Of a stretch of DNA of 64,000 bases, positions 1 to 64,000 are shown one piece after another (position 1 is the stretch's first letter; each line of letters starts with the position of its first letter). The DNA is from Flavobacterium sp. 270. Lineage in GTDB: Bacteria; Bacteroidota; Bacteroidia; Flavobacteriales; Flavobacteriaceae. The stretch covers positions 1 through 64,000 of the forward strand of contig NZ_SODM01000001.1 in the NCBI RefSeq assembly GCF_004368785.1, read 5' to 3'. The translations under genes and the position numbers were made by a program. The notes below the pieces were generated by a model. The model worked only from the letters and a program-made list of their open reading frames with translations. It had not been told where the DNA came from and did no database searches.

Positions 1-77
1 TCCCATCCCGAACAGAGTAGTTAAGCCCGCCTGCGCAGATGGTACTGCAGTATTGTGGGAGAGTATGTCGTCGCCTT
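1..77 (+). rRNA. rrf: 5S ribosomal RNA, 3' part
   Basis: The window opens inside a 5S rRNA. The string TCCCATCCCGAACAGAGTAG and the later GATGGTACTGC and GGGAGAGTATGTCGTCGCC segments match the conserved loop B/C and 3' domain of Bacteroidota 5S rRNA. The 5' third lies outside the window, so this is the end of an rRNA operon reading rightward. The exact 3' end is uncertain by a few bases. Confidence 0.93.
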
Positions 78-84
78 TCTTTTG

Positions 85-118
85 AAAAACCCTGTCCTAA
101 CCGGATAGGGTTTTTTGT
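85..118 (+). terminator. Intrinsic terminator of the rRNA operon
   Basis: CCCTGTCC (90-97) pairs with GGATAGGG (103-110) across a five-base loop, with one G:T wobble. The stem is extended by A-T pairs and followed by a T run. It sits directly behind the 5S rRNA. Confidence 0.88.
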
Positions 119-203
119 TTTATATTGATTTTGGATAATTTGTGAAAAGTTATCATTTGTAATATATTACGGATTAATTATGGATTTAATTTTAAAATTT
201 TAA

Positions 204-211
204 TACTTTTG
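204..211 (+). promoter_or_regulatory. Candidate -7 promoter element, TACTTTTG
   Basis: This is an exact match to the Bacteroidota -7 consensus TAnnTTTG, 28 bases before the DUF1569 start codon. No clean TTG is present at the -33 distance, so the call rests on the -7 box and position alone. Confidence 0.5.
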
Positions 212-239
212 TTTATCGTAATTTTGAATTTCCAAATAA

Positions 240-692
240 ATGAATAATATTTTTTTAAAAGAAGATTGTCAAACCATCATTAATCGAATAAATCAACTGA
301 AACCTGATTCTGTCGCGTTATGGGGAAAGATGAGTGTTTCGCAAATGCTTGCACATTGTAGTGTATCTTATGAAATGGTTTACGAAGATATTCATAAGAA
401 GCCAAATGGTTTTATGAAATTGATTTTAAAATCATTTGTAAAAAATAAAGTGGTTAGTGATAAACCTTATCCTAGAAACAATCCGACGGCTCCACAGTTT
501 ATTATAAAAGATGATCGTAATTTTGCTATTGAAAAATCAAGATTAATAAATTATATTATTAAAACTCAGGAATTAGGGGTAAATGAATTTGAAGGTAAAG
601 AATCTCATTCGTTTGGAAAATTAACTGCCATAGAATGGAATAATATGTTTGCTAAACATTTAGATCATCATTTAAGTCAATTTGGCGTTTAA
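240..692 (+). CDS. DUF1569 family protein (DinB-like fold)
   Basis: A 150-residue soluble protein. The N-terminal W-G-x-M-S-V-x-Q-M-L-A-H block and the C-terminal H-L-D-H-H-L-x-Q-F-G block are the hallmarks of DUF1569, a branch of the DinB/YfiT four-helix superfamily. Their histidines are expected to form a metal site. The reaction is unknown; relatives are thiol- or metal-dependent enzymes. The ATG is preceded by an A-rich leader and a candidate TAnnTTTG promoter. The next gene starts 20 bases downstream, suggesting cotranscription. The family call is firm, the function is not. Confidence 0.8.
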   Translation: MNNIFLKEDCQTIINRINQLKPDSVALWGKMSVSQMLAHCSVSYEMVYEDIHKKPNGFMKLILKSFVKNKVVSDKPYPRNNPTAPQFIIKDDRNFAIEKSRLINYIIKTQELGVNEFEGKESHSFGKLTAIEWNNMFAKHLDHHLSQFGV

Positions 693-712
693 TCTAATCT
701 CTCAAATTTGCC

Positions 713-1147
713 ATGAAACAAAATATAATTTTAATTTTTCTTTTTATCGGATTCTCAGCGACTGCTCAAAAACAAGATGTGCAGAAAGTTATTGAAGATT
801 TCTTTATTGGATTTCATCAAAAAGATACAGTTAAACTACAATCTGTCTGCTCAGATAAAATTATTTTACAATCTATCAGTGAGAGTAAAGTAAAAGGAAA
901 TAAATTGTCTAATGAATCTAGAGCTGAATTTTATAAATCAATTTCATCGATTCCTTCAAATATGAAATTCAACGAAAAAATATTAAGTTATACTATTCAG
1001 ATTGATGGTAGTATGGCTCATGTTTGGGCTCCGTATGAATTTTATATCAATGATAAACTAAGCCATTCAGGAGTAAATACTTTTACTTTATTCAAAGAAA
1101 AAGATAATTGGAAAATTATTTATCTAATTGATACACGAAGAAAATAG
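713..1147 (+). CDS. Secreted NTF2/SnoaL-like protein
   Basis: A 144-residue protein with a signal peptide (about residues 1-18, ending S-A-T-A-Q). The mature part begins with a helix of the type V-x-K-V-I-E-D-F-F-x-G-F-H-Q-K-D. Strands follow that end in T-F-T-L-F-K-E-K-D-N-W-K-I-I-Y-L-I-D-T-R. This order is typical of the NTF2-like (SnoaL/DUF4440) cone fold. Members act as small-ligand binding or enzymatic domains, and no specific substrate can be inferred. It probably shares a transcript with the DUF1569 gene upstream and converges on the endonuclease gene, whose stop is only four bases away. Confidence 0.7.
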   Translation: MKQNIILIFLFIGFSATAQKQDVQKVIEDFFIGFHQKDTVKLQSVCSDKIILQSISESKVKGNKLSNESRAEFYKSISSIPSNMKFNEKILSYTIQIDGSMAHVWAPYEFYINDKLSHSGVNTFTLFKEKDNWKIIYLIDTRRK

Positions 1148-1151
1148 CTTT

Positions 1152-1796
1152 TTAAACAACGTGAGTTTTATAATATAGACAGTCATCTGCCATTAAGCAA
1201 ATTTCGCATTTAGGTGTTGGTCTGCAGATTTCTCTTCCCAAAAAGGAAATAGCCATTCCGATTTCTGACCAGATGGATTTTGGAAGGACTTTCATAAGGT
1301 CTTTTTCAACTTTATTTCCGTCTTTAGCTTCTTTAATTATTCCCAGTCTTGGCGCTACTCGTATTACATGTAGATCTGCAATTATTCCTTCAGCCGGTTT
1401 ACCTGTTTCTCTCAAAATAACATTGGCCGATTTTCTGCCAATTCCTTTTAATGCTGTCAGGCCTTCCATTGTAGATGGTATATTTTCATCTTTTTTAATG
1501 ATTTGTGCTATTTCTAGCAGCCAATTTGCTTTGGTTGGATAATTTCTAACTTTACTTATATATGGAATAAATGTTTCAATATCTGTTTTTGATAGACTTT
1601 GAAGGGTAGGAAACTTTTCAAATAAAGCCGGAGCAATTTTATTTATATTAGCATCAGAATCTTGTGCAGACAAAACTACCATTACAAGTAGTTGGTAGGT
1701 ATTGTGGTAATCTAAAGGATGTTTTTCACCTTTATATTTTTTTATAAGAGGTTTCAATTTTTCTCCCCAATCTGATGTTTCTTCAAATAAATCCAT
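1152..1796 (-). CDS. nth: Endonuclease III family DNA glycosylase/AP lyase
   Basis: A 214-residue protein, the usual length for Nth, which removes oxidised pyrimidines and cleaves the abasic site. The helix-hairpin-helix reads LKGIGRKSANV, giving the Schiff-base lysine at Lys122. The general-base aspartate is Asp141, in ADLHVIRVAPR. Four cysteines at 191, 197, 200 and 206 form the C-terminal 4Fe-4S loop. The first spacing is C-x5-C rather than the usual C-x6-C. The Q-x2-D element reads SAQDSD rather than SAQ(T/A)TD. It probably forms an operon with the hydrolase 44 bases upstream. It may be a divergent Nth-like enzyme with altered specificity. Confidence 0.85.
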   Translation of the reverse strand: MDLFEETSDWGEKLKPLIKKYKGEKHPLDYHNTYQLLVMVVLSAQDSDANINKIAPALFEKFPTLQSLSKTDIETFIPYISKVRNYPTKANWLLEIAQIIKKDENIPSTMEGLTALKGIGRKSANVILRETGKPAEGIIADLHVIRVAPRLGIIKEAKDGNKVEKDLMKVLPKSIWSEIGMAISFLGREICRPTPKCEICLMADDCLYYKTHVV

Positions 1797-1840
1797 TGTA
1801 TCTCTCTTTAATTTGATTAAAAAATGTAACTATTATAAAG

Positions 1841-2707
1841 TTAATTACTTTTTATAAAATCCAGGACTTTTTTAATAACATTTTGATTTCCAAGTATCTT
1901 TCTATGTCCTAGTTTATCTGTCAAAAATAAAGTTCCATTTTCTAAATGTTCGTGAATATGTATTCCTGCTTTTACAGCAACTTCGGGATCATCATTATCA
2001 TGAATTACTAAAACGGGAGTTTTAATTTGCATTGCTGCTCTATACGCAGAATAATTATCCATTTTGGTTTGGTATTTGTTTTCAAAATAAGCACACAGAA
2101 GATTGCTCATTTTTGGTTTTAAACCCAATTTTGAAATAAAGTCATCTAAAATATCCTGCACAATATCACCACTGCCAATAATAACTGCTTTCTCTACTTT
2201 TAAACCATTTTTTATTGCATTTAAAACTGACATTCCCCCTAATGAATGTCCAATTGCAACATCAAAAGGACCGTATTGCTTTTCGATTTCCAGAATAGAT
2301 TCTATAAAATCGGACATTATTGTAGTTCTACCTTCTGATTTTCCGTGAGCTGGAGCATCAAAACTTATGGTAGAATATCCGTTTTGTAAAAGTTCATCAG
2401 CAATTTTAAATAATTGAGTTCCTCTTCCAGACCAACCATGAACTAATAAAATCTTCCTTTCGCTTTTTCCATATTCATAGGTAATAATGCTTTTTTCTAT
2501 TGCAGGAACGTACATTTTATTTTGGATGCTTTTACGATCCATTTCTAATTCTCTTTTAGGAACTTTATGTTTTATGGGAGTTGTAAAAAGTTTTGCAGCA
2601 TATTTTGTAGCCAATTTAGTAGAAATAAAAGCGCATATTTTGCTGGATATTATAATAAAGCGTGGAATTTTTAAAGATTGAATAGGATTAGAAGTCTTTT
2701 TTGACAT
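1841..2707 (-). CDS. Alpha/beta hydrolase
   Basis: A 288-residue alpha/beta-hydrolase. The oxyanion HG is at residues 90-91 (LLVHGWSGRG), the nucleophile elbow GHSLGG places Ser155, the acidic residue is near Asp239/240 (HDNDDPEVA), and the histidine is His268 (KLGHRK). The first 60 residues are basic with a hydrophobic stretch and may associate with the membrane, but no cleavable signal is obvious. The substrate is unknown; esterases and lipases of this type act on acyl esters. The gene is followed by nth on the same strand and is divergent from glgA. Confidence 0.78.
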   Translation of the reverse strand: MSKKTSNPIQSLKIPRFIIISSKICAFISTKLATKYAAKLFTTPIKHKVPKRELEMDRKSIQNKMYVPAIEKSIITYEYGKSERKILLVHGWSGRGTQLFKIADELLQNGYSTISFDAPAHGKSEGRTTIMSDFIESILEIEKQYGPFDVAIGHSLGGMSVLNAIKNGLKVEKAVIIGSGDIVQDILDDFISKLGLKPKMSNLLCAYFENKYQTKMDNYSAYRAAMQIKTPVLVIHDNDDPEVAVKAGIHIHEHLENGTLFLTDKLGHRKILGNQNVIKKVLDFIKSN

Positions 2708-2846
2708 ATTGATAAATTTTATTTCAAGTCCAAATTTCGTTTATTTTTTCCTAAATTTAAAGAACATAAAAGTAGTATAATTAATGACTGCTTACTGAAA
2801 AGAAGCGGTGATTTAATTTTAGTAAAATGTTTTATAAAATTCTATA

Positions 2847-4274
2847 ATGGAAATATTTCATATTAGTGCAGAATGTTACCCTATGGCAAAAGTCGGTGGT
2901 TTGGCCGATGTGGTAGGAGCATTACCTAAATATCAAAATAAGGCTGGTCATAAAGTCCGGGTAGTTATACCGTGTTATGATACTAAATTTAAAAAAGAAA
3001 ATGAATTTGAATGCGTTCATTGGGCCAATATCAAATTAGGAAACTTTGATTTTCCTTTTAGTATTTTAAAAGAAACTACCAATAAATTAGGATACGAATT
3101 GTATTTGGTTGAAATCAAAGAATTATTCGATCGTCCGAATATATATGGGTATGAAGATGATATTGAGCGATTTTTATCTTTTCAGATCGCAGCATTAGAT
3201 TGGATTTCGGGTAGAGAAACTATTCCCGAAATTATAAACTGCCATGATCATCATACAGGTGTAATTCCGTTTATGATTAAATATGCTTATAAATATGAAA
3301 ATTTAAGAAGCATTAAAACAGTGATTACCATTCATAATGGTTTATATCAAGGATGGTTTGGATTTGATAAATTACATTATCTGCCAGAATTTAATTTAAT
3401 GCACGTTGGTTTTTTAGAATGGAATAATTCTATTAATTCATTAGCTGTTGGAGTTAAATGTGCTCAGGCAGTTACGACAGTTTCGCCTAGTTATTTAAAT
3501 GAAATTAATATTGCAGCAAACGGTCTGGAAGATTTATTTAAATCTGTAAGAAATAAATCTAAAGGGATTTTAAACGGAATAGATATTGAAGTTTGGGATC
3601 CATCAAAAGACATAATGATTAATGAAAATTACTCCATTAAAGATTTTGAAGCTGGAAAACAAAAGAATAAAGAAAAACTGTGTGAGCAATTTGACTTAGA
3701 TCCTTCAAAACCTTTATTTAGTTTTATTGGACGTTTGTTTGAAGAAAAAGGTGGTGATTTATTGCCTCAAGCTTCGGCTTTGGCTTTATCAGAGAATTTT
3801 GAAAATATAAATATCCTGATTTTAGGATCTGGAAATTCAGAAATAGAATCTCAATTGCTGCAATTGAGGAATGATTACAATGGCAATTACAACGTATTTA
3901 TTGGTTATAATGAAGAATTAGCACATTTGATTTATGCAGGTTCAGATTTTATTTTGATGCCTTCTCGCGTTGAACCGTGCGGTTTAAACCAAATGTATGC
4001 ACTGCGTTACGGAACGGTGCCGATTGTGAGAAGAACAGGCGGTTTGCGTGATACTGTGATTGATTTTGGTGATGATGGAAATGGGATTTGTCACGATCAG
4101 GCGTCTGTTGGAGATATTTGTTATTCTATAAATCGAGCTGTAAAATTATATGCCGACAAAATAAATTTCAATACTATTATTGAAAGAGGAATGAATACTG
4201 ATCATTCCTGGGAAAGAGTATGTGAGGAATACATAGAGATATACAACTTAATAATTCAGAAAAATGAAGTTTAA
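2847..4274 (+). CDS. glgA: Glycogen (starch) synthase, GT5
   Basis: A 475-residue GT5 enzyme that adds ADP-glucose to alpha-1,4-glucan. The N-terminal K-x-G-G-L donor-binding motif is at Lys15 (AKVGGLADVVGALP). The C-terminal GT-B domain has FIGRL near residue 290 and the E-x7-E region beginning at Glu376 (RVEPCGLNQMYALRYG), followed by RRTGGL. The gene begins a rightward cluster. Its last 11 bases overlap the start of glgC, which implies translational coupling between ADP-glucose production and use. No clean TAnnTTTG box was found in the 139 bases upstream. Confidence 0.95.
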   Translation: MEIFHISAECYPMAKVGGLADVVGALPKYQNKAGHKVRVVIPCYDTKFKKENEFECVHWANIKLGNFDFPFSILKETTNKLGYELYLVEIKELFDRPNIYGYEDDIERFLSFQIAALDWISGRETIPEIINCHDHHTGVIPFMIKYAYKYENLRSIKTVITIHNGLYQGWFGFDKLHYLPEFNLMHVGFLEWNNSINSLAVGVKCAQAVTTVSPSYLNEINIAANGLEDLFKSVRNKSKGILNGIDIEVWDPSKDIMINENYSIKDFEAGKQKNKEKLCEQFDLDPSKPLFSFIGRLFEEKGGDLLPQASALALSENFENINILILGSGNSEIESQLLQLRNDYNGNYNVFIGYNEELAHLIYAGSDFILMPSRVEPCGLNQMYALRYGTVPIVRRTGGLRDTVIDFGDDGNGICHDQASVGDICYSINRAVKLYADKINFNTIIERGMNTDHSWERVCEEYIEIYNLIIQKNEV

Positions 4275-5544
4275 AAAGAAAAATGTAGTTGCGATTATTT
4301 TAGGAGGCGGGCAAGGATCACGCTTGTTCCCATTAACAGAAACAAGATCTAAACCAGCTGTGCCAATTGGAGGAAAATACAGATTGGTAGATATTCCGAT
4401 TTCAAATTGTATCAATTCAGATATTTTTAAAATATTTGTATTAACGCAGTTTAATTCTGCGTCTTTAAATGCGCACATCAAAAACACTTTTAATTTTAGT
4501 ATTTTCAGTCAGTCATTTGTCGATATTTTGGCGGCTGAGCAAACTCCCGATAATCCAACTTGGTTTCAGGGAACTGCAGATGCTGTTCGCCAATGTATGG
4601 CGCATTTTCAAAAACACGATTTTGATCATGCTTTAATTTTATCTGGAGATCAATTGTATCAAATGGATTTTAATGAAATGCTGGAAGCTCACATCGCAAG
4701 TAATGCAGAAATTTCGATCGCTACGTTGCCTGTAAATGCTAAAGATGCCCCGGAATTTGGAATCCTTAAAACGAATCATGAAAATTGTGTAGAAGCTTTT
4801 ATAGAGAAACCAGATGCTTCGCTTTTACCTGAATGGGAATCTGAAGTAAGCGAAGAAATGCACGCAAAAGGTAAAAAATACCTGGCATCAATGGGAATTT
4901 ATATCTTCAATAAAGGACTTTTAGAAGATCTAATGGCTGATCCTCATACTAAAGATTTCGGAAAAGAAATTATTCCTCATGCCGTTGGAAAACATAAAAT
5001 ATTAAGTTACCAATACGAAGGTTATTGGACAGATATCGGAAATATCGAATCTTTCTTTGAAGCTAATATTGGTTTAACGGCTGATATTCCGGAGTTTAAT
5101 TTGTTTGATAATGACAACAAAATCTTTACACGTCCGAGATTATTACCGCCATCAAAATTTAGAAATTCGATTATCAATCAATCTTTAATTTCTGAAGGTT
5201 GTATTATTAATGCTAAAGAAATTAAAAGTTCTGTGATTGGTATTCGTTCCCGAATTGGAGAAGGAACTATTTTAGAAAATTGTTATGTAATGGGGAACGA
5301 TTTTTATCAGGATCTTGACGAATTGCATGAGGATACTCATAATAATAAAATTCATGTTGGTATCGGAGAAAATTGTTTTATAAAAAATGTTTTGGTCGAT
5401 AAAAACGTGCGTATTGGAAACAATGTTCACATTAATGGCGGTAAGCATTTAGACAATTTTACAAATGAATTATACACGATAAAAGACGGAATTGTTGTCA
5501 TTAAAAAAGGAGTTGTCCTTTCGGATAATTTTAGAATAGAATAA
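4264..5544 (+). CDS. glgC: Glucose-1-phosphate adenylyltransferase
   Basis: A 426-residue ADP-glucose pyrophosphorylase that makes the glucosyl donor from glucose-1-phosphate and ATP. The nucleotide-binding loop GGGQGSRLFPLT (residues 14-25) is followed by SKPAVPIGGKYRLVDIPISN. FIEKP and YWTDIG mark the sugar-phosphate site and the end of the catalytic domain. From about residue 290 a left-handed beta-helix of hexapeptide-like turns (IGIRSRIGEGT, VRIGNNVHI) forms the oligomerisation and regulatory domain. The start overlaps the end of glgA. Confidence 0.95.
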   Translation: MKFKKKNVVAIILGGGQGSRLFPLTETRSKPAVPIGGKYRLVDIPISNCINSDIFKIFVLTQFNSASLNAHIKNTFNFSIFSQSFVDILAAEQTPDNPTWFQGTADAVRQCMAHFQKHDFDHALILSGDQLYQMDFNEMLEAHIASNAEISIATLPVNAKDAPEFGILKTNHENCVEAFIEKPDASLLPEWESEVSEEMHAKGKKYLASMGIYIFNKGLLEDLMADPHTKDFGKEIIPHAVGKHKILSYQYEGYWTDIGNIESFFEANIGLTADIPEFNLFDNDNKIFTRPRLLPPSKFRNSIINQSLISEGCIINAKEIKSSVIGIRSRIGEGTILENCYVMGNDFYQDLDELHEDTHNNKIHVGIGENCFIKNVLVDKNVRIGNNVHINGGKHLDNFTNELYTIKDGIVVIKKGVVLSDNFRIE

Positions 5545-5550
5545 CATTTA

Positions 5551-5584
5551 AAATTCCAATATAAAAAATCCAAATTCCAAATTT
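5551..5584. repeat. AAATTCCAA-type dispersed intergenic motif
   Basis: The glgC-glgB gap contains AAATTCCAA followed by TCCAAATTCCAAATTT. The same words recur in both orientations near 18404-18560, 38647-38684 and 38876-38908, always between genes. Confidence 0.6.
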
Positions 5585-5607
5585 CACCATTGCCTTAAAA
5601 ACCAAAT

Positions 5608-7518
5608 ATGAATAAAGTTATTACGCATTCTCTTTTTACTGATTTTGATATTGATTTATTCAAAGCTGGGAAACATTTTAAATTGTATGAAAAGCTTGGT
5701 GCACATTTAATTGAAGTAAATGGAGTAAAAGGTGTTTATTTTGCGGTTTGGGCTCCAACAGCGGCTTCTGTTTCGGTTGTTGGTGATTTTAATTATTGGA
5801 CACAAAACGAACATCAATTGCAGGTAAGATGGGATTCTTCTGGAATTTGGGAAGGTTTTATTCCTGAAATTGAAAAAGGAGCACTTTATAAATATAAAAT
5901 TGAGTCGAATATTGATGGAATAGTAACCGAAAAAGCAGATCCTTTTGCTTTGTATTGCGAAAAACCGCCACATACCGCTTCTGTTGTCTGGGATTTAAAT
6001 CATGATTGGAAAGATGAAAAATGGATGCAATCACGCAAGGAAAGCAACCGTTTAGACAAACCGTATTCAGTTTACGAAATACATTTGGGTTCCTGGAAAC
6101 GCGGCGATCATAACCGATTTTTGACTTATCTGGAACTTGCCGACGATTTAGTTAAATATGTAAAAGAAACTGGTTTTACGCATGTTGAATTTATGCCAAT
6201 TATGGAATATCCTTATGATCCTTCTTGGGGTTATCAACTAACAGGATATTTTGCGCCGACTTCCAGATTTGGGAAACCACAGGATTTTATGGTTTTGGTT
6301 GATAAATTACATCAGGCTGGAATTGGAGTTATTCTAGATTGGGTACCGTCGCATTTTCCTGATGATGCGCATGGTTTAGGTTTCTTTGACGGATCACATT
6401 TATACGAACATCCAGATCGCAGAAAAGGCTATCATCCGGATTGGAAAAGTTTGGTTTTTAATTACGGACGAAATGAAGTTCGTGCTTTTTTGATTAGTAA
6501 TGCCGTTTTTTGGTTGCAAAATTATCATGCCGACGGATTACGTGTTGATGCCGTAGCGTCAATGTTATATCTTGATTATTCAAGAGAAGAAGGCGAGTGG
6601 GAACCTAATATTTATGGAGGAAGAGAAAATCTGGACACGATTAGTTTTCTTAAAGAATTTAATGAAGTAATCTATGCTAATTTTGATGGAGTTCAGACCA
6701 TTGCAGAAGAAAGCACTTCTTTTCCGATGGTTTCAAGACCAACTTTTACAGGTGGTTTAGGATTTGGAATGAAATGGATGATGGGATGGATGCACGATAC
6801 TTTAAAATACTTTCAGAAGGAAACGGTATATAGAAAATATCATCAGAACGAGTTGACTTTTTCTATGACGTATGCTTTTACGGAGAATTTTATGCTCCCG
6901 TTTTCGCATGATGAAGTGGTTTACGGAAAAAAATCTATTGCCAATAAAATGCCGGGTGATGAATGGCAGAAATTTGCCAATTTACGTTTATTATATGGCT
7001 ATATGTTTACACATCCCGGAACTAAATTATTGTTTATGGGTTCTGAATTTGGTCAAAGCGGCGAATGGAATTTTGAAAATAGTTTAGACTGGCATTTACT
7101 TCAATATGATTATCATTCGGGAATAAAAAATGTAATTACAGATTTAAATCAATTGTATAAATCGCAGCCGGCATTGTACGAAAAACAGTTTAGCGGAGAA
7201 GGTTTTGAATGGATTAATTATTCCGATCACCAAAATGCGGTTTTGTCGTACATCCGTAAAGGAAATAATGCAAAAGAAAATTTAATTATTGTCTGCAATT
7301 TCACTCAAGTGGTACGAGAAAATTATAGAATCGGAATTCCGGTTAAAGGTACATTAGAAGAAGTTTTTAATAGTGACTCTAAATCTTATGGCGGAAGTGG
7401 TATTAAAAATTCTAATGTTTTAAAAACGGAATCTGTGCCGTATGACGGAAGAGATTTTTCAATAGAATTAATTTTGCCTCCATTAAGTGTAGTCGTTTAT
7501 TCGATATCAGAAAAATAA
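5608..7518 (+). CDS. glgB: 1,4-alpha-glucan branching enzyme, GH13
   Basis: A 636-residue glycogen branching enzyme that transfers alpha-1,4 segments to form alpha-1,6 branches. An N-terminal CBM48 domain spans about residues 30-115 (VYFAVWAPTAASVSVVGDFN). The GH13 barrel shows DWVPSHFP, the nucleophile Asp314 in GLRVDAVASMLYLD, the acid Glu367 in IAEEST, and His434-Asp435 in FSHDEV. A C-terminal beta domain closes the protein. It has one early-set domain, as in the shorter class of GlgB. The 63-base gap from glgC carries a dispersed repeat but no terminator, so read-through is likely. Confidence 0.95.
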   Translation: MNKVITHSLFTDFDIDLFKAGKHFKLYEKLGAHLIEVNGVKGVYFAVWAPTAASVSVVGDFNYWTQNEHQLQVRWDSSGIWEGFIPEIEKGALYKYKIESNIDGIVTEKADPFALYCEKPPHTASVVWDLNHDWKDEKWMQSRKESNRLDKPYSVYEIHLGSWKRGDHNRFLTYLELADDLVKYVKETGFTHVEFMPIMEYPYDPSWGYQLTGYFAPTSRFGKPQDFMVLVDKLHQAGIGVILDWVPSHFPDDAHGLGFFDGSHLYEHPDRRKGYHPDWKSLVFNYGRNEVRAFLISNAVFWLQNYHADGLRVDAVASMLYLDYSREEGEWEPNIYGGRENLDTISFLKEFNEVIYANFDGVQTIAEESTSFPMVSRPTFTGGLGFGMKWMMGWMHDTLKYFQKETVYRKYHQNELTFSMTYAFTENFMLPFSHDEVVYGKKSIANKMPGDEWQKFANLRLLYGYMFTHPGTKLLFMGSEFGQSGEWNFENSLDWHLLQYDYHSGIKNVITDLNQLYKSQPALYEKQFSGEGFEWINYSDHQNAVLSYIRKGNNAKENLIIVCNFTQVVRENYRIGIPVKGTLEEVFNSDSKSYGGSGIKNSNVLKTESVPYDGRDFSIELILPPLSVVVYSISEK

Positions 7519-7611
7519 GATATTCTTTTTGGGCCTTAAGATTTTATCATTTTTGAGCTTTAAAATTGATGAATTATTGATTTTTGTATTCGTAATTTAA
7601 AACTCATATAG

Positions 7612-7675
7612 AAAAAACGTTTTCGTTAATAAACCTTTTATTCATAGGACGTTACTAAGTTTTTTTATATGTTTG
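7612..7675 (+). promoter_or_regulatory. Candidate operator and -7 box before the GH31 gene
   Basis: The 195-base gap before the GH31 gene contains a perfect AAAACGTTTT palindrome (7614-7623). It lies inside the wider dyad AACG-TTTT-CGTT (7616-7627), which has the central-CG look of LacI-family operators. TATGTTTG at 7668-7675 matches the TAnnTTTG -7 consensus and lies 38 bases before the ATG. No good -33 TTG is seen. The operator assignment is an inference from symmetry. Confidence 0.35.
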
Positions 7676-7713
7676 AAATAGCATTACGTTAGTATAATTA
7701 ATTCATTAGTATT

Positions 7714-10113
7714 ATGATTACAAATACATCATTAGAATATAAAGGCGATTTATATCCATCTAGAATTGTTTCTTTTGATCATCAGGGAGATTCTATTTCT
7801 TTTCATACCGATAATAAAGTAATCTTAAAAGTTACTGTTTTAAGAGATAGTTTAATTCGATTTCGTTTTACAACTAAAGTGTATTTTAGTAACGACTTTT
7901 CGTATGCTATCGATAAAACGCAGCTTCATGGTTATAATTTTTTAGAATTAACCGAAGAAGAAACGTATTTTCAAATCCAGACCAGTAAAGTAAAATGTAA
8001 AATTCAAAAAGCAGATTTGCGTTTGTCTATTTACGATTTAAACGATTTTCTTGTTTTAGAAGACGAACTTGGTTTTCATTGGGAAGAAAGTTATGAATAT
8101 GGCGGAAACATCGTAAAAATGAGCAAATCTTCTAAAGACGGAGAATGTTTTTACGGTCTTGGCGACAAAGCCACTCAAATGAATTTAAAAGGCAAAAGAG
8201 TCGAGAATTTTGCCACAGATCAATATGCTTATCAAAAAGATCAGGATCCTTTGTATAAAGTGGTTCCGTTTTATATTGGTTTGCAAAACAAACAATCTTA
8301 CGGTATTTTCTTTGATAATACTTTTAGAACCTTTTTTGATTTTTGTCAGGAAAGAAGAAATGTTACGAGTTTTTGGGCAGAAGGTGGTGAGATGAATTAT
8401 TATTTCATTTATGGCCCGCAGATGCAGGATGTTGTAACAACTTATACAGATTTAACAGGTAAACCAGAATTACCGCCGCTTTGGGTTTTAGGATATCACC
8501 AATGTAAATGGAGTTATTATCCGGAAAGCAAAGTAAAAGAAATCACTTCAAAATTTAGAGAACTAAAAATTCCGTGCGATGCCATTTATCTGGACATTGA
8601 TTATATGGAAGGTTTTCGATGTTTTACCTGGAGCAAAGATTATTTTCCAGATCCAAAACGAATGGTTGCAGAGCTGGCAGAAGATGGTTTTAAAACCATT
8701 GTAATCATCGATCCGGGAATTAAAATTGACAAAGATTATTGGGTTTATAAAGAAGGTTTAGAAAAAGATTATTTCTGCAAAAGAGCCGACGGACCTTATA
8801 TGAAAGGAAAAGTTTGGCCGGGAGAATGTAATTTTCCAGATTATACAAATCCCGCAGTTAGAGAATGGTGGGCAGGATTATTTAAAGAATTAATTTCAGA
8901 TATTGGTGTAAAAGGTGTTTGGAATGATATGAACGAACCTGCTGTTATGGAAGTTCCAAATAAAACTTTCCCAATGGATGTTCGCCACGTTTACGACGGA
9001 AATCCTTGCAGCCACAGAAAAGCACATAATATTTACGGTACTCAAATGGCACGTGCTACTTATCACGGTGTAAAACGATTTGCATACCCGAAAAGACCTT
9101 TTGTAATTACAAGATCAGCTTATTCTGGAGCACAGCGTTATACGTCGTCGTGGACAGGCGATAACGTAGCCACTTGGGAACATTTGTGGATTGCCAATAT
9201 TCAGGTACAGCGCATGTCTATTTCAGGAATGGGTTTTACAGGTTCTGATATTGGAGGTTTTGCAGAACAGCCAACTGGAGAATTATACGCGCGTTGGATT
9301 CAGCTTGGCGTTTTTCATCCTTTCTGCAGAACACATTCATCTGGAGATCACGGAAATCAGGAACCTTGGGCTTTTGATGAAGAAGTGATCAATATTACAA
9401 GAAAATTTGTGAGCCTTCGATATCAATTACTTCCGTATTTATATACGATGTTTTGGCAGTATATAGAAGAAGGAGTTCCGATGCTGAAACCGTTGGTTTA
9501 TTATGACCAAGACGATACGCAGACACATTATAGAAATGATGAATTTATCTTTGGAAATCAAATATTAGTATGTCCGATTCTTGAACCTAATGCTGTAGGT
9601 AGACGTATGTATATACCAAGAGGTGAATGGTATAACTATTGGACAAATGAGTTTGCAATAGGAGGAAAAGAAGTTTGGATTGATACTAAATTTGATGAAA
9701 TTCCGGTTTTTGTAAAAGCAGGAGCTGTGATTCCAAAATATCCCGTACAGCAATATGTTGGCGAATTAGAATTTGATGAATTAACCCTTGATTTATACTT
9801 CAAAAACGGGAAAGAGAAATCTGTTGTTTATGAAGATGCACAAGACGGCTATGATTACAAAAAAGGACGTTATAGTTTCTTATCTTTTAGAACTATCGGG
9901 AAAGAAAAAGAACTGATTGTACAATTGCATAAAGAAGGGAAATACGATACAAATTATAGTAAATACAAAATCAATTTGATTGGTCTTCCTTTTAAAGTTG
10001 CCGAAATTGAAATTGATAATGAGAAAATCGAATTTGATAAAACAGCCTTTGAATTAAACCATTTTTTAATTGTAGATAAAGAATTTAATGAGCTTCATAT
10101 TATTGGAGAATAG
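7714..10113 (+). CDS. Alpha-glucosidase, glycoside hydrolase family 31
   Basis: A 799-residue GH31 enzyme expected to release glucose from the non-reducing end of alpha-glucans. An N-terminal beta-sandwich (about residues 1-230) with GLGDKATQMNLKG precedes the barrel. The nucleophile is Asp405 in GVWNDMNEP and the likely acid is Asp483 in WTGDNVATWEHL. The barrel ends with the RYQLLPYLYTMFW block, followed by C-terminal beta domains. No signal peptide is visible, so it is probably cytoplasmic. Next to glgACB it plausibly trims glycogen or imported maltodextrin. It may have its own promoter in the upstream gap. Confidence 0.9.
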   Translation: MITNTSLEYKGDLYPSRIVSFDHQGDSISFHTDNKVILKVTVLRDSLIRFRFTTKVYFSNDFSYAIDKTQLHGYNFLELTEEETYFQIQTSKVKCKIQKADLRLSIYDLNDFLVLEDELGFHWEESYEYGGNIVKMSKSSKDGECFYGLGDKATQMNLKGKRVENFATDQYAYQKDQDPLYKVVPFYIGLQNKQSYGIFFDNTFRTFFDFCQERRNVTSFWAEGGEMNYYFIYGPQMQDVVTTYTDLTGKPELPPLWVLGYHQCKWSYYPESKVKEITSKFRELKIPCDAIYLDIDYMEGFRCFTWSKDYFPDPKRMVAELAEDGFKTIVIIDPGIKIDKDYWVYKEGLEKDYFCKRADGPYMKGKVWPGECNFPDYTNPAVREWWAGLFKELISDIGVKGVWNDMNEPAVMEVPNKTFPMDVRHVYDGNPCSHRKAHNIYGTQMARATYHGVKRFAYPKRPFVITRSAYSGAQRYTSSWTGDNVATWEHLWIANIQVQRMSISGMGFTGSDIGGFAEQPTGELYARWIQLGVFHPFCRTHSSGDHGNQEPWAFDEEVINITRKFVSLRYQLLPYLYTMFWQYIEEGVPMLKPLVYYDQDDTQTHYRNDEFIFGNQILVCPILEPNAVGRRMYIPRGEWYNYWTNEFAIGGKEVWIDTKFDEIPVFVKAGAVIPKYPVQQYVGELEFDELTLDLYFKNGKEKSVVYEDAQDGYDYKKGRYSFLSFRTIGKEKELIVQLHKEGKYDTNYSKYKINLIGLPFKVAEIEIDNEKIEFDKTAFELNHFLIVDKEFNELHIIGE

Positions 10114-10148
10114 TCTAATTCTGATACTTTTTTGCCGAATTGTATAAA

Positions 10149-10177
10149 TTGATATTTTAGAATAATTATTATTTTTG
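10149..10177 (+). promoter_or_regulatory. Promoter of the M48 protease gene
   Basis: TTG at 10149-10151 and TATTTTTG at 10170-10177 are separated by 18 bases, fitting the Bacteroidota TTG / TAnnTTTG arrangement. Transcription would start near 10183, 16 bases before the ATG at 10199. This rules out an in-frame TTG at 10175, which lies inside the -7 box. Confidence 0.65.
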
Positions 10178-10198
10178 TGTTATAAAAAACTAAAAATT

Positions 10199-11008
10199 AT
10201 GAAAAAATATTTGCTTTTAGGAATCTTCAGTGCTCTTGTAGTGGCTTGTGCAACCAACCCAATTACAGGAAAGCAGAATCTGAATTTTGTTTCAAACAGC
10301 GAATTATTTCCAACTTCATTTCAACAATACAGCACGTTTTTAACTGAAAATAAAGTTATTACAGGAACAGCTGATGCAAAAAGAGTTGAACTGGTAGGTT
10401 CGAGAATTAAAGCCGCTGCAGAAAAATATCTTATTTATTTAGGTCAGTCACAATATCTAAAAGATTATCGTTGGGAATATAAATTGGTTGAAAACAAAGA
10501 AGTAAACGCATGGTGTCTTCCGGGTGGAAAAATCGTGGTTTATTCGGGTATTTTACCGGTAACACAAAACGAATCAGGCTTAGCGACAGTAATGGGACAC
10601 GAAGTTTCGCACGCATTAGCCAATCACGGTGCGCAAAGAATGAGTGCAGCACAATTGCAAGAAATTGGCGGACAGGTTTTAGGCGCAGCAACAAGTGGTA
10701 AATCAGCACAGACGCAAGCGATCTTTTCTCAGGCTTATGGTATGGGAACAGAAGTAGGAGTGATGCTGCCTTTTAGCAGAAGCAACGAAACAGAAGCAGA
10801 CAAAATAGGATTGACACTTATGGCGATTGCCGGTTACAATCCAGATGATGCTGTAACTTTTTGGAGCAGAATGGCTGCAAACTCAGGAGCAGCAGGAACA
10901 CCAGAATTTATGAGCACACACCCGTCTGATGCAACAAGAATTGCTAATTTAAAAGCATTAATTCCAGAAGCAAAAGCAACAGCGCTTAAAGTTGGCGTTG
11001 TTAGATAA
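10199..11008 (+). CDS. M48 family zinc metalloprotease lipoprotein
   Basis: A 269-residue protein from the ATG chosen here. Residues 1-17 form a lipoprotein signal with a V-V-A-C lipobox, so it should be anchored in the envelope and act in the periplasm. The zinc site HEVSH spans His134-His138, and the third ligand Glu199 lies in NETEADKIG. Both are diagnostic of M48 (BepA/LoiP-like) proteases, and LSTHPSD-type FMSTHPSDATR follows. Relatives degrade or help assemble outer-membrane proteins. It stands as a single gene with its own promoter and terminator. Confidence 0.9.
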   Translation: MKKYLLLGIFSALVVACATNPITGKQNLNFVSNSELFPTSFQQYSTFLTENKVITGTADAKRVELVGSRIKAAAEKYLIYLGQSQYLKDYRWEYKLVENKEVNAWCLPGGKIVVYSGILPVTQNESGLATVMGHEVSHALANHGAQRMSAAQLQEIGGQVLGAATSGKSAQTQAIFSQAYGMGTEVGVMLPFSRSNETEADKIGLTLMAIAGYNPDDAVTFWSRMAANSGAAGTPEFMSTHPSDATRIANLKALIPEAKATALKVGVVR

Positions 11009-11037
11009 AATCAAAATACAATTAGACATAAAAGATC

Positions 11038-11071
11038 AAAGCTATTCTATAAAAAGAGTAGCTTTTTTTTT
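11038..11071 (+). terminator. Intrinsic terminator after the M48 gene
   Basis: AAAGCTATTCT (11038-11048) pairs with AGAGTAGCTTT (11055-11065) with one wobble, followed by a run of T. Confidence 0.8.
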
Positions 11072-11157
11072 GAAAAAAAATAGCGTTCTTAACGCTCAAA
11101 TAATCAATTCTTAATAAAAAAGAGATAAATTCGCATTCAATTAACAAAACCATTTCT

Positions 11158-12483
11158 ATGAAAAACCTACAAAAAGGAGATAAAAAACTGCTAAACGCCT
11201 GGGCATTTTACGATTGGGCCAATTCAGTTTATACACTTACCATTGCTTCGGCAGTATTTCCAATTTTTTACGAAGCGCTATTTTCAGAACGTGATCATTA
11301 TATTGATGTTTTTGGAATGCACTTAAAAAATTCAGCTTTAATAAGTTTCATTACAGCTTTTGCTTTTTTGGTTGTTTCTTTTATTTCTCCTTTTTTATCT
11401 GGAATTGCAGATTATGTAGGGAATAAAAAGGCTTTTATGAAGTTCTTTTGTTATTTGGGAGCTTTATCTTGTATGGGATTGTATTGGTTTGATCTCGATA
11501 ATATTTATCCGGGTTTACTTTTTTATTTTCTTGGATTAATTGGATTTTGGGGAAGTTTAGTTTTCTATAATTCGTATCTGCCAGACATTGCTTTTCCAGA
11601 GCAGCAAGATAAAATTAGTGCCAAAGGATATTCTTTAGGATATATTGGAAGCGTTATTTTATTGATTATCAATCTGGCAATGATCATGAAACCAAAACTT
11701 TTTGGAATCACAGGAACAGACGGAGAAGCGGCAATGAAAGCCATGCGATATTCTTTTGTAATGGTAGGAGTTTGGTGGATTTTATTCAGCCAATATACTT
11801 ATTATTATCTGCCAAAAGGAAGTAAAGAAACAACACAAAAATTAACCAAAAGTGTTTTCTTTAATGGTTTTAAAGAATTAAAGAAAGTTTGGGCTTTATT
11901 AAAAGAAAACATTCCATTAAAACGTTACTTAGGAGGTTTCTTTGTTTATAGCATGGCAGTACAGACTGTAATGCTTGTAGCTACTTATTTTGGAGCTCAG
12001 GAAATTCAGTGGTCATCAAAAGAAGAAAGTACCATAGGTTTAATTATTTGTATTTTATTAATACAGCTTGTAGCAGTTTTAGGTGCTGTTTTAACGTCTA
12101 GAGCTTCAGATAAATGGGGAAATATTCCAACTTTAATTGTAATTAATATTATCTGGGCCGTGTTTTGTGCACTTGCTTATTTTATCACTTTACCAATGCA
12201 TTTTTATGCAATGGCAACAATGGCAGGACTTGTAATGGGCGGAATTCAGGCTTTATCACGATCAACCTATTCCAAATTATTACCAGAAACAGAAGATACC
12301 GCTTCGTTTTTTAGTTTTTATGATGTTGCCGAAAAAATAGGAATCGTAATCGGAATGTGTGTTTACGGGATTATCGATCAAATTACAGGAAGTCCGCGCG
12401 CGGCAATTGTAATATTAGGAGCTTTCTTTGTAATAGCAATTTTTCTTTTAAGAAGAATACCAAAAAATGCGACTTCAAAATAA
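11158..12483 (+). CDS. MFS transporter, UMF1 (Atg22-like) family
   Basis: A 441-residue membrane protein with about twelve predicted helices. The opening A-W-A-F-Y-D-W-A-N-S-V-Y motif and S-x-Y-N-S-Y-L-P-D-I-A are signatures of the UMF1/Atg22-like branch of the major facilitator superfamily. GIQALSRSTYSKLLPE in the C-terminal half is a second conserved block. Eukaryotic Atg22 exports vacuolar amino acids; the bacterial substrate is unknown. TAAATTCG at 11126-11133 is a one-mismatch -7 candidate. The gene stands alone with a strong terminator. Confidence 0.85.
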   Translation: MKNLQKGDKKLLNAWAFYDWANSVYTLTIASAVFPIFYEALFSERDHYIDVFGMHLKNSALISFITAFAFLVVSFISPFLSGIADYVGNKKAFMKFFCYLGALSCMGLYWFDLDNIYPGLLFYFLGLIGFWGSLVFYNSYLPDIAFPEQQDKISAKGYSLGYIGSVILLIINLAMIMKPKLFGITGTDGEAAMKAMRYSFVMVGVWWILFSQYTYYYLPKGSKETTQKLTKSVFFNGFKELKKVWALLKENIPLKRYLGGFFVYSMAVQTVMLVATYFGAQEIQWSSKEESTIGLIICILLIQLVAVLGAVLTSRASDKWGNIPTLIVINIIWAVFCALAYFITLPMHFYAMATMAGLVMGGIQALSRSTYSKLLPETEDTASFFSFYDVAEKIGIVIGMCVYGIIDQITGSPRAAIVILGAFFVIAIFLLRRIPKNATSK

Positions 12484-12502
12484 GAGCATTTTAAAATTAT
12501 AA

Positions 12503-12546
12503 AAAAAACGTCACAAATTCTTCATTTAGAACTTGTGACGTTTTTT
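12503..12546 (+). terminator. Intrinsic terminator after the UMF1 transporter gene
   Basis: ACGTCACAA (12508-12516) pairs perfectly with TTGTGACGT (12533-12541). An inner four-base stem closes a six-base loop, and T-runs follow on either strand. It may also stop leftward transcription. Confidence 0.88.
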
Positions 12547-12582
12547 GATTTTAACCTTTTATATATTGATTGATGAATGAAA

Positions 12583-12656
12583 CTCGATAATAAAAGAGAA
12601 ATAATACTGTTCTTTTTTGAGTTTGATTTGATGAGTTTAAATCTTTTATTATCGAG
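12583..12656. repeat. 15-bp perfect inverted repeat with a 44-base loop
   Basis: CTCGATAATAAAAGA (12583-12597) is the exact reverse complement of TCTTTTATTATCGAG (12642-12656). The pair sits between the UMF1 terminator and the stop codon of the convergent DUF2807 gene. It has no proper terminator shape because of the long loop. It may be an RNA structure at the end of the leftward operon or a small dispersed element. Confidence 0.6.
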
Positions 12657-12666
12657 CTTTTTAAAA

Positions 12667-13392
12667 TTATGCTTTTGATATATTTCCAGATCCAGAAACC
12701 TTTACATCACGTTTCTCTGGGTTTCCATCATATTTAATATTTCCAGAGCCAGAAACTCTTGCTGTTAATTTTTCTGCACAGCTTACACGGCTGTTGCCAG
12801 AACCAGAAACATTTGCATCTACATTTTTAGATTTCAATTCGGTAGTATTAATATCGCCAGAGCCTGCAAGTTTAGTAATTAAGTTTGTTGTATTTCCTTT
12901 TAGTTTTACATTTCCAGAACCGCTTAAGCTAACTTCAACATCATTAGAATCAATATCTAATTTAAAGTTTCCTGAACCAGCTAATTTCACTGCAAACTTA
13001 TCGTTCTTAATTTTATCTTTAGTAATAATATCGCCAGAACCAGCAAGGCTTACAGCATTTATTTTTTCAAAAGGAATTGTGATTTCAATTTTATGACCAA
13101 TGCTTTTTCTAATTTGCGTTCCTTTTTCAACATATATTTTCAAAGTATTTTCTTCAACTTCCACTTTTATAGCAGAAACTAAATTTTCTTCCCCTTTTAT
13201 AGTAATGTTTCCTTCTTTTCCTGCGACTAAATTAACATCAAAAGAACCTCCGATTTTTATAGCATCGTAATCGCCTGTTTTTCTGTTTTCTGTAACTGTT
13301 TTACCGTTTCCGGAAATTTTATTCGATTGTGCATTTGTTGTAAAAACAACTAAAAACACACCGTAAACTGCTAATTGAATTAATTTTTTCAT
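12667..13392 (-). CDS. Secreted DUF2807 (head GIN domain) protein
   Basis: A 241-residue protein with a signal peptide (about residues 1-21, ending T-T-N-A-Q). The rest is DUF2807, a beta-helix-like fold. It shows seven or so repeats of the S-G-S-G-N / A-G-S-G-D type, about 15-20 residues apart. The entry segment FDAIKIGGSFDVNLVAGKEGN-like is typical of the head GIN domain (here YDAIKIGGSFDVNL). Such proteins are surface or periplasmic and have been labelled putative adhesins without proof. It is the last gene of the ECF sigma operon, 17 bases behind the DUF4097-like gene. Confidence 0.85.
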   Translation of the reverse strand: MKKLIQLAVYGVFLVVFTTNAQSNKISGNGKTVTENRKTGDYDAIKIGGSFDVNLVAGKEGNITIKGEENLVSAIKVEVEENTLKIYVEKGTQIRKSIGHKIEITIPFEKINAVSLAGSGDIITKDKIKNDKFAVKLAGSGNFKLDIDSNDVEVSLSGSGNVKLKGNTTNLITKLAGSGDINTTELKSKNVDANVSGSGNSRVSCAEKLTARVSGSGNIKYDGNPEKRDVKVSGSGNISKA

Positions 13393-13409
13393 TGCTTTAT
13401 TTTTTTAGA

Positions 13410-14471
13410 TTATTGTTTTTTGGTTAAAGTTACGTTTCCGTAAGTAGAAGTAATTTGCACTTTATTCTGACCTTTTTTCTTATGATAACCGTTGATGTTT
13501 TTAGAATTATTTTTGGTTTCTGTAGTCGTAATTTCTAAATCTTCACTGTTTCTGATATTAGAATATTTTGTAGAAATATTAAAATCAAAAGCATAATTGG
13601 TGTTGTAACCCACAGAAACATCGGTATATCCTGAATTGATATTTACATTTCCGCCATTTCCGGTTATGGTGCCAATATTTACTTTGCTGTAATTGGTATT
13701 AATATTTATGTTATCTGAAATTTCGCCAATAGCAATAGTCAAATAATTTCCGGAACCGTTGAACGAATTAATTTTCTGAAATTTTAAATTTCCATAATTA
13801 CAGTCGTATTTAATGTTTTGTCCGTCAGAAACAATAACATCTGTATAGTTAGAATCCAAATTAATATTTCCCGAATCAGTAATTTTCAGACCAGAATATC
13901 TTGCCTCAATAGTACCGCTTTTAATATAATCGATAGTTGAATTTTGACAATATGCAATGGCAACGCGGTTACTAGAACCATTTAATTTTCCTAGTACAAC
14001 TTTACCGTATTTACAAGTAATATCAGAAGTTCCTTCAATGTTTGCCACATTGATATTTCCGTATTTATTAAGGAGTTTTACCGATCCGTTTTTAGGAATT
14101 TTAATCACATAATTAATTTCAAAACTATTGGCTCTGGTATTGCTTTTCATAATAGAATTGCCAATTGTAGTTTCAGCCGAAACCATAGATTTAAGAGCCG
14201 TAATGTTTACGTCGATGCTGCTTAACTTTTCATCCACCCATTTCTCGTCTGCACCAGAAACTTTTATAGTAATGTCAAGATCAATTTTGTCTTCATCCCA
14301 GGTAGATATGGTTACGTTACCGTATTTATTATCAATATCAATTCCGGCATTCGAGTTTACGATATACGTTTTTTTAATGTTTTTTTGTTTTGAAATAAAA
14401 GTATCATCATTTGAAAACCCCAAAAAAGGAATCAAAAGAAGTAAGATTAGTATGCTATAATGTTTTTTCAT
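13410..14471 (-). CDS. Secreted DUF4097-like beta-helix protein
   Basis: A 353-residue protein with a signal peptide (residues 1-20, ending L-G-F-S). The mature chain consists of short beta repeats centred on N-K-Y-G-N-(I/V) and related Y-G-N / Y-x-D-V units. This is the pattern of DUF4097/DUF2807-type right-handed beta structures. It lies directly behind the anti-sigma gene, overlapping it by 17 bases, and ahead of a DUF2807 gene. It is therefore probably part of the envelope-stress output or input of that sigma system. No enzymatic residues are evident. Confidence 0.75.
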   Translation of the reverse strand: MKKHYSILILLLLIPFLGFSNDDTFISKQKNIKKTYIVNSNAGIDIDNKYGNVTISTWDEDKIDLDITIKVSGADEKWVDEKLSSIDVNITALKSMVSAETTIGNSIMKSNTRANSFEINYVIKIPKNGSVKLLNKYGNINVANIEGTSDITCKYGKVVLGKLNGSSNRVAIAYCQNSTIDYIKSGTIEARYSGLKITDSGNINLDSNYTDVIVSDGQNIKYDCNYGNLKFQKINSFNGSGNYLTIAIGEISDNININTNYSKVNIGTITGNGGNVNINSGYTDVSVGYNTNYAFDFNISTKYSNIRNSEDLEITTTETKNNSKNINGYHKKKGQNKVQITSTYGNVTLTKKQ

Positions 14472-14991
14472 GAGTGGTAGTGTTTTTTAAATTTTCATTT
14501 TCTTCAATGCGTTTCAAAACCGTCTGCAGAAAAGATATTCTGGTCTGCAGGTTGCTAATCATCGCATAAATAATCTGTTTGTTTTCGCCGTTTTTTTGCA
14601 GTTCGTTTATAATTTTTTGATAATCAGCATCAAAAACTTTCATTTGTTTTAATGCATCAGTAATAATCTGCTCATTTTCTGGCGAGCTTTTTTCTTTTAA
14701 TTTTACTAATTCGTTATCGATCAAAATGTTGAAGATAGAATCAGTACGTTTGGTCTCTTTAGAAGCAAATTTGAATTCTTTAGGTTTATCTACTTTATAA
14801 AATAATGATATTCCCAGCATCAGTACAATAGACGCCGCAACGGCCGTCACAAACCAATACTTTTTCTTCGGTTCTTTTTTATTTAATTTGTTTAGAAAAT
14901 CCAGCTGATGATCCGAATTTAATTCCTGTACATCCCACTGATTTTCAAATTTTTCAAATAATTGCTCTAAATTGTCATTCTCCTTTTTCAT
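14455..14991 (-). CDS. Membrane anti-sigma factor-like protein
   Basis: A 178-residue protein with a cytoplasmic part of about 44 residues, one transmembrane helix (residues 45-65, WFVTAVAASIVLMLGISLFY) and an external coiled-coil-rich domain. Topology and position support an anti-sigma role: its start overlaps the sigma gene stop by four bases (ATGA), the classic sigma/anti-sigma coupling. There is no zinc-binding HxxxCxxC motif, so it is not a ZAS-type anti-sigma. The function is inferred mainly from context. Confidence 0.7.
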   Translation of the reverse strand: MKKENDNLEQLFEKFENQWDVQELNSDHQLDFLNKLNKKEPKKKYWFVTAVAASIVLMLGISLFYKVDKPKEFKFASKETKRTDSIFNILIDNELVKLKEKSSPENEQIITDALKQMKVFDADYQKIINELQKNGENKQIIYAMISNLQTRISFLQTVLKRIEENENLKNTTTHEKTL

Positions 14992-15542
14992 AAATCTTCT
15001 AATTTTTTTCTTAAACTTTCTTTAGCTCTGCTTAGTGTTGTACGACAGTTAGCATAACTGATATTCAAAATTTCGCAAATTTCCTCTTGATCGTAGCCTT
15101 CAATATAAAAGAGATTCAGCACCATTCTGTAATTGTCCTTAAGGCTTAAAATTGTATCTAATACTTGTTTCACTTTAAGTGAATTAAAATCGATACTTTC
15201 AGAAAAAAAACTGTCGTCTTCTTCTATTTTATAAAGAGTCTTACTCAGATCTTCGACTTGAAACTGGTTGTTTTTTTTATAAAAATCAATACTATAATTG
15301 ACAATTATTTTTTTTAACCACGCTCCAAAAGCAACTTCCTGCCTGTAGTCGTTAATTTTTGTAAAAGCTTTCAGAAAACCTTCCTGCATGACGTCTTGTG
15401 CAAAATGTTCGTCCTTTACGATCCTGTACGCTACGTTATACATAGCTTTACAGTATCTGTTGTAAATTTCGAATTGTGCTTTTTGATTGTTCTCTTTACA
15501 AAGCGCTATTAATTCTTCGATATTTTGGCTGCTAATATTCAA
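14988..15542 (-). CDS. ECF-type RNA polymerase sigma factor
   Basis: A 184-residue sigma-70 family protein. Region 2 spans about residues 24-95 (YNVAYRIVKDEHFAQDVMQE, then AFGAWLKKIIVNYSIDFYKK) and binds core and the -10 element. Region 4 (GYDQEEICEILNISYANCRT) is the helix-turn-helix for the -35 element. It heads a four-gene operon with the anti-sigma, DUF4097-like and DUF2807 genes. This layout is common in Bacteroidota and probably responds to envelope stress. Confidence 0.9.
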   Translation of the reverse strand: MNISSQNIEELIALCKENNQKAQFEIYNRYCKAMYNVAYRIVKDEHFAQDVMQEGFLKAFTKINDYRQEVAFGAWLKKIIVNYSIDFYKKNNQFQVEDLSKTLYKIEEDDSFFSESIDFNSLKVKQVLDTILSLKDNYRMVLNLFYIEGYDQEEICEILNISYANCRTTLSRAKESLRKKLEDL

Positions 15543-15926
15543 GTAATGGTTGCTAGTTTATTATAATGACATTAGTTTTTTTAGATTGTTACACTTTTGA
15601 TAAAATTAATTTTTATTTTTTTATAAAGCGTTATATAACATTCTGAATAAAAGGTATTTAATACAGAAAGTTTTTACATTAATAAATTGAAGATAATTTG
15701 CATTAAACATAAAATAGCAGCGTTAATCAGCGTTTTGGCACTCATGCAGATGTTTATACACAACATTTCAAAACGCTCTTTTTGCATTTGGCATAATGAT
15801 TGTCTATTTTTACGATCTATCTTGTATATGATACACTTATGGCTGTTTAATCAAAAACAAACCAATCTAAGACTGTATTTACGGTTAGAATAAAATTTTT
15901 AATGACAAAACGACTTATATATTATT
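15543..15926. other. Intergenic region between divergent sigma and lon genes
   Basis: This 384-base AT-rich spacer must hold the two divergent promoters, but I see no exact TAnnTTTG box in either direction. A perfect GTTATATAAC palindrome lies at 15630-15639, and AGCGTT occurs twice near 15720-15735. An open frame of 68 codons beginning at a TTG (15687) is rich in His, Trp and Leu, has no family resemblance and is not called. Confidence 0.5.
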
Positions 15927-18380
15927 ATGTCAAACCATAAAATACTTACAATTGACAATCTGTCACTTCAAGAATTTGATTCAGAAGCAGAATTAATTCC
16001 ATTATTAACACCAGAAGACGAAGAAGAAATGAATAATGAAGAGTTACCGCTCTCATTACCAATTTTGCCTTTACGTAATACTGTATTATTTCCTGGAGTA
16101 GTAATTCCTATTTCTGCAGGAAGAGATAAGTCTATAAAGCTTATAAACGACGCCAATGCCGGAGGGAAGATTATTGGAGTAGTTTCTCAAATCAATGAAG
16201 AAGACGAAGATCCGTCTAAAGATGATATACATAAAATAGGTACAGTAGCAAGAATTCTGCGCGTTTTAAAAATGCCTGACGGAAATGTTACCGTAATTCT
16301 ACAAGGTAAAAAACGTTTTGAAATTGATGAAGTAACTTCTGAAGAGCCGTATATTACAGCAACAATAAAAGAGGTTACCGAAGAACGTCCTGATGAAAAC
16401 GATACTGAGTTTACAGCTATTCTAGATTCTGTAAAAGAATTGGCTATTCAGATTATAAAAGAAAGTCCAAACATTCCTTCTGAAGCAACATTTGCCATTA
16501 AAAACATTGAAAGCCAGTCGTTTTTAATCAATTTTGTTTCTTCTAATATGAATTTATCGGTAAAAGAAAAACAAGGACTTTTATCAATAAACGGACTAAA
16601 AGACAGAGCGCTGGAAACTTTACGTTATATGAACGTTGAGTTGCAGAAATTAGAATTGAAAAATGACATTCAGTCAAAAGTTCGTTTTGATTTAGACCAG
16701 CAGCAACGTGAATATTTCCTTCACCAGCAAATGAAAACCATTCAGGAAGAATTGGGAGGCGTTTCGCAAGAAGAGGAAATGGACGAAATGGGACAGAAAG
16801 CGAAAACCAAAAAATGGGACGAAAAAACGCAGAAACATTTCGAAAAAGAATTATCTAAAATGCGCAGAATGAACCCACAATCACCGGATTTTGGTATTCA
16901 GCGTAATTATTTAGAGTTATTTTTAGAATTGCCTTGGGGCGAATATTCTAAAGATAAATTTGATTTGAAACATGCTCAAAAAATATTAGACAAAGATCAT
17001 TTCGGACTTGAAGAAGTGAAGAAAAGAATGGTAGAACATTTGGCAGTTTTAAAATTGCGAAATGATATGAAATCGCCAATTATATGTCTTACAGGACCTC
17101 CGGGAGTTGGTAAAACCTCTATTGGTCGTTCGGTAGCCGAAGCTCTAGGACGTGAATACGTGCGTATTTCGCTTGGTGGTTTACGTGACGAAGCTGAAAT
17201 ACGCGGACACAGAAAAACATACATAGGAGCAATGCCGGGAAGAATTATCCAAAGTTTAAAGAAAGCCGGAACTTCTAATCCTGTTTTTATTTTAGATGAA
17301 ATTGATAAACTTTCAAGCGGCAACAGCGGTGATCCTTCTTCTGCATTATTAGAAGTTTTAGATCCAGAGCAAAACAGTTCTTTTTATGATAACTTCCTGG
17401 AAATGGGTTACGATTTATCTAAAGTAATGTTTATTGCAACGTCAAATAATATGGCAGCAATTCAGCCGGCATTACGTGACAGAATGGAAGTAATCAAAAT
17501 GTCAGGTTATACAATTGAAGAAAAAGTTGAAATTGCAAAAAGACACCTTTTTCCAAAACAATTAGAAGCGCACGGACTTACTGCAAAAGATTTGACAATT
17601 GGTAAAAAACAATTAGAGAAAATTGTAGAAGGATATACACGCGAATCTGGTGTTCGTAATTTGGAAACTAAAATTGCTCAGGTTATTCGTAATGCAGCAA
17701 AAGCTGTAGCAATGGAGGAGGAATACAATAAAAAAGTTACCGACGAAGATATTATTACCGTATTAGGAGTGCCAAGATTAGAGCGCGATAAATACGAAAA
17801 TAACGATGTTGCCGGTGTAGTTACAGGTTTAGCGTGGACAAGCGTTGGCGGTGATATTTTGTTTATAGAATCTTTAATCTCTGAAGGAAAAGGTTCTTTG
17901 ACCATTACTGGAAATCTAGGAAATGTCATGAAAGAATCGGCTACAATTGCTTTAGAATACATCAAAGCAAATGCTAAAAAGTTGGGACTTCCAATAGAAT
18001 TATTCCAAAAATACAATATCCATCTGCACGTTCCGGAAGGAGCAACGCCAAAAGACGGACCAAGTGCTGGTATAGCAATGCTAACGTCTTTAGTTTCTTT
18101 GTTAACGCAAAAGAAAGTAAAGAAAAGCTTAGCAATGACAGGAGAAATTACGCTTCGTGGTAAAGTTTTACCAGTTGGCGGTATTAAAGAAAAAATCCTA
18201 GCAGCAAAAAGAGCCAACATAAAAGAAATCATTTTATGCCACGAAAACAAAAGTGACATAGACGAAATTAAAGCTGAATATCTAGAAGGTTTGACATTTC
18301 ATTATGTAAAAGAAATGAGCGAAGTTTTAACTTTAGCCTTAACAGATCAGAATGCTAAAAATGCTAAAGTTTTAAAATAA
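15927..18380 (+). CDS. lon: ATP-dependent protease Lon
   Basis: An 817-residue LonA protease that degrades misfolded and regulatory proteins in the cytoplasm. The N-terminal substrate-binding domain begins after an acidic leader with SLPILPLRNTVLFPGVV. The AAA+ module has Walker A GPPGVGKT near residues 389-396 and Walker B FILDEIDK. The protease domain has the Ser-Lys dyad: Ser713 in KDGPSAGIAM and Lys756 in GGIKEK, the same 43-residue spacing as E. coli Lon. The gene appears monocistronic, followed by a 295-base repeat-rich gap. Confidence 0.97.
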   Translation: MSNHKILTIDNLSLQEFDSEAELIPLLTPEDEEEMNNEELPLSLPILPLRNTVLFPGVVIPISAGRDKSIKLINDANAGGKIIGVVSQINEEDEDPSKDDIHKIGTVARILRVLKMPDGNVTVILQGKKRFEIDEVTSEEPYITATIKEVTEERPDENDTEFTAILDSVKELAIQIIKESPNIPSEATFAIKNIESQSFLINFVSSNMNLSVKEKQGLLSINGLKDRALETLRYMNVELQKLELKNDIQSKVRFDLDQQQREYFLHQQMKTIQEELGGVSQEEEMDEMGQKAKTKKWDEKTQKHFEKELSKMRRMNPQSPDFGIQRNYLELFLELPWGEYSKDKFDLKHAQKILDKDHFGLEEVKKRMVEHLAVLKLRNDMKSPIICLTGPPGVGKTSIGRSVAEALGREYVRISLGGLRDEAEIRGHRKTYIGAMPGRIIQSLKKAGTSNPVFILDEIDKLSSGNSGDPSSALLEVLDPEQNSSFYDNFLEMGYDLSKVMFIATSNNMAAIQPALRDRMEVIKMSGYTIEEKVEIAKRHLFPKQLEAHGLTAKDLTIGKKQLEKIVEGYTRESGVRNLETKIAQVIRNAAKAVAMEEEYNKKVTDEDIITVLGVPRLERDKYENNDVAGVVTGLAWTSVGGDILFIESLISEGKGSLTITGNLGNVMKESATIALEYIKANAKKLGLPIELFQKYNIHLHVPEGATPKDGPSAGIAMLTSLVSLLTQKKVKKSLAMTGEITLRGKVLPVGGIKEKILAAKRANIKEIILCHENKSDIDEIKAEYLEGLTFHYVKEMSEVLTLALTDQNAKNAKVLK

Positions 18381-18403
18381 AATTTAAGATTAAATACCAA
18401 TAT

Positions 18404-18560
18404 TAGAAATTCCAAATTCCAAACTTGTTTTGGTCTTTGGAATTTTTTTTATCTCGTACTGATTGGAATTTACTTGAATTATTGGAATTTGGAATTTCAA
18501 AATTGGAATTTATCAAAGGTTGGAATTTGGAATTTTTAGCGGTTTTCAACGTAATTTGGA
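18404..18560. repeat. Cluster of AAATTCCAA / TTGGAATTT motifs
   Basis: The word GGAATT or its complement occurs about eight times here, including AAATTCCAAATTCCAAA and its inverse TTGGAATTTGGAATTTT. The facing AATTCCAAA and TTTGGAATTTTTTTT (about 18407-18450) can fold into a terminator-like hairpin behind lon. Other copies lie in gaps at 5551, 38647 and 38876. Confidence 0.7.
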
Positions 18561-18629
18561 ATTTGAAAAACAGTAATAGTTTCTGATTTACAGATAATTA
18601 TAAATTTTATTTTATAAGTTATATAATTT

Positions 18630-18637
18630 TATCTTTG
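18630..18637 (+). promoter_or_regulatory. Candidate -7 element, TATCTTTG, for porQ
   Basis: This is an exact TAnnTTTG match 38 bases before the porQ ATG. No TTG is present at the expected -33 distance. Confidence 0.5.
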
Positions 18638-18675
18638 TATTTGCGTTATTCCCATATAGGAACGCCAAAAAACGA

Positions 18676-19695
18676 ATGTTAAAACCCCTTGTTTTATTTT
18701 TCATGATACTAATTTGTTCGGTTTCTTTCGGGCAGGTTGGAGGGCGTTACACTTATCAGTTTTTAAATTTAACTACTTCACCAAGGCAGGCAGCGTTAGG
18801 CGGAGATATTATTACAATATATGACGAAGATGTTAATCAGGCCATGTCTAATCCCGCACTTATAAACGCGGATATGGACAATCATCTGGCTATGAATTAC
18901 GGTAGTTATTATGGGGAAGCTTCTTATGGAACTGCATCCTACGCTTATACATACGACAGACACTTGCAGACTTTTTACGCTGGTGTAAGTTATGTAAATT
19001 ATGGTTCTTTTGAAGGATATGACGAAAACGGGCAATCAACATCTGATTTTACAGGAAGCGAAGGCGCACTTACTTTGGGATATGCTTATAATGTGCCTTA
19101 TACAGATTTGTTTATTGGTGTAAATGCAAAGTTAATAACTTCAACTTTAGAAACTTACAACTCTATAGGTGGCGCCATAGATTTAGGTTTTTTGTATTTA
19201 ATTGAAGAAAACAATGTAAATTTGGGCCTTGTAATTCGTAACATAGGAACACAATTTACAACATACTCGGGAATAAAAGAAAATTTGCCATTTGAAATAG
19301 TAGCCGGAGTTTCGCAAGAATTAGAACACGTACCGCTTCGCTGGCATCTTTCGTTAGAAAACCTGCAGCAATGGAATATTTCTTTTTCGAATCCAGTTCG
19401 TGGAGGAACCAATATAGACGGTTCAACAAATGAAGAAAAAGTTTCATTTGTTAATAATGCTTTAAGGCACGTTGCTTTTGGAGTGGAACTTTTCCCGCAA
19501 AAGGCATTTAATTTAAGATTAGGTTACAATTTTAGAAGAGGAGAAGAATTGAGAGTTGAAGAACAGCGTAATTTTTCGGGAGTCTCATTAGGATTTGGTT
19601 TAAAAATGAATAAGTTAAAGTTTAATTATTCATATTCTAGATATACGTTAGCAGCAAATACAAGTCTTTTTGGTTTAACCTTAAATTTTCAATAA
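18676..19695 (+). CDS. porQ: Type IX secretion system protein PorQ
   Basis: A 339-residue protein with a signal peptide (residues 1-19, ending S-F-G-Q). GGRYTYQFLNLTTSPRQAAL and the following DEDVNQAMSNPALIN are the conserved opening of PorQ/PorV-type outer-membrane proteins (FadL-like barrel). PorQ is a component of the T9SS, which exports gliding adhesins and enzymes, and is thought to attach with PorZ at the surface. It is followed within five bases by an L,D-transpeptidase-like gene and then cmk, suggesting a small operon. The family assignment rests on pattern recognition of these blocks. Confidence 0.85.
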   Translation: MLKPLVLFFMILICSVSFGQVGGRYTYQFLNLTTSPRQAALGGDIITIYDEDVNQAMSNPALINADMDNHLAMNYGSYYGEASYGTASYAYTYDRHLQTFYAGVSYVNYGSFEGYDENGQSTSDFTGSEGALTLGYAYNVPYTDLFIGVNAKLITSTLETYNSIGGAIDLGFLYLIEENNVNLGLVIRNIGTQFTTYSGIKENLPFEIVAGVSQELEHVPLRWHLSLENLQQWNISFSNPVRGGTNIDGSTNEEKVSFVNNALRHVAFGVELFPQKAFNLRLGYNFRRGEELRVEEQRNFSGVSLGFGLKMNKLKFNYSYSRYTLAANTSLFGLTLNFQ

Positions 19696-19700
19696 TTTAC

Positions 19701-20303
19701 ATGAAAATATTCAATTTATTTTTGTTTGTTACTGTAGGGTTTTTAACGAGTGCAAAACTTTACTTTAAAGAAGAAACTGTAATGACCAGTCTAGAAATAG
19801 AAAGGATGAACAGCAAAGTAAGCGAAATAAAAAATATGATTAATATTGATCATAAATACAATACAAAAATCGCTTTTTTAGTAGATATGAAAGTACCTTC
19901 CGGAAAAAACCGGTTTTATGTTTATGATTTAGAAAACAACAAAATATTAGATCAAGGTCTTGTAGCGCATGGTTCTGGTTCAGAAACCGGAATAAAAGGA
20001 AATCTTAGATTTAGTAACACACCAAACTCAAACTGCACCGCATTAGGCAGATATGTTATTGGTAAAAACTATAAAGGTATCTTTGGAAAAGCTTATAGAT
20101 TAACCGGTTTAGATGAAACCAATAATAATGCAGAAAAAAGAGCCATCGTTTTACATTCCTATTCAGCCGTGCCAGCAGATGAACAAGATTATTACATTAG
20201 TATGAGCCACGGATGTCCAATGGTAAGCGAAACATTCTTTAAAAGAATTGAAAAAATAATTGATAGTTCTAAGTCGAACATTATTTTAAATGTTTATTAT
20301 TAG
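19701..20303 (+). CDS. Murein L,D-transpeptidase catalytic domain protein
   Basis: A 200-residue protein with an N-terminal signal or anchor (about residues 1-18). The catalytic-domain motif is present: His152 in IVLHSYS and Cys172 in MSHGCPMVS, within the HxxS...GCP arrangement of YkuD-like transpeptidases. KIAFLVDMKVPSGKNRFYVYD starts the beta domain. Relatives cross-link or edit peptidoglycan in the periplasm. The domain belongs to the compact Bacteroidota branch rather than classic YkuD. The gene begins five bases behind porQ, so the two are surely cotranscribed. Confidence 0.82.
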   Translation: MKIFNLFLFVTVGFLTSAKLYFKEETVMTSLEIERMNSKVSEIKNMINIDHKYNTKIAFLVDMKVPSGKNRFYVYDLENNKILDQGLVAHGSGSETGIKGNLRFSNTPNSNCTALGRYVIGKNYKGIFGKAYRLTGLDETNNNAEKRAIVLHSYSAVPADEQDYYISMSHGCPMVSETFFKRIEKIIDSSKSNIILNVYY

Positions 20304-20354
20304 AATATTACAATTTAATAGAATAAAAATCACTACAATTTAAAATCACCCATT

Positions 20355-21047
20355 TTGGAAAAAATTACCATTGCTATCGACGGATTTTCATCAACAGGAA
20401 AAAGTACTTTAGCAAAACAATTAGCAAAAGAATTAGCCTATGTATATGTTGATACTGGAGCTATGTACCGTGCAGTTGCTTACTTTGCAATGCAAAATCA
20501 ATTAATAGGAGCAGATTCTTTTGATAAAAAAGCCTTGATTGAAGCTTTACCAAAAATTCAGTTAGAATTTAAATTCAATGCCGATTTGGGTTTTGCCGAT
20601 ATGTATTTAAATGGTGAAAATGTTGAAAAACAAATCAGAACTATTGAAGTTTCGAACTTCGTAAGTAAAGTAGCAGAAGTTTCTGAAGTGCGTGCTAAAT
20701 TAGTAGAGCAGCAACAAGAAATGGGTAAAAATAAAGCTATAGTTATGGATGGCAGGGATATAGGAACTGTTGTTTTTCCAAATGCCGAACTTAAAATATT
20801 CATGACTGCCAGTGCCGAAACCCGTGCACAAAGACGTTTTGATGAATTACAGCAAAAAGGGGATAATGTATCTTATGAAGACGTTTTGAAAAACGTTGTT
20901 GAGAGAGATCATATAGACACGCACCGTGAAGATTCTCCTTTGGTAATTGCAGATGACGCCATAGAAATTGATAATTCTTATTTGAGCAGAGAAGAACAAT
21001 TCTCGGCAGTTTTAGAATTAGTGAATGAAGTTGTTAAAACGGTATAA
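20355..21047 (+). CDS. cmk: (d)CMP kinase
   Basis: A 230-residue cytidylate kinase that phosphorylates CMP and dCMP. The P-loop is GFSSTGKST (residues 10-18), where most phyla have GPSGSGKST; the Phe-Ser form is usual in Bacteroidota. YVDTGAMYRAVAYF, VMDGRDIGTVVFP and the arginine-rich lid (ETRAQRRF) are all present. The start is TTG: the conserved N-terminus EKITIAIDG begins immediately after it and no upstream ATG is available in frame. Confidence 0.95.
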   Translation: MEKITIAIDGFSSTGKSTLAKQLAKELAYVYVDTGAMYRAVAYFAMQNQLIGADSFDKKALIEALPKIQLEFKFNADLGFADMYLNGENVEKQIRTIEVSNFVSKVAEVSEVRAKLVEQQQEMGKNKAIVMDGRDIGTVVFPNAELKIFMTASAETRAQRRFDELQQKGDNVSYEDVLKNVVERDHIDTHREDSPLVIADDAIEIDNSYLSREEQFSAVLELVNEVVKTV

Positions 21048-21115
21048 TTTTTTGTAGATATCATTTTTAATGGTAGTTTTACCACTTCATTTTTACTAAA
21101 GACAATTTCATTTAT

Positions 21116-22492
21116 ATGGGAATTAAAAACAGATTGATTTTAATGAGCTTTCTTCAATTTTTTGTTTGGGGAGCCTGGCTTATAACAATTGGAAATTATT
21201 GGTTTGGAACTAAAAACTGGGAAGGAACTCAGTTTGGTCTTGTTTTTGGAACCATGGGAATTGCCTCTTTATTCATGCCTACACTTACTGGTATTATTGC
21301 AGACCGATGGATTAATGCCGAAAAACTATATGGAGCACTTCATATACTTTATGCAATAGTTTTATTCAGTATTGCACATGTAACGACACCGGATAATTTT
21401 ATATATGTAATGTTTGCTGCAATGTGCTGTTATATGCCAACAATTGCGTTAAGTAATTCTATTTCATATACTTCATTAAAATTAAATAATAAAAATATAG
21501 TAAAAGATTTTCCACCAATTCGTGTTTGGGGTACAATAGGTTTTATTGTTGCCATGTGGATTACCAATTTGAGTGGAAGTAAAGCAACTGAATATCAGTT
21601 TTATATTGCTGGTATTGGTGCTTTAATTTTAGGAATTTATGCTTTTACGCTTCCAAAATGCGTACCGCAGAAATTGATTAAAGAAAATGCAACTCTTGCA
21701 GAAACACTAGGTTTAGAATCATTTAAGTTATTTGGAACTTACAAAATGGCTTTGTTCTTTGTTTTCTCTATGTTTCTAGGAGGAGCTTTACAATTGACAA
21801 ATGCTTACGGAGATGTATTTTTAGATGAATTTAAACATTTTCCAAAATATGCAGATTCTTTTGTAATTCAATATTCGACAATTATTATGTCGATTTCTCA
21901 AGTATCAGAAACCTTATTTATTTTGGCAATTCCATTTTTCTTAAGACGTTTCGGAATCAAACAAGTAATGCTTATCAGTATGCTGGCTTGGGTTTTACGT
22001 TTCGGATTATTTGCTTTTGGAGATCCTGTTGGAGGTTTATGGATGATTATTATGTCTTGTATCGTTTACGGAATGGCATTTGATTTCTTCAATATTTCAG
22101 GTTCATTATTCGTAGAAAGTAATACAGATTCTAAAATTCGTTCTTCTGCGCAAGGTTTATTTATGATGATGACTAATGGAGTAGGAGCAGTTTTGGGAAG
22201 TTTGACTTCTGGCTGGGCAATTGATCGTTTCTTTACAAAATCATTTCATAATACTACAGAGTTAGCAGGGTTTTTACAAACAGAATCAACAAATTCTAAA
22301 ATGTTAGATTTTGTAAAAGGACAAGGAAATTCTATTTCAGCCAATGGAATTTTCAGCAATCCAATTATGATGAAAGACTGGCATACCATCTGGTTGTCTT
22401 TTGCGGCGTATGCATTAGTTATTGCAATTGCTTTTGCAGTTTTATTTAAACATAAACATGATCCGAAAGAGATTGAGAATTTGAGTCATTAA
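21116..22492 (+). CDS. Nucleoside permease-type MFS transporter
   Basis: A 458-residue membrane protein with about twelve helices. The start MGIKNRLILMSFLQFFVWGAW and the TLTGIIADRWINAEK loop match the nucleoside:H+ symporter (NupG/XapB) group of the major facilitator superfamily. Its position directly behind cmk fits uptake of nucleosides for salvage, though the substrate is inferred. Its helices are interrupted by an extended loop near residues 380-420. A palindromic repeat follows the stop codon and may act as a terminator. Confidence 0.82.
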   Translation: MGIKNRLILMSFLQFFVWGAWLITIGNYWFGTKNWEGTQFGLVFGTMGIASLFMPTLTGIIADRWINAEKLYGALHILYAIVLFSIAHVTTPDNFIYVMFAAMCCYMPTIALSNSISYTSLKLNNKNIVKDFPPIRVWGTIGFIVAMWITNLSGSKATEYQFYIAGIGALILGIYAFTLPKCVPQKLIKENATLAETLGLESFKLFGTYKMALFFVFSMFLGGALQLTNAYGDVFLDEFKHFPKYADSFVIQYSTIIMSISQVSETLFILAIPFFLRRFGIKQVMLISMLAWVLRFGLFAFGDPVGGLWMIIMSCIVYGMAFDFFNISGSLFVESNTDSKIRSSAQGLFMMMTNGVGAVLGSLTSGWAIDRFFTKSFHNTTELAGFLQTESTNSKMLDFVKGQGNSISANGIFSNPIMMKDWHTIWLSFAAYALVIAIAFAVLFKHKHDPKEIENLSH

Positions 22493-22512
22493 AAATATTA
22501 TTTTGATATATC

Positions 22513-22545
22513 AAACCCGACAGGTTTTTAAAACCTGTCGGGTTT
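22513..22545. repeat. 33-bp perfect palindrome, family CGACAGGTTTT
   Basis: Two 16-base arms (AAACCCGACAGGTTTT and its exact complement) flank a single T. A second, diverged copy lies at 58285-58317. The hairpin could terminate transcription of the permease gene, but the shared sequence of the two copies marks it as a dispersed element. Confidence 0.8.
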
Positions 22546-22584
22546 AGTTTTTAAAGAAAGTTTTAATTGGAAAATTTCATAATT

Positions 22585-23127
22585 ATGATAAAATATATCA
22601 GGCAGGTTTTAATAATTCTAACTTTGTTTTCTTTTGTTATTGTTTATGCGCATAAGGATAGGATTGAAATACCTCAGAGCTTTGTTTTTACTTTAAAAAG
22701 TAAAGAAGTTATTCGTTTTAATTCTTCTGATTCAAAACTTGAAAAGTTTTGTGAAGATATTGTTAGTAAGAAGGTAGAGTTATCGGAAGTTCAGTTATAT
22801 TACAAAACTGGTGAAGTTGTAACTGTTCAATCTGATGGAGTAAACTGGACATTATTAAAAATAACATTTAGAGGAAAAAGTTTGTATGTTCCTGAAAACA
22901 AAATAAAAAAGATTTCTGAAATTCACTTTTCAACTTTGAATTTATTTTGGTCTGGAGAAAGTAATGCATTTAACTCTCATTATTTATGTTTGAGATTTTA
23001 TATAGGAACTAAGCGTTCATTTGATGTTTTTCCGAATTTAGAACTACATTTTGAAAATCGCAAATTTTCAAAAGCTGAAGTTTGGGTGCAAACAAGTGAA
23101 AATTCCAGACATGGAAAAGCTTTTTAG
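22585..23127 (+). CDS. Hypothetical exported protein
   Basis: 180 residues from the ATG chosen here; an upstream in-frame TTG at 22567 has no support. A hydrophobic N-terminal segment (about residues 6-22, VLIILTLFSFVIVYA) looks like a signal peptide. The mature part is mixed alpha/beta with regular Lys/Glu content and no motif I recognise. It lies between the permease and the structured element upstream of rpsA. Normal codon use supports a real gene. Confidence 0.55.
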   Translation: MIKYIRQVLIILTLFSFVIVYAHKDRIEIPQSFVFTLKSKEVIRFNSSDSKLEKFCEDIVSKKVELSEVQLYYKTGEVVTVQSDGVNWTLLKITFRGKSLYVPENKIKKISEIHFSTLNLFWSGESNAFNSHYLCLRFYIGTKRSFDVFPNLELHFENRKFSKAEVWVQTSENSRHGKAF

Positions 23128-23144
23128 TTTTTAAAGATCTTTTG

Positions 23145-23290
23145 AAAACTAAAACTTCTAACTTCGATAGAAGTGGAAAACCTTTTATGTCGGGGTTTGT
23201 CATAAAAGATTGTAACGGATAGCGGGACAAAAGGCCTCGAAAAACCTGAAAATCTTCTGCTTCTGACCAATACTCGGATAATGATCTCAA
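23145..23290. repeat. Structured intergenic element upstream of rpsA
   Basis: The stretch contains the hairpins CTTCTA/TAGAAG (23155-23160 with 23168-23173) and CTTTTATG/CATAAAAG (23182-23189 with 23201-23208). It then has GGATAGCGGGAC and a run with no open frame of coding character. From memory, strings close to CGATAGAAGTGG...GGATAGCGGGAC recur between genes in other Flavobacteriia; I cannot verify this here. It ends just before the rpsA promoter. Confidence 0.45.
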
Positions 23291-23296
23291 TTTGTT

Positions 23297-23326
23297 TTGT
23301 AAGTCCAAAAATTTGTAGTAATTTTG
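23297..23326 (+). promoter_or_regulatory. rpsA promoter
   Basis: TTG (23297-23299) and TAATTTTG (23319-23326) are spaced by 19 bases, an excellent fit to the Bacteroidota housekeeping promoter. Initiation near 23332 gives a leader of about 113 bases before the rpsA ATG. Confidence 0.72.
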
Positions 23327-23383
23327 CAAACCTTTTGGCAGAGAAGAGTTTCCATTAGGAATCAACTATTTATGTAAAACAAC

Positions 23384-23426
23384 TTCTGTTTTTTCTATCG
23401 CTTTATGAAACTCGAGAAAAACAGAA
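23384..23426 (+). promoter_or_regulatory. Leader hairpin in the rpsA 5' UTR
   Basis: TTCTGTTTTT (23384-23393) is the exact complement of AAAAACAGAA (23417-23426). The stem can be extended across a one-base bulge and ends 18 bases before the rpsA start codon. In other bacteria S1 represses its own translation through leader structure; that role here is inference. Confidence 0.45.
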
Positions 23427-23444
23427 TACAAATTTTTTATCAGC

Positions 23445-25223
23445 ATGTCTGAACAATTAAAATCACAAGAAGAGTTTTTAGCAAATTTTAACTGGCATAA
23501 CTTCCAAGAAGGAATTGATGCAGTAGATGAGAAAAACTTATTAGAGTTTGAAGAACTAGTATCAAAAACTTTCATCGCTACAGATCAAGAAGAAGTAGTT
23601 GAAGGAGTTGTTGTTAGAATTACAGATAGAGACGTTATCGTTGATATCAATGCTAAATCTGAAGGTGTTATTTCTTTAAACGAATTCCGTTACAACCCAA
23701 ACTTAAAAGTAGGTGACAAAGTAGAAGTATTAATCGACATCCGTGAGGACAAAACAGGTCAATTAGTATTATCTCACAGAAAAGCACGTACTATCAAATC
23801 TTGGGATAGAGTTATTGCAGCTAATGAAACTGGAGAAATCGTTAACGGTTTTGTTAAATGTAGAACTAAAGGAGGTATGATCGTTGACGTATTCGGTATC
23901 GAGGCGTTCTTACCAGGATCTCAAATTGACGTTAAGCCAATTAGAGACTACGATGTATATGTAAACAAAATGATGGAATTCAAAGTGGTAAAAATCAACC
24001 ACGAATTCAAAAACGTTGTTGTATCTCACAAAGCGCTTATCGAGGCTGATATTGAAGTACAGAAAAAAGAAATCATCGGTCAATTACAAAAAGGACAAGT
24101 ATTAGAAGGTGTTGTTAAAAACATTACTTCTTATGGTGTGTTCATTGACTTAGGTGGTGTTGACGGATTAATTCACATTACTGACCTTTCTTGGAGTAGA
24201 ATCAACCACCCAAGTGAAGTTCTTGAATTAGACCAAAAATTAAACGTTGTAATCCTTGATTTCGATGATGAGAAAACAAGAATTCAATTAGGATTGAAAC
24301 AATTAAACGCTCACCCATGGGATGCTTTAGATGCTAATTTAACAATTGGTGATAAAGTAAAAGGTAAAGTAGTTGTAATCGCTGATTACGGTGCATTTAT
24401 CGAAGTTGCTGAAGGTGTTGAAGGTTTAATCCACGTTTCTGAAATGTCATGGTCAACTCATTTACGTTCTGCACAAGATTTCGTAAAAGTTGGAGATGTT
24501 GTTGAAGCTGTTATCTTAACTTTAGATAGAGATGACCGTAAAATGTCATTAGGTATCAAACAATTGACTCAAGATCCATGGACTGACATTACTTCTAAAT
24601 ACCCAGTAGGTTCTAAACATACAGGTATCGTTAGAAACTTTACAAACTTTGGTATTTTCGTAGAATTAGAAGAAGGAATTGATGGATTAATCTACATTTC
24701 TGACCTTTCTTGGACTAAGAAAATCAAACACCCATCTGAATTTGTAAATGTTGGTGAAAAACTTGATGTAGTTGTATTAGAATTAGATGTTGAAGGACGT
24801 AAATTATCTTTAGGTCACAAACAAACTACTGCTAATCCTTGGGATCAATACGAAGATTCTTTCGCTGTAGGAACTATCCACAATGGTGAAATTTCTGAAA
24901 TCGTTGACAAAGGAGCTACTGTAGAATTCGGAGATGATATCGTTGCTTTCATTCCTACTCGTCACCTTGAAAAAGAAGACGGAAAGAAATTGAAAAAAGG
25001 TGATTCTGCTGATTTCAAAGTAATCGAATTCAACAAAGAATTCAAAAGAGTAGTTGCTTCTCACACTGCTATCTTCCGTGAAGAAGAAGAGAAAAACGTG
25101 AAAGCTGCAACTGAAAATACTTCATCTAACTCTACTACTAATGCACCAGCTGCAACTTTAGGAGATAACAATGATGTATTAGCTGCATTAAAAGCTAAAA
25201 TGGAAAAAACTGAGAAAAAATAA
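23445..25223 (+). CDS. rpsA: 30S ribosomal protein S1
   Basis: A 592-residue protein with six S1 (OB-fold) repeats of about 85 residues. It follows an acidic N-terminal segment and ends in a low-complexity Asn/Thr/Ala tail and KMEKTEKK. Repeats show the typical G-V-V-x(2)-I-x(2)-Y-G-(V/A)-F-I-(D/E) and G-L-I-H-(I/V)-(T/S)-(D/E)-(L/M)-S-W pattern. The first two are divergent, as expected for the ribosome-binding repeats. Codon use favours TTC, AAC, ATC and CAC far more than neighbouring genes, the mark of high expression. A leader with hairpin precedes the ATG and a terminator follows. Confidence 0.97.
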   Translation: MSEQLKSQEEFLANFNWHNFQEGIDAVDEKNLLEFEELVSKTFIATDQEEVVEGVVVRITDRDVIVDINAKSEGVISLNEFRYNPNLKVGDKVEVLIDIREDKTGQLVLSHRKARTIKSWDRVIAANETGEIVNGFVKCRTKGGMIVDVFGIEAFLPGSQIDVKPIRDYDVYVNKMMEFKVVKINHEFKNVVVSHKALIEADIEVQKKEIIGQLQKGQVLEGVVKNITSYGVFIDLGGVDGLIHITDLSWSRINHPSEVLELDQKLNVVILDFDDEKTRIQLGLKQLNAHPWDALDANLTIGDKVKGKVVVIADYGAFIEVAEGVEGLIHVSEMSWSTHLRSAQDFVKVGDVVEAVILTLDRDDRKMSLGIKQLTQDPWTDITSKYPVGSKHTGIVRNFTNFGIFVELEEGIDGLIYISDLSWTKKIKHPSEFVNVGEKLDVVVLELDVEGRKLSLGHKQTTANPWDQYEDSFAVGTIHNGEISEIVDKGATVEFGDDIVAFIPTRHLEKEDGKKLKKGDSADFKVIEFNKEFKRVVASHTAIFREEEEKNVKAATENTSSNSTTNAPAATLGDNNDVLAALKAKMEKTEKK

Positions 25224-25244
25224 TTCTTAGTTTCCTCTAAATAG

Positions 25245-25280
25245 AAAGTCCCACAGTAATGTGGGGCTTTTTTTTTTTAT
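25245..25280 (+). terminator. Intrinsic terminator after rpsA
   Basis: AAAGTCCCACA (25245-25255) pairs with TGTGGGGCTTT (25260-25270) across GTAA, with one wobble, followed by a long T run. Confidence 0.9.
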
Positions 25281-25283
25281 TTT

Positions 25284-25356
25284 GTTTCAGGTTTTATTTG
25301 TTTCAGGTTTCAAGTTTCGTCTGTCAGTTCGAGCGGAGTCGAGAACCTTTTGAAAC
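25284..25356. repeat. Composite dispersed repeat, copy 1
   Basis: A GTTTCAGGTTTCAAGTTTC block is followed by GTCAGTTCGAGCGGAGTCGA and GAACCTTTTGAAA. The same two blocks occur in the same relative order, inverted, at 36081-36147, and the first block alone at 58329-58354. It lies between the rpsA terminator and the end of the ExbD array. Confidence 0.82.
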
Positions 25357-25370
25357 CAAATTTTATTCAA

Positions 25371-25898
25371 TTAATTAGAAGCTAATAATTTAGTTTCTTC
25401 AGGAGTAAATTCAGGTATGATCGCGTAAGAAGTAATTCCTGTTATTTTCATTTCATCAAGAATATCGACTAAATTACCATAATTAGATTTTTTAGTAGGT
25501 TTAATAATTACTGTAATGCCTTGACTTGGCTTACCTAATTTGGCAGAATATTCTAGCACAGTTTTTTTTCTGGCTAATAATTCTTTTCGTATTCCTTCTT
25601 TACCATATTTAACTTCTTTTGGAGAAATTATCGGAGAATTTAGAATTCCCATGTAATATATTAATTTATTATTCTCACCTAACATTACTGTTATTGATCG
25701 ATTTTCTCCACTATGACGTGGAGGGCAATCACAACATCCACGATCTTGTCCTGTAGCATATTCCATAACTTTTGGTTTTGATAATTCACCAACAACCATA
25801 AAAAATATAATCAGGAGAAAAGAAACACTGACCATCGCTGTTAAATCTATTCTTGTACTTAATTTTTTGCTTCTAATTTTTTGAGGAAGGTTTTTCAT
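25371..25898 (-). CDS. ExbD/TolR-like protein, paralog 1
   Basis: A 175-residue protein with a short basic cytoplasmic N-terminus, one transmembrane helix (about residues 21-40) and a periplasmic domain. The layout is that of ExbD/TolR, the stator partner of ExbB/TolQ motors. The helix reads DLTAMVSVSFLLIIFFMV, whereas functional ExbD has D-M-T-P-M-V-D-V, so the proton-carrying Asp is a Ser and the Pro an Ala. After the helix comes a Cys-rich segment (GCCDCPP). The C-terminal half (VIIKPTKKSNYGNLVDILDE) is the conserved ExbD core. It is the last of three tandem paralogs and no exbB is nearby. Confidence 0.8.
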   Translation of the reverse strand: MKNLPQKIRSKKLSTRIDLTAMVSVSFLLIIFFMVVGELSKPKVMEYATGQDRGCCDCPPRHSGENRSITVMLGENNKLIYYMGILNSPIISPKEVKYGKEGIRKELLARKKTVLEYSAKLGKPSQGITVIIKPTKKSNYGNLVDILDEMKITGITSYAIIPEFTPEETKLLASN

Positions 25899-25909
25899 AA
25901 GATGATTTG

Positions 25910-26434
25910 TTAGTTTGAAGCCAATAATTTTGATTCTTCCAAAGTAAATTCGTCTACAATGGCATAAGTATCGATTTTTGCAATTGCCATTTCATCCAAA
26001 ATATCTACAAGATTTTTAAAATTAGATTTTTTACTTGGTTTAATTATTACAATAGCTCCGCTTTTAGGTTTTCCTAACGCAGTAGAATACTCCAGTATTG
26101 CTTTTTGTTTATTAAGCAATTCTTTATGTATACCATTTTCTCCATATGTAAGCTCTTTTGGTGCTTCTCGAGGATAATCTAATAAACCTGAATATGTTAC
26201 TATTTTGTTATTATCATCTAATAAAATTGTATAAATTCGGGTTGCGTCGACACATCCAGGATGACAATCGTCACAGTCATAATCTGGCAGACTTAAATCC
26301 ATTATTTTAGGCTTTCTTAATTCAGTCGCAACCATAAAAAATATGATCAGCAGAAAAGAAACACTTACCATTGCTGTCATATCTACTCTAGTATTTAATT
26401 TTTTGCTTCTAATTTTTTGAGGAAGGTTTTTCAT
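25910..26434 (-). CDS. ExbD/TolR-like protein, paralog 2
   Basis: A 174-residue paralog of the flanking genes. The first 13 residues are identical to paralog 1, and the core (VIIKPSKKSNFKNLVDILDE) is nearly identical to paralog 3. The transmembrane segment again has T-A-M-V-S-V in place of T-P-M-V-D-V. Its variable segment after the helix reads DYDCDDCHPGC, a possible metal or disulfide site. Spacing to each neighbour is 11 bases, so the array is one transcription unit created by tandem duplication. Confidence 0.8.
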   Translation of the reverse strand: MKNLPQKIRSKKLNTRVDMTAMVSVSFLLIIFFMVATELRKPKIMDLSLPDYDCDDCHPGCVDATRIYTILLDDNNKIVTYSGLLDYPREAPKELTYGENGIHKELLNKQKAILEYSTALGKPKSGAIVIIKPSKKSNFKNLVDILDEMAIAKIDTYAIVDEFTLEESKLLASN

Positions 26435-26445
26435 AAGATGATTTG

Positions 26446-26976
26446 TTAGTTTGATGCTAATAATTTAGATTCTTCCGGACTAAAATCACTTACAATTGCA
26501 TAAGTGTCAATTTTTGCAATTGCCATTTCATCCAAAATATCTACAAGATTTCTAAAATTAGATTTTTTACTTGGTTTAATTATTACAATAGCTCCATTTT
26601 TAGGTTTTCCTAAGGCAGTAGAATGCTCAAGTATTGCTTTTTGTTGGTTTATTAATTCTTTTCTGATTCCAGTTCTGCCATAATCCATTTTTTTAGGAAG
26701 TTGATCGGATAATCCATATATTCCTGAATAGGTTATAATTTTGTTATTATCATCGAGTAAAACAGTAATTACGCGATTACCTGTATCCATGTGGCATATA
26801 ATTTTCCCTTTATATTCATAATATTTATCAGGCAGGCTTAAATCCATTATTTTTGGTTTTCTCAATTCAGTTGCCACCATAAAAAATATAATCAGCAGAA
26901 AAGAAACACTTACCATTGCTGTCATATCTACTTTAGTACTTAATTTTTTACTTCTGATTTTTTTATTAGTTTCCAT
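26446..26976 (-). CDS. ExbD/TolR-like protein, paralog 3
   Basis: The first gene of the array, 176 residues. It has a distinct N-terminus (METNKKIRSKKL) but the same helix, T-A-M-V-S-V-S-F-L-L, also lacking the Asp. The post-helix variable segment contains only one Cys and a His (KGKIICHMD), so the Cys-rich feature is limited to paralogs 1 and 2. The promoter should lie in the 295-base AT-rich gap to the fasciclin gene; no TAnnTTTG box is evident there. Confidence 0.8.
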   Translation of the reverse strand: METNKKIRSKKLSTKVDMTAMVSVSFLLIIFFMVATELRKPKIMDLSLPDKYYEYKGKIICHMDTGNRVITVLLDDNNKIITYSGIYGLSDQLPKKMDYGRTGIRKELINQQKAILEHSTALGKPKNGAIVIIKPSKKSNFRNLVDILDEMAIAKIDTYAIVSDFSPEESKLLASN

Positions 26977-27271
26977 AATTAGACTTTTTAATTGTTTTTT
27001 AAACTATTGAATAAAGAAATCTGAATCGAATTACCTTTTATAAATATAATTAAATTTTCATTTGAAATGTTAAAAAATATTAAATATAGAAAACTACTTA
27101 ATCGATTATTGCAATTATTTTAAAAAATTATAAAAATAATTTCATCAATTAAAGGCTTGTTTTACAGTGTTTTTTGAAGACTTTTTAATGAATTTTATTG
27201 TTTTTTATTTTTTCATTAAAACCAAAACAATTATTACAGCGTAAATGAGCTTATAACTTAAAACATTCATT

Positions 27272-27826
27272 ATGAAAACTAGAAAATTTTTAGCAGCAGC
27301 AGTTTTAGCATTAGGATTTGCATTTACATCTAATGCACAAAAAACAGTAATGGTAGGAGGAGCAGCAATGTATCCAAACAAAAACATTATTGAAAACGCT
27401 GTAAATTCAAAAGACCATACTACTTTGGTTGCAGCTGTAAAAGCAGCAGATTTAGTAACAACTTTACAAGGAAAAGGGCCATTTACTGTTTTTGCTCCAA
27501 CAAATGCTGCATTTGATAAACTTCCAAAAGGAACTGTTGAAACATTATTAAAACCAGAAAACAAAAAAATGCTTCAAACTATTTTGACATACCATGTTGT
27601 TGCTGGAAAAATGAATGCTTCTGATATTGCAAAAGCTATTAAAATGGGTAAAGGAAAAGCTACTCTTAAAACGGTAAGCGGTGGAACTTTGACAGCTTGG
27701 ATGCAAGGTAAAGATTTATACATCAGCGACGAAAGCGGTAACAAAGCAAAAGTTACTATTGCAGATGTAAACCAATCAAACGGAGTAATTCATGTAGTAG
27801 ATACTGTATTGTTACCAAAAAAATAA
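27272..27826 (+). CDS. Secreted fasciclin (FAS1) domain protein
   Basis: A 184-residue protein with a signal peptide (residues 1-22, ending T-S-N-A-Q) and one FAS1 domain. The H1 box reads GKGPFTVFAPTNAAFDKLP and the H2-type end reads GVIHVVDTVLLP, with LTYHVVAGKM between them. FAS1 domains mediate adhesion or protein contacts at the cell surface; bacterial roles are poorly known. It is a single gene with a strong terminator. There is no T9SS sorting domain, so export beyond the periplasm is not indicated. Confidence 0.9.
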   Translation: MKTRKFLAAAVLALGFAFTSNAQKTVMVGGAAMYPNKNIIENAVNSKDHTTLVAAVKAADLVTTLQGKGPFTVFAPTNAAFDKLPKGTVETLLKPENKKMLQTILTYHVVAGKMNASDIAKAIKMGKGKATLKTVSGGTLTAWMQGKDLYISDESGNKAKVTIADVNQSNGVIHVVDTVLLPKK

Positions 27827-27852
27827 TTCCAATTTTGGATAGCAAATTATTT

Positions 27853-27882
27853 AAAAAAGTCCTGTGTTTACAGGACTTTTTT
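27853..27882 (+). terminator. Intrinsic terminator after the fasciclin gene
   Basis: AAAAAAGTCCTGT and ACAGGACTTTTTT form a 13-bp perfect stem around GTTT. It can work in both directions and so may also stop the convergent transporter gene. Confidence 0.9.
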
Positions 27883-27908
27883 GTTTTATACAGTTTGTTT
27901 TTTATTAA

Positions 27909-28751
27909 TTATCTTTTGGCTGTTAGTGTTGATCCTGCAGAAGCAATAACAACACAGATAACAGCTAATATTTCGTAAAGGTTTAATTTTTCCTGAAGAA
28001 ATATAAAAGCACAAATAGAAGCTGCAGCAGGTTCTAAACTCATTAAAATACTAAAAGTTCGTGGAGGCAGTTGTCCTAATGCTTTCATTTCTAATGTAAA
28101 CGGAATAGCACTTGACAAAAGCGCCAAAGCAACTCCTAAACCAAATAGTCTTGGAGTTAGATTAATTAATCCGTTTTCGTAAAAACCAAATGGTAGAATT
28201 AAAAGTGCCGCAAAAAGCATTCCGGTAGTTACAGCATCTCCATCGTTCATAATCTTTGATATTTTACCACCCAGAATAATATAAGCGGCCCAAAGTGCAC
28301 CAGCCAAAAGAGCGAACAAAACTCCTAAAGAATCAATATGAGTATTCGACCACGGTGCGATTAAAATGATTCCAGTCGCAGCTAATAAAACCCAGCAATA
28401 ATCTATTAACCGTTTTGAACCAATTATGGCAACTAATAAAGGACCGATAAACTCTAAAGTTACGGCCAGACCAATATTAATTCTTTCTATAGCAAGATAA
28501 AATACTAAATTCATTGCTCCTAAAGACAATCCGTAAGGAATAACAATTTTCCATTGTTCTCTGGTGATTTTTGAAAATTTAGGACGATAAGCCAATAATA
28601 ATATTAAAGCAGAAATTCCGATTCTCATAGAAGCTGTTCCCGCGGCTCCAAGTGCAGGAAATAAGGTTTTGGCAATTGCCGCGCCACATTGAACGCTGAT
28701 AATAGCCAAAAGTACTGCCGGAACAGGAGGGAGGTTAATTGATTTTTTCAT
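27909..28751 (-). CDS. EamA/DMT transporter, RhtA-like exporter
   Basis: 280 residues from the ATG chosen here, with ten predicted helices in two EamA halves. The order of blocks matches the E. coli threonine/homoserine exporter RhtA closely: SVQCGAAIAKTLFP, GLSLGAMNLVFYLAIE, AVTLEFIGPL, LEMKALGQLPPRTFSILMSLEP and IASAGSTLT. Amino-acid export is therefore likely but not proven. An upstream TTG at 28796 would extend the frame, but it lies beyond the candidate -7 box and so is unlikely to be used. Confidence 0.85.
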   Translation of the reverse strand: MKKSINLPPVPAVLLAIISVQCGAAIAKTLFPALGAAGTASMRIGISALILLLAYRPKFSKITREQWKIVIPYGLSLGAMNLVFYLAIERINIGLAVTLEFIGPLLVAIIGSKRLIDYCWVLLAATGIILIAPWSNTHIDSLGVLFALLAGALWAAYIILGGKISKIMNDGDAVTTGMLFAALLILPFGFYENGLINLTPRLFGLGVALALLSSAIPFTLEMKALGQLPPRTFSILMSLEPAAASICAFIFLQEKLNLYEILAVICVVIASAGSTLTAKR

Positions 28752-28771
28752 GGAATGTTTAAGCTGAAAAG

Positions 28772-28779
28772 CAAAACTA
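28772..28779 (-). promoter_or_regulatory. Candidate -7 element, TAGTTTTG (minus strand)
   Basis: Read on the minus strand this is an exact TAnnTTTG. It lies 20 bases before the ATG of the RhtA-like gene and supports that start over the longer frame. The nearest -33 TTG is only 14 bases further up, shorter than usual. Confidence 0.5.
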
Positions 28780-28877
28780 CAAATTAGTAAGCACAAAAAA
28801 ATTTGTGTGTTGGAAAAGAATTTGATTGTCGAAGTTACAGAACAATCAAGCTTGCATTTTAAAATAAAGTCGGACTA

Positions 28878-29018
28878 TTAACCTAAAGCACGTTTAGTTA
28901 CGTAAGCACGATATCCAATAAGGGCCATTTGCCACTTTTTTGCTTTGGCAATATCTAAACCTTGTTTGGTAAAACTTGGCAGAAGAATTTTATTTAGTTT
29001 AGCTAAAATTTTGAACAT
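28878..29018 (-). CDS. Small basic protein, 46 residues
   Basis: The reverse strand encodes MFKILAKLNKILLPSFTKQG, followed by LDIAKAKKWQMALIGYRAYV and TKRALG, then TAA. The product is basic and amphipathic with a plausible helix-Pro-helix. Codon use is normal, and an A-rich leader precedes the ATG. I recall similar short proteins of this type in other Flavobacterium genomes but cannot check it. It stands alone between the RhtA-like gene and the M56 operon terminator. Function unknown. Confidence 0.65.
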   Translation of the reverse strand: MFKILAKLNKILLPSFTKQGLDIAKAKKWQMALIGYRAYVTKRALG

Positions 29019-29044
29019 AGCAGTAGGATTTTTTTCAAAGATAT

Positions 29045-29078
29045 AAAAAAAGACTTTGCGTTTAAGGCAAAGTCTTTT
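29045..29078 (-). terminator. Terminator of the BlaI/M56 operon
   Basis: AAAAGACTTTGC (29048-29059) pairs perfectly with GCAAAGTCTTTT (29067-29078). On the minus strand the stem is followed by seven T. It lies 70 bases beyond the last M56 gene. Confidence 0.88.
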
Positions 29079-29147
29079 AAGTTATAGATTTTGAGAAATT
29101 TAAATTATCAAAATAAGATTTTTATCTTTGTTTATTTTTATGAAGTT

Positions 29148-30959
29148 CTAACTTTTTTTTGATTCTTTTTGTTTTCTAAGTTCTTCTCTTTGATCTAGAA
29201 ACTTTTGTCTCTCATTTAATCTCATTTCTTTTTCCTGCAGTTTCATTTGTTTTTCAAACTGCTTCATATCAACTTCAAACTTCTTCATGTTTTTTGCGTA
29301 CTCGCTGTCAGAACCAAATTTTAGTTCCATATCACGACCAAATTTCTCCATGTCAGCATTATATTTTTCCATGGCTACTTGATATTTCTCCATTTCTTTA
29401 TTAAAAACGGCAGAACGTTTTTCCATAACTTCTTCCATTTCTTTTTCGAAAGAAGCCATTATTGGTTCTAAGCGTTCCATTTTTTTATCAAATTCCTCCA
29501 TTTCTTTTTCAAATTTTTTCATGGCAGCTTTATCATTTAGATTTTTAGGAGCTATAGGTGGCTTTGGCATATTGGCAATAGCTGCAGCCGGAACTTGTGG
29601 CATTGGTCCCTGAGGAAATTGAGGTACTGTTGGAGGTGTTGGCGCATCTGAAACATTTGGTACGTCTGGAGTATCCGGGATATCCGGTGCATCAGGAGCA
29701 TTTCTTACTACAACTCTGTCGTTTTCTACTGTCATTGGCGCGTCTGATTCACCTTCTGTAATTAAATTGACTTTTTTAGTTCCGTCACTTTCTGTAGAAA
29801 TAACAATAGAACATTCTTTAATAGCGTTATTTCCTTCTATCTGAATAGTTTGAACTTCTTCTGTACCGTTCTTAATTTCTACCAGAATGTTGATTAATTC
29901 ATTCTTTGAGTTTCTTTTTACTTCAGAAATTACAACATCAACATTATGTTTTGTTTTTAAAGTTTTAACAAGAGCAGTAAGTTCTTGATCTGTTGTAGAA
30001 TAGGTGATTTTATAAACATCATTATCCTTAGCTTGATTTTGAGTAATTTCTTTTTGAGATTGTTTTTTTTCCTGCGCAATAGTTTCCATTTGAAATAAGA
30101 AAATAAAGGCGCCAAGTGCAGGGATAATGGCAGAATACTTCCAGTAGTTTCTGTTTTTTGATTGATTTTTGTTTAACATGACAATTCGCTTTTTGATTAA
30201 TGATTGATAAAAATGATTGGTAATAGCAGCACAATTTTCGTGTGTTGTTATTTTTAAAAGCGTGTACTGATACGCTTTTTTGTCAGTGATTTTTTTTGAT
30301 GCCACACTATCGGCAATAAATTCCAGGTTTTGCAATATCGCTTTCTTGTAAAGCCAAATAATCGGGTTGAACCAAAATAAAATACAAAAGATTCTCGAAA
30401 TCAAGACATCAATCGTATGATGTTGATCGCTGTGTACTTTTTCATGTTCAAGAATACTTTCTAATTCTGCCGCAGTGTACATTGATGAGTTGTACACTAT
30501 ATAATCAAAATAAGAAAATGGAGCAATGTTTTCATTTACATCTATAAACTTAAAGTCTGCTTGTTGTTTTATTGTTTTACCTTTTAAAACGGAATTTAAA
30601 CTATAAAAATCCAAAGCAAATTTTAGCATAAAGGCAAGAAATCCTATACTATAGACAGCTATCCAGATTAAATTCCAATTAATGGCAAAACTCTCTTTTA
30701 CAATTGTCTGCGGAACATAACCAGAAGAATAACTATAATTAGCTGCAGTGTCTAAAGCCGTTGAAACCGGGGCAGGCTCAATCCATACAATTTGTGTATA
30801 CACTACAAACGGAAGTATAACAGATGTAACTAATCCGGCCAATAAAAACCATCGGCTGCTATTGAAAAATGTTTCTTTGCGTAACAAAAAATAATAAGCA
30901 AAATAAAACATTGCTACTAATCCGCTGGATTTTGCGATATAAATGAAAAGTGCTTCCAT
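29148..30959 (-). CDS. M56 (BlaR1-like) metallopeptidase with coiled-coil tail
   Basis: A 603-residue protein. About four transmembrane helices lie in residues 1-300, with the zinc motif HEKVH at residues 172-176 on the cytoplasmic side. A further helix follows LNKNQSKNRNYWKYSAIIPALG near residue 275. The external region has a DQELTALVKTLKTKHN-type domain, then a Pro/Asp-rich spacer (PDIPDTPDVPNV), then a Met/Glu/Lys coiled coil of about 130 residues. BlaR1-type proteins sense a signal outside and cleave the BlaI repressor inside. The penicillin-binding sensor of true BlaR1 is absent, so beta-lactam sensing is not implied. This is the second M56 gene of the operon. Confidence 0.85.
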   Translation of the reverse strand: MEALFIYIAKSSGLVAMFYFAYYFLLRKETFFNSSRWFLLAGLVTSVILPFVVYTQIVWIEPAPVSTALDTAANYSYSSGYVPQTIVKESFAINWNLIWIAVYSIGFLAFMLKFALDFYSLNSVLKGKTIKQQADFKFIDVNENIAPFSYFDYIVYNSSMYTAAELESILEHEKVHSDQHHTIDVLISRIFCILFWFNPIIWLYKKAILQNLEFIADSVASKKITDKKAYQYTLLKITTHENCAAITNHFYQSLIKKRIVMLNKNQSKNRNYWKYSAIIPALGAFIFLFQMETIAQEKKQSQKEITQNQAKDNDVYKITYSTTDQELTALVKTLKTKHNVDVVISEVKRNSKNELINILVEIKNGTEEVQTIQIEGNNAIKECSIVISTESDGTKKVNLITEGESDAPMTVENDRVVVRNAPDAPDIPDTPDVPNVSDAPTPPTVPQFPQGPMPQVPAAAIANMPKPPIAPKNLNDKAAMKKFEKEMEEFDKKMERLEPIMASFEKEMEEVMEKRSAVFNKEMEKYQVAMEKYNADMEKFGRDMELKFGSDSEYAKNMKKFEVDMKQFEKQMKLQEKEMRLNERQKFLDQREELRKQKESKKS

Positions 30960-30966
30960 AAAACGA

Positions 30967-31335
30967 TTATTTTGTTTCTTTCGGGTTTTCTATCATGGCT
31001 AAAATTTCTCTTAACTCTGCTGCAGAGATTTTTTCTTCTTTAGCAAAAAAGGAAACCATACTTTTATACGAGCTATTAAAATAATTATCAATTGCTGTAT
31101 TCATAAACCCATTTCTATAGTCTTCAATGCTTACAATTGCGTAATATTGATGCGTGTTTCCAAAAGCATTATGGCTCACATAACCTTTCTCTTCAAGATT
31201 ACGAACAATAGTAGAAAGTGTATTATAATGCGGCTGATCTTCTGTAATTTCTGCCTGAATTTCTTTTACAAAAGCTTTTTTAAGCTTCCATAAAATCTGC
31301 ATGATTTCTTCTTCTTTATTGGTTAGCTTTTGCAT
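30967..31335 (-). CDS. BlaI/MecI-family repressor, copy 2
   Basis: A 122-residue winged-helix regulator. KLTNKEEEIMQILWKLKKAF is the first helix pair, and YNTLSTIVRNLEEKGYVSH is the recognition helix and wing. The C-terminal helices dimerise. It differs from copy 1 at about seven of 122 positions, mostly conservative changes, and so is a recent duplicate. The gap to the M56 gene after it is 7 bases. No operator of its own is visible in the 30 bases upstream, so it depends on the operon promoter. Confidence 0.93.
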   Translation of the reverse strand: MQKLTNKEEEIMQILWKLKKAFVKEIQAEITEDQPHYNTLSTIVRNLEEKGYVSHNAFGNTHQYYAIVSIEDYRNGFMNTAIDNYFNSSYKSMVSFFAKEEKISAAELREILAMIENPKETK

Positions 31336-31365
31336 TTTTAAAATTTTTAAGTTTAGTCAAAAAGA

Positions 31366-32958
31366 TTATTTACGTGTTTGAATAATCAGAACACCATCTT
31401 TTCCTTTTTCGCCATATTTACTTGTTGCCGTTTCGCCTTTTAGAACATTTACAAACTCAATATCTTTAGCGTTTATCTCGTTATAGTCAAAACCAGCAGG
31501 CATTTCTTCACCATCAACAATTACAAGTTGGTTTCCTAGTTTAGCATTGGCTTTTGCACCATTTGAAACTGCAATAGTCGAACCGCCTTTTGTAGTAATT
31601 ATTTTCGTAGTATTATCATTATTTGTAATTATAGTAGTGCTAACATTTGTATTAGTATCATTGTTAGTTTTTGCACTACTATTAGAATTAGTGCTAACAT
31701 GGGTTTCTGTTTTTGAAGTTAGTTTTTTGCTTTTTACAATTTTCGGTTCTTTGTTTGTTTTAGAATTACTTACTGTATCATAAGTCTCGATTCCGACTTT
31801 CTTACTGCCGTTTTTATCTGTAGTAACCACAACTCCAAAATCTTCAATAACAGCATCATTGCGTGTCTGAATTGATTGCGCAACCTGATTACCATTTTTA
31901 ATGTCAATTTTGATTGACGTTAAATCGTTTGCAGCATTTCGTTTAATTTCAGAAGCTTCAAAATCAATATTGTGCAATGATTTTAAATTTTCTTTAATTT
32001 TCTTTAATTCTGAGTCAGTAGAACTTTTCTTGATTTTGTAAATGTCTACAGAACCAATTTCGCCCGCAGTTTCTTTTGTGGTTTGTTGTCTCTCTTTTGC
32101 AATTACTTCAACTTGAAATAATAGTACAAAAGCGCCCAGAGCTGGTACAATTACAAAATGTTTCCAAATACTTTTCTTGTTTGATTGATTTTTGTTTAAC
32201 ATAACGATTCGTTTTTTGATTAATGATTGATAAAAATGATTGGTGATCGCAACACAATTTTGATGTGTTGTTATTTTTAAAAGCGTGTATTGATACGCTT
32301 TTTTGTCTTCTATTTTTTTGAAAGCCTCGCTGTCGGCAATAAATTCAAGATTTTGTATGATCGCCTTTTTGTATAACCATATAATAGGATTGAACCAGAA
32401 AAGAATACAGAAAACTCTGGAAACCAGTACGTCTATAGTATGATTTTGATCGCTGTGTACTTTTTCATGTTCCAGAATACTTTCTAATTCAGCAGAACTG
32501 TATAAGGAAGAATTGTAAACGATATATTCAAAATAGGAGAAAGGGGCAATGTTTTCGTTTAAATCAATAAATTTAAAATCGGCTTGCTGCTGAATTTTTT
32601 TTCCTTTTAATATTGAATTTAATTTATAGAAATCTAAAGCAAATTTTACCAGAAGTACCAAAAGACCAATTCCGTAAAGAGATAGCAAGATAAAATTCAA
32701 CTGCAATGGATTTTCCTTTTGAATATTTTCGATGTTAGAAAGTTCCTGAAAATTTAAACCTGAAACTGGTTCTGGATCTATCCAGACGGTTTTAGTGTAA
32801 ACCAGAAACGGAAGTGCGACAGAAGTAATTAAACCCGCCAATAAAAACCATCTGTTGGCATTAAAAAAAGTTTCTTTTCTAAGCAGAAAATAATAAGCCG
32901 TATAGAATAACGCTAATAAAGCGGATGATTTTAGGATAAAAATAAAAAGTGCTTCCAT
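31366..32958 (-). CDS. M56 (BlaR1-like) metallopeptidase with TonB-plug-like tail
   Basis: A 530-residue protein. The membrane domain (about residues 1-280) is strongly similar to the other M56 protein, with HEKVH at residues 164-168. The external region differs. After a SELKKIKENLKSLHN-type domain and a Ser/Thr/Asn-rich linker, the last 60 residues resemble a TonB-dependent receptor plug (LVIVDGEEMP...IEFVNVLKGETATSKYGEKG...GVLIIQT). Such a tail suggests contact with an outer-membrane partner; that is inference. It is cotranscribed with BlaI copy 1 (21-base gap). Confidence 0.87.
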   Translation of the reverse strand: MEALFIFILKSSALLALFYTAYYFLLRKETFFNANRWFLLAGLITSVALPFLVYTKTVWIDPEPVSGLNFQELSNIENIQKENPLQLNFILLSLYGIGLLVLLVKFALDFYKLNSILKGKKIQQQADFKFIDLNENIAPFSYFEYIVYNSSLYSSAELESILEHEKVHSDQNHTIDVLVSRVFCILFWFNPIIWLYKKAIIQNLEFIADSEAFKKIEDKKAYQYTLLKITTHQNCVAITNHFYQSLIKKRIVMLNKNQSNKKSIWKHFVIVPALGAFVLLFQVEVIAKERQQTTKETAGEIGSVDIYKIKKSSTDSELKKIKENLKSLHNIDFEASEIKRNAANDLTSIKIDIKNGNQVAQSIQTRNDAVIEDFGVVVTTDKNGSKKVGIETYDTVSNSKTNKEPKIVKSKKLTSKTETHVSTNSNSSAKTNNDTNTNVSTTIITNNDNTTKIITTKGGSTIAVSNGAKANAKLGNQLVIVDGEEMPAGFDYNEINAKDIEFVNVLKGETATSKYGEKGKDGVLIIQTRK

Positions 32959-32979
32959 AACCTATTATTTTTTTAGTTG

Positions 32980-33348
32980 TTATTTGTCTTCTTTTGGATT
33001 TTCGATCATTGCTAAGATCTCGCGTAATTCTGCCGCAGAGATTTTTTCTTCTTTAGCAAAAAACGAAACCATACTTTTATAAGAGCTGTTAAAATAATTG
33101 TCTATCGCAGTACTCATAAATCCCTTTCTATAATCTTCAATACTTATAATAGGATAATATTGGTGAGTGTTTCCAAAAGCGTTATGACTTACATATCCTT
33201 TTTCCTCAAGATTGCGTACAATAGTAGAAAGTGTATTGTAATGTGGTTGATCTTCTGTGATTTCGGCTTGAACTTCTTTTACAAAAGCTTTTTTAAGCTT
33301 CCATAAAATGTGCATAATTTCCTCTTCCTTGTTCGTTAGCTTTTGCAT
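32980..33348 (-). CDS. BlaI/MecI-family repressor, copy 1
   Basis: A 122-residue winged-helix repressor and first gene of the four-gene leftward operon BlaI-M56-BlaI-M56. Sequence blocks are as in copy 2, with substitutions such as His13 and Pro66. Immediately upstream are a strong promoter and a regular array of AACTA/TAGTT half-sites, so the operon is probably autorepressed. Induction would follow cleavage of BlaI by the M56 partners. Confidence 0.94.
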   Translation of the reverse strand: MQKLTNKEEEIMHILWKLKKAFVKEVQAEITEDQPHYNTLSTIVRNLEEKGYVSHNAFGNTHQYYPIISIEDYRKGFMSTAIDNYFNSSYKSMVSFFAKEEKISAAELREILAMIENPKEDK

Positions 33349-33365
33349 GTTTTCTAATTTTAATT

Positions 33366-33396
33366 CAAACCTACAACTATTTTTCTAGTTACACAA
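33366..33396 (-). promoter_or_regulatory. Promoter of the BlaI/M56 operon
   Basis: On the minus strand, TTG (33396-33394) and TAGGTTTG (33373-33366) are spaced by 20 bases. Initiation near 33360 gives a 12-base leader before the BlaI start codon. Two of the half-sites described in the next entry overlap the spacer and the TTG. Confidence 0.72.
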
Positions 33397-33436
33397 CTAA
33401 AAATATAGTTTGTTAACTATTTTTTTAGTTTTAGTT
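33375..33436. promoter_or_regulatory. Operator array of AACTA/TAGTT half-sites
   Basis: Half-sites begin at 33375 (AACTA), 33386 (TAGTT), 33395 (AACTA), 33406 (TAGTT), 33415 (AACTA) and 33426 (TAGTT). Offsets alternate 11, 9, 11, 9, 11, and an extra TAGTT lies at 33432. The ATAGTT-TGTT-AACTAT dyad (33405-33420) is the best single site. The 20-base period, close to two helical turns, puts successive dyads on one face of the DNA. It is the likely BlaI binding region. Confidence 0.68.
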
Positions 33437-33512
33437 GAATTTAAGGCATAGAAAAGGTACTCAATTTAAGCGTATTAAATTGAAAATGAATAATTTATGT
33501 TAAAATAAATTT

Positions 33513-34730
33513 TTAAGCTACTTTTTCGTCTATCAAAGCTTTCTTAATCCAGAAACAGCAAAGTGTCGCTATAACTCCGGTAGAAGCCATAAAAAGCCAG
33601 TTGGTTTGATAGCCTAATCTTGTAATAATTTCAAATCCAACTTTTGAACTTATAATATGGGCCAAACTAAAACTCATAGTATAAAGCGCCATATATCTAC
33701 CTTCCTGACCGCGCGGCGCGCGGCTTAAAGCAAAAGCATTAGAGAAGGGAAAGGTGAGAATTTCTCCGATAGAAATACAAATCATACTGATAACCAGCAT
33801 TCCTGCCCATATATTAATAAGCAATAAGAAGAAACTTAATGCCATAATAAAAGAACCTACAATAATAATTTTTATTTTAGGAAAACCTTTTCTTTCCATA
33901 AAACCAACCGTTGGCATTTCTAAAGCAAAGATTAAAAGACCGTTAAGCGTCATTAACAATCCTGTTTGAAACTCTGTTAAACCAAATTTTTCGTTATGAT
34001 ATAAAGGTAAAGTCGTAAAAAGCTGAAAGAAAATCATAGCCGTAACAAAACTCACAAATAAGAAAACCCAAAAGATTTTATCCTGAAAAACAGATTTTAC
34101 AGCCACAGCACTTTCGATTTTATCATCATGTACAACTTTTTTCTTTTCCTTAACTAAAAAAGCAAAAATTGAAATTGCCACAATACAAGAAGCACCATCA
34201 ACCCAAAATAATCCAGAATAACCAATTCCCATAATAATCAGACCGCCCAGAGCTGGACCTGCTGCAAAACCAAGATTTACCGCCAGACGAACTAATGTTA
34301 ATGCTCGGGTTCTGTTTTCGGGTTTTGCGTATGCGCCAAGCGATACAAACATTGCTGGACGAAACATATCGGCAATGGTCATTAAAAGAAACATTGCAAC
34401 GCATAAAGCTTCAAAAGTTGTAATATACTGTACGAAAAAAAGCGCTACACCACTGGTAAACAAACTAAAAATCATGATTTTGTAAAAGCCAATTTTATCA
34501 GATAATTTACCGCCAAGCCAAGAACCAAGCATTGAGCCAAAACCAAATGCAACCATAATCCAACCCACTTGATTATAAGTAAAATGAAGATCTTCTTTTA
34601 GATATTTTGACAAAAACGGAAGTACCATTGTACCGGCACGGTTGATAAAAGTAACAATAGCAAGTATCCAAATCTCTCTAGAAAATCCTTTAAAATTATT
34701 AATGTAGTGTGTAAAAGCGGTTTTGAGCAT
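33513..34730 (-). CDS. MFS transporter (drug-efflux type)
   Basis: A 405-residue protein with twelve predicted helices. GSWLGGKLSDKIGFYKIM is the conserved cytoplasmic motif A of the major facilitator superfamily, with NRAGTMVLPFLSKYL at the start and RALTLVRLAVNLGFAAGPALGG as motif C-like. The overall pattern resembles MdtH-type exporters; the substrate cannot be assigned. It is divergent from the DUF1684 gene, and a TAACTTTG -7 candidate lies 20 bases before its ATG. Confidence 0.83.
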   Translation of the reverse strand: MLKTAFTHYINNFKGFSREIWILAIVTFINRAGTMVLPFLSKYLKEDLHFTYNQVGWIMVAFGFGSMLGSWLGGKLSDKIGFYKIMIFSLFTSGVALFFVQYITTFEALCVAMFLLMTIADMFRPAMFVSLGAYAKPENRTRALTLVRLAVNLGFAAGPALGGLIIMGIGYSGLFWVDGASCIVAISIFAFLVKEKKKVVHDDKIESAVAVKSVFQDKIFWVFLFVSFVTAMIFFQLFTTLPLYHNEKFGLTEFQTGLLMTLNGLLIFALEMPTVGFMERKGFPKIKIIIVGSFIMALSFFLLLINIWAGMLVISMICISIGEILTFPFSNAFALSRAPRGQEGRYMALYTMSFSLAHIISSKVGFEIITRLGYQTNWLFMASTGVIATLCCFWIKKALIDEKVA

Positions 34731-34749
34731 TATAAAAAAATATTTGCAA

Positions 34750-34800
34750 CAAAGTTAAGAAACTTTGTAAGCTTAAGCGGTTGGCTTTTTGTTAGTTTTG
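34750..34800. promoter_or_regulatory. Divergent -7 elements between MFS and DUF1684 genes
   Basis: TAACTTTG reads leftward (34757-34750) toward the MFS gene. TAGTTTTG reads rightward (34793-34800) toward the DUF1684 gene. Both are exact TAnnTTTG matches at sensible distances (20 and 27 bases) from the respective ATGs. -33 elements are weak on both sides. Confidence 0.5.
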
Positions 34801-34826
34801 AACTATTTTTGCTGAAAATTTCTACC

Positions 34827-35426
34827 ATGAAAACTGCAGCTGTCCTTGTTTTATTGCTGACTATTAATTTTGGATTTGCCCAAAAGAACTTTAAGAAAAG
34901 TGATGTCGAAAAATTTCAGAAGAAAATAAACGCTGAATTTGCTGATGCTAAGACAAGTCCGTTGATGACAGAGGATTTAAAAACTTTTAAAGCATTAGAT
35001 TTTTATCCTATAAATAAAACTTTTTTTGTGAATGCTGTTTTTGAAAAAGCAAAAAATGAAAAGGTTTTTGAAATGAAAACTACAGGAACAAGAACGCCGC
35101 AATACATTAAATACGGAACTGTTACTTTTAAAATTAATGGAGCAAGCTATCATTTGAATGTATATAGAAATATTGAACTTTCTAAAACTCCGGAATATAA
35201 GAATCATTTATTTTTGCCTTTTTCTGACTTAACCTGTGGTAAGGAAAGTTATATTGGTGGTAGATATATAGATTTAGAAATTCCGAAAGGAAATACAATA
35301 GCAATCGATTTTAATCAGGCTTACAATCCGTATTGTGCTTATAGCTACAAATATTCTTGCCCGATTGTGCCATTAGAAAACGATTTAAAAGTGGCTATAA
35401 AAGCTGGCGTAAAAACTTTTCATTAA
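34827..35426 (+). CDS. Secreted DUF1684 protein
   Basis: 199 residues from this ATG, which gives a clean signal peptide (residues 1-18, ending F-G-F-A-Q). A longer in-frame extension overlaps the divergent MFS promoter and lacks support. The C-terminal half carries the DUF1684 signature: FLPFSDLTCGKESYIGGRYI, then DLEIP and DFNQAYNPYCAYSY, with paired cysteines that may form disulfides. Function is unknown. The stop codon overlaps the start of the TatD gene by one base (TAATG), indicating translational coupling. Confidence 0.82.
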   Translation: MKTAAVLVLLLTINFGFAQKNFKKSDVEKFQKKINAEFADAKTSPLMTEDLKTFKALDFYPINKTFFVNAVFEKAKNEKVFEMKTTGTRTPQYIKYGTVTFKINGASYHLNVYRNIELSKTPEYKNHLFLPFSDLTCGKESYIGGRYIDLEIPKGNTIAIDFNQAYNPYCAYSYKYSCPIVPLENDLKVAIKAGVKTFH

Positions 35427-36073
35427 TGGAATACTTCAATTTTCATACACATCAATCTAAAAATCAGGCTAATGTTTTGGAATTGGTAAATCAATACCCA
35501 AACGAGTTTGATGCTTCGATTCCTTTTTATTCTATCGGAATTCATCCGTGGTATATTCAGGAAAACAGCATTGACGCTGATTTGAAAATTATCGAAGAAA
35601 AATTGCAAACCGAAAATTGTCTGGCAATTGGCGAATGTGGTTTGGATAAAAGAATTGAAGTACCGTTAGAATTACAGATTTCGGTATTTGAAAAACAATT
35701 GGCTTTAGCCGAAGAATTTAAAAAACCAGTCGTAATTCATTGCGTTGCTGCTTTTCAGGAAATCATTGCCATCAAGAAGAAATTAAAAATTTCGGTTCCG
35801 ATGATAATGCACGGTTTTTCTAAAAACAATCAAATTGCAGCACAACTTATAAAGGAAGAATTTTATCTTTCTTTTGGAAAATACCTGCTGAAAAATCCAG
35901 AGTTAGAAACCGTTTTTAAAAGTGTTCCAAACGATCGCTTTTTTCTGGAAACCGATACAATAGAAGAAACAATTGAACAGGTATATGATTTAGCTGGAAA
36001 ATATAAAAATATAAATTTAAAAGAGTTAGAAGATATTATCTCAAGTAATTATAGAACTGTATTCAATAAATAA
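35426..36073 (+). CDS. TatD-family metal-dependent hydrolase
   Basis: 215 residues. Metal-site motifs appear in order: FNFHTH near the N-terminus, IHPW, GECGLD, VIHCVAAF, MHGFSKN and LETD. The last two take the usual places of the second His and the catalytic Asp of the TatD nuclease/hydrolase barrel. It is about 40 residues shorter than TatD itself, mainly between barrel elements, so it belongs to a compact branch. The start is the ATG overlapping the DUF1684 stop. Confidence 0.85.
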   Translation: MEYFNFHTHQSKNQANVLELVNQYPNEFDASIPFYSIGIHPWYIQENSIDADLKIIEEKLQTENCLAIGECGLDKRIEVPLELQISVFEKQLALAEEFKKPVVIHCVAAFQEIIAIKKKLKISVPMIMHGFSKNNQIAAQLIKEEFYLSFGKYLLKNPELETVFKSVPNDRFFLETDTIEETIEQVYDLAGKYKNINLKELEDIISSNYRTVFNK

Positions 36074-36080
36074 AACAAGA

Positions 36081-36147
36081 TTTCAAAAGGTTCTCGACTA
36101 CGCTCGAACTGACAAACGTCAAACCTGAAACTTGAAACCTGAAACAA
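36081..36147. repeat. Composite dispersed repeat, copy 2 (inverted)
   Basis: TTTCAAAAGGTTCTCGACTA and CGCTCGAACTGAC are followed by AAACCTGAAACTTGAAACCT and GAAACAAA. This is the reverse complement of copy 1 at 25284-25356, with one or two base changes and a complete CAGG-repeat block. Confidence 0.82.
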
Positions 36148-36177
36148 AAATAATTAAAAAGAACAAAAAGAACATAT

Positions 36178-36891
36178 ATGGCAGAGTGGACAGAAAGAGC
36201 TGAGCTTTTATTTACAAAAGAGGGATTAGTAAACTTGCAAAACTCAAACGTTTTGGTAGTAGGTTTAGGTGGAGTAGGATCTTTTGCAGCCGAATTTTTG
36301 GCAAGGGCAGGAGTAGGAAGTATGACAATTGTAGATGGTGATGTTGTTGATATTACGAATATTAACAGACAATTACCAGCTTTGCATTCGACTGTTGGTG
36401 AGCCAAAAATTAAAATTGTGGGTGATCGTTTAATGGATATCAACCCAGAATTAAAACTTACACGTGTACAGGAATTTTTATCTCCTGAGCGTGCATTTGA
36501 AATTGTTTCTTCTGAATTTGATTATGTTTTGGATTGTATTGACAGTATTACGCCCAAACTAAATTTAATTATGGGAGCAAAACGCAATAGAGTTAAAATT
36601 ATCAGCAGTATGGGAGCGGGCGGTAAAATGCTGGCTTCTAAAGTAAAAGTTGCAGATATTTCAAATACAACAAATTGTTATTTCTCTAAAACAATCCGTA
36701 AACGCTTAAAAGAAGTAAAAATCAACAAACTGAAAGTAGTTTTTTCTTCTGAAATCCAAGATGCAAAAAGTTTAAAACTAACAGACGGAAAAAATTTCAA
36801 AAAGTCGTTTTACGGAACAAACAGCTATATGCCAGGATTATTTGGCTTACATATGGCAGAAACAGTAATTAGATATTTGATTTCTAAATAA
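36178..36891 (+). CDS. tcdA: tRNA threonylcarbamoyladenosine dehydratase
   Basis: A 237-residue ThiF/E1-like ATPase that cyclises t6A37 of tRNA to ct6A. The ATP loop GLGGVGSFAAEFLARAGVG (residues 24-42) and the NINRQLPAL segment carry the adenylation residues. DCIDSITPKLNLI and the C-terminal FGLHMAETVIRYL complete the pattern. It lacks the MoaD-type Cys-X-X-Cys zinc site, as TcdA does. No partner genes are adjacent. Confidence 0.92.
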   Translation: MAEWTERAELLFTKEGLVNLQNSNVLVVGLGGVGSFAAEFLARAGVGSMTIVDGDVVDITNINRQLPALHSTVGEPKIKIVGDRLMDINPELKLTRVQEFLSPERAFEIVSSEFDYVLDCIDSITPKLNLIMGAKRNRVKIISSMGAGGKMLASKVKVADISNTTNCYFSKTIRKRLKEVKINKLKVVFSSEIQDAKSLKLTDGKNFKKSFYGTNSYMPGLFGLHMAETVIRYLISK

Positions 36892-36894
36892 GGT

Positions 36895-37020
36895 ACTAAG
36901 CTTCTAAGCTACTAAGGTTCTAAGTTTAAAAACTTTGTCTAAACTTAAAGCTTTAAAAACAGAGTCGTAGAAGCTTAAAAAAAACCTTAGAACCTTAGCA
37001 ACTCAAAACCTCAGACCCTT
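36895..37020. repeat. CTAAGGTTCTAAG-type intergenic repeat
   Basis: The gap is made of near-repeats of CTTCTAAG, CTAAGGTTCTAAG and their complements. CTAAGGTTCTAAG (36912-36924) is the exact inverse of CTTAGAACCTTAG (36986-36998). A related, more decayed stretch lies at 53350-53470. Confidence 0.7.
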
Positions 37021-37027
37021 AAAAAAA

Positions 37028-37690
37028 ATGATTAAAACAGTAATTTTTGATATGGACGGCGTTATTGTCGACACAGAGCCCGTTCACCGTTATTCTTATT
37101 ACCTTCAATTTTCGGAATTGAATATTGAAGTTCCTGAAGAAATGTACACTTCATTTACAGGATTTTCGACACGAAATACATTTCAGACCTTAAAAGGATT
37201 TTTCCCGACAATAGAGCAGGAAGTTGAAGATTTGATTCAGAGAAAAAGAAATATTTTTAATGAAGCTTTTGATACCAAAGAAGATTTGTATTTATTAGAA
37301 GGTGTAGAAGATTTGATTAAAGATTTGTATGCCAGCGGTATTCAGTTAATTTTGGCTTCATCGGCATCAAAGGTTACGATCGACCGCGTTTTTACAAGAT
37401 TTAAACTGCATCAGTATTTTACGGATATTGTAAGCGGGGAAGATTTTCCACAATCAAAACCAAATCCGGCAATCTTTATTCATGCAGCATCTTTGTCTAA
37501 AGCACCAAAAGAGAACTGTATTATCATCGAAGACAGCACAAATGGGGTAAAAGCGGCCAAAGCTGCAGGAATATATTGTGTGGGATACAACAGTGAACAT
37601 TCAAAAATGCAGGATTTATCAGAAGCAGATATGATTATCAATCATTTTAATGAACTAGACGCTCAAAAAATATCACAGTTAGGTGCTTGA
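37028..37690 (+). CDS. HAD hydrolase, beta-phosphoglucomutase-like
   Basis: A 220-residue HAD-superfamily protein with a cap inserted after motif I. Motif I is FDMDGVIVDTEP with Asp8 and Asp10 (nucleophile and acid/base). Motif II is LILASSAS, the lysine follows in SKPNPAIF, and motif III is IIIEDSTNGVKAAKAAG. The pattern is shared by beta-phosphoglucomutases and small sugar-phosphate phosphatases, so the substrate is uncertain. Confidence 0.87.
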   Translation: MIKTVIFDMDGVIVDTEPVHRYSYYLQFSELNIEVPEEMYTSFTGFSTRNTFQTLKGFFPTIEQEVEDLIQRKRNIFNEAFDTKEDLYLLEGVEDLIKDLYASGIQLILASSASKVTIDRVFTRFKLHQYFTDIVSGEDFPQSKPNPAIFIHAASLSKAPKENCIIIEDSTNGVKAAKAAGIYCVGYNSEHSKMQDLSEADMIINHFNELDAQKISQLGA

Positions 37691-37709
37691 ATTATATAAA
37701 ATTTAACAT

Positions 37710-37737
37710 TTGTTCCCTAATTGAATTTGTAAATTTG
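37710..37737 (+). promoter_or_regulatory. Promoter of the DUF2911 gene
   Basis: TTG (37710-37712) and TAAATTTG (37730-37737) are 17 bases apart, with the ATG 25 bases beyond the -7 box. Confidence 0.62.
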
Positions 37738-37761
37738 AACAAAATAAAATAAACTCCGAAA

Positions 37762-38604
37762 ATGAAAAAACTACTTATTGCATTGGCCATTATTTTGGCT
37801 CCTTTTGCTGCAGAAGCACAAATAAAAACTCCACAAGCAAGTCCTAAAGCTTATATCAAACAAACTGTTGGTTTAACAGATGTAGAAGTTACCTATTCTA
37901 GACCGGGTGCTAGAGGCAGAGCTGTCTTTGGAAACTTAGTTCCGTTTGGTAAATTATGGAGAACCGGAGCAAACGAAAACACTATTATTAATTTTAGTGA
38001 TGATGTTGTAATTGATGGTAAAACTTTGAAAAAAGGAAAATATGCAATATATACAATTCCTAAAATCGAAAGCTGGGAAGTAATTTTCTATCTTTCTACT
38101 GATAACTGGGGATTGCCAGAAAATTGGAGCGATGCTTATGTTGCTTTAAGAACTACTGTAAAAGAAGAAGCATTACCAACTCCAGTTGAGACTTTTACAA
38201 TCGGAATTAATGGTTTAGATCCGAACTTTGCTTATTTAGAAATGGCTTGGGAAAACTCTCATGTAGCTTTAAAATTTGAAGTTCCAACAGCTAAAACTGC
38301 AACAGCAAGTATTGAAAAAACTTTAGGCGGACCATCTTCTAATGATTATTTTGCAGCTGCAACTTATTTATTTCAATCTAACGGAAATATCGAAACTGCA
38401 AGAATATATGTAGATAAATCTCTGGATATGAGTACAGATAAACCGTATTTTATTTCAAGATTAAAATCTTTGATTCAGGCAAAACAAGGTGATAAAAAAG
38501 GAGCTATCGAAACTGCAAAAGCTTCTTTGGCTGCTGCAGAAGCTGCTAACAATCAAGATTACGTAAAAATGAACAAAGACAGCATTGCTGAATGGAGCAG
38601 ATAA
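37762..38604 (+). CDS. Secreted DUF2911 protein
   Basis: A 280-residue protein with a signal peptide (residues 1-19, ending A-A-E-A-Q). The mature N-terminal half matches DUF2911: VTYSRPGARGRAVFG, GKLWRTGANENT, YAIYTIP and WEVIFY. The C-terminal third is helical, with tetratricopeptide-like repeats ending in AKASLAAAEAANN. The biochemical role is unknown. It is a single gene with its own promoter and an unusually close terminator that begins right after the stop codon. Confidence 0.85.
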   Translation: MKKLLIALAIILAPFAAEAQIKTPQASPKAYIKQTVGLTDVEVTYSRPGARGRAVFGNLVPFGKLWRTGANENTIINFSDDVVIDGKTLKKGKYAIYTIPKIESWEVIFYLSTDNWGLPENWSDAYVALRTTVKEEALPTPVETFTIGINGLDPNFAYLEMAWENSHVALKFEVPTAKTATASIEKTLGGPSSNDYFAAATYLFQSNGNIETARIYVDKSLDMSTDKPYFISRLKSLIQAKQGDKKGAIETAKASLAAAEAANNQDYVKMNKDSIAEWSR

Positions 38605-38631
38605 AAAAAATATTCTTTTTGAATATTTTTT
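38605..38631 (+). terminator. Intrinsic terminator abutting the DUF2911 stop codon
   Basis: AAAAAATATTC (38605-38615) pairs with GAATATTTTTT (38621-38631) around five T. The stem is A-T rich and therefore weak. Confidence 0.65.
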
Positions 38632-38646
38632 AAATTTCAATAATTT

Positions 38647-38684
38647 AAAAATCCAAATTCCAAATTTCTGGGGTTTGGATTTTT
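38647..38684. repeat. Dispersed AAATCCAAATTCCAAA motif forming a hairpin
   Basis: AATCCAAA and TTTGGATT face each other around TTCCAAATTTCTGGGG and are followed by a T run. This copy of the repeat can act as a backup terminator for the DUF2911 gene. Confidence 0.6.
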
Positions 38685-38703
38685 TTTTGTGATTGACACG
38701 TTT

Positions 38704-38789
38704 TTGTTATTTCGAAGAAAGGAGAAATTGCACGCGGGATTCAAGTATTGTGATTACGAGTGTGATTTCTCCTTTCGTCGAAATGACAA
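38704..38789. repeat. Imperfect 25-bp inverted repeat element
   Basis: TTGTTATTTCGAAGAAAGGA plus GAAAT (38704-38728) matches the complement of 38765-38789 at 23 of 25 positions, around a 36-base centre with CACGCGGG. The shape is that of a small non-coding dispersed element. Confidence 0.7.
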
Positions 38790-38875
38790 TACTTTGAGTA
38801 TATTAAAAATCTATTATTAGTATATTTAAAATGATTAATATTACTTATTTCCACAAACATCCATAATAATCAACA

Positions 38876-38908
38876 TTTGGAATTTGGAATTTTTAAAATT
38901 GGAATTTG
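38876..38908. repeat. TTTGGAATTTGGAATTT dispersed motif
   Basis: Two and a half units of TTGGAATT follow one another just before the end of the 4HB-protein gene. Together with 38647-38684 it flanks the inverted repeat at 38704-38789. Confidence 0.6.
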
Positions 38909-38918
38909 CCTGAGGCTT

Positions 38919-39545
38919 TTAATTCAAACTAGGCGGTTCTGGAATTTTGATTGTTTTCTTTTTCTTTATAATCAATAAATAAAAAGTAATACCGCCCAAA
39001 ATAATAAGTAAGGCAATCTGAAGCTGCCCAAGACTATTATTACCGCTGTACATCTTATTTGCGGCCGCTAATTTTGCTTTTCCTTCTGTAATTTGAATCT
39101 GAGATAATAATTCTAACGTTTTTAAAGCATCATCGCTAGACTTGGCAATTTGATCCCAGTTATTATTAGCTGTTTGTTTATTGATTGTTTTGCAGGAATT
39201 TAAAAAAGCATTAAAATAGGTTTTCTCTTTTGGAGTTAAAACGGTTTTGCCGTACAAATCATCTATTTCGTGAACAATTTTGAGTGTATTTATAATTTCA
39301 TCTTTTTTGATATTATCGCTTAAAGTCAATTTTTCGGCTTCTGCTTTTATAAAATGAAGTTCTTTTGAATATTGAAATATATATTGTGAAACAACCAAAC
39401 GATCTTTATAAATCGCATTGATATTTTCGTTGACATTTTTAGAATTTCGAAGTGTATTAAAATTCGTCAAAATAATAATAAGCATCACAATCAGTAAAAT
39501 GAAAGCAGCTTTGGTTTTGTTGCTGTATTTTTTTAAATCTTTCAT
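38919..39545 (-). CDS. Four-helix-bundle (4HB_MCP-like) membrane protein
   Basis: A 208-residue protein with two transmembrane helices (about residues 12-30 and 175-193). They enclose a periplasmic four-helix domain in which EINAIYKDRLVVSQYIFQYS (here NINAIYKDRLVVSQ) recalls the ligand-binding domain of chemoreceptors. After the second helix only about 15 residues remain (KKKKTIKIPEPP), so there is no HAMP, kinase or methyl-accepting output domain. It could be a decoy or accessory sensor that works through a partner. The hydrolase gene lies 40 bases upstream. Confidence 0.7.
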   Translation of the reverse strand: MKDLKKYSNKTKAAFILLIVMLIIILTNFNTLRNSKNVNENINAIYKDRLVVSQYIFQYSKELHFIKAEAEKLTLSDNIKKDEIINTLKIVHEIDDLYGKTVLTPKEKTYFNAFLNSCKTINKQTANNNWDQIAKSSDDALKTLELLSQIQITEGKAKLAAANKMYSGNNSLGQLQIALLIILGGITFYLLIIKKKKTIKIPEPPSLN

Positions 39546-39585
39546 TGTTTTCTTTTTTGAGTTGCTATTAAATTGGAATTTTAAA

Positions 39586-40314
39586 TTATTCTATAAATTT
39601 CAATATAATTTTTAAGGTTTCAGATTGTTGCTTTTCGCGTGAAATGTGAGCACTATTATCTCCAAACTGAAAACCATAATAGCCAAATTGTGCGTGATTG
39701 GCACCCTCGATTTTTATAAATTCTGTAGCAGCCGGAAGTTTCGATTTATTTTTGATTATAGTATATTCATCGGCTACACCATCATCTGAACCATATATTT
39801 TTAGAATCGGAATTTTACTTGCTGCAAGGGAAATATCTCTGGGATGTGATGTTCCAATCAGAATTAGTTTATCAATTAAAGAAGGATTTTCTTTTACGAA
39901 TTGTGCCGCCATTTTTCCGCCTTGCGAATGACCGGCCAAAATATAAGTTTTACTTTTGTCAGTAAATAATCCCAACTCTTTGGGAAGATTATAACCTTTT
40001 GAAGCCAGTCTCCAGGGCATTTTAATTAAATAAACTTTAATGTTGTTTTCAGAGATTTTCCTGCACAAAGGAACATAGGCTTTTGGATCAACCATTGCGC
40101 CTGGATAGAAAATTAAAATTTTTGTTGATTTTTTTGAAGGTTCAAACAAAAAATAATTTTCGTTATCGGTTACTACAATTTCATTATTGCTTTTTAAATC
40201 ATTATCTGAAACTCCATGTGACTGATAAGAATATAGAATCCAAATTGTAAATGAAACTGCTAAAAAGAACCAGATTCTCTTTGCTATTTTTATGATTCTG
40301 GATTTTCTTTTCAT
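39586..40314 (-). CDS. Membrane-anchored alpha/beta hydrolase
   Basis: A 242-residue protein with an uncleaved N-terminal anchor (about residues 12-30, RIWFFLAVSFTIWILYSY). An alpha/beta-hydrolase domain faces the periplasm. The nucleophile motif is AGHSQGGKMAAQF. KIYGSDDGVAD holds the acidic residue and GANHAQFGYYG the histidine. The pattern resembles dienelactone-hydrolase or carboxylesterase-like proteins, with substrate unknown. Confidence 0.75.
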   Translation of the reverse strand: MKRKSRIIKIAKRIWFFLAVSFTIWILYSYQSHGVSDNDLKSNNEIVVTDNENYFLFEPSKKSTKILIFYPGAMVDPKAYVPLCRKISENNIKVYLIKMPWRLASKGYNLPKELGLFTDKSKTYILAGHSQGGKMAAQFVKENPSLIDKLILIGTSHPRDISLAASKIPILKIYGSDDGVADEYTIIKNKSKLPAATEFIKIEGANHAQFGYYGFQFGDNSAHISREKQQSETLKIILKFIE

Positions 40315-40381
40315 TTAGCAATTCATTAGAAATATAATAAAAGTAAATAAAAATAGGAACATTTACTTCATTCTGTATATC

Positions 40382-40873
40382 TTAATTTTGCTGCTTGGTA
40401 TTCCTATATAATAAAGACATAGTTTGTTCATTTATTATATCGGCTGCTTTTGATAGAAAATAAGGGCTTGTACATTCTGCATAACTTATATAAACAATAT
40501 GATTATCGTCTTGCAGATTTTCATTTTTTGTTTTGGCAGACAAATAACTATCCGTTCCCATAATCATATAAACGGGATTTCCTTCGCGATAAAGCTGTGT
40601 TGCAATTCCTCTTAATAAATCTTCGCCTGCCTGTTGTGCTTCTTTTTCTCGAAAAGACAATAGCATCATACAGTACATTAGCGAGCATACATCTGTTCTT
40701 TTATAATTTGGATATTTTTCAAAAAAGACGGCTCCTTGATTTAAATTTTTAAAGCGCTTAGTGTACAGTTGATCAGCGATTGAGTGGTCTTCAAATATTG
40801 AATCCTTAAAATTTTGTGCCTGTATTTGCAGACAAAACCCAAATAAAAGAATTAAGATTAATTTTTTAAGCAT
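40382..40873 (-). CDS. Hypothetical exported protein
   Basis: A 163-residue protein with a signal peptide (residues 1-19, ending I-Q-A-Q). The mature chain is mixed alpha/beta with three Cys (CSLMYCMM and AECTSPYF) and no motif I recognise. It lies 69 bases downstream of the symporter gene on the same strand and may belong to that operon. Coding character is good. Confidence 0.55.
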   Translation of the reverse strand: MLKKLILILLFGFCLQIQAQNFKDSIFEDHSIADQLYTKRFKNLNQGAVFFEKYPNYKRTDVCSLMYCMMLLSFREKEAQQAGEDLLRGIATQLYREGNPVYMIMGTDSYLSAKTKNENLQDDNHIVYISYAECTSPYFLSKAADIINEQTMSLLYRNTKQQN

Positions 40874-40941
40874 AATTATAATTCATCAATTAAAAAAGAA
40901 AATCTGCTCAATCAGCAAAATCTGCGTGCAAAAAAAACTAT

Positions 40942-42672
40942 TTATTCTTCAATAACCTCAAGTTCATTCTTTTTGAAAAACAAAAATTGCATCAATAAAG
41001 CTAAAACAATTGTCAGCATTGCGCCGATAAAATTCAGCCATAAATAACCTAGTTTTTCCTGACCACTTGGGTAAATATAAATCATAAAATAATAGATTAT
41101 AAAAATGGTCAATTGGCTGATAATAGCACTGTAAAACATTGGTTTTGCCTGAACTCTACGCAGATAAAATCCAACCAGAAATATTCCTAAAACAGTTCCG
41201 TAGAAAATAGAACCAATGATATTTACTAACTGAATCAAATTTTCAAATAAGGTTCCTACGCAGGCAAAAAGTATGGCTACAACTCCCCAAAAAAGCGTAA
41301 AAAATTTGGTTGCATTGAGATAATGCTTTTCAGATTTTTCGGTTTTTAAGTTTCGTTTGTAAATATCAATTGCAGTTGTAGAAGCCAATGCATTTAATCC
41401 GGAAGCTGTAGAAGACATTGCTGCCGAAAGAATTACAGCCAATAATAAACCAATTAATCCTTTCGGTAAATAATGCAGGATAAAATGAAAGAATACATAA
41501 TCTTTATCATTGGTTTCGCTGTTACTGTCGGCTTTCGAAATAATTTCTTTGGCGCGATCGCGTAAGTCCTTTTCTTTATTGGATAAAGCAACCAGTTCTT
41601 TACGCAAAATAGGATTGTCGTAATCCTGGTTTAACTGATCGATATATAATAAGTTAATTACTTTTTTGTCTTCAGAAAGCGTGCTTAGTTTTTTCTCCAA
41701 AGCATGATATTCTTCTTTAAAAGCAGATTTTTCAATTACAACTTTGTTATTCGGATTAAAATTTAGAGGAACTGGATTGAATTGAAAAAATACAAAAACC
41801 ATAACTCCGGTTAACAGAATGAAAAACTGCATCGGCACTTTTAAAAGTCCGTTCATAATCAATCCCATTTGACTTTCGCGAACCGATTTTCCCGATAAAT
41901 AACGTCCAACCTGCGATTGATCGGTTCCAAAATAGGAGAGAGCCAAAAAGAAACCACCTGTAATACCGCTCCAAAACGTATATTTTTCTTCTGGATTAAA
42001 AGAAAAATCTACAATATTCATTTTATCGTTTGCGCCCGCAATATGCAGCGCACTTGTAAAAGTCATGTCGTTTGGCAGGTAATGCAGAATCAGAAAAAAT
42101 GTGATAAACATTCCAGACATAATAACAAACATCTGCTGTTTTTGTGTAACGTTTACGGCTTTTGTTCCTCCAGAAAAAGTGTAGATAATTACTAAAAGCC
42201 CAATCATAATGTTCATGATTGTAAGATTCCAACCCAAAAGAGCGGATAAGATAATGGCTGGCGCATAAATGGTAAGTCCGGTTCCTAAACCTCTTTGAAC
42301 CAAAAATAATATAGCGGCAAGCGAACGAGTTTTTACATCAAATCGTTTTTCTAAAAATTCGTAAGCGGTAAATACTTTGTTTTTATGATATAACGGAATA
42401 AAAGTCAAACAAATGACAATCATGGCAATTGGAAGCCCAAAATAGAATTGTATAAATCCCATTCCGTCATGATAGGCCTGACCCGGAGTTGATAAAAAAG
42501 TAATTGCGCTGGCTTGTGTTGCCATTACCGAAAGCCCAACGGTGTACCACGGAGTTTCGTTGTTTCCTAAAATAAAATCTTCAACGTTTTTACTTCCTTT
42601 TGTTTTCCAGGATCCATATCCAACAATGAATAGAAGTGTTACAATTAGTACGATCCAATCAAATAGCTGCAT
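40942..42672 (-). CDS. Sodium:solute symporter family transporter
   Basis: A 576-residue protein with about 14 predicted helices. It shows the SSS signature: GNNETPWYTVGLSVMATQAS near residue 35, FLSTPGQAYHDGMGF, and GYLSGKSVRES-like loops (here VGRYLSGKSVRESQMGLIMNG). AAMSSTASGLNALASTTAIDIYKR is the second conserved block, and a hydrophilic insertion lies near residues 305-375. It probably imports a sugar or sugar-acid with sodium. A 35-residue membrane peptide gene sits four bases upstream, and the LmbE-like gene precedes that. The substrate may therefore be a product of that enzyme. Confidence 0.9.
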   Translation of the reverse strand: MQLFDWIVLIVTLLFIVGYGSWKTKGSKNVEDFILGNNETPWYTVGLSVMATQASAITFLSTPGQAYHDGMGFIQFYFGLPIAMIVICLTFIPLYHKNKVFTAYEFLEKRFDVKTRSLAAILFLVQRGLGTGLTIYAPAIILSALLGWNLTIMNIMIGLLVIIYTFSGGTKAVNVTQKQQMFVIMSGMFITFFLILHYLPNDMTFTSALHIAGANDKMNIVDFSFNPEEKYTFWSGITGGFFLALSYFGTDQSQVGRYLSGKSVRESQMGLIMNGLLKVPMQFFILLTGVMVFVFFQFNPVPLNFNPNNKVVIEKSAFKEEYHALEKKLSTLSEDKKVINLLYIDQLNQDYDNPILRKELVALSNKEKDLRDRAKEIISKADSNSETNDKDYVFFHFILHYLPKGLIGLLLAVILSAAMSSTASGLNALASTTAIDIYKRNLKTEKSEKHYLNATKFFTLFWGVVAILFACVGTLFENLIQLVNIIGSIFYGTVLGIFLVGFYLRRVQAKPMFYSAIISQLTIFIIYYFMIYIYPSGQEKLGYLWLNFIGAMLTIVLALLMQFLFFKKNELEVIEE

Positions 42673-42675
42673 AGG

Positions 42676-42783
42676 TTAAGAATAAAATTGCATGATTAAG
42701 AAAAAAATCACAATATATATTGCGTTGGCTACCAAAACATAAGTGTAGCTTTTTTTCCATTTTTTTGTTTTTTTTGCTTCCAT
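42676..42783 (-). CDS. 35-residue single-helix membrane protein
   Basis: The reverse strand encodes MEAKKTKKWKKSYTYVLVAN followed by AIYIVIFFLIMQFYS and stop. A highly basic N-terminus is joined to one hydrophobic helix, so the tail probably faces the cytoplasm. Its stop is 3 bases before the symporter ATG and its start 11 bases after the LmbE-like stop, which makes it part of a tight operon. Small helper subunits are known beside some SSS transporters (for example YjcH next to ActP), but this one is much shorter and unrelated in sequence. Expression is not shown. Confidence 0.7.
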   Translation of the reverse strand: MEAKKTKKWKKSYTYVLVANAIYIVIFFLIMQFYS

Positions 42784-42794
42784 TTTGTTTCGAC

Positions 42795-45326
42795 TTATTG
42801 CTTTATATCTTGTTTTGGAGCTTCTATTGGTTGTTTTAACGAAATCATATTCGATAGTAATCTATAAGCGCCAACAACGCCTTCCGGAAGTTCTCTAAAG
42901 AAGCTTAAACCAGTATAAATATAATATCCTTTTCCGTATGGAGCGACTAATAATGCTCCATTCTTTGCCGATTCTCCTTTGTCATGTGAGGATATAATAG
43001 GAGTAAAGGCAGGATCGTATTCGTTCGGGTAATATAATCCTTGTTCTTGCGTCCATCCTTCAAAATCTTTAGTGCTGATTTTGTTTGGCGTATTTAAAAC
43101 CGGATGATTTGGTGCCAGAAAAGTGACTTTTGCATTTTCTTCGGTTACACGATCATTAGAAATTTTTAATGGATAAGGCGCCAGCTGATTGGTTACCGTT
43201 TTTCCAAAAGTATTGTACTGTACAATCATGTTTTTACCGCTTTTTACAAAATTAAAAAGGATGTTTTGTTTGTTTGCCAAAGCATTTACAGTATTGTAAG
43301 CACGGATTCCGGTAATGACAACATTAAAAGAATCTAATTTTTCGGGCGTAATTTCTTCTGGTTTTATAATAGTTACTTTGTATCCCATTTGGGTTAAACT
43401 TTCTGGGACTTCGTCGCCTGCACCCATAATATAAGCAATGGCATCGCCAGAAGTTTTTAGATCTATTCTAATCGCTTTTGATTCTGCTGGTTTTAAAACC
43501 ATCTGTTTGGTAATGTGGTTGAAATCAATAATGGTTTCGTCTTTATCAAAACGTTTATTATCTACAATTGCAACGGCTTTTAAAACCGTTTCTTCTGGAT
43601 TTACAGGAGGTGTAACTTCAAAATAATAGATTTGATCGCTTCCTTTTTTATCCAAAGAAAACGGAATTTGTTTTGGAGAAACCAACCAGTTTTTTGGAAG
43701 TTCTAACTGTAGATTTCCGGCAACGGCATCTTTTCCTGCGCGAACTTTTACAGGAACCATTTTACTTTTGGTATCTCTAAAAATCAACACTTTTTCTAAA
43801 ATCGATGTAGTAACTTCTGGTACAATATCTAAGAAATTATACATTTCGCCTTTTACGCCGTCGTTGTATTTGTAAACAACAGTGCGCTCAAACGGAATTT
43901 CGACGTTGTTAATTTTTACATTAAAAACAACTTTTACTTCTCTTATAATATCTGGAATTCCTATATTTTCCTGATTAGAAACGGTGTACATACCAACAGT
44001 TGCTTTTTCTTTTAACCAATAAGGCTGTGTGTATTCGATATTAGAAGGAAGTTGTAATTGTAAGTTTATTTTTTGATCGTCATTGTCTTTTAGTGTCACA
44101 TTTTGAGCCGTATTTTTATTATCTGGCAAAGTCGTAACACTTGTTAGCTGCATAACTACAGAAGAACGATTTATGGCTTCAAGACTTAATTTTACAGTAC
44201 TTCCCGGTGTTGCTTCCTGCTCACTTGCAACTGCTTCTAAATAAAGGCCAGAGCAAGATGCAATAATGTTTTTTATTGATTCTGATTTTAGGCTTTTCCA
44301 GTGACCGTCTTCTAAAGCTTCGATCATTGTATAGGCTTTTACTAAATCAGAAAGGCTTGCTGATGGATTGCTGAAATCGTATTTTTCTATAATTTTAGAA
44401 ATTAAATCTCCAATTGGTTTTCCGTTTTTAACACGATTCCAAGAAGTGTCAATTCCATCAAATAAATTATCACGGTCTTTTGCTTTCTCACCATTAATTA
44501 ATTCTAAATATTCGGTTTCTAAACCACGAACGCCAGTGCTACCAAAACCTTGCGATTGGTGTCGGCTTCGGCTTAAAGCGGCGATTTCCTGATTCGATTT
44601 TCCAAGTCCGGTATAATAAACTCCTGTTTCAAATCTTGTAAATTTTTCTTTATTGGCAGCATCAAATTTTTCCTGACTTCCGTAAAACCACCAAGATGGA
44701 TTAAAAAACTGGCGTTTTACCTGCCAAGGCGTAACGTATTTTAATTGTTCCGGATATACTTTTGGATCATTCGTTAAATTAAAACTTTCAACGCTCAACA
44801 TGGCTGACGATGTATGGTGTCCGTGTGTAGTTCCTGGCGAGCGATGATCAAATCGATTGATAATTACATCGGGTTGAAATTTTCTGATTGTCCAGACCAC
44901 ATCGGCAAGGACTTTATTTTTATCCCAGATTTGTAAAGTTTCGTCTGGTGTTTTTGAAAAACCAAAATCATTGGCACGAGAAAAAAACTGTTCGCCGCCA
45001 TCTACTTTTCTAGCTTCTATTAATTCCTGTGTTCTGATAACACCAAGTAATTCACGCAATTGCGGACCTATTAAGTTTTGTCCGCCGTCACCACGGGTCA
45101 AAGATAAATATCCTGTTCTCGCATTCATATCGTTTGCTAAATACGAAATCAAGCGCGTGTTTTCGTCATCTGGATGCGCAGCAACATACAATACAGAACC
45201 TAAAAAGTTCAGCTTTTTTATTTGATTGTAAATTTCTACAGAACTCGGTTTTACTGGTTGTTGGGCATAAGAAATAGAAATGCTTATTAAAAATAGAAAA
45301 AGTGCTTTGATCTTAATTTTTCGCAT
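42795..45326 (-). CDS. Secreted PIG-L/LmbE-family deacetylase
   Basis: An 843-residue protein with a signal peptide (residues 1-21, ending S-Y-A-Q). The N-terminal LmbE domain has A-H-P-D-D-E at residues 50-55 and HGHHTSS at 168-174, the zinc and catalytic motifs of N-acetyl-sugar deacetylases (PIG-L, BshB, MshB). Beta-sandwich regions fill the middle. The last 200 residues (VITGIRAYN, MIVQYNT and LSFFRELPEG) resemble a class I glutamine amidotransferase-like fold, perhaps a trehalose-utilisation or sugar-binding module. The gene heads the LmbE-peptide-symporter unit. The exact substrate is unknown. Confidence 0.87.
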   Translation of the reverse strand: MRKIKIKALFLFLISISISYAQQPVKPSSVEIYNQIKKLNFLGSVLYVAAHPDDENTRLISYLANDMNARTGYLSLTRGDGGQNLIGPQLRELLGVIRTQELIEARKVDGGEQFFSRANDFGFSKTPDETLQIWDKNKVLADVVWTIRKFQPDVIINRFDHRSPGTTHGHHTSSAMLSVESFNLTNDPKVYPEQLKYVTPWQVKRQFFNPSWWFYGSQEKFDAANKEKFTRFETGVYYTGLGKSNQEIAALSRSRHQSQGFGSTGVRGLETEYLELINGEKAKDRDNLFDGIDTSWNRVKNGKPIGDLISKIIEKYDFSNPSASLSDLVKAYTMIEALEDGHWKSLKSESIKNIIASCSGLYLEAVASEQEATPGSTVKLSLEAINRSSVVMQLTSVTTLPDNKNTAQNVTLKDNDDQKINLQLQLPSNIEYTQPYWLKEKATVGMYTVSNQENIGIPDIIREVKVVFNVKINNVEIPFERTVVYKYNDGVKGEMYNFLDIVPEVTTSILEKVLIFRDTKSKMVPVKVRAGKDAVAGNLQLELPKNWLVSPKQIPFSLDKKGSDQIYYFEVTPPVNPEETVLKAVAIVDNKRFDKDETIIDFNHITKQMVLKPAESKAIRIDLKTSGDAIAYIMGAGDEVPESLTQMGYKVTIIKPEEITPEKLDSFNVVITGIRAYNTVNALANKQNILFNFVKSGKNMIVQYNTFGKTVTNQLAPYPLKISNDRVTEENAKVTFLAPNHPVLNTPNKISTKDFEGWTQEQGLYYPNEYDPAFTPIISSHDKGESAKNGALLVAPYGKGYYIYTGLSFFRELPEGVVGAYRLLSNMISLKQPIEAPKQDIKQ

Positions 45327-45437
45327 AGCGTGGTTTAATGTTTTTTAGAAAGTGGCTCAAAAATACTAATTATATCTTTGAACCGTATTTAAATGAATTG
45401 TTAATATTTGTTAATGGCTTATTTTGAATGAAGACAT

Positions 45438-45472
45438 AAAAAAAGCCGCCTGAAAATCGGGCAGCTTTTTTT
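45438..45472 (-). terminator. Minus-strand terminator behind the beta-propeller gene
   Basis: AAAAGC-C-GCC (45441-45450) pairs with GGC-A-GCTTTT (45460-45469) with one mismatch. On the minus strand it is followed by T-run TTTTTTT. It is the first terminator downstream of the lipoprotein gene, 180 bases after its stop. Confidence 0.72.
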
Positions 45473-45605
45473 AAGTGTGGTATTCTTAGGATTACAGAAT
45501 TATTTGTTTTTCTGTGTGTTTGTATTTTTGAGAAGGTTTTACGCTTCTTTTACTTTTTGTTTGGACTTCTTAAATCATTAAAAGATAATTTGTAAGAAAA
45601 ATCAA

Positions 45606-45643
45606 TGCAAATGTAAGACATTTTTATATTAAAATAAGGTAAA
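45606..45643. repeat. 38-bp direct repeat, copy 1
   Basis: TGCAAATGTAAGACA followed by an AT-rich tail ending AATAAGGTAAA. It is the same sequence as copy 2 at 47311-47349 apart from three mismatches and one inserted base. The two copies flank the lipoprotein gene in the same orientation. Confidence 0.78.
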
Positions 45644-45650
45644 CTTTAAA

Positions 45651-47282
45651 TTATTTTAATTTATTTTCTGTGTCTTTGTAAGTTCCTGTAATCGTAACAT
45701 TACTGTTTTTGGTTACTTTTCCGTATATTGTGATTGAAGAATCGCTTCCGATAAAATTAATTTTGGCACCACTATTTAATCTTAAATCTCCCCAAATTAC
45801 AACTGAACCTTCAATTTGCAATGTTGCATTACTATTAATTATAAGTTCTGTTGGATTTGACTGCTGGTATTTACCTTGCGCTAAACTTCCTCTCATATTA
45901 AATGTACTGTTGCTATTTAATATTAAACTATTTTGAACAGAGATAGAACCACAGTGCGTTAAAACAGCATTAGAATTTACAATTACCGAATTAATTGCTG
46001 TAGCTCCGGCGTATGATTTAGTTTCATTAGAATTTAAAATCAAATCTTTACCTTGATTGTATATTCCGTAAGAAGAACAGCTTGCAAACGTAGTATTTGG
46101 TTTTTCCATTTTAATGATTTTCAAACCGCCAGTTCCGCTTGCTACATAAATATAGTTACCGCTAGATTTTACATAGTTTGAAGAACCTGCAATTCCTAAA
46201 GCACCAAGTAAGCTAAGTTGAGAACCAGTTTGGTAAACATTAAGTCCTAATGCTCCATTGGCAACAAAAGCATAACCGTCGTTTACAGAAACAGCATTTG
46301 TAACGTTATCTTCTCCTGCAGTTGCAATTCCAATTGTTTGTAATTTAGAACCGCTTGCCATATCATAAATTCCAAGACCTTTTGCTCCTTCAGAAACTAA
46401 AAGTTTTGTACCATCAAAATCCATAGTTCTTTTTGCACCGCTTACATCTGTAGAAGTTGTAAAGCTTTTTTGCAAAGCAAGAGTAGATTGATTGTAGATA
46501 TTTACTCCTTTTGTTCCGCTTAATGTTACAAGATTTTCACCGTTTAATGCAATAGAACGTAAATCTGCAACAGCAGTTTTTCCAGCAACAGCTTTAGTAG
46601 AAGCATTTATTTTAAATAAACTTCCGGCATCGCCAGTTACTGCAAAATAAGAAGCTGTATTTGCTGCAACGTCTGTTGTAACTCTGCTTTCTAAATAATT
46701 AACTTTATAATTGTCTGTAAGTAAACCTCCGTTTAATTGCATATTAATCACTATTGCAGGACTCGTAAGCAACGGATCTTTGTCTACATCTTTTGCTGCT
46801 CCAATAATTAAGTTTCCGTTAGAGTAGGTAAGAGATGTAATATCGGTATTGGCAATTAAAGCCGATGTAACTAATTTTGGTTTGTAAGGATCTGAAACAT
46901 CAATAACGTCAATTGCTCCAGAATAAACATCGCCTCTCATAATATAAGATACATAAGCGTAATTTCCGTTTACAGCAACATGACTTGCTTGTAATGTTTT
47001 TCCGTTACCATCTACAGGCGGGTTTATTTCTGCAATTTGTACTAACGGAAAAGTCGTAGTAGCGATAGCATTTGAACCAGCAAGTTTTTGAGTTGATGTA
47101 TTATTTTCTAATGAAATTACTCCAGAATTGGTATAATCAAGTCTTGCGTTTAAGGCAGACTGATCTGTCGTAATTGTAATGTTATTTATAGACTGTCCAT
47201 CAGTCGGTTTATCATCATTATTGTCACAAGAAATAAAAAGAGACGCAACTAAAAATGTAAATAAATAAACATTCTTTTTCAT
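45651..47282 (-). CDS. Beta-propeller (LVIVD-repeat) lipoprotein
   Basis: 543 residues from this ATG, which gives a lipoprotein signal with Cys near residue 19 (LFISCDNN). A TTG further up is inside the candidate promoter and is rejected. The body has repeated beta units such as GNYAYVSYIMRGDV...IDVIDVSDPYKPKLVTS and NGYAFVANGALGLNVYQ. These are typical of LVIVD-type propellers, surface proteins of unknown function. The last 150 residues switch to N-S-N-(A/S)-x-L-x-(M/I)-x-G turns, a beta-helix-like region. No T9SS domain closes the protein. Confidence 0.8.
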   Translation of the reverse strand: MKKNVYLFTFLVASLFISCDNNDDKPTDGQSINNITITTDQSALNARLDYTNSGVISLENNTSTQKLAGSNAIATTTFPLVQIAEINPPVDGNGKTLQASHVAVNGNYAYVSYIMRGDVYSGAIDVIDVSDPYKPKLVTSALIANTDITSLTYSNGNLIIGAAKDVDKDPLLTSPAIVINMQLNGGLLTDNYKVNYLESRVTTDVAANTASYFAVTGDAGSLFKINASTKAVAGKTAVADLRSIALNGENLVTLSGTKGVNIYNQSTLALQKSFTTSTDVSGAKRTMDFDGTKLLVSEGAKGLGIYDMASGSKLQTIGIATAGEDNVTNAVSVNDGYAFVANGALGLNVYQTGSQLSLLGALGIAGSSNYVKSSGNYIYVASGTGGLKIIKMEKPNTTFASCSSYGIYNQGKDLILNSNETKSYAGATAINSVIVNSNAVLTHCGSISVQNSLILNSNSTFNMRGSLAQGKYQQSNPTELIINSNATLQIEGSVVIWGDLRLNSGAKINFIGSDSSITIYGKVTKNSNVTITGTYKDTENKLK

Positions 47283-47310
47283 AATTTTTTTTGGGTTTTT
47301 TAAAATTCGG

Positions 47311-47349
47311 TGCAAATGTAAGACAAATTTATATTAGAATAAGGTTAAA
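47311..47349. repeat. 38-bp direct repeat, copy 2
   Basis: The copy upstream of the lipoprotein gene. Its conserved core contains the minus-strand TACATTTG, and the AT-rich part contains a second TAAATTTG. It may be a duplicated promoter segment or a flank of an inserted gene. Confidence 0.78.
47313..47320 (-). promoter_or_regulatory. Candidate -7 element, TACATTTG, of the lipoprotein gene
   Basis: This is an exact TAnnTTTG on the minus strand, 30 bases before the ATG. No -33 TTG at the normal distance. Confidence 0.5.
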
Positions 47350-47436
47350 TTGATGAATTATTTGTGCAAACTATTTGTTTAACAGTTGTTTATAGATAAT
47401 ATTTAGTGTTTTAACTAATTGTCTTACAATTAAATC

Positions 47437-47474
47437 ATAAAAAAAAGAGAGTATCAATAATTTGATACTCTCTT
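47437..47474 (-). terminator. Terminator of the His/Asp-rich protein gene
   Basis: AAGAGAGTATCAA (47445-47457) pairs perfectly with TTGATACTCTCTT (47462-47474). The minus-strand continuation is a run of T. It lies 26 bases after the stop codon. Confidence 0.9.
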
Positions 47475-47500
47475 GTATTGATAATCAGCCCCCAAACTAA

Positions 47501-48019
47501 TTATCTTCTTCCGTGATTCCCATGATCGTGGTGATCGTGGTGGTCATCATGTCTATCGTGACGATCATCATGTCTCTCATGTCTTTCGTGTTTATCATAA
47601 CGTTTGTAATCTCTACGATCGTTATAGCCATAAACAGGTCTTGGTCTGTAAGGTCTTTGAGGCGCACCATGGTATCCTTTATAATAAGTTACTCTATGAC
47701 GGTCAAAGTAAGTATAAGGAGTTCTACCGTGGTAGTCATTCAACACTACTTTATAACCTCCGTATAAATCATAGTTTCTGTATTGTCTTGGTAAGTAAGT
47801 AGTTCTAACCCATCTTCCTCCACCAAAATAAATAAATTGCGAAGCTCTAACATCATAATAAGCTTCAATGTCTGGCAGGTAATAATATTCTGTTTCAGCA
47901 TATCCTGCAGGTCCCCAAGCTGGAGGAGTTCCAATATTAACGTTAATCGATACTTGAGCTTGTGTGGCATTTGCAACCATTAGAAATAATCCGGCGATTG
48001 CTATTTTTAGCGTTTTCAT
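47501..48019 (-). CDS. Exported protein with His/Asp-rich tail
   Basis: A 172-residue protein with a signal peptide (residues 1-21, ending A-T-Q-A-Q). The mature N-terminal domain (about 22-110) is rich in Tyr, Gly and Arg. YYYLPDIEAYYDVRASQFIY and FGGGRWVRTTYLP are recognisable blocks of a Bacteroidota family of small exported proteins whose function I do not know. The last 45 residues are almost only His, Asp, Arg and Lys in a H-D-x-H-D-type periodic array. The DNA there is a GATCGTGGT/CATGATC-like simple repeat. Metal binding is plausible. Confidence 0.65.
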   Translation of the reverse strand: MKTLKIAIAGLFLMVANATQAQVSINVNIGTPPAWGPAGYAETEYYYLPDIEAYYDVRASQFIYFGGGRWVRTTYLPRQYRNYDLYGGYKVVLNDYHGRTPYTYFDRHRVTYYKGYHGAPQRPYRPRPVYGYNDRRDYKRYDKHERHERHDDRHDRHDDHHDHHDHGNHGRR

Positions 48020-48207
48020 TTTTTTTGATTTTTAATGTTAATCTTGTATAGTGATATTCATATACTGTGCCAAAAAAAATAAATGAACGTATTTGGTCGA
48101 ATAAATCTGCATTTCAACGAATGGTTTTTTATATACTATTAATGTAAAGTGTTGATTTATAATTTGTTTTTTAAAGTTTAAGATTTAATAAAAAAAGAGA
48201 AGTTTTT

Positions 48208-50037
48208 TTATTTATAATTGACTATTCTTGGTTTTGCCAGTTCAAAATTCTGTAAACCATAATCGGATGTTTCAAAAGTATTAGTTTTAAAAGCATTGTC
48301 TCCCTGTTGTGGAATACTCGGATAATAAGAAATTGATAACTGAAAAGAACTGAAAACCAAATAGTCATTGCTGATTAGTAATCCCAACGTAACTTTAGAA
48401 TACGCTTTGTTATGCGTCATAGAACTATTTGGGTTTCCTAATACTGCTATCGAATAATTAAAAAACGGATTCATACGAAATCCCCAAAGTGCGTGAGGGG
48501 AGTAGGTTTGGGTTTGAAGAGACAATACTGCTTTACTTGTTCCGTACAAAGCACTGTTGAAACCTGCTAAACCATTTTGTTCGTTTATATTAAGCTGATC
48601 TCCAATAATATCTTCACGATTAATACCCAATACAAATTTGGGATTAATAAATTGTCTTAGTTTCCAGTTTCCGATAGTGAATAATTTGGTAAAATAATTA
48701 GATTCGAATAAAAAGGCGGTCTGATATGTTTTGGATTGACGGAAATAAGTTCCGGCTTCAAAATTCATACTTAAAAAACCTAACCTATAATAATTACCAA
48801 AAGAAAACTGAGCGCCAACATACGGTCTCCAAAAAGTATTCTTATATTGATAACCAAACGTGATTCCGTAAATTCTTCCTATAGGAACGTCTTCGGTCTG
48901 TCCGTTTCTAAAAATATAACTGTCTTTGATAAATCTTCTGGTATTAAGGCCGACACCGCCTAAAATCAATTTTTCATCCGAATAAAAATCTGTTGGATCA
49001 TAAACGCGAGTAGGAGATTCGCTGTAATCTACATTTAGAAAACGGCCCGCAACAATAAGATTGGTAATCGCTTTATTTTCATCTTCAAAAACTTTAAAAG
49101 CGTGTCCTGCCCACACATCCTGAGATGTATATTTTAACGGCTGATACGCATAAGTTGAATCAGGCGCCTGCAATGTATCTCTTCTATAACTTTCATCAAC
49201 ATAAACACCGCCTGCCCATTTGGTTAGAGGAGAATAGAAATCACGTTCAACATCAATACTTTTTAGGTAATTATTATCCAAATCCATTTTGTAATGAAGG
49301 ATTGTACTGATATAAGTGTTTTTGATATTAGGAATAGTGTAGGTTGCTTCGTTACCATTTCTGCCATCGTCAAAACGATTGGTAAAACGATATTCAAGCT
49401 GTTGACCGCTGCCAAAAAAGTCTTTTTCTTTAAATCCAAGAGAAACCCGATTGCTGGAAATTGAAAATCTTGGAATTGTACTCCAGGAATCCAAAACACG
49501 AATCGTTACATCTACAGAATCCGATTCTTTTGATACTAATTGTTTTGAAATTCGAACGGCTGTAACATAACGCTGTGAACGTATTAAACGCTCGGATTCC
49601 TGAACTTTATAACTGTCATAAGGTGTATTTCTTCTAAAAAGAAGCAAATTTTTAATCGCTATTTTTTTTGTTTTTAAGTGCAGTTTATTTCCGGTTCTTT
49701 CTCCCCAATTTTTTGGAGCTACAGTAGAATCTGCTACCGAGTGCCCAAAAGGATCTAAGGTTACAATATTAATTCTACGAATAATTTTACCGTTATAATC
49801 TGCAGTATCTTTAGAAACTAAAAGTTCTTCTTTTTTCTTCGGTTTTTTGGGTTTAAAAAGCAGTTTATCCATCATTTGGGTAAACTTATTTTTCTTAGAA
49901 TATTTTCTAATTTTCGTATAAACCTCTGTGCTGTCTTTTTTTTGAGGATCTTTTTTTGTTTTATCTACCTGACCGTAACTGCCTTCTATACAAAAGCATA
50001 AAAAAATAAAAAAAAGTATTTTTTTGTTGAAAGGCAT
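48208..50037 (-). CDS. Outer-membrane beta-barrel protein with POTRA-like domain
   Basis: A 609-residue protein with a signal peptide (residues 1-22, ending S-Y-G-Q). A basic linker with K-K-P-K-K-K-E-E is followed by a POTRA-like unit (IRRINIVTLDPFG...YDSYKVQESERLIRSQRYV) and then about 400 residues of alternating strands rich in Tyr and Phe. Topology resembles BamA/TamA-type outer-membrane proteins with one POTRA. It might assemble or export surface proteins, or act as a surface lipid transporter. It may form an operon with the permease gene 58 bases away. Confidence 0.72.
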   Translation of the reverse strand: MPFNKKILFFIFLCFCIEGSYGQVDKTKKDPQKKDSTEVYTKIRKYSKKNKFTQMMDKLLFKPKKPKKKEELLVSKDTADYNGKIIRRINIVTLDPFGHSVADSTVAPKNWGERTGNKLHLKTKKIAIKNLLLFRRNTPYDSYKVQESERLIRSQRYVTAVRISKQLVSKESDSVDVTIRVLDSWSTIPRFSISSNRVSLGFKEKDFFGSGQQLEYRFTNRFDDGRNGNEATYTIPNIKNTYISTILHYKMDLDNNYLKSIDVERDFYSPLTKWAGGVYVDESYRRDTLQAPDSTYAYQPLKYTSQDVWAGHAFKVFEDENKAITNLIVAGRFLNVDYSESPTRVYDPTDFYSDEKLILGGVGLNTRRFIKDSYIFRNGQTEDVPIGRIYGITFGYQYKNTFWRPYVGAQFSFGNYYRLGFLSMNFEAGTYFRQSKTYQTAFLFESNYFTKLFTIGNWKLRQFINPKFVLGINREDIIGDQLNINEQNGLAGFNSALYGTSKAVLSLQTQTYSPHALWGFRMNPFFNYSIAVLGNPNSSMTHNKAYSKVTLGLLISNDYLVFSSFQLSISYYPSIPQQGDNAFKTNTFETSDYGLQNFELAKPRIVNYK

Positions 50038-50095
50038 GGATAAGATTGTTCTAAATTTATTTAATAAACAGCGGGTAAATTGGTGATTTTTGTAC

Positions 50096-51196
50096 TTAAT
50101 TTTCAGTTTTCATTCTTCGCATTCTCCATTTAAATTTTCGCGGTACATGATTTCCCATGAGATAACCCCACGGTTCAAGAGATTCAATTCTGTCAAAAAT
50201 AATTTTTAAAATTGCTAATAACGGAATCGCTAAAAACATTCCAGAGATTCCTGCAGCAGCTCCGCCGACAATAATTCCGATAATCGAAACAAAAGCGTTG
50301 ATTTCTACTTTAGAATTGATAATTAAAGGAACGAGTAAATTATTATCAATTAGCTGTACAATAACATTTACGATTAAAATACTTAATATAATAGAGGTTT
50401 CTCCTGTTCCGGTTAAAGAAGCAAAAAGTGTAATTACACCTGCAATTGCAATACCAATATACGGTATAAGATTAAGAATTCCCGTAATCAGGCCAAGAAG
50501 TATGAAATATTTAACACCAACAATATAAAGTCCTAAACCTGTTAGAATAGAAACAATAATCATTTCTAAAATTAAGCTTACGATATAATTGTTTATAGAG
50601 ACTTTTATCTGAGATAAAATACCTTTCAGCTTCATGTGATCTTCACTGTTTACCAATTTTGCCAGAAAAAGAATAAAATGGTCTTTATAGATAAGAAACA
50701 GAAAAGTATAAATAGGTATTATAGTAAAATCTAAAAGCAAATCTGATAACGAAACAATAAAAGAACCTATAGAAGCATTACTATTTTTTACAGAATCTTT
50801 GGTAACAGTATCCAGATATTTCTTTTGTTCGCCAATGCTTACATGAAAATTTTCATTTATAAACTTATGAATTTCAGCTATAAAAGCATTGATGTTTTTC
50901 TTGATAATATCAAAATCACTCGCTATATTTTTTACCTGATAAGAGATGAAAACCAAAATACCTACAATAAATGCAGCAAATAACAATACACAAATTGCAG
51001 CCGCAATATGACGCGGTATTTTAATTTTTCCGTTTAAAAAAGTAAAAACTGGCAGCAGTAGAACAGCAAACAAAAATGCCATTAAAACTGGCGTAATGAT
51101 GTCTTTCCCAAGACAGAAAATAAAAGCAAAACAAATTAAAGTTATAAGAACAAAGCAAAGTTTTGCGTAAAAAGGTAAAGGTATAGGTCGAATCAT
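50096..51196 (-). CDS. AI-2E family transporter (UPF0118)
   Basis: 366 residues from the ATG chosen here (an in-frame TTG 33 bases upstream is a weaker start). About eight helices show the characteristic order of the AI-2E/PerM family. VLMAFLFAVLLLPVFTFL lies near residue 40, a loop of about 85 residues (ISYQVKNIASDFDIIKKNI) follows, and the later block is LGLITGILNLIPYIGIAIA with IDNNLLVPLIIN. The best-known members export autoinducer-2 or act as sodium/proton antiporters, so the substrate is uncertain. Confidence 0.87.
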   Translation of the reverse strand: MIRPIPLPFYAKLCFVLITLICFAFIFCLGKDIITPVLMAFLFAVLLLPVFTFLNGKIKIPRHIAAAICVLLFAAFIVGILVFISYQVKNIASDFDIIKKNINAFIAEIHKFINENFHVSIGEQKKYLDTVTKDSVKNSNASIGSFIVSLSDLLLDFTIIPIYTFLFLIYKDHFILFLAKLVNSEDHMKLKGILSQIKVSINNYIVSLILEMIIVSILTGLGLYIVGVKYFILLGLITGILNLIPYIGIAIAGVITLFASLTGTGETSIILSILIVNVIVQLIDNNLLVPLIINSKVEINAFVSIIGIIVGGAAAGISGMFLAIPLLAILKIIFDRIESLEPWGYLMGNHVPRKFKWRMRRMKTEN

Positions 51197-51299
51197 TTTA
51201 TTGAAGATTAAGCTCAAATTATAAAACAAATATTACACTTTATTTGAATTATTTCGTTTTAGCTTTTCTTCCAGACTTTATAAAATTCCCATTACGTTT

Positions 51300-51830
51300 T
51301 TAGTCAAAAAACTCTTTGTCTTCAAACTTTGGTGGCATAATTGAAATCCCTTTTTGAAGTAATAAATTGTTTGGGAATATTGTTTTTTCGCCTTCTTTGG
51401 TTCTTAAAGTCACATGAAATGCGCTAATGTCTTCAATCTCTGCTTCAATAGGAAAATCTTTGTCGTAGATTTTTATAGTATCTCCAATTCTAAACGGAAA
51501 TGAAAAAAACAGAATCATTCCAGAAGTAATATTGCTTAGAATAGACCATTGTGCAAACATAGCCACACCAATAACAGTGGCAATTGATGAAATTGTGATA
51601 AATATATCTTTGGTATTAACTCCCCAGATTATAATCAGACTTATGATTACCAATATGTTCATAAACACGTGAATGTATTTGATTACCAAATTGGTGCGAT
51701 GCTCAAATAAATGACTTGATTTTGCAAAATTGCGAATTAATTTTGCTACAATCATTCTTAATGAGACTAATGCAATAAGGAGAATTATGGTCGCTAAGAT
51801 TTCCTGGCTATATTCTTTAAAAGAAAACAT
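51300..51830 (-). CDS. Small MscS-type mechanosensitive channel
   Basis: A 176-residue protein with three helices (about residues 8-25, 47-66 and 73-95). The pore-lining third helix leads into FSFPFRIGDTIKI, the linker and beta domain of MscS; TLRTKEGEKTIFPNNLLLQKG is the conserved beta motif. The C-terminal cytoplasmic domain is truncated compared with E. coli MscS (286 residues), as in many small members. It opens under membrane tension to release solutes. The gene is 11 bases from maf on the same strand. Confidence 0.83.
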   Translation of the reverse strand: MFSFKEYSQEILATIILLIALVSLRMIVAKLIRNFAKSSHLFEHRTNLVIKYIHVFMNILVIISLIIIWGVNTKDIFITISSIATVIGVAMFAQWSILSNITSGMILFFSFPFRIGDTIKIYDKDFPIEAEIEDISAFHVTLRTKEGEKTIFPNNLLLQKGISIMPPKFEDKEFFD

Positions 51831-51840
51831 AAATAAATTT

Positions 51841-52425
51841 TTACACTAATGTACTCAAATATTCGTAAACTTTTGCAGTCGGAAGCCCCATAACATTGGT
51901 ATAAGAACCTTCAACTTTTGTAACAGCCATAAAACCAAACCATTCCTGAATACCATAAGCGCCGGCTTTATCATACGGTTTGTAATTTTCTATATAATAT
52001 AAAATAGCTTCGTCAGACAAATCTTTGAAGGTAACTTTGGTAACATCATTTACAAGAGTAGAAGAAGTGTTAGTCTTAAAACAAACCGAAGTAAAAACTT
52101 CGTGAGTTGCATTAGACATTGATTTAATCATGGCAAAAGCATCTTCAGCACTTTTAGGTTTTCCTAAAGCTTTATTTTGATGCCAAACAATCGTATCGCT
52201 GGTGACCAAAATTTCATTTTCTTTTAGTTCGCCGTCAAATGCATCTGCTTTTAGTTGTGCCAGAAAATCGGTGATTTCTACCGCTTTAAGTTCAGGAGGA
52301 TATATTTCTTCGATATCCTTTAAACGAATTTCAAAATCAAGATCTAAATCCTTAAAAAACTGCTGTCTGCGTGGTGATCCAGAAGCTAAAATTAGAGTGT
52401 ATTTTTTGAGTTTATCTTTAAGCAT
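51841..52425 (-). CDS. maf: Maf family nucleotide pyrophosphatase
   Basis: A 194-residue Maf protein that hydrolyses non-canonical or m5-type nucleoside triphosphates. ILASGSPRRQQFFKDLDLDF at the start, SDTIVWHQNKALGKP, and the C-terminal KAGAYGIQEWFGFMAV with GSYTNVMGLP cover the whole set of conserved blocks. Its start overlaps the end of the UbiA gene by eight bases. Confidence 0.93.
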   Translation of the reverse strand: MLKDKLKKYTLILASGSPRRQQFFKDLDLDFEIRLKDIEEIYPPELKAVEITDFLAQLKADAFDGELKENEILVTSDTIVWHQNKALGKPKSAEDAFAMIKSMSNATHEVFTSVCFKTNTSSTLVNDVTKVTFKDLSDEAILYYIENYKPYDKAGAYGIQEWFGFMAVTKVEGSYTNVMGLPTAKVYEYLSTLV

Positions 52426-53344
52426 TGTATTTATTTTTTAGGGAAATAATCAGAATCGATAAAATTCCGAAAAATAAAATTAGTTTTAAAACAGAACTCA
52501 AATGATGAAAATCTTTTTGAGTTTTTGCGCTGAATATTTTTACTATGAAATATAAAAGAGGAGCAAGGACAAAAATAAACGCATAAATGGTAACAAAATA
52601 CAGCTTGTTTTCCATAAAATATTTATCAATATAAAGCAGTGATGCTATAAATGGAATTATAGCAAATCCTAAAGCTATTTTTGCAGCACGACTTTTCCCG
52701 ATTGCAACCGGTAAAGTATTCATTCCTTGATTGTAATCGCCATCCATATCTTCTATGTCTTTAACTATTTCGCGAACAAAATTGATCATAAAAGCAAACA
52801 ATGCATAATCTATTAAAATAGAAAAAAGACTCGCCATCTGAGCCTGATTTTCGGCAATTGTAGCCGGAAAAATATCAAAAATACCAATGATAAGAACACT
52901 TACAGAAAGCAAAGCGGCTACTACAAAATTTCCTAAAATCATAATTTGTTTTAAGGTTGTAGCATAAAAATAAAGTATCGAAGCGATCAGAATAAAAAGC
53001 GAAGCGAAACTTGGTTTATGGATAATGTTAGACAACGCAAAACCAATTGCAACACCAATAATATTAAGTCCGATATAAATATTATAAGCAGCAGTTTCAG
53101 AAATTCCTTTTCCAACTACAACATCTTGTGGTTTATTGATGGTGTCTGTAGCGACATCAAAAATATTATTTATCACATAACCCGCCGCAGCCAGTAAAAC
53201 CGTACTTAAAACCAATAATCCGTATTGCCAGTCAGCCAAAGCCAAAGGAACGTCTTGTTGTTTTAAAAAAGCGTAACGAAATAAAAGCTGCATAAAAGCA
53301 AGCATTAGAAGATTCTTGTATCGAATGAGTTTTAGGAATTTCAT
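52418..53344 (-). CDS. UbiA-family prenyltransferase
   Basis: A 308-residue membrane enzyme with about nine helices. Two aspartate-rich motifs are clear: NNIFDVATDTINKP near residue 60 (N-x2-F-D-x3-D) and DIEDMDGDYNQGMNTLPV near residue 195. They bind magnesium-prenyl diphosphate. The family includes geranylgeranylglycerol-phosphate synthase-like enzymes and quinone or heme prenyltransferases. Bacteroidota members in this KdsC/Maf neighbourhood are often labelled geranylgeranylglycerol-phosphate geranylgeranyltransferase, but the product is unproven. Confidence 0.85.
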   Translation of the reverse strand: MKFLKLIRYKNLLMLAFMQLLFRYAFLKQQDVPLALADWQYGLLVLSTVLLAAAGYVINNIFDVATDTINKPQDVVVGKGISETAAYNIYIGLNIIGVAIGFALSNIIHKPSFASLFILIASILYFYATTLKQIMILGNFVVAALLSVSVLIIGIFDIFPATIAENQAQMASLFSILIDYALFAFMINFVREIVKDIEDMDGDYNQGMNTLPVAIGKSRAAKIALGFAIIPFIASLLYIDKYFMENKLYFVTIYAFIFVLAPLLYFIVKIFSAKTQKDFHHLSSVLKLILFFGILSILIISLKNKYNA

Positions 53345-53349
53345 TTTTT

Positions 53350-53470
53350 TTTTTTAGGTTCAAAGGTTTTTTTGAGGTTCAAAAGTTCAAAGGTTCTGAG
53401 TGGCTAAGGCTTTTTTTAAGAGGCTAATATTCTAACTAATAGCTAACTACTAAGGACTAACGACTCATAC
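53350..53470. repeat. AGGTTCAAAGG / CTAAGG-type low-complexity intergenic repeat
   Basis: Repeated near-copies of GGTTCAAAGG and CTAA-containing words fill the UbiA-kdsC gap (133 bases). Resemblance to 36895-37020 suggests a common, decayed family. Confidence 0.5.
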
Positions 53471-53477
53471 CTCAAAA

Positions 53478-54005
53478 CTAATCATGCTGTCCATTAAAAT
53501 ATTCCATCCATTTTCCCTGTACTTTCATAACTTGTTCAATAACGTCTCTTACAGCGCCGCGTCCGCCTTTTACGTGCGAAATATAACGACAGATGTTTTT
53601 AATTTCAGGACTTGCATCTTGCGGGCAGGTTGGTAAACCGACTAATTTCATTACATGAAAATCCGGAATATCATCACCCATATACAATACATTTTCTGGA
53701 TTAATGTTATGTAGATCAGTGTATTCTTTAAATGTTTTAACTTTATCGGGAGTTCCTAAATAAATGTCTGAAATGCCTAAATTACGTAGACGAATACGAA
53801 CGCCTTCATTGCTTCCGCCAGAAATAATACATACGTTGTAACCGCTTTCGATTGCAGCTTTCATCGCGTAACCATCACGTATATTCATTGTGCGAAGCAT
53901 TTCTCCTTCGTTGGTTACAAAAACGGAACTGTCTGTAAGTACGCCGTCAACATCAAAAACGAAAGTTGTGATGTCGTTCATTATTTCTTTATAACTTTTT
54001 GCCAT
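53478..54005 (-). CDS. kdsC: KdsC-family HAD phosphatase (KDO-8-phosphate)
   Basis: A 175-residue HAD-IIIA protein without a cap, the usual length for KdsC, which dephosphorylates KDO-8-phosphate for lipopolysaccharide. Motif I is FVFDVDGVLTDSSVF near residue 16. IISGGSNEGVRIRLRNLGI holds motif II, the lysine lies in TPDKVKTF, and motif III is YMGDDIPDFHVMKLVG. The start overlaps the DUF2520 gene by 17 bases. Confidence 0.88.
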   Translation of the reverse strand: MAKSYKEIMNDITTFVFDVDGVLTDSSVFVTNEGEMLRTMNIRDGYAMKAAIESGYNVCIISGGSNEGVRIRLRNLGISDIYLGTPDKVKTFKEYTDLHNINPENVLYMGDDIPDFHVMKLVGLPTCPQDASPEIKNICRYISHVKGGRGAVRDVIEQVMKVQGKWMEYFNGQHD

Positions 54006-54750
54006 TATTTTGAATAGATTGTGTTAGAATTTTATAAATGTCTTTTTGATTTTTATTTTGTAAAAACGCAAGATGGGCGTCTATCGTATTGGTATCTTGA
54101 CGAATAGCTGGGCCAGTCTGGGCATCTGCCGGATCGAGTGTATTAATTTTATCTGCAGTTTCCTGAATTAAAGGCTTTAAAACATCAAAAGAAACCTGAT
54201 TTTCTGTACAAATATCTTGTCCAATTTGGTAAAGATGATTTGTAAAATTATTTACAAAAACAGCCGCAACGTGCAGTGCTTTTCGCTGTTCTGAATTGAT
54301 AGAAAAAATAGCAGTAGAAATACTTTTTGCTGCTATTTCTAAAAGTTTATAATCGGCAGTATTTTCAGCTTCCAAACAAATCGGAATAACAGAAAAATCT
54401 ACATTTTTAGTTTTAGAAAAAGTCTGAAGGGGATAAAAAACACCACGTCGGTTTTTGCTGTCTAAAATATAAAGAGGAGAAGTTCCAGAAGTATGTACAA
54501 CCAATTGATTATTAAAAGGAAGCTGAGAAGATACATCAGAAATTGCATTATCTGAAACGGCAATTATATACAAATCAGACGGTTCCAGATTCTCATAATC
54601 GGTCACAATTTTTTCTGGACTTACTAAATAAAGCACTTTTTCTTTTTGTCGGGAATATACCTGTTTGATTTCAACAGATTTACTTGCAGAAAAAGCTTTA
54701 ATTAAGTGCTGTCCTACATTGCCCGAACCAATTATTGTTATCTGAATCAT
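53989..54750 (-). CDS. Rossmann-fold DUF2520 protein
   Basis: 253 residues from the ATG chosen here. A longer open frame to 54852 lacks homology in its first 34 residues, and a candidate -7 box overlaps it. The dinucleotide fold shows ITIIGSGNVGQHLIKAF (G-x-G-x-x-G), then LYIIAVSDNAI and VVHTSGT. The C-terminal helical domain (HVAAVFVNNFTNHLYQIG and AQTGPAIRQDTNTIDAHL) is the DUF2520 signature. The architecture matches ketopantoate- or pyrroline-reductase-like oxidoreductases. The reaction is unknown. The overlap with kdsC shows co-translation. Confidence 0.85.
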   Translation of the reverse strand: MIQITIIGSGNVGQHLIKAFSASKSVEIKQVYSRQKEKVLYLVSPEKIVTDYENLEPSDLYIIAVSDNAISDVSSQLPFNNQLVVHTSGTSPLYILDSKNRRGVFYPLQTFSKTKNVDFSVIPICLEAENTADYKLLEIAAKSISTAIFSINSEQRKALHVAAVFVNNFTNHLYQIGQDICTENQVSFDVLKPLIQETADKINTLDPADAQTGPAIRQDTNTIDAHLAFLQNKNQKDIYKILTQSIQNNGKKL

Positions 54751-54755
54751 ATCAG

Positions 54756-54763
54756 CAAAATTA
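54756..54763 (-). promoter_or_regulatory. Candidate -7 element, TAATTTTG, of the DUF2520 operon
   Basis: This is an exact TAnnTTTG on the minus strand, ending six bases before the ATG at 54750. Initiation would fall on or next to the start codon, giving a leaderless or near-leaderless message. No -33 TTG. Confidence 0.4.
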
Positions 54764-54969
54764 GCATTATTTCTTGTCAGGAAAAATTTTTGCCACAGAT
54801 TGCTCGGATTTAAATCATTTTCTGGTAATTTATATAGTGTATAACCCCTCAAAAAATATTTTTTTTTCTCTAAAATAAATCATCGCTTTAATCTTGTTAA
54901 TCTCAAGCAATAACAAATCTTTTAGTTTTTATTAACAAAAGTCAAATATCGGAACTCAACATTTTTAAG

Positions 54970-54977
54970 TACTTTTG
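54970..54977 (+). promoter_or_regulatory. Candidate -7 element, TACTTTTG, of the ccs gene
   Basis: This is an exact TAnnTTTG 31 bases before the ccsBA ATG. The -33 element is not recognisable. Confidence 0.5.
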
Positions 54978-55008
54978 TGCCACTTTTATACAATGTAATT
55001 CCTTAAAA

Positions 55009-58000
55009 ATGGATAAAAAAATATTCTCTTTTTTGTTTTCTACACGATTAATGGCCGTTCTTTTTTTAACATTTGCTGTCGCAATGGGTGTTGGAACTTT
55101 TATCGAAAGTAAATACAATACCGATACTGCCAGAATTCTTATTTATAATACTTGGTGGTTTGAGGCAATAATGGCCGTTTTCATGCTTAATTTCTTCGGA
55201 AACATCAAACGTTACCAATTACTTAAAAAGGAAAAATGGGCTACTTTATTACTGCACATTGCCTTTGTTTTTATCCTTTTAGGCGCTTTTATTACTCGTT
55301 ATATTAGTTACGAAGGAATGATGCCAATTCGCGAAGGAGCGGCAGAAAATCAAATTTATTCAGACAAAACATTCTTAACTGTCTTTGTTGACGGAGATTA
55401 TAAAGGTCAGCCGCGAAGAAGAGTTTTTGAAAAAAGCCTTTTATTATCGCCAGTTACCAATAACGATTTTAATGTTTCAGGAAAATTTGATGAAACTCCT
55501 TTTGAAGTAACCTATTCAAAATACATAATGGGAGCGAAGGAAGTAGTTAAACCAGACCCAAAAGGAACGGTTTATCTTAAACTTGTTGAAGCCGGTTCTG
55601 GCGGACGTGAAGAACATTTCCTTAAAGAAGGAGAAGTACAAAACATTCACAACGTTTTATTTGCGTTAAATAAACAAACAGACGGTGCGATAAATATTAA
55701 TACAACTGGTGAAAAATATACCATTCAGACTCCTTTTGAAGGGACTTTTATGCGAATGGCAGATAAACTGCAAGGCGCTGTGACCAAAGAAAATGTACAG
55801 CCTTTAATGATGCGCTCTTTGTATAGCATTGGCGATATTAGAATTGTTTTTCCAGATCCTGCCATGAAAGGAACTATTGCTTATGAGTCTGATAATGATT
55901 TTAAAGCAAAATCGCATCATGATGCCTTAATTGTAAAAGTTAAAGCAGAAGGTCAAGAAAAAGAAGTAACACTTTTAGGTACAAAAGGAAGTGTTGGCGA
56001 TGCAAAAACAGTTAAAATTGGTAATATCGAATATTCTTTATTTTACGGAAGTAAAGCCTATGTTTTACCTTTTAAAGTAAAATTAAATGATTTTATTGCT
56101 ACTAAATATCCAGGAACAGAAAAAAGTTATTCTGCTTTTGAAAGTAAAGTAACCGTTCAGGATTCTACAGAAACTTTTGATGCGGCGATTTATATGAATC
56201 ACGTTTTAGATTATAAAGGATATCGTTTCTTTCAATCGTCTTTTGATCCGGATGAAAAAGGAACTGTTTTATCTGTAAACCACGATTTCTGGGGGACTTC
56301 TATCACGTATTTAGGATATTTTATGTTGTTCTTTGGTTTGATGGCTATCATGTTTACCAAACATTCTCGTTTTGCAGATTTAAAACGTAAACTAGAAGGT
56401 GTTAAAAAGAAAAAAGAAAAACTAATTACAATTTTGGTTTTAATGTTGAGTTTGAGCAGTTTTGCGCAACAATCTCCGCATATACATTCTCACGAGCATG
56501 ATCATACAGCAGATCCTAACGATCACGCCAACCACATTACTGCACCGCCAAGTCAGAAACAATTAGATTCTTTATTGACAATTTATAAAGCGCCGGAAGC
56601 TCACGCAGCAAAATTTGGTCGTTTGATTATCCAGGATGCAGGCGGAAGAATGAAACCGATTAATACATTTTCGTCTGAATTACTTAGAAAAGTAAGCCAC
56701 GACGATAAGTATAACGGAATGAATTCGGATCAGGTATTCTTGTCTATGACGCAATATGCTCAGGTTTGGATACAAATTCCGATTATTTATCTTAATCCAA
56801 AAAATGATAGTATCCGTAGGATCATCGGAATTGATAAAGAAGCAAAATTTGCTCCTTTTGTAAAATTCTTTGATGAAAACGGAAATTATAAGCTTTCCAG
56901 ATATTTAGATGATGCTTACAAAGCAGCAAATCCAAATCAGTTTGAGAAAGAATTTATCGAAGCAGATAAAAAAGTAAACTTGATGGAATCTGCTTTGAGC
57001 GGTCGTATTTTAAAAATATTTCCAGTTCCAAACGATCCCGGAAACAAATGGGTTTCTTATTTAGAACGTGAAGGTGCTAGTTTTAAAGGAATGGATTCTA
57101 CTTATGTAAACCAAATTATTCCGCTTTATTTCAGTGCATTAAATAACGGATCAATTTCTAAAAACTTTAATACTGCTGATCAATTGGTAGAAAGTATCAA
57201 TGGTTTCCAAAAGAAATTCGGAAGCAAAGTACGTCCAAGCGACCAAAAAATCGATCTTGAAATTGCATACAATACCTATGATATTTTACCAAAAATGTTT
57301 TATTGGTATTCAATGTCAGGAATTTTTATGTTGATATTTACTTTATTCAATATTTTCTTTGATAAAAAAGCTTTACGCATAACGGTTAATGCATTTCATA
57401 TATTAATCGGAGTAATATTTGCATTTCATACCGTTGCCTTAATCGGGCGTTGGTATATATCAGGTCACGCACCTTGGAGTAATGCTTACGAAGCGATTGT
57501 ATATGTGGCATGGGCAACGATGTTCTTTGGATTGGCTTTTGACAGAAAATCAAAACTAACGGTAGCTTCGGCAGCATTTGTTACGTCTATGATTTTTATG
57601 GCAGCAAATGCAAACTGGATCGATCCTGAAATTGCAAATTTACAGCCTGTTCTAAATTCTTATTGGTTAATGATTCACGTTGCAGTAATTGTAGCAAGTT
57701 ATGGTCCTTTTGCTTTAGGAATGATTTTAGGTTTTGTGGCTTTGATATTGATTTTCTTTACCAATGATAAGAACAAGGCCAAAATGAGCTTAAATGTTAA
57801 GGAAATCACCTATATAAATGAAATGTCATTGACTATTGGTTTAATCATGCTAACAATAGGAAACTTCCTTGGAGGTCAATGGGCCAACGAAAGTTGGGGA
57901 CGTTACTGGGGATGGGATCCAAAAGAGACTTGGGCTTTAATCTCTATTATGGTTTACGCATTTGTAATTCACGCGCGTTTTGTGCCGTCATTAAGAGGAA

Positions 58001-58209
58001 AATGGTTCTTTAACCTAATGAGTATGTTTGCCTTCATTTCGATTTTGTTTACTTATTACGGAGTAAACTTTCACTTAGTTGGATTGCATTCTTACGCAAG
58101 TGGAGAAGCACATTCTCTAAGCTGGATTTGGTATTCTTTAGGAACAATTTCTGTAATTGGAGCCATAACATATCCAAGTTATAGAAAACATTACAAAAGC
58201 AAAAAATAA
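55009..58209 (+). CDS. ccsBA: Fused cytochrome c biogenesis protein CcsB-CcsA
   Basis: A 1066-residue fusion of a ResB/CcsB half and a CcsA half (system II cytochrome c maturation). The N-terminal half has helices near residues 12-30, 46-62 and 76-96 and a large periplasmic domain (about 100-425). A helix near 430-452 follows. Residues about 471-487 (LITILVLMLSLSSFAQQ) look like a former signal peptide, followed by a His-rich stretch (HIHSHEHDH). A soluble domain follows, then the CcsA helices with the heme-binding W-W-D-type motif WGRYWGWDPKETW at about 963-975. It should transfer heme to apocytochromes in the periplasm. Confidence 0.93.
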   Translation: MDKKIFSFLFSTRLMAVLFLTFAVAMGVGTFIESKYNTDTARILIYNTWWFEAIMAVFMLNFFGNIKRYQLLKKEKWATLLLHIAFVFILLGAFITRYISYEGMMPIREGAAENQIYSDKTFLTVFVDGDYKGQPRRRVFEKSLLLSPVTNNDFNVSGKFDETPFEVTYSKYIMGAKEVVKPDPKGTVYLKLVEAGSGGREEHFLKEGEVQNIHNVLFALNKQTDGAININTTGEKYTIQTPFEGTFMRMADKLQGAVTKENVQPLMMRSLYSIGDIRIVFPDPAMKGTIAYESDNDFKAKSHHDALIVKVKAEGQEKEVTLLGTKGSVGDAKTVKIGNIEYSLFYGSKAYVLPFKVKLNDFIATKYPGTEKSYSAFESKVTVQDSTETFDAAIYMNHVLDYKGYRFFQSSFDPDEKGTVLSVNHDFWGTSITYLGYFMLFFGLMAIMFTKHSRFADLKRKLEGVKKKKEKLITILVLMLSLSSFAQQSPHIHSHEHDHTADPNDHANHITAPPSQKQLDSLLTIYKAPEAHAAKFGRLIIQDAGGRMKPINTFSSELLRKVSHDDKYNGMNSDQVFLSMTQYAQVWIQIPIIYLNPKNDSIRRIIGIDKEAKFAPFVKFFDENGNYKLSRYLDDAYKAANPNQFEKEFIEADKKVNLMESALSGRILKIFPVPNDPGNKWVSYLEREGASFKGMDSTYVNQIIPLYFSALNNGSISKNFNTADQLVESINGFQKKFGSKVRPSDQKIDLEIAYNTYDILPKMFYWYSMSGIFMLIFTLFNIFFDKKALRITVNAFHILIGVIFAFHTVALIGRWYISGHAPWSNAYEAIVYVAWATMFFGLAFDRKSKLTVASAAFVTSMIFMAANANWIDPEIANLQPVLNSYWLMIHVAVIVASYGPFALGMILGFVALILIFFTNDKNKAKMSLNVKEITYINEMSLTIGLIMLTIGNFLGGQWANESWGRYWGWDPKETWALISIMVYAFVIHARFVPSLRGKWFFNLMSMFAFISILFTYYGVNFHLVGLHSYASGEAHSLSWIWYSLGTISVIGAITYPSYRKHYKSKK

Positions 58210-58234
58210 TAAAAGACATTATTATTAATTCATA

Positions 58235-58266
58235 AAAAAAGGTTCAACTTCTGTTGAGCCTTTTTT
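58235..58266 (+). terminator. Intrinsic terminator after ccsBA
   Basis: GGTTCAAC (58241-58248) pairs with GTTGAGCC (58253-58260) around TTCT with one wobble, flanked by A and T runs. Confidence 0.88.
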
Positions 58267-58284
58267 GTTTATTGACAATCTCTT

Positions 58285-58317
58285 AAACTCGACAGCTTTT
58301 TAAAACCTGTCGCGTTT
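58285..58317. repeat. CGACAGGTTTT palindrome, diverged copy
   Basis: AAACTCGACAGCTTTT and AAAACCTGTCGCGTTT flank one T. Two mismatches in the stem distinguish it from the perfect copy at 22513-22545. Confidence 0.75.
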
Positions 58318-58328
58318 ATCGAAAACTT

Positions 58329-58354
58329 CAAACCTGAAACTTGAAACCTGAAAC
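58329..58354. repeat. AAACCTGAAACTTGAAACCT block of the composite repeat
   Basis: This 26-base block is the first part of the composite repeat at 25284 and 36081, without the CGAGCGxAGTCGAGAACC part. It lies 12 bases from the palindrome just above. Confidence 0.78.
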
Positions 58355-58367
58355 AAAAAAACAAACC

Positions 58368-59096
58368 TTAACTCCCTTCCTCAAAAGCAATAATCAAAGC
58401 TCCAATAGAAATAAAAAGAATCAAAAATATAATGTGACTCAAAATCGAAAGCCACAAGACTTTGGTTTTAGGCATTGTATTAAAGAATTGAATATTAGTC
58501 CAGATAATTAGAAAAACATCAAGGAGATAAACAAAATTAGTAACAGTCGTTATTTTAGAAGTTCCGTTGAAATAATAAAGGAGCGGAAATAAGAGAATCG
58601 AAATAAAAAGTTTTTGCGATGCTTTGTATGTATTTAAAACAAAATATTCAACAAAATTATATCCTTGATTTCGAAAACAAATATAAGTTCCCAATGTAAA
58701 AAGCGGAATAGTTGCAATAGTAACCCATCCAAAATGAGTAGAAACCCATTCATTAAATTCAACAAAATCAATTTTTGAATCTGAATTGTTTATAAATAAA
58801 TTAATGTGAAAATAATGGCATAAAAAACCATAAAGTGCAGCCAAAACTACAACTAAAGAGAGCGGTTTAAAATGCTTAACTCGTTTTCCTTCAATGAATT
58901 CGCGGATAGAATGTCCGGGTCTCGTAAATAATTGCTTGATAGAATACGGAATTCCTTCGTCAAAATGTAATAAACTATGCTGGATATCGTGCCATATAAA
59001 GTGCCAGTTTATTTTATGCGTATCAGCAGTCTGCCCGCAATTATTGCAATAGTGGCCTGTGTAGGTATTATGACAATTCTTGCAGGTTATTTCCAT
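58368..59096 (-). CDS. DUF3667 membrane protein with N-terminal zinc ribbon
   Basis: A 242-residue protein. Four Cys at 5, 8, 17 and 20 (C-x2-C...C-x2-C) form a zinc ribbon. The conserved block LFTRPGHSIREFIEGKRVKHF follows at about residues 56-77, then five hydrophobic helices. The ribbon plus R-P-G-x-x-I-R-E-(F/Y) element define DUF3667, widespread in Bacteroidota and of unknown role. It is cotranscribed with the DoxX gene (11-base gap). Confidence 0.85.
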   Translation of the reverse strand: MEITCKNCHNTYTGHYCNNCGQTADTHKINWHFIWHDIQHSLLHFDEGIPYSIKQLFTRPGHSIREFIEGKRVKHFKPLSLVVVLAALYGFLCHYFHINLFINNSDSKIDFVEFNEWVSTHFGWVTIATIPLFTLGTYICFRNQGYNFVEYFVLNTYKASQKLFISILLFPLLYYFNGTSKITTVTNFVYLLDVFLIIWTNIQFFNTMPKTKVLWLSILSHIIFLILFISIGALIIAFEEGS

Positions 59097-59107
59097 TCTA
59101 TAGTTTT

Positions 59108-59497
59108 TTAAATTTGAGCGTTTATTTTCTTAAATCCATTCGGATACATTATCGCCAAAAGAACAACAATCAATAAAAAATTATACTCCATACCATTTCG
59201 TCCGCCGCCAACAACAAACCAGCCTTCTTTAAAATGGACTAAAACAATACCCATAATAAGTACAAAAATGGTAACAAATCCCGCCAATTTAATGTATTTA
59301 TTAAAGAGCAGTAAAATGGCAGCAATAACATGTGATAATTTTATAGACCAAGCCAAAAAGACTCCAAAAGGAGCAAAGCCAATTTGATTTAGATATAAAT
59401 TGCCAAAATCATTAACACTATTATCAAACATTCCGAAAACGGAATGGGTAAGGAGAATGATCGCGACAGCAATTCTTAAAAGTAAAGTTCCGTTCAT
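59108..59497 (-). CDS. DoxX-family membrane protein
   Basis: A 129-residue protein with four helices. The start ILLRIAVAIILLTHSVFGM (here LLLRIAVAII) and later FVVGGGRNGMEYNFLLI match the DoxX/DUF417-like family. Members are linked to redox processes or thiosulfate oxidation, but the role in this branch is unknown. It is followed closely by the DUF3667 gene. Confidence 0.78.
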   Translation of the reverse strand: MNGTLLLRIAVAIILLTHSVFGMFDNSVNDFGNLYLNQIGFAPFGVFLAWSIKLSHVIAAILLLFNKYIKLAGFVTIFVLIMGIVLVHFKEGWFVVGGGRNGMEYNFLLIVVLLAIMYPNGFKKINAQI

Positions 59498-59534
59498 GGT
59501 TTAGTTATTACGTTTATAGCTTAAAAATAATAAA

Positions 59535-59567
59535 AAAACGCATATCAATTGAATCGATATGCGTTTA
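59535..59567 (-). terminator. Terminator of the second sigma/anti-sigma operon
   Basis: AAACGCATATC (59536-59546) pairs perfectly with GATATGCGTTT (59556-59566) around nine bases. The minus-strand T run follows the stem. It separates the anti-sigma gene from the DoxX gene. Confidence 0.88.
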
Positions 59568-59587
59568 AATATTTAATAATTAGGTTT

Positions 59588-60376
59588 TTAAACTTTTCCT
59601 AAAGTATATAATTGTTCCATTGTAGGCGTCAAACTTCCGCCGGCAGGCTCAAGTGTAATTCCAAAAGCTTCTGCAGCATTGGTTTGACTTACAGCGAATA
59701 TCTTTTGTCTATTTCCTTCAAAATCATCCAATAAACCAATACTTGTTGGTGTTAAAACAGGACTTAATTTTAATGCCCATACTTGATAAACCATTCCTTT
59801 TGGAGGTTTTGGTAAACCAGCAGCATCAATATAAGTAGTTTTAGTGTCTTTATTCCAATATACTTTTGCAAAAGATGTTGGAGAAACCGCTTGTCCGCCA
59901 AGAGTTACGCCAGTATTTTTAATATCTCTAACAATTGTTAAGTTTTTCTCTGTTTGTTTATTTTGCTGATCTAAATAAGCAAAATCTCTTTGGATTTTAT
60001 TTTTCTCAGTACCAACAGTAGCAATAGCTTCTTTTGTTTTTGTTAGTTCTAAAGTTTGGTATCCAAGACCTAAAAGTAATACAACAGCTGCAGCCCAGCC
60101 CACATATTGTGACCAGTTTGATGCAGGTTTCATATCTACTACCTTGCCATGTTTAAGCTCTAAGCGCGCTTTAATTTTCTCAAAATTAGCTACTGAATGA
60201 AATGGAGAGAAACTAGATGATAAAGCAACAATAGCTTTTTCTATCGAAATAATTTCTTCTTCAACTTCAGGGTTGGTTTTTGCCAGCGCAGCTATTTCCA
60301 GATTCTCTTTTTCGGTTAATAAACCGTAAACATATAGTTCTAGAATTCCTGATTCAATATACTCTTGTGCTTCCAT
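59588..60376 (-). CDS. RskA-type anti-sigma factor
   Basis: A 262-residue protein. A short cytoplasmic domain begins YIESGILELYVYGLLTEKE-like, where the L-x-x-Y-x-x-G-x-L-(T/S) pattern is the sigma-binding helix of RskA. A single transmembrane helix (about 92-112, YVGWAAAVVLLLGLGYQT) follows, then a coiled coil and the C-terminal RskA domain (VYWNKDTKTTYIDAAGLPKPPKGMVYQVWALK). The protein should hold the neighbouring ECF sigma at the membrane until a signal triggers proteolysis. The start codon shares one base with the sigma stop. Confidence 0.9.
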   Translation of the reverse strand: MEAQEYIESGILELYVYGLLTEKENLEIAALAKTNPEVEEEIISIEKAIVALSSSFSPFHSVANFEKIKARLELKHGKVVDMKPASNWSQYVGWAAAVVLLLGLGYQTLELTKTKEAIATVGTEKNKIQRDFAYLDQQNKQTEKNLTIVRDIKNTGVTLGGQAVSPTSFAKVYWNKDTKTTYIDAAGLPKPPKGMVYQVWALKLSPVLTPTSIGLLDDFEGNRQKIFAVSQTNAAEAFGITLEPAGGSLTPTMEQLYTLGKV

Positions 60377-60906
60377 TAGATTTTTAAATAATTACGTAAA
60401 TCGTTAATACAGTTTCTGTTTTGTGTTTTGATAGTACCCAGTGGCATTGCCAATTCTTCTGAAGCTTCTTGTTGGGTATATCCTTTAAAAAATAATAAAT
60501 CAATTATCTCAATACATTTCGGTTTCAATTTTTTTACAAATTCTTGAATTCCAATTGTATCAATTCTATTCATTAATTTATTACTGTCATCTAACAGATT
60601 TACGAAATTATCTGAGGAAAGGTTTTTTTGGCTGTTATTAAAATTTTTAGATCGCAGTTTATCAATCGAGGTATTCCTAGCTATATTAAGGATCCACGTA
60701 TAAAATCGTCCTTTACTTTCATTATATGAATCGATATTTTTCCAGATTTTGACAAAAACTTCCTGCAAAACATCTTCGGCTTCTTCTCGGTTTTTAATTA
60801 GAACATTTATGACTGAAAATAAACTTTTGGAGTACATGTCGTACAAATGGGTAAAAGCTCTTTCATCTTTTTTGTAGATTAAAACTAGCAATTCTTCTTG
60901 ACTCAT
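60376..60906 (-). CDS. ECF sigma factor paired with RskA-type anti-sigma
   Basis: A 176-residue sigma-70 family protein. Region 2 (YDMYSKSLFSVINVLIKNRE and EAEDVLQEVFVKIWKNIDSY, then GRFYTWILNIARNTSIDKLR) and region 4 (FFKGYTQQEASEELAMPLGT followed by IKTQ) are intact. The paired RskA-like gene makes it resemble SigK-type factors. Two perfect palindromes lie 22 and 36 bases upstream, but no TAnnTTTG box does, as expected if the operon is autoregulated by its own sigma. Confidence 0.92.
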   Translation of the reverse strand: MSQEELLVLIYKKDERAFTHLYDMYSKSLFSVINVLIKNREEAEDVLQEVFVKIWKNIDSYNESKGRFYTWILNIARNTSIDKLRSKNFNNSQKNLSSDNFVNLLDDSNKLMNRIDTIGIQEFVKKLKPKCIEIIDLLFFKGYTQQEASEELAMPLGTIKTQNRNCINDLRNYLKI

Positions 60907-61256
60907 AGATTAGGATTTTTTAGTTTGAACAAATTTGTTAGACAATATTGTATTACTTGTTATAAAGATAATTTATTTTTTTGTGAAAATGATAAAATTT
61001 TTAACAGCCTTAAACTTAGTAAAATAAGGGGTTTGAAAAAAAAGTGATTTTTTTTTCATTTTTTTAAAACCAAAAGCAATCCAGTTACGTATATGCTATT
61101 ATAACATCAAAATAATATTGTTTAAAATAGCAGGGAACAATAAAATGGAATTTAGGATTGGCGAGGTAGTATAATCTGGGAGAAATAAAAGAAAAAGAAA
61201 TTTAACATTCTTCACAAAAAATTATCACAGAAATCGCTACAAATAAAGAGAAAATT

Positions 61257-61373
61257 ATGATCAATATAAATAAACTGAAAATTTTAATTGTCGCTTTAAC
61301 GAGTGTTTTAGCATTAGCCAATTTTAATAACAGTGATTTTTACAAAGCAATTGTACAGAATATACGCCATTAA
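61257..61373 (+). CDS. Possible 38-residue small protein
   Basis: An open frame with ATG and TAA encodes a basic start (MININKLK), a hydrophobic helix (ILIVALTSVLALA) and NFNNSDFYKAIVQNIRH, the shape of a short exported or membrane peptide. An A-rich leader precedes the ATG. It lies in the long gap that ends with an orphan terminator. Evidence for translation is limited to this shape; it may also be a chance frame. Confidence 0.35.
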   Translation: MININKLKILIVALTSVLALANFNNSDFYKAIVQNIRH

Positions 61374-61689
61374 ATAGTTTAGTTATAGAAATAGTTGATG
61401 TCTTCGGACTTCCAACCGAAAATTTATAAAAGCCGCATCGCTAACAATAAGTTGAAATTATACCATATATAAACGCCATTTGAAAAGTATTTGAAGTTAG
61501 GATGAATTAAGGTTTAAAATTTTCACCATAACCGAGGCATCAACTATAATTTTTAAAAAGAAGTTTAAAAAAGAAAAAAAACGAGTCTGAAATTGTCGAA
61601 TAAAAAGAATTTACATTCAGGACTCACTTTATTATAAAGCAATTTTTTGCGTAATAATTAATTCATGGTTTGATTTGTTTGTATGGGGG

Positions 61690-61730
61690 GAAGCCTAACG
61701 TCTGATTAACGTTAGGCTTCAATTTTTTTA
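61690..61730 (+). terminator. Strong orphan intrinsic terminator
   Basis: GAAGCCTAACGT (61690-61701) pairs perfectly with ACGTTAGGCTTC (61709-61720) and is followed by AATTTTTTT. It faces rightward, ahead of the glutathione peroxidase gene and 316 bases beyond the 38-codon frame. Confidence 0.85.
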
Positions 61731-61812
61731 TTTAACTTATATTTAATAAAAAATAAAGCAGGTAAAAACTTTTGGAAGTCAGATTTTAATTAATTTTATA
61801 AAAAATTAAACA

Positions 61813-62400
61813 ATGAAAAAAATAGCATTAATTGCTTGTAGTGCTTTCTTTCTGTTAACTACGCAGATTCAGGCTCAAACGAGTAAAAGTAAAGTATCTA
61901 AAACAGATAAAAACATGTCAAAAGAAACGATTTACCAATTTAAAGTAGAAGATTTATCAGGAGACACTTTTGATTTTGCTTCTTTAAAAGGCAAAAAAGT
62001 AATGATTGTAAACACCGCTTCAAAATGCGGATTAACGCCTCAGTACAAAGATCTTGAAGCGATTTACAAAGAGTATAAAGATAAAGGATTTGTAATTGTA
62101 GGTTTTCCGGCAAATAATTTTGCATCACAAGAGCCAGGAACTAATGAAGAAATCGGAGCTTTCTGTCAGCAAAATTACGGAGTTAGCTTTCCTATGATGG
62201 GTAAAGTATCTGTAAAAGGTTCAGACATGAGTGAAGTTTATAAATTCTTAACTCAAAAAGCTAAAAATGGTTTACAAGATTCTGAAGTAGAGTGGAATTT
62301 TCAAAAATACCTAATCAACGAAAAAGGAGAATTAGTAAAAGTAATTCACCCAAAAACATTGCCGACAGATCCAGAAATCATCAATTGGATCAAAAGCTAA
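61813..62400 (+). CDS. Glutathione peroxidase family protein, exported
   Basis: A 195-residue protein. A signal peptide (residues 1-22, ending I-Q-A-Q) and a Ser/Lys-rich linker precede the enzyme. NTASKCGLTPQY gives the peroxidatic Cys72; GFPANNFASQEPGTNEEI holds the Gln and FCQQNYGVSFPMM the likely resolving Cys region. WNFQKYLIN gives the Trp-Asn of the GPx tetrad. The extra N-terminus places it in the periplasm or envelope, unlike cytosolic BtuE-type homologs. The electron donor is more probably thioredoxin than glutathione. Confidence 0.9.
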   Translation: MKKIALIACSAFFLLTTQIQAQTSKSKVSKTDKNMSKETIYQFKVEDLSGDTFDFASLKGKKVMIVNTASKCGLTPQYKDLEAIYKEYKDKGFVIVGFPANNFASQEPGTNEEIGAFCQQNYGVSFPMMGKVSVKGSDMSEVYKFLTQKAKNGLQDSEVEWNFQKYLINEKGELVKVIHPKTLPTDPEIINWIKS

Positions 62401-62419
62401 GCTTAGAACTATCTAAACC

Positions 62420-62466
62420 AAAAAATCCACAAATTTGTTTATTCAAGTTTGTGGATTTTTTTTATA
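62420..62466 (+). terminator. Intrinsic terminator after the peroxidase gene
   Basis: AAAAATCCACAAA (62421-62433) pairs perfectly with TTTGTGGATTTTT (62448-62460), around a 14-base loop, with a T run. Confidence 0.85.
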
Positions 62467-62479
62467 CACAAGTTTTGTC

Positions 62480-62560
62480 ATTGCGAGGAACGAAGCAATC
62501 TCATTTGCTAGATTGACAACGGCTCGCTATTGTTAGTGAGATTACTTCGTTCCTCGCAAT
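62480..62560. repeat. Inverted repeat element with TTGCGAGGAACGAAG ends
   Basis: ATTGCGAGGAACGAAGCAAT plus CTCA (62480-62503) pairs with 62537-62560 at 23 of 24 positions, around a 33-base centre. From memory, TTGCGAGGAACGAAGCAATC is widespread between Bacteroidota genes. It lies between convergent genes. Confidence 0.82.
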
Positions 62561-62571
62561 TACATAAAACG

Positions 62572-63069
62572 TTACTTCAAAATCAGCTGCATAAAAACCA
62601 AATCCAGCCAATGATCAAATTTATATCCAACCTCGCGAATTGTTCCCGTAGCCACAAATCCGAATTTTTCGTGAAATGCAATACTTCCCGCGTTATCAGC
62701 ATCGATAGCGCCAATCATAACATGCAAACCCTGTTCTTTGGCTAAACGAATTAATTCTACTAATAATTTAGAACCAACACCTTTTCCAATCACATTATCA
62801 ACAACATAAACCGAATGTTCTACAGTATATTGATATCCAATTTTTTCTCTAAACTGTCCATAACTTCCAAAACCGACCACTTCACCGTCTAATTCTGCTA
62901 CAACTATAGGTAGGTTTTTAGCCGTTTTATCTTCAAACCATTTTGTTTGTACTTCTAAAGTCTGAATATCATAACTATAATTTGCAGTGGTATGCAGAAT
63001 AGAATGATTTACTATGTCCAGAATTTTTTCTAAATCGTTAGTGGTTGCTGGTCTTAATGTTACGTTCAT
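62572..63069 (-). CDS. GNAT N-acetyltransferase, PAT-like
   Basis: A 165-residue acetyltransferase. MNVTLRPATTNDLEKILDIV opens the GNAT fold. GEVVGFGSYGQFR and YTVEHSVYVVDNVIGKGVGS contain the phosphinothricin-acetyltransferase-like block with the acetyl-CoA loop G-K-G-V-G-S. IDADNAGSIAFHEKFGFVAT follows. Similarity to phosphinothricin acetyltransferases suggests a small amino-acid-like acceptor. The gene starts 21 bases after the thioredoxin-fold gene. Confidence 0.87.
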   Translation of the reverse strand: MNVTLRPATTNDLEKILDIVNHSILHTTANYSYDIQTLEVQTKWFEDKTAKNLPIVVAELDGEVVGFGSYGQFREKIGYQYTVEHSVYVVDNVIGKGVGSKLLVELIRLAKEQGLHVMIGAIDADNAGSIAFHEKFGFVATGTIREVGYKFDHWLDLVFMQLILK

Positions 63070-63090
63070 TTTTTTGCGATCTTTTTAATA

Positions 63091-64000
63091 TTATTTTGAG
63101 CCTAATTCGGCTAGTAAAGTATCTACTTCTTTAGTACTCCAAGTCATTTGAGAGCATATTACTTTTGCCTCTTTTGCGTATTGTAAAGCTAGTTTTTTGT
63201 TCTTTATTTTATTGTAAAGTCTTGCAATAAGTAAATTTCCATCGTAAGAATTATTTAATTCTAAAGAATGATTTACCCAGGAAATCGCTTTTTTTATACT
63301 TTCTGTATCCTTAATATGTTTTAAATAAGTCTGTCCGATATCTTTTAAGAAACTCGCATCATTCCAAACCAGCTTTTGAGTATCTTCCAACGTTACTTTT
63401 TTATAAAAATCCCATTTTTCAGTTCTTTCAGCAAGTGTCAAATCAAATTTAAAAACCAAAGAATCTGTTTTTTGCAAACGAATAGATTTGGCAATTTCCC
63501 TTTGTTTATAATAATTTATTGTATCTAAATTATCAACCAACGGACGAAGCGATTCGTTTACAATACTTTCTATTTTACGATCTATACGACTTTGAGAAGC
63601 TACAGCTGCAAATTCTTTCTGATGATTTAAAACATATTGAAATTCTCTCGATTTTATATCCGTAACGCCGTTTGCAATTATGCGCCAGTTGACTTCACTA
63701 ACCAATTGTGCATCCGACTGTGTATTAAGATAAGTATGTGTCGCCGGCGATAAATCGGTTCGGTCTTTTCCTTTTTTTAATGTATTTAAATACACAAAGA
63801 ATTTATCTGAATTGCTTGGATCTGCCATAAATTGCTGCTCTAAATAAGGCAATTGTAATTTAGGATTTAATGCATTGTAGGCTTCAGTCATAAATTCAGC
63901 TTTCTTCATTTCGCCTTTTAAGACATACAAAAGCGTTTCATTAGCATCCAAAAATAAAAACGTAGGCAGAGATTTGGTATTAAATTTATTCTTGAGTGCG
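63091..64000 (-). CDS. Thioredoxin-fold protein, N-terminus beyond the window
   Basis: The frame stays open to the window edge. An in-frame TTG at 63951 is not a start, because the residues before it (ALKNKFNTKSLPTFLFLD) belong to the protein. They include a cis-Pro loop typical of the thioredoxin fold, K-S-L-P-T-F-L-F-L-D, and the rest of that fold follows (ANETLLYVLKGEMKKAEFM). About 220 further residues are helical, ending in a TPR-like region (WVNHSLELNNSYDGNLLIARLYNK). The CxxC motif would lie outside the window. The gene is partial at its 5' end. Confidence 0.8.
   Translation of the reverse strand, partial: ALKNKFNTKSLPTFLFLDANETLLYVLKGEMKKAEFMTEAYNALNPKLQLPYLEQQFMADPSNSDKFFVYLNTLKKGKDRTDLSPATHTYLNTQSDAQLVSEVNWRIIANGVTDIKSREFQYVLNHQKEFAAVASQSRIDRKIESIVNESLRPLVDNLDTINYYKQREIAKSIRLQKTDSLVFKFDLTLAERTEKWDFYKKVTLEDTQKLVWNDASFLKDIGQTYLKHIKDTESIKKAISWVNHSLELNNSYDGNLLIARLYNKIKNKKLALQYAKEAKVICSQMTWSTKEVDTLLAELGSK

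Follow-up and report, generated by a model that had tools for sequence, protein, structure and literature searches.

Serine in place of the proton-carrying aspartate in a Flavobacterium clade of tandemly encoded ExbD-family proteins with linker cysteines

What could be the role of an ExbD-family protein that lacks the single axle-helix aspartate on which the 5:2 proton motors (Ton, Tol and Mot) depend? The question is raised by a locus of Flavobacterium sp. 270, lying in the 64,000-nucleotide stretch of DNA that we analyzed (hereinafter the window), where three ExbD-family ORFs are encoded in tandem on the minus strand (25371-26976) with spacers of 11 bases between them. In the order of the array these are paralog 1 (26446..26976; 176 aa; Pfam ExbD E 1e-13), paralog 2 (25910..26434; 174 aa; E 8e-15) and paralog 3 (25371..25898; 175 aa; E 1e-12); we coined the label ExbD-S for such Ser-type ExbD2 paralogs. 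All three translations read T-A-M-V-S-V-S-F at the helix motif, and a serine thus occupies the position of the proton-binding aspartate of ExbD/TolR: Ser23 in paralog 1 (minus-strand codon 26908-26910; the column of Ser24) and Ser24 in paralogs 2 (26363-26365) and 3 (25827-25829). The transmembrane helices bearing this residue, whose boundaries are approximate, comprise residues 19-39 of paralog 1 (26860..26922) and residues 20-40 of paralogs 2 (26315..26377) and 3 (25779..25841), again on the minus strand, as placed by column alignment and with reference to a structural model of paralog 2.

Hence, a sequence-only reading of this DNA was correct in noting that the helix aspartate is missing from all three proteins. 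It further held that both the proline and the aspartate of the canonical motif are replaced: the letters are indeed so, but the loss of the proline is unremarkable, since alanine is the norm in this genome, being present in its ExbD1 (TAMCDVAF) and ExbD2 (TAMVDLAF) as well; only the Asp to Ser change distinguishes the trio. Chance or misalignment can be ruled out as its cause, the motif being unambiguous in the trio and in 220 non-Asp sequences. Moreover, the Ser column is kept among relatives although pS over all pairs of the orphan genes (those outside exbB operons) is ~0.6, and the serine of the trio is therefore not fortuitous. A shift of the aspartate to another place in the helix is likewise rejected, for Asp18 is also present in the Asp-type proteins and Glu38 sits at the periplasmic end. 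This glutamate is new, being E in 206/220 non-Asp sequences with an intact motif, while column 38 is T, S, N or H in 75/75 Asp-type sequences. The same reading had named an aspartate in this column of the family, or one displaced along the helix, as the finding that would overturn it; we observed zero Asp-type tips in the clade described below and no acidic residue inside the helix.

The trio passes the Pfam ExbD (PF02472) cut-off of 25.4 bits with 48.6-55.5 bits (E 1e-12 to 8e-15). The scores lie below the NCBIfam equivalog cut-offs, at best 22 bits vs 127.3 for tolR and 15 bits vs 152.95 for ExbD_1 and 216 for PRK11267, a comparison that covered the trio only and may not discriminate. An AlphaFold2 model of paralog 2, computed from an alignment of 35 rows (the window and the pattern-seeded locus sequences), has a mean pLDDT of 78.5 and a pTM of 0.63; it displays a single N-terminal helix (12-40), a disordered linker with low confidence within 44-60 and then an alpha/beta periplasmic domain, which is the layout of ExbD/TolR. 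When this model was compared with the PDB using Foldseek, the first rank was the periplasmic domain of ExbD (8pek; E 7e-4), the sole match at E<=0.001; that match is modest (rmsd 7.5 and TM-score 0.32 for the model as a whole). Ribosomal proteins take the next three places (ranks 2-4) at similar E-values, followed by TolR (5by4) as fifth and ExbD-D-box (8vgc) as sixth. A sequence search of the PDB with a 38-sequence profile (A2) yielded zero matches at E<=1, and the tie to solved ExbD structures accordingly depends on the Pfam and fold matches. Working ExbD proteins have the essential helix aspartate and are encoded with exbB, whereas the trio has serine in 3/3 and is encoded apart from exbB. 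Thus, these proteins are members of the ExbD family by profile and fold but are not working ExbDs by the defining residue.

The genome of Flavobacterium sp. 270 codes for six ExbD-family proteins, namely a TolR (contig C5), the ExbD1 and ExbD2 of an exbB-exbD1-exbD2-tonB cluster (contig C7) and the trio. Its exbB-family genes are confined to contigs C5 and C7, and searches for exbB, tolQ and TonB_C returned no match within the window, which bears out the earlier remark that neither exbB nor tonB lies near the trio. The same holds beyond this genome: with its own ExbB, TolQ and TonB as queries against 98 stretches, we found none near the orphan loci, the sole hits being in an Asp-type exbB cluster (L237). 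Of the eight TonB_C matches that the whole genome contains, four are clustered on contig C2 (G000, 335559-338962), which has no ExbB match.

To determine how widely such proteins occur, relatives were gathered in two ways. A pattern-seeded search of genome contigs recovered 78 loci, nearly all titled Flavobacterium; because the patterns included D[ML]TAMVSV, these loci favour Ser, while the array neighbours and the profile searches are independent of that motif. Two sets of genus genomes (61 and 249), one of 349 genomes of the family and one of 296 of the order were searched with profiles; these sets overlap, and each contains the window's genome. Typed at the aspartate column, with two shortened Ser copies re-sorted, 304 distinct relatives comprise 216 with Ser, 4 with Asn (L080, L113, L235, L236), 1 with Gly (L203), 8 with a replaced helix start and 75 with Asp, the last being Flavobacterium ExbD2-like proteins, one Asp-type orphan (L232) and sequences from other genera. 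Tandem Ser-type arrays, which the sequence-only reading had proposed to seek in other Flavobacterium genomes, are indeed present: in 79 arrays (the 78 loci and the window) there are one (18), two (34), three (22) or four (5) copies, with the counts including three helix-replaced copies and some arrays being cut by contig ends. A genome listed as Flavobacterium johnsoniae, a genetically tractable species, has two copies (L022). At least two copies elsewhere are shortened (L021:8049-8513 and L042:8556-9044), one ORF beginning inside the helix motif and one lacking about a dozen residues before it, which we take to mean that copies turn over within the arrays.

Within the 249-genome genus set, matches better than 2e-77 occur in 51 genomes, and all 38 of these that were read have Ser; in this listing such matches begin at profile position 1-4 and Asp-type matches at 5-6. 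Among 18 more genomes with at least two weaker matches, 15 have Ser, Asn or Gly and three do not (G683, G718, G850). Non-Asp ExbDs are thereby present in about 66/249 genomes (53 read), a count made at E<=1e-40 that may miss weaker or single remote members. Of these 15 weaker-scoring non-Asp genomes, 14 also have an Asp-type ExbD2; in the other, G047, only the first of two matches was read. Only one of the 51 high-scoring genomes is under 4.4 Mb (G842); large genomes without a high-scoring match also exist. In the wider sets, only three of 349 Flavobacteriaceae genomes matched at E<=1e-45, all of the same genus, the threshold being too strict for remote members; in the order, 75 of 296 genomes matched at E<=1e-12, 24 of them of the same genus and 51 of others. 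The 21 out-of-genus genomes read from among these 51 (22 stretches: L147-L152, L179-L193, L198) all have Asp-type ExbDs, and we reject a broad spread outside the genus, although rare cases may exist among the other 30.

Phylogenetic analysis points to a common origin of these proteins. In a FastTree phylogeny of 90 sequences, all 39 tips with Ser, Asn or Gly group with nine others in a single clade (support 0.974) nested in the Flavobacterium ExbD2 proteins; the nine others are seven helix-replaced and two shortened Ser proteins, and none of the 48 tips is Asp-type. Similarly, a 202-sequence tree sets 181 orphans, none with Asp, apart from the Asp-type proteins (support 0.88). The suggestion that the trio represents an undescribed ExbD subclass is hence supported, in that there is one conserved clade that lacks the aspartate and whose genes, in the stretches searched, have no exbB next to them. 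Most simply, the proton-carrying aspartate was lost once, in Flavobacterium, and the paralogs have been kept since. The codons at this column (n=178: AGC in 98, AGT in 78 and the Asn codons AAT/AAC in two; GAT in 19/19 Asp-type genes) suggest a short path from GAT through AAT to AGT, along which the Asn members may be either halfway forms or later changes.

By sequence and tree, the nearest known proteins are the Flavobacterium ExbD2s of the exbB-exbD1-exbD2-tonB operon (own contig C7, L003), which resemble ExbD-S in length, helix packing residues, periplasmic domain and C-terminal segment. Unlike them, ExbD-S displays Asp24 to Ser, T31 to I and T/S38 to Glu changes, linker cysteines, tandem copies and the absence of exbB nearby. 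Next to the ExbD-S clade, and outside it, the tree places a pair of proteins from genome G850: an Asp-type orphan (L232:4599-5120), the closest of the Asp-bearing relatives that are not encoded in an exbB operon, and, directly beside it on the DNA, an ExbD-like domain protein (L232:4097-4549) with, as read from the letters, a lipoprotein-like start (LLMISC) replacing the transmembrane helix. The helix-replaced members of the main clade have long branches, and in some the helix is still followed by TTSLSKPQSM, as in the Asp-type proteins (L230); their placement there is consequently uncertain and may be wrong. In three cases (L230:3953-6095 and L231:2296-4509; G798) such a gene directly follows a subtilase (Peptidase_S8) ORF, with a 20-base overlap in two; for two of the subtilase ORFs, one of them at a contig end, the match covers the profile only in part, and subtilase and ExbD-like gene might constitute a coupled pair.

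If the aspartate is gone, has the helix been released from constraint? The estimates of dN/dS for the orphans (pooled Nei-Gojobori, 285 between-genome pairs with pS 0.05-0.5) are 0.10 in the helix, 0.50 in the linker and 0.27 in the periplasmic domain. The corresponding values for an Asp-type control (0.03, 0.24 and 0.21) are lower, which suggests weaker constraint on the orphans than on working ExbD2, in a comparison with 8 control pairs only. In the 220 motif sequences M22, L29 and F32 are invariant, and V23, F27, L28, I30, F33, M34, L39 and K41 are kept in 210-219, mostly as the Asp-type letters. The changes from the Asp-type to the non-Asp helix are D24 to S, T31 to I, T37 to G or I and T/S38 to E; in addition, T36 has become V in 109 of the 220 and is retained in 82, and L25, A26 and L35 have mostly become V, S and V. 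A helix serving merely as a lipid anchor would not, judging from these columns, need such conservation. The changes lean towards the face of the aspartate, with 4/5 positions within ~40 degrees of its direction changed vs 4/12 elsewhere, numbers too small for significance and only suggestive.

The second hallmark of these proteins is in the linker. A Cys-rich segment after the helix had been noted in two of the three; the cysteines are there, but all three proteins have them, namely three in paralog 3 (C-C-D-C; Cys55, 56 and 58; 25725..25736), three in paralog 2 (C-x2-C-x3-C; Cys54, 57 and 61; 26252..26275) and one in paralog 1 (Cys61; 26794..26796), all on the minus strand. Across the relatives, one to three linker cysteines occur in every parsed Ser (212/212), Asn (3/3) and Gly (1/1) member, i.e., in 216/216, and in none of the parsed Asp-type (0/73) or helix-replaced (0/8) proteins. 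Of seven unparsed sequences, four of the five non-Asp ones show cysteines, the fifth (L051) being cut before the linker, and the two Asp-type ones show none. As the cysteines, the serine and the clade go together on the tree, perhaps from one origin, this association amounts to few events rather than 216. Decoys, redox partners and stator inhibitors, roles put forward in the sequence-only reading, are at present hypothetical. The strict link between the non-Asp helix and the linker cysteines favours a disulfide or redox element that would act together with the pore helix. With only one cysteine in 41/212 parsed Ser-type linkers, any disulfide there would have to form between chains or with another partner. 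The cysteines directly follow a stretch position-matched to the NIBS strand of ExbD, and in Serratia ExbD a V47C disulfide is reported to lock the closed dimer and to abolish Has haem-dependent growth (PMC10771500).

The best explanation for a frozen helix that has ExbD-like packing but lacks a proton carrier is that it still inserts into the ExbB pore, in a non-driving capacity. We therefore propose that ExbD-S proteins are proton-inert ExbD2 paralogs acting as a non-driving brake, reserve or selector of the Ton motor, a reading that we place somewhat short of an even chance. Under this proposal, the ExbD-S helix would still enter the ExbB pentamer, either as Ser/Ser dimers or in mixed dimers with the Asp-bearing ExbD1 or ExbD2 of the exbB-exbD1-exbD2-tonB operon; as ExbD-S lacks a proton carrier, proton-driven work of the resulting complexes would be lowered or stopped. 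The periplasmic domain could still hold TonB. Since the cysteines come just after the NIBS-matching stretch, whose folding closes the ExbD dimer, a linker disulfide could fix the closed state of an ExbD-S dimer. In keeping with TonB holding, the TonB-contacting edge strand is retained, with I in 170 and V in 11 of 181 sequences at column 159; this strand, as matched by position in the present analysis, would be the D-box-holding strand of E. coli ExbD, whose Leu132 is needed for TonB D-box binding (PMC10907165). On the other side, the E. coli ExbD D25N mutant fails to cross-link with TonB (PMC11658791), which argues against simple TonB holding by ExbD-S. A bolder version, in which Ser-type ExbDs constitute a redox-gated class that replaces working ExbD2 in some ExbB pores, with linker disulfides locking those pores and uptake being tuned by the exchange of live and dead axles, is in our estimate unlikely as a whole.

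That we found neither exbB nor tonB beside the ExbD-S genes is just as compatible with a separate role. In that case ExbD-S would be a membrane-tethered periplasmic domain binding TonB, peptidoglycan or some other partner independently of ExbB, with the helix as an anchor or a dimerization element. Purifying selection acts on the periplasmic domain (0.27), which resembles the ExbD fold; further, the seven helix-replaced relatives in the clade, where the first half of the helix is generic, and the lipoprotein-like G850 version indicate that this domain has apparently been kept without the pore helix. Nevertheless, conservation in the main class is higher for the helix than for the domain, the packing residues of the helix are mostly those of Asp-type ExbDs, and the helix-replaced members, having no linker cysteines (0/8), look like a further departure rather than the type; we consider an ExbB-independent role rather improbable.

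Another possibility is that ExbD-S is a specialized energizing subunit, which would pair with the Asp-bearing ExbD1 in a motor that has a single proton carrier and is tuned to some of the TonBs or receptors. Mixed dimers are plausible, as the normal operon already holds two different ExbDs; ExbD-S is derived from ExbD2, there are eight TonB_C matches in the own genome, and arrays have up to four diverged copies. Yet the sufficiency of a single aspartate is unsupported, the polar helix residues T31 and T37 are largely lost too, and some large genomes have just one, Asp-type-scoring match at E<=1e-40 (G051, read as Asp-type; G787, by score), by which the ExbD-S genes look dispensable; we judge this reading to be quite improbable. 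That the genes are merely degenerating, functionless duplicates is scarcely credible: the variation in copy number from 1 to 4 across the 79 arrays (a few of which are truncated where the contig stops) and the at least two shortened copies (L021:8049-8513, L042:8556-9044) might be expected of decay, but dN/dS is well under 1 in the helix, linker and periplasmic domain alike, the Ser, Glu38 and linker cysteines are nearly constant, most of the 78 loci share one chromosomal slot and the genes persist in about 66/249 genomes of the genus.

Comparison with better-known systems places the proposed non-driving ExbD2 paralogs in context. With the E. coli and Serratia ExbDs (PF02472; 8pek, 8vgc) they share domain architecture, fold and, by position, the NIBS strand and the TonB-contacting edge strand, and they differ from them in lacking Asp25, in having linker cysteines and in their remote sequences. 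TolR has the family and the fold (5by4) in common with them; it is represented in this genome by a separate Asp-bearing copy (contig C5), and the array has no tolQ nearby. The TPH-vWA proteins encoded beside tolQ homologs are likewise unusual proposed occupants of a TolQ-type pentamer pore (PMC12204202); they keep the aspartate and have a vWA in place of the ExbD domain, the reverse of ExbD-S. We found no description of an Asp-less ExbD in a search of open-licence PMC papers. A branch maintained across a genus, in which the aspartate was dropped, the rest of the helix frozen and the motor-gating linker furnished with cysteines, is a natural experiment on the roles of the pore helix beyond proton carrying, and it suggests a mode of nutrient-uptake control that we likewise did not see described in those papers.

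The chromosomal slot itself is the same in most of the loci read. In the window, the array is flanked on its 3′ side by rpsA, coding for ribosomal protein S1 (23445..25223, plus strand; Pfam S1), and on its 5′ side by a gene for a fasciclin-domain protein (27272..27826, plus strand; Pfam Fasciclin). The former is the 3′ neighbour in 67/78 loci and, via an antisense shadow ORF, in 2 more (69 total), no neighbour being found in 9; the latter is the 5′ neighbour in 59/78 and, via such shadow ORFs, in 8 more (67 total), with another gene in 3 and none found in 8. Of 18 further orphan-type stretches, ten are at other locations; in L196 and L239-L244 one or both of these genes adjoin the orphan, and in L197 rpsA does. 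In the consensus of the aligned upstream regions of the relatives there is a TTAACTTTA element ~20-30 nt before the start; the exact element is absent from the window's own upstream region (26977..27271, minus strand), and the strict TAnnTTTG form is seen in 25/79 upstream regions (short ones left out). In three deeper-branching genomes, the single non-Asp ExbD gene is immediately preceded by a same-strand ORF of 238-248 aa (L196:1596-2312, L241:4731-5447, L242:4817-5563); two of the three were scanned with Pfam and gave no match. Pfam scans of the neighbours of other members detected subtilases only (3/10 proteins). Also encoded in the window (29148-31335) is a BlaR1-type M56 peptidase whose C-terminal part is long and charged, adjoining a BlaI-type repressor.
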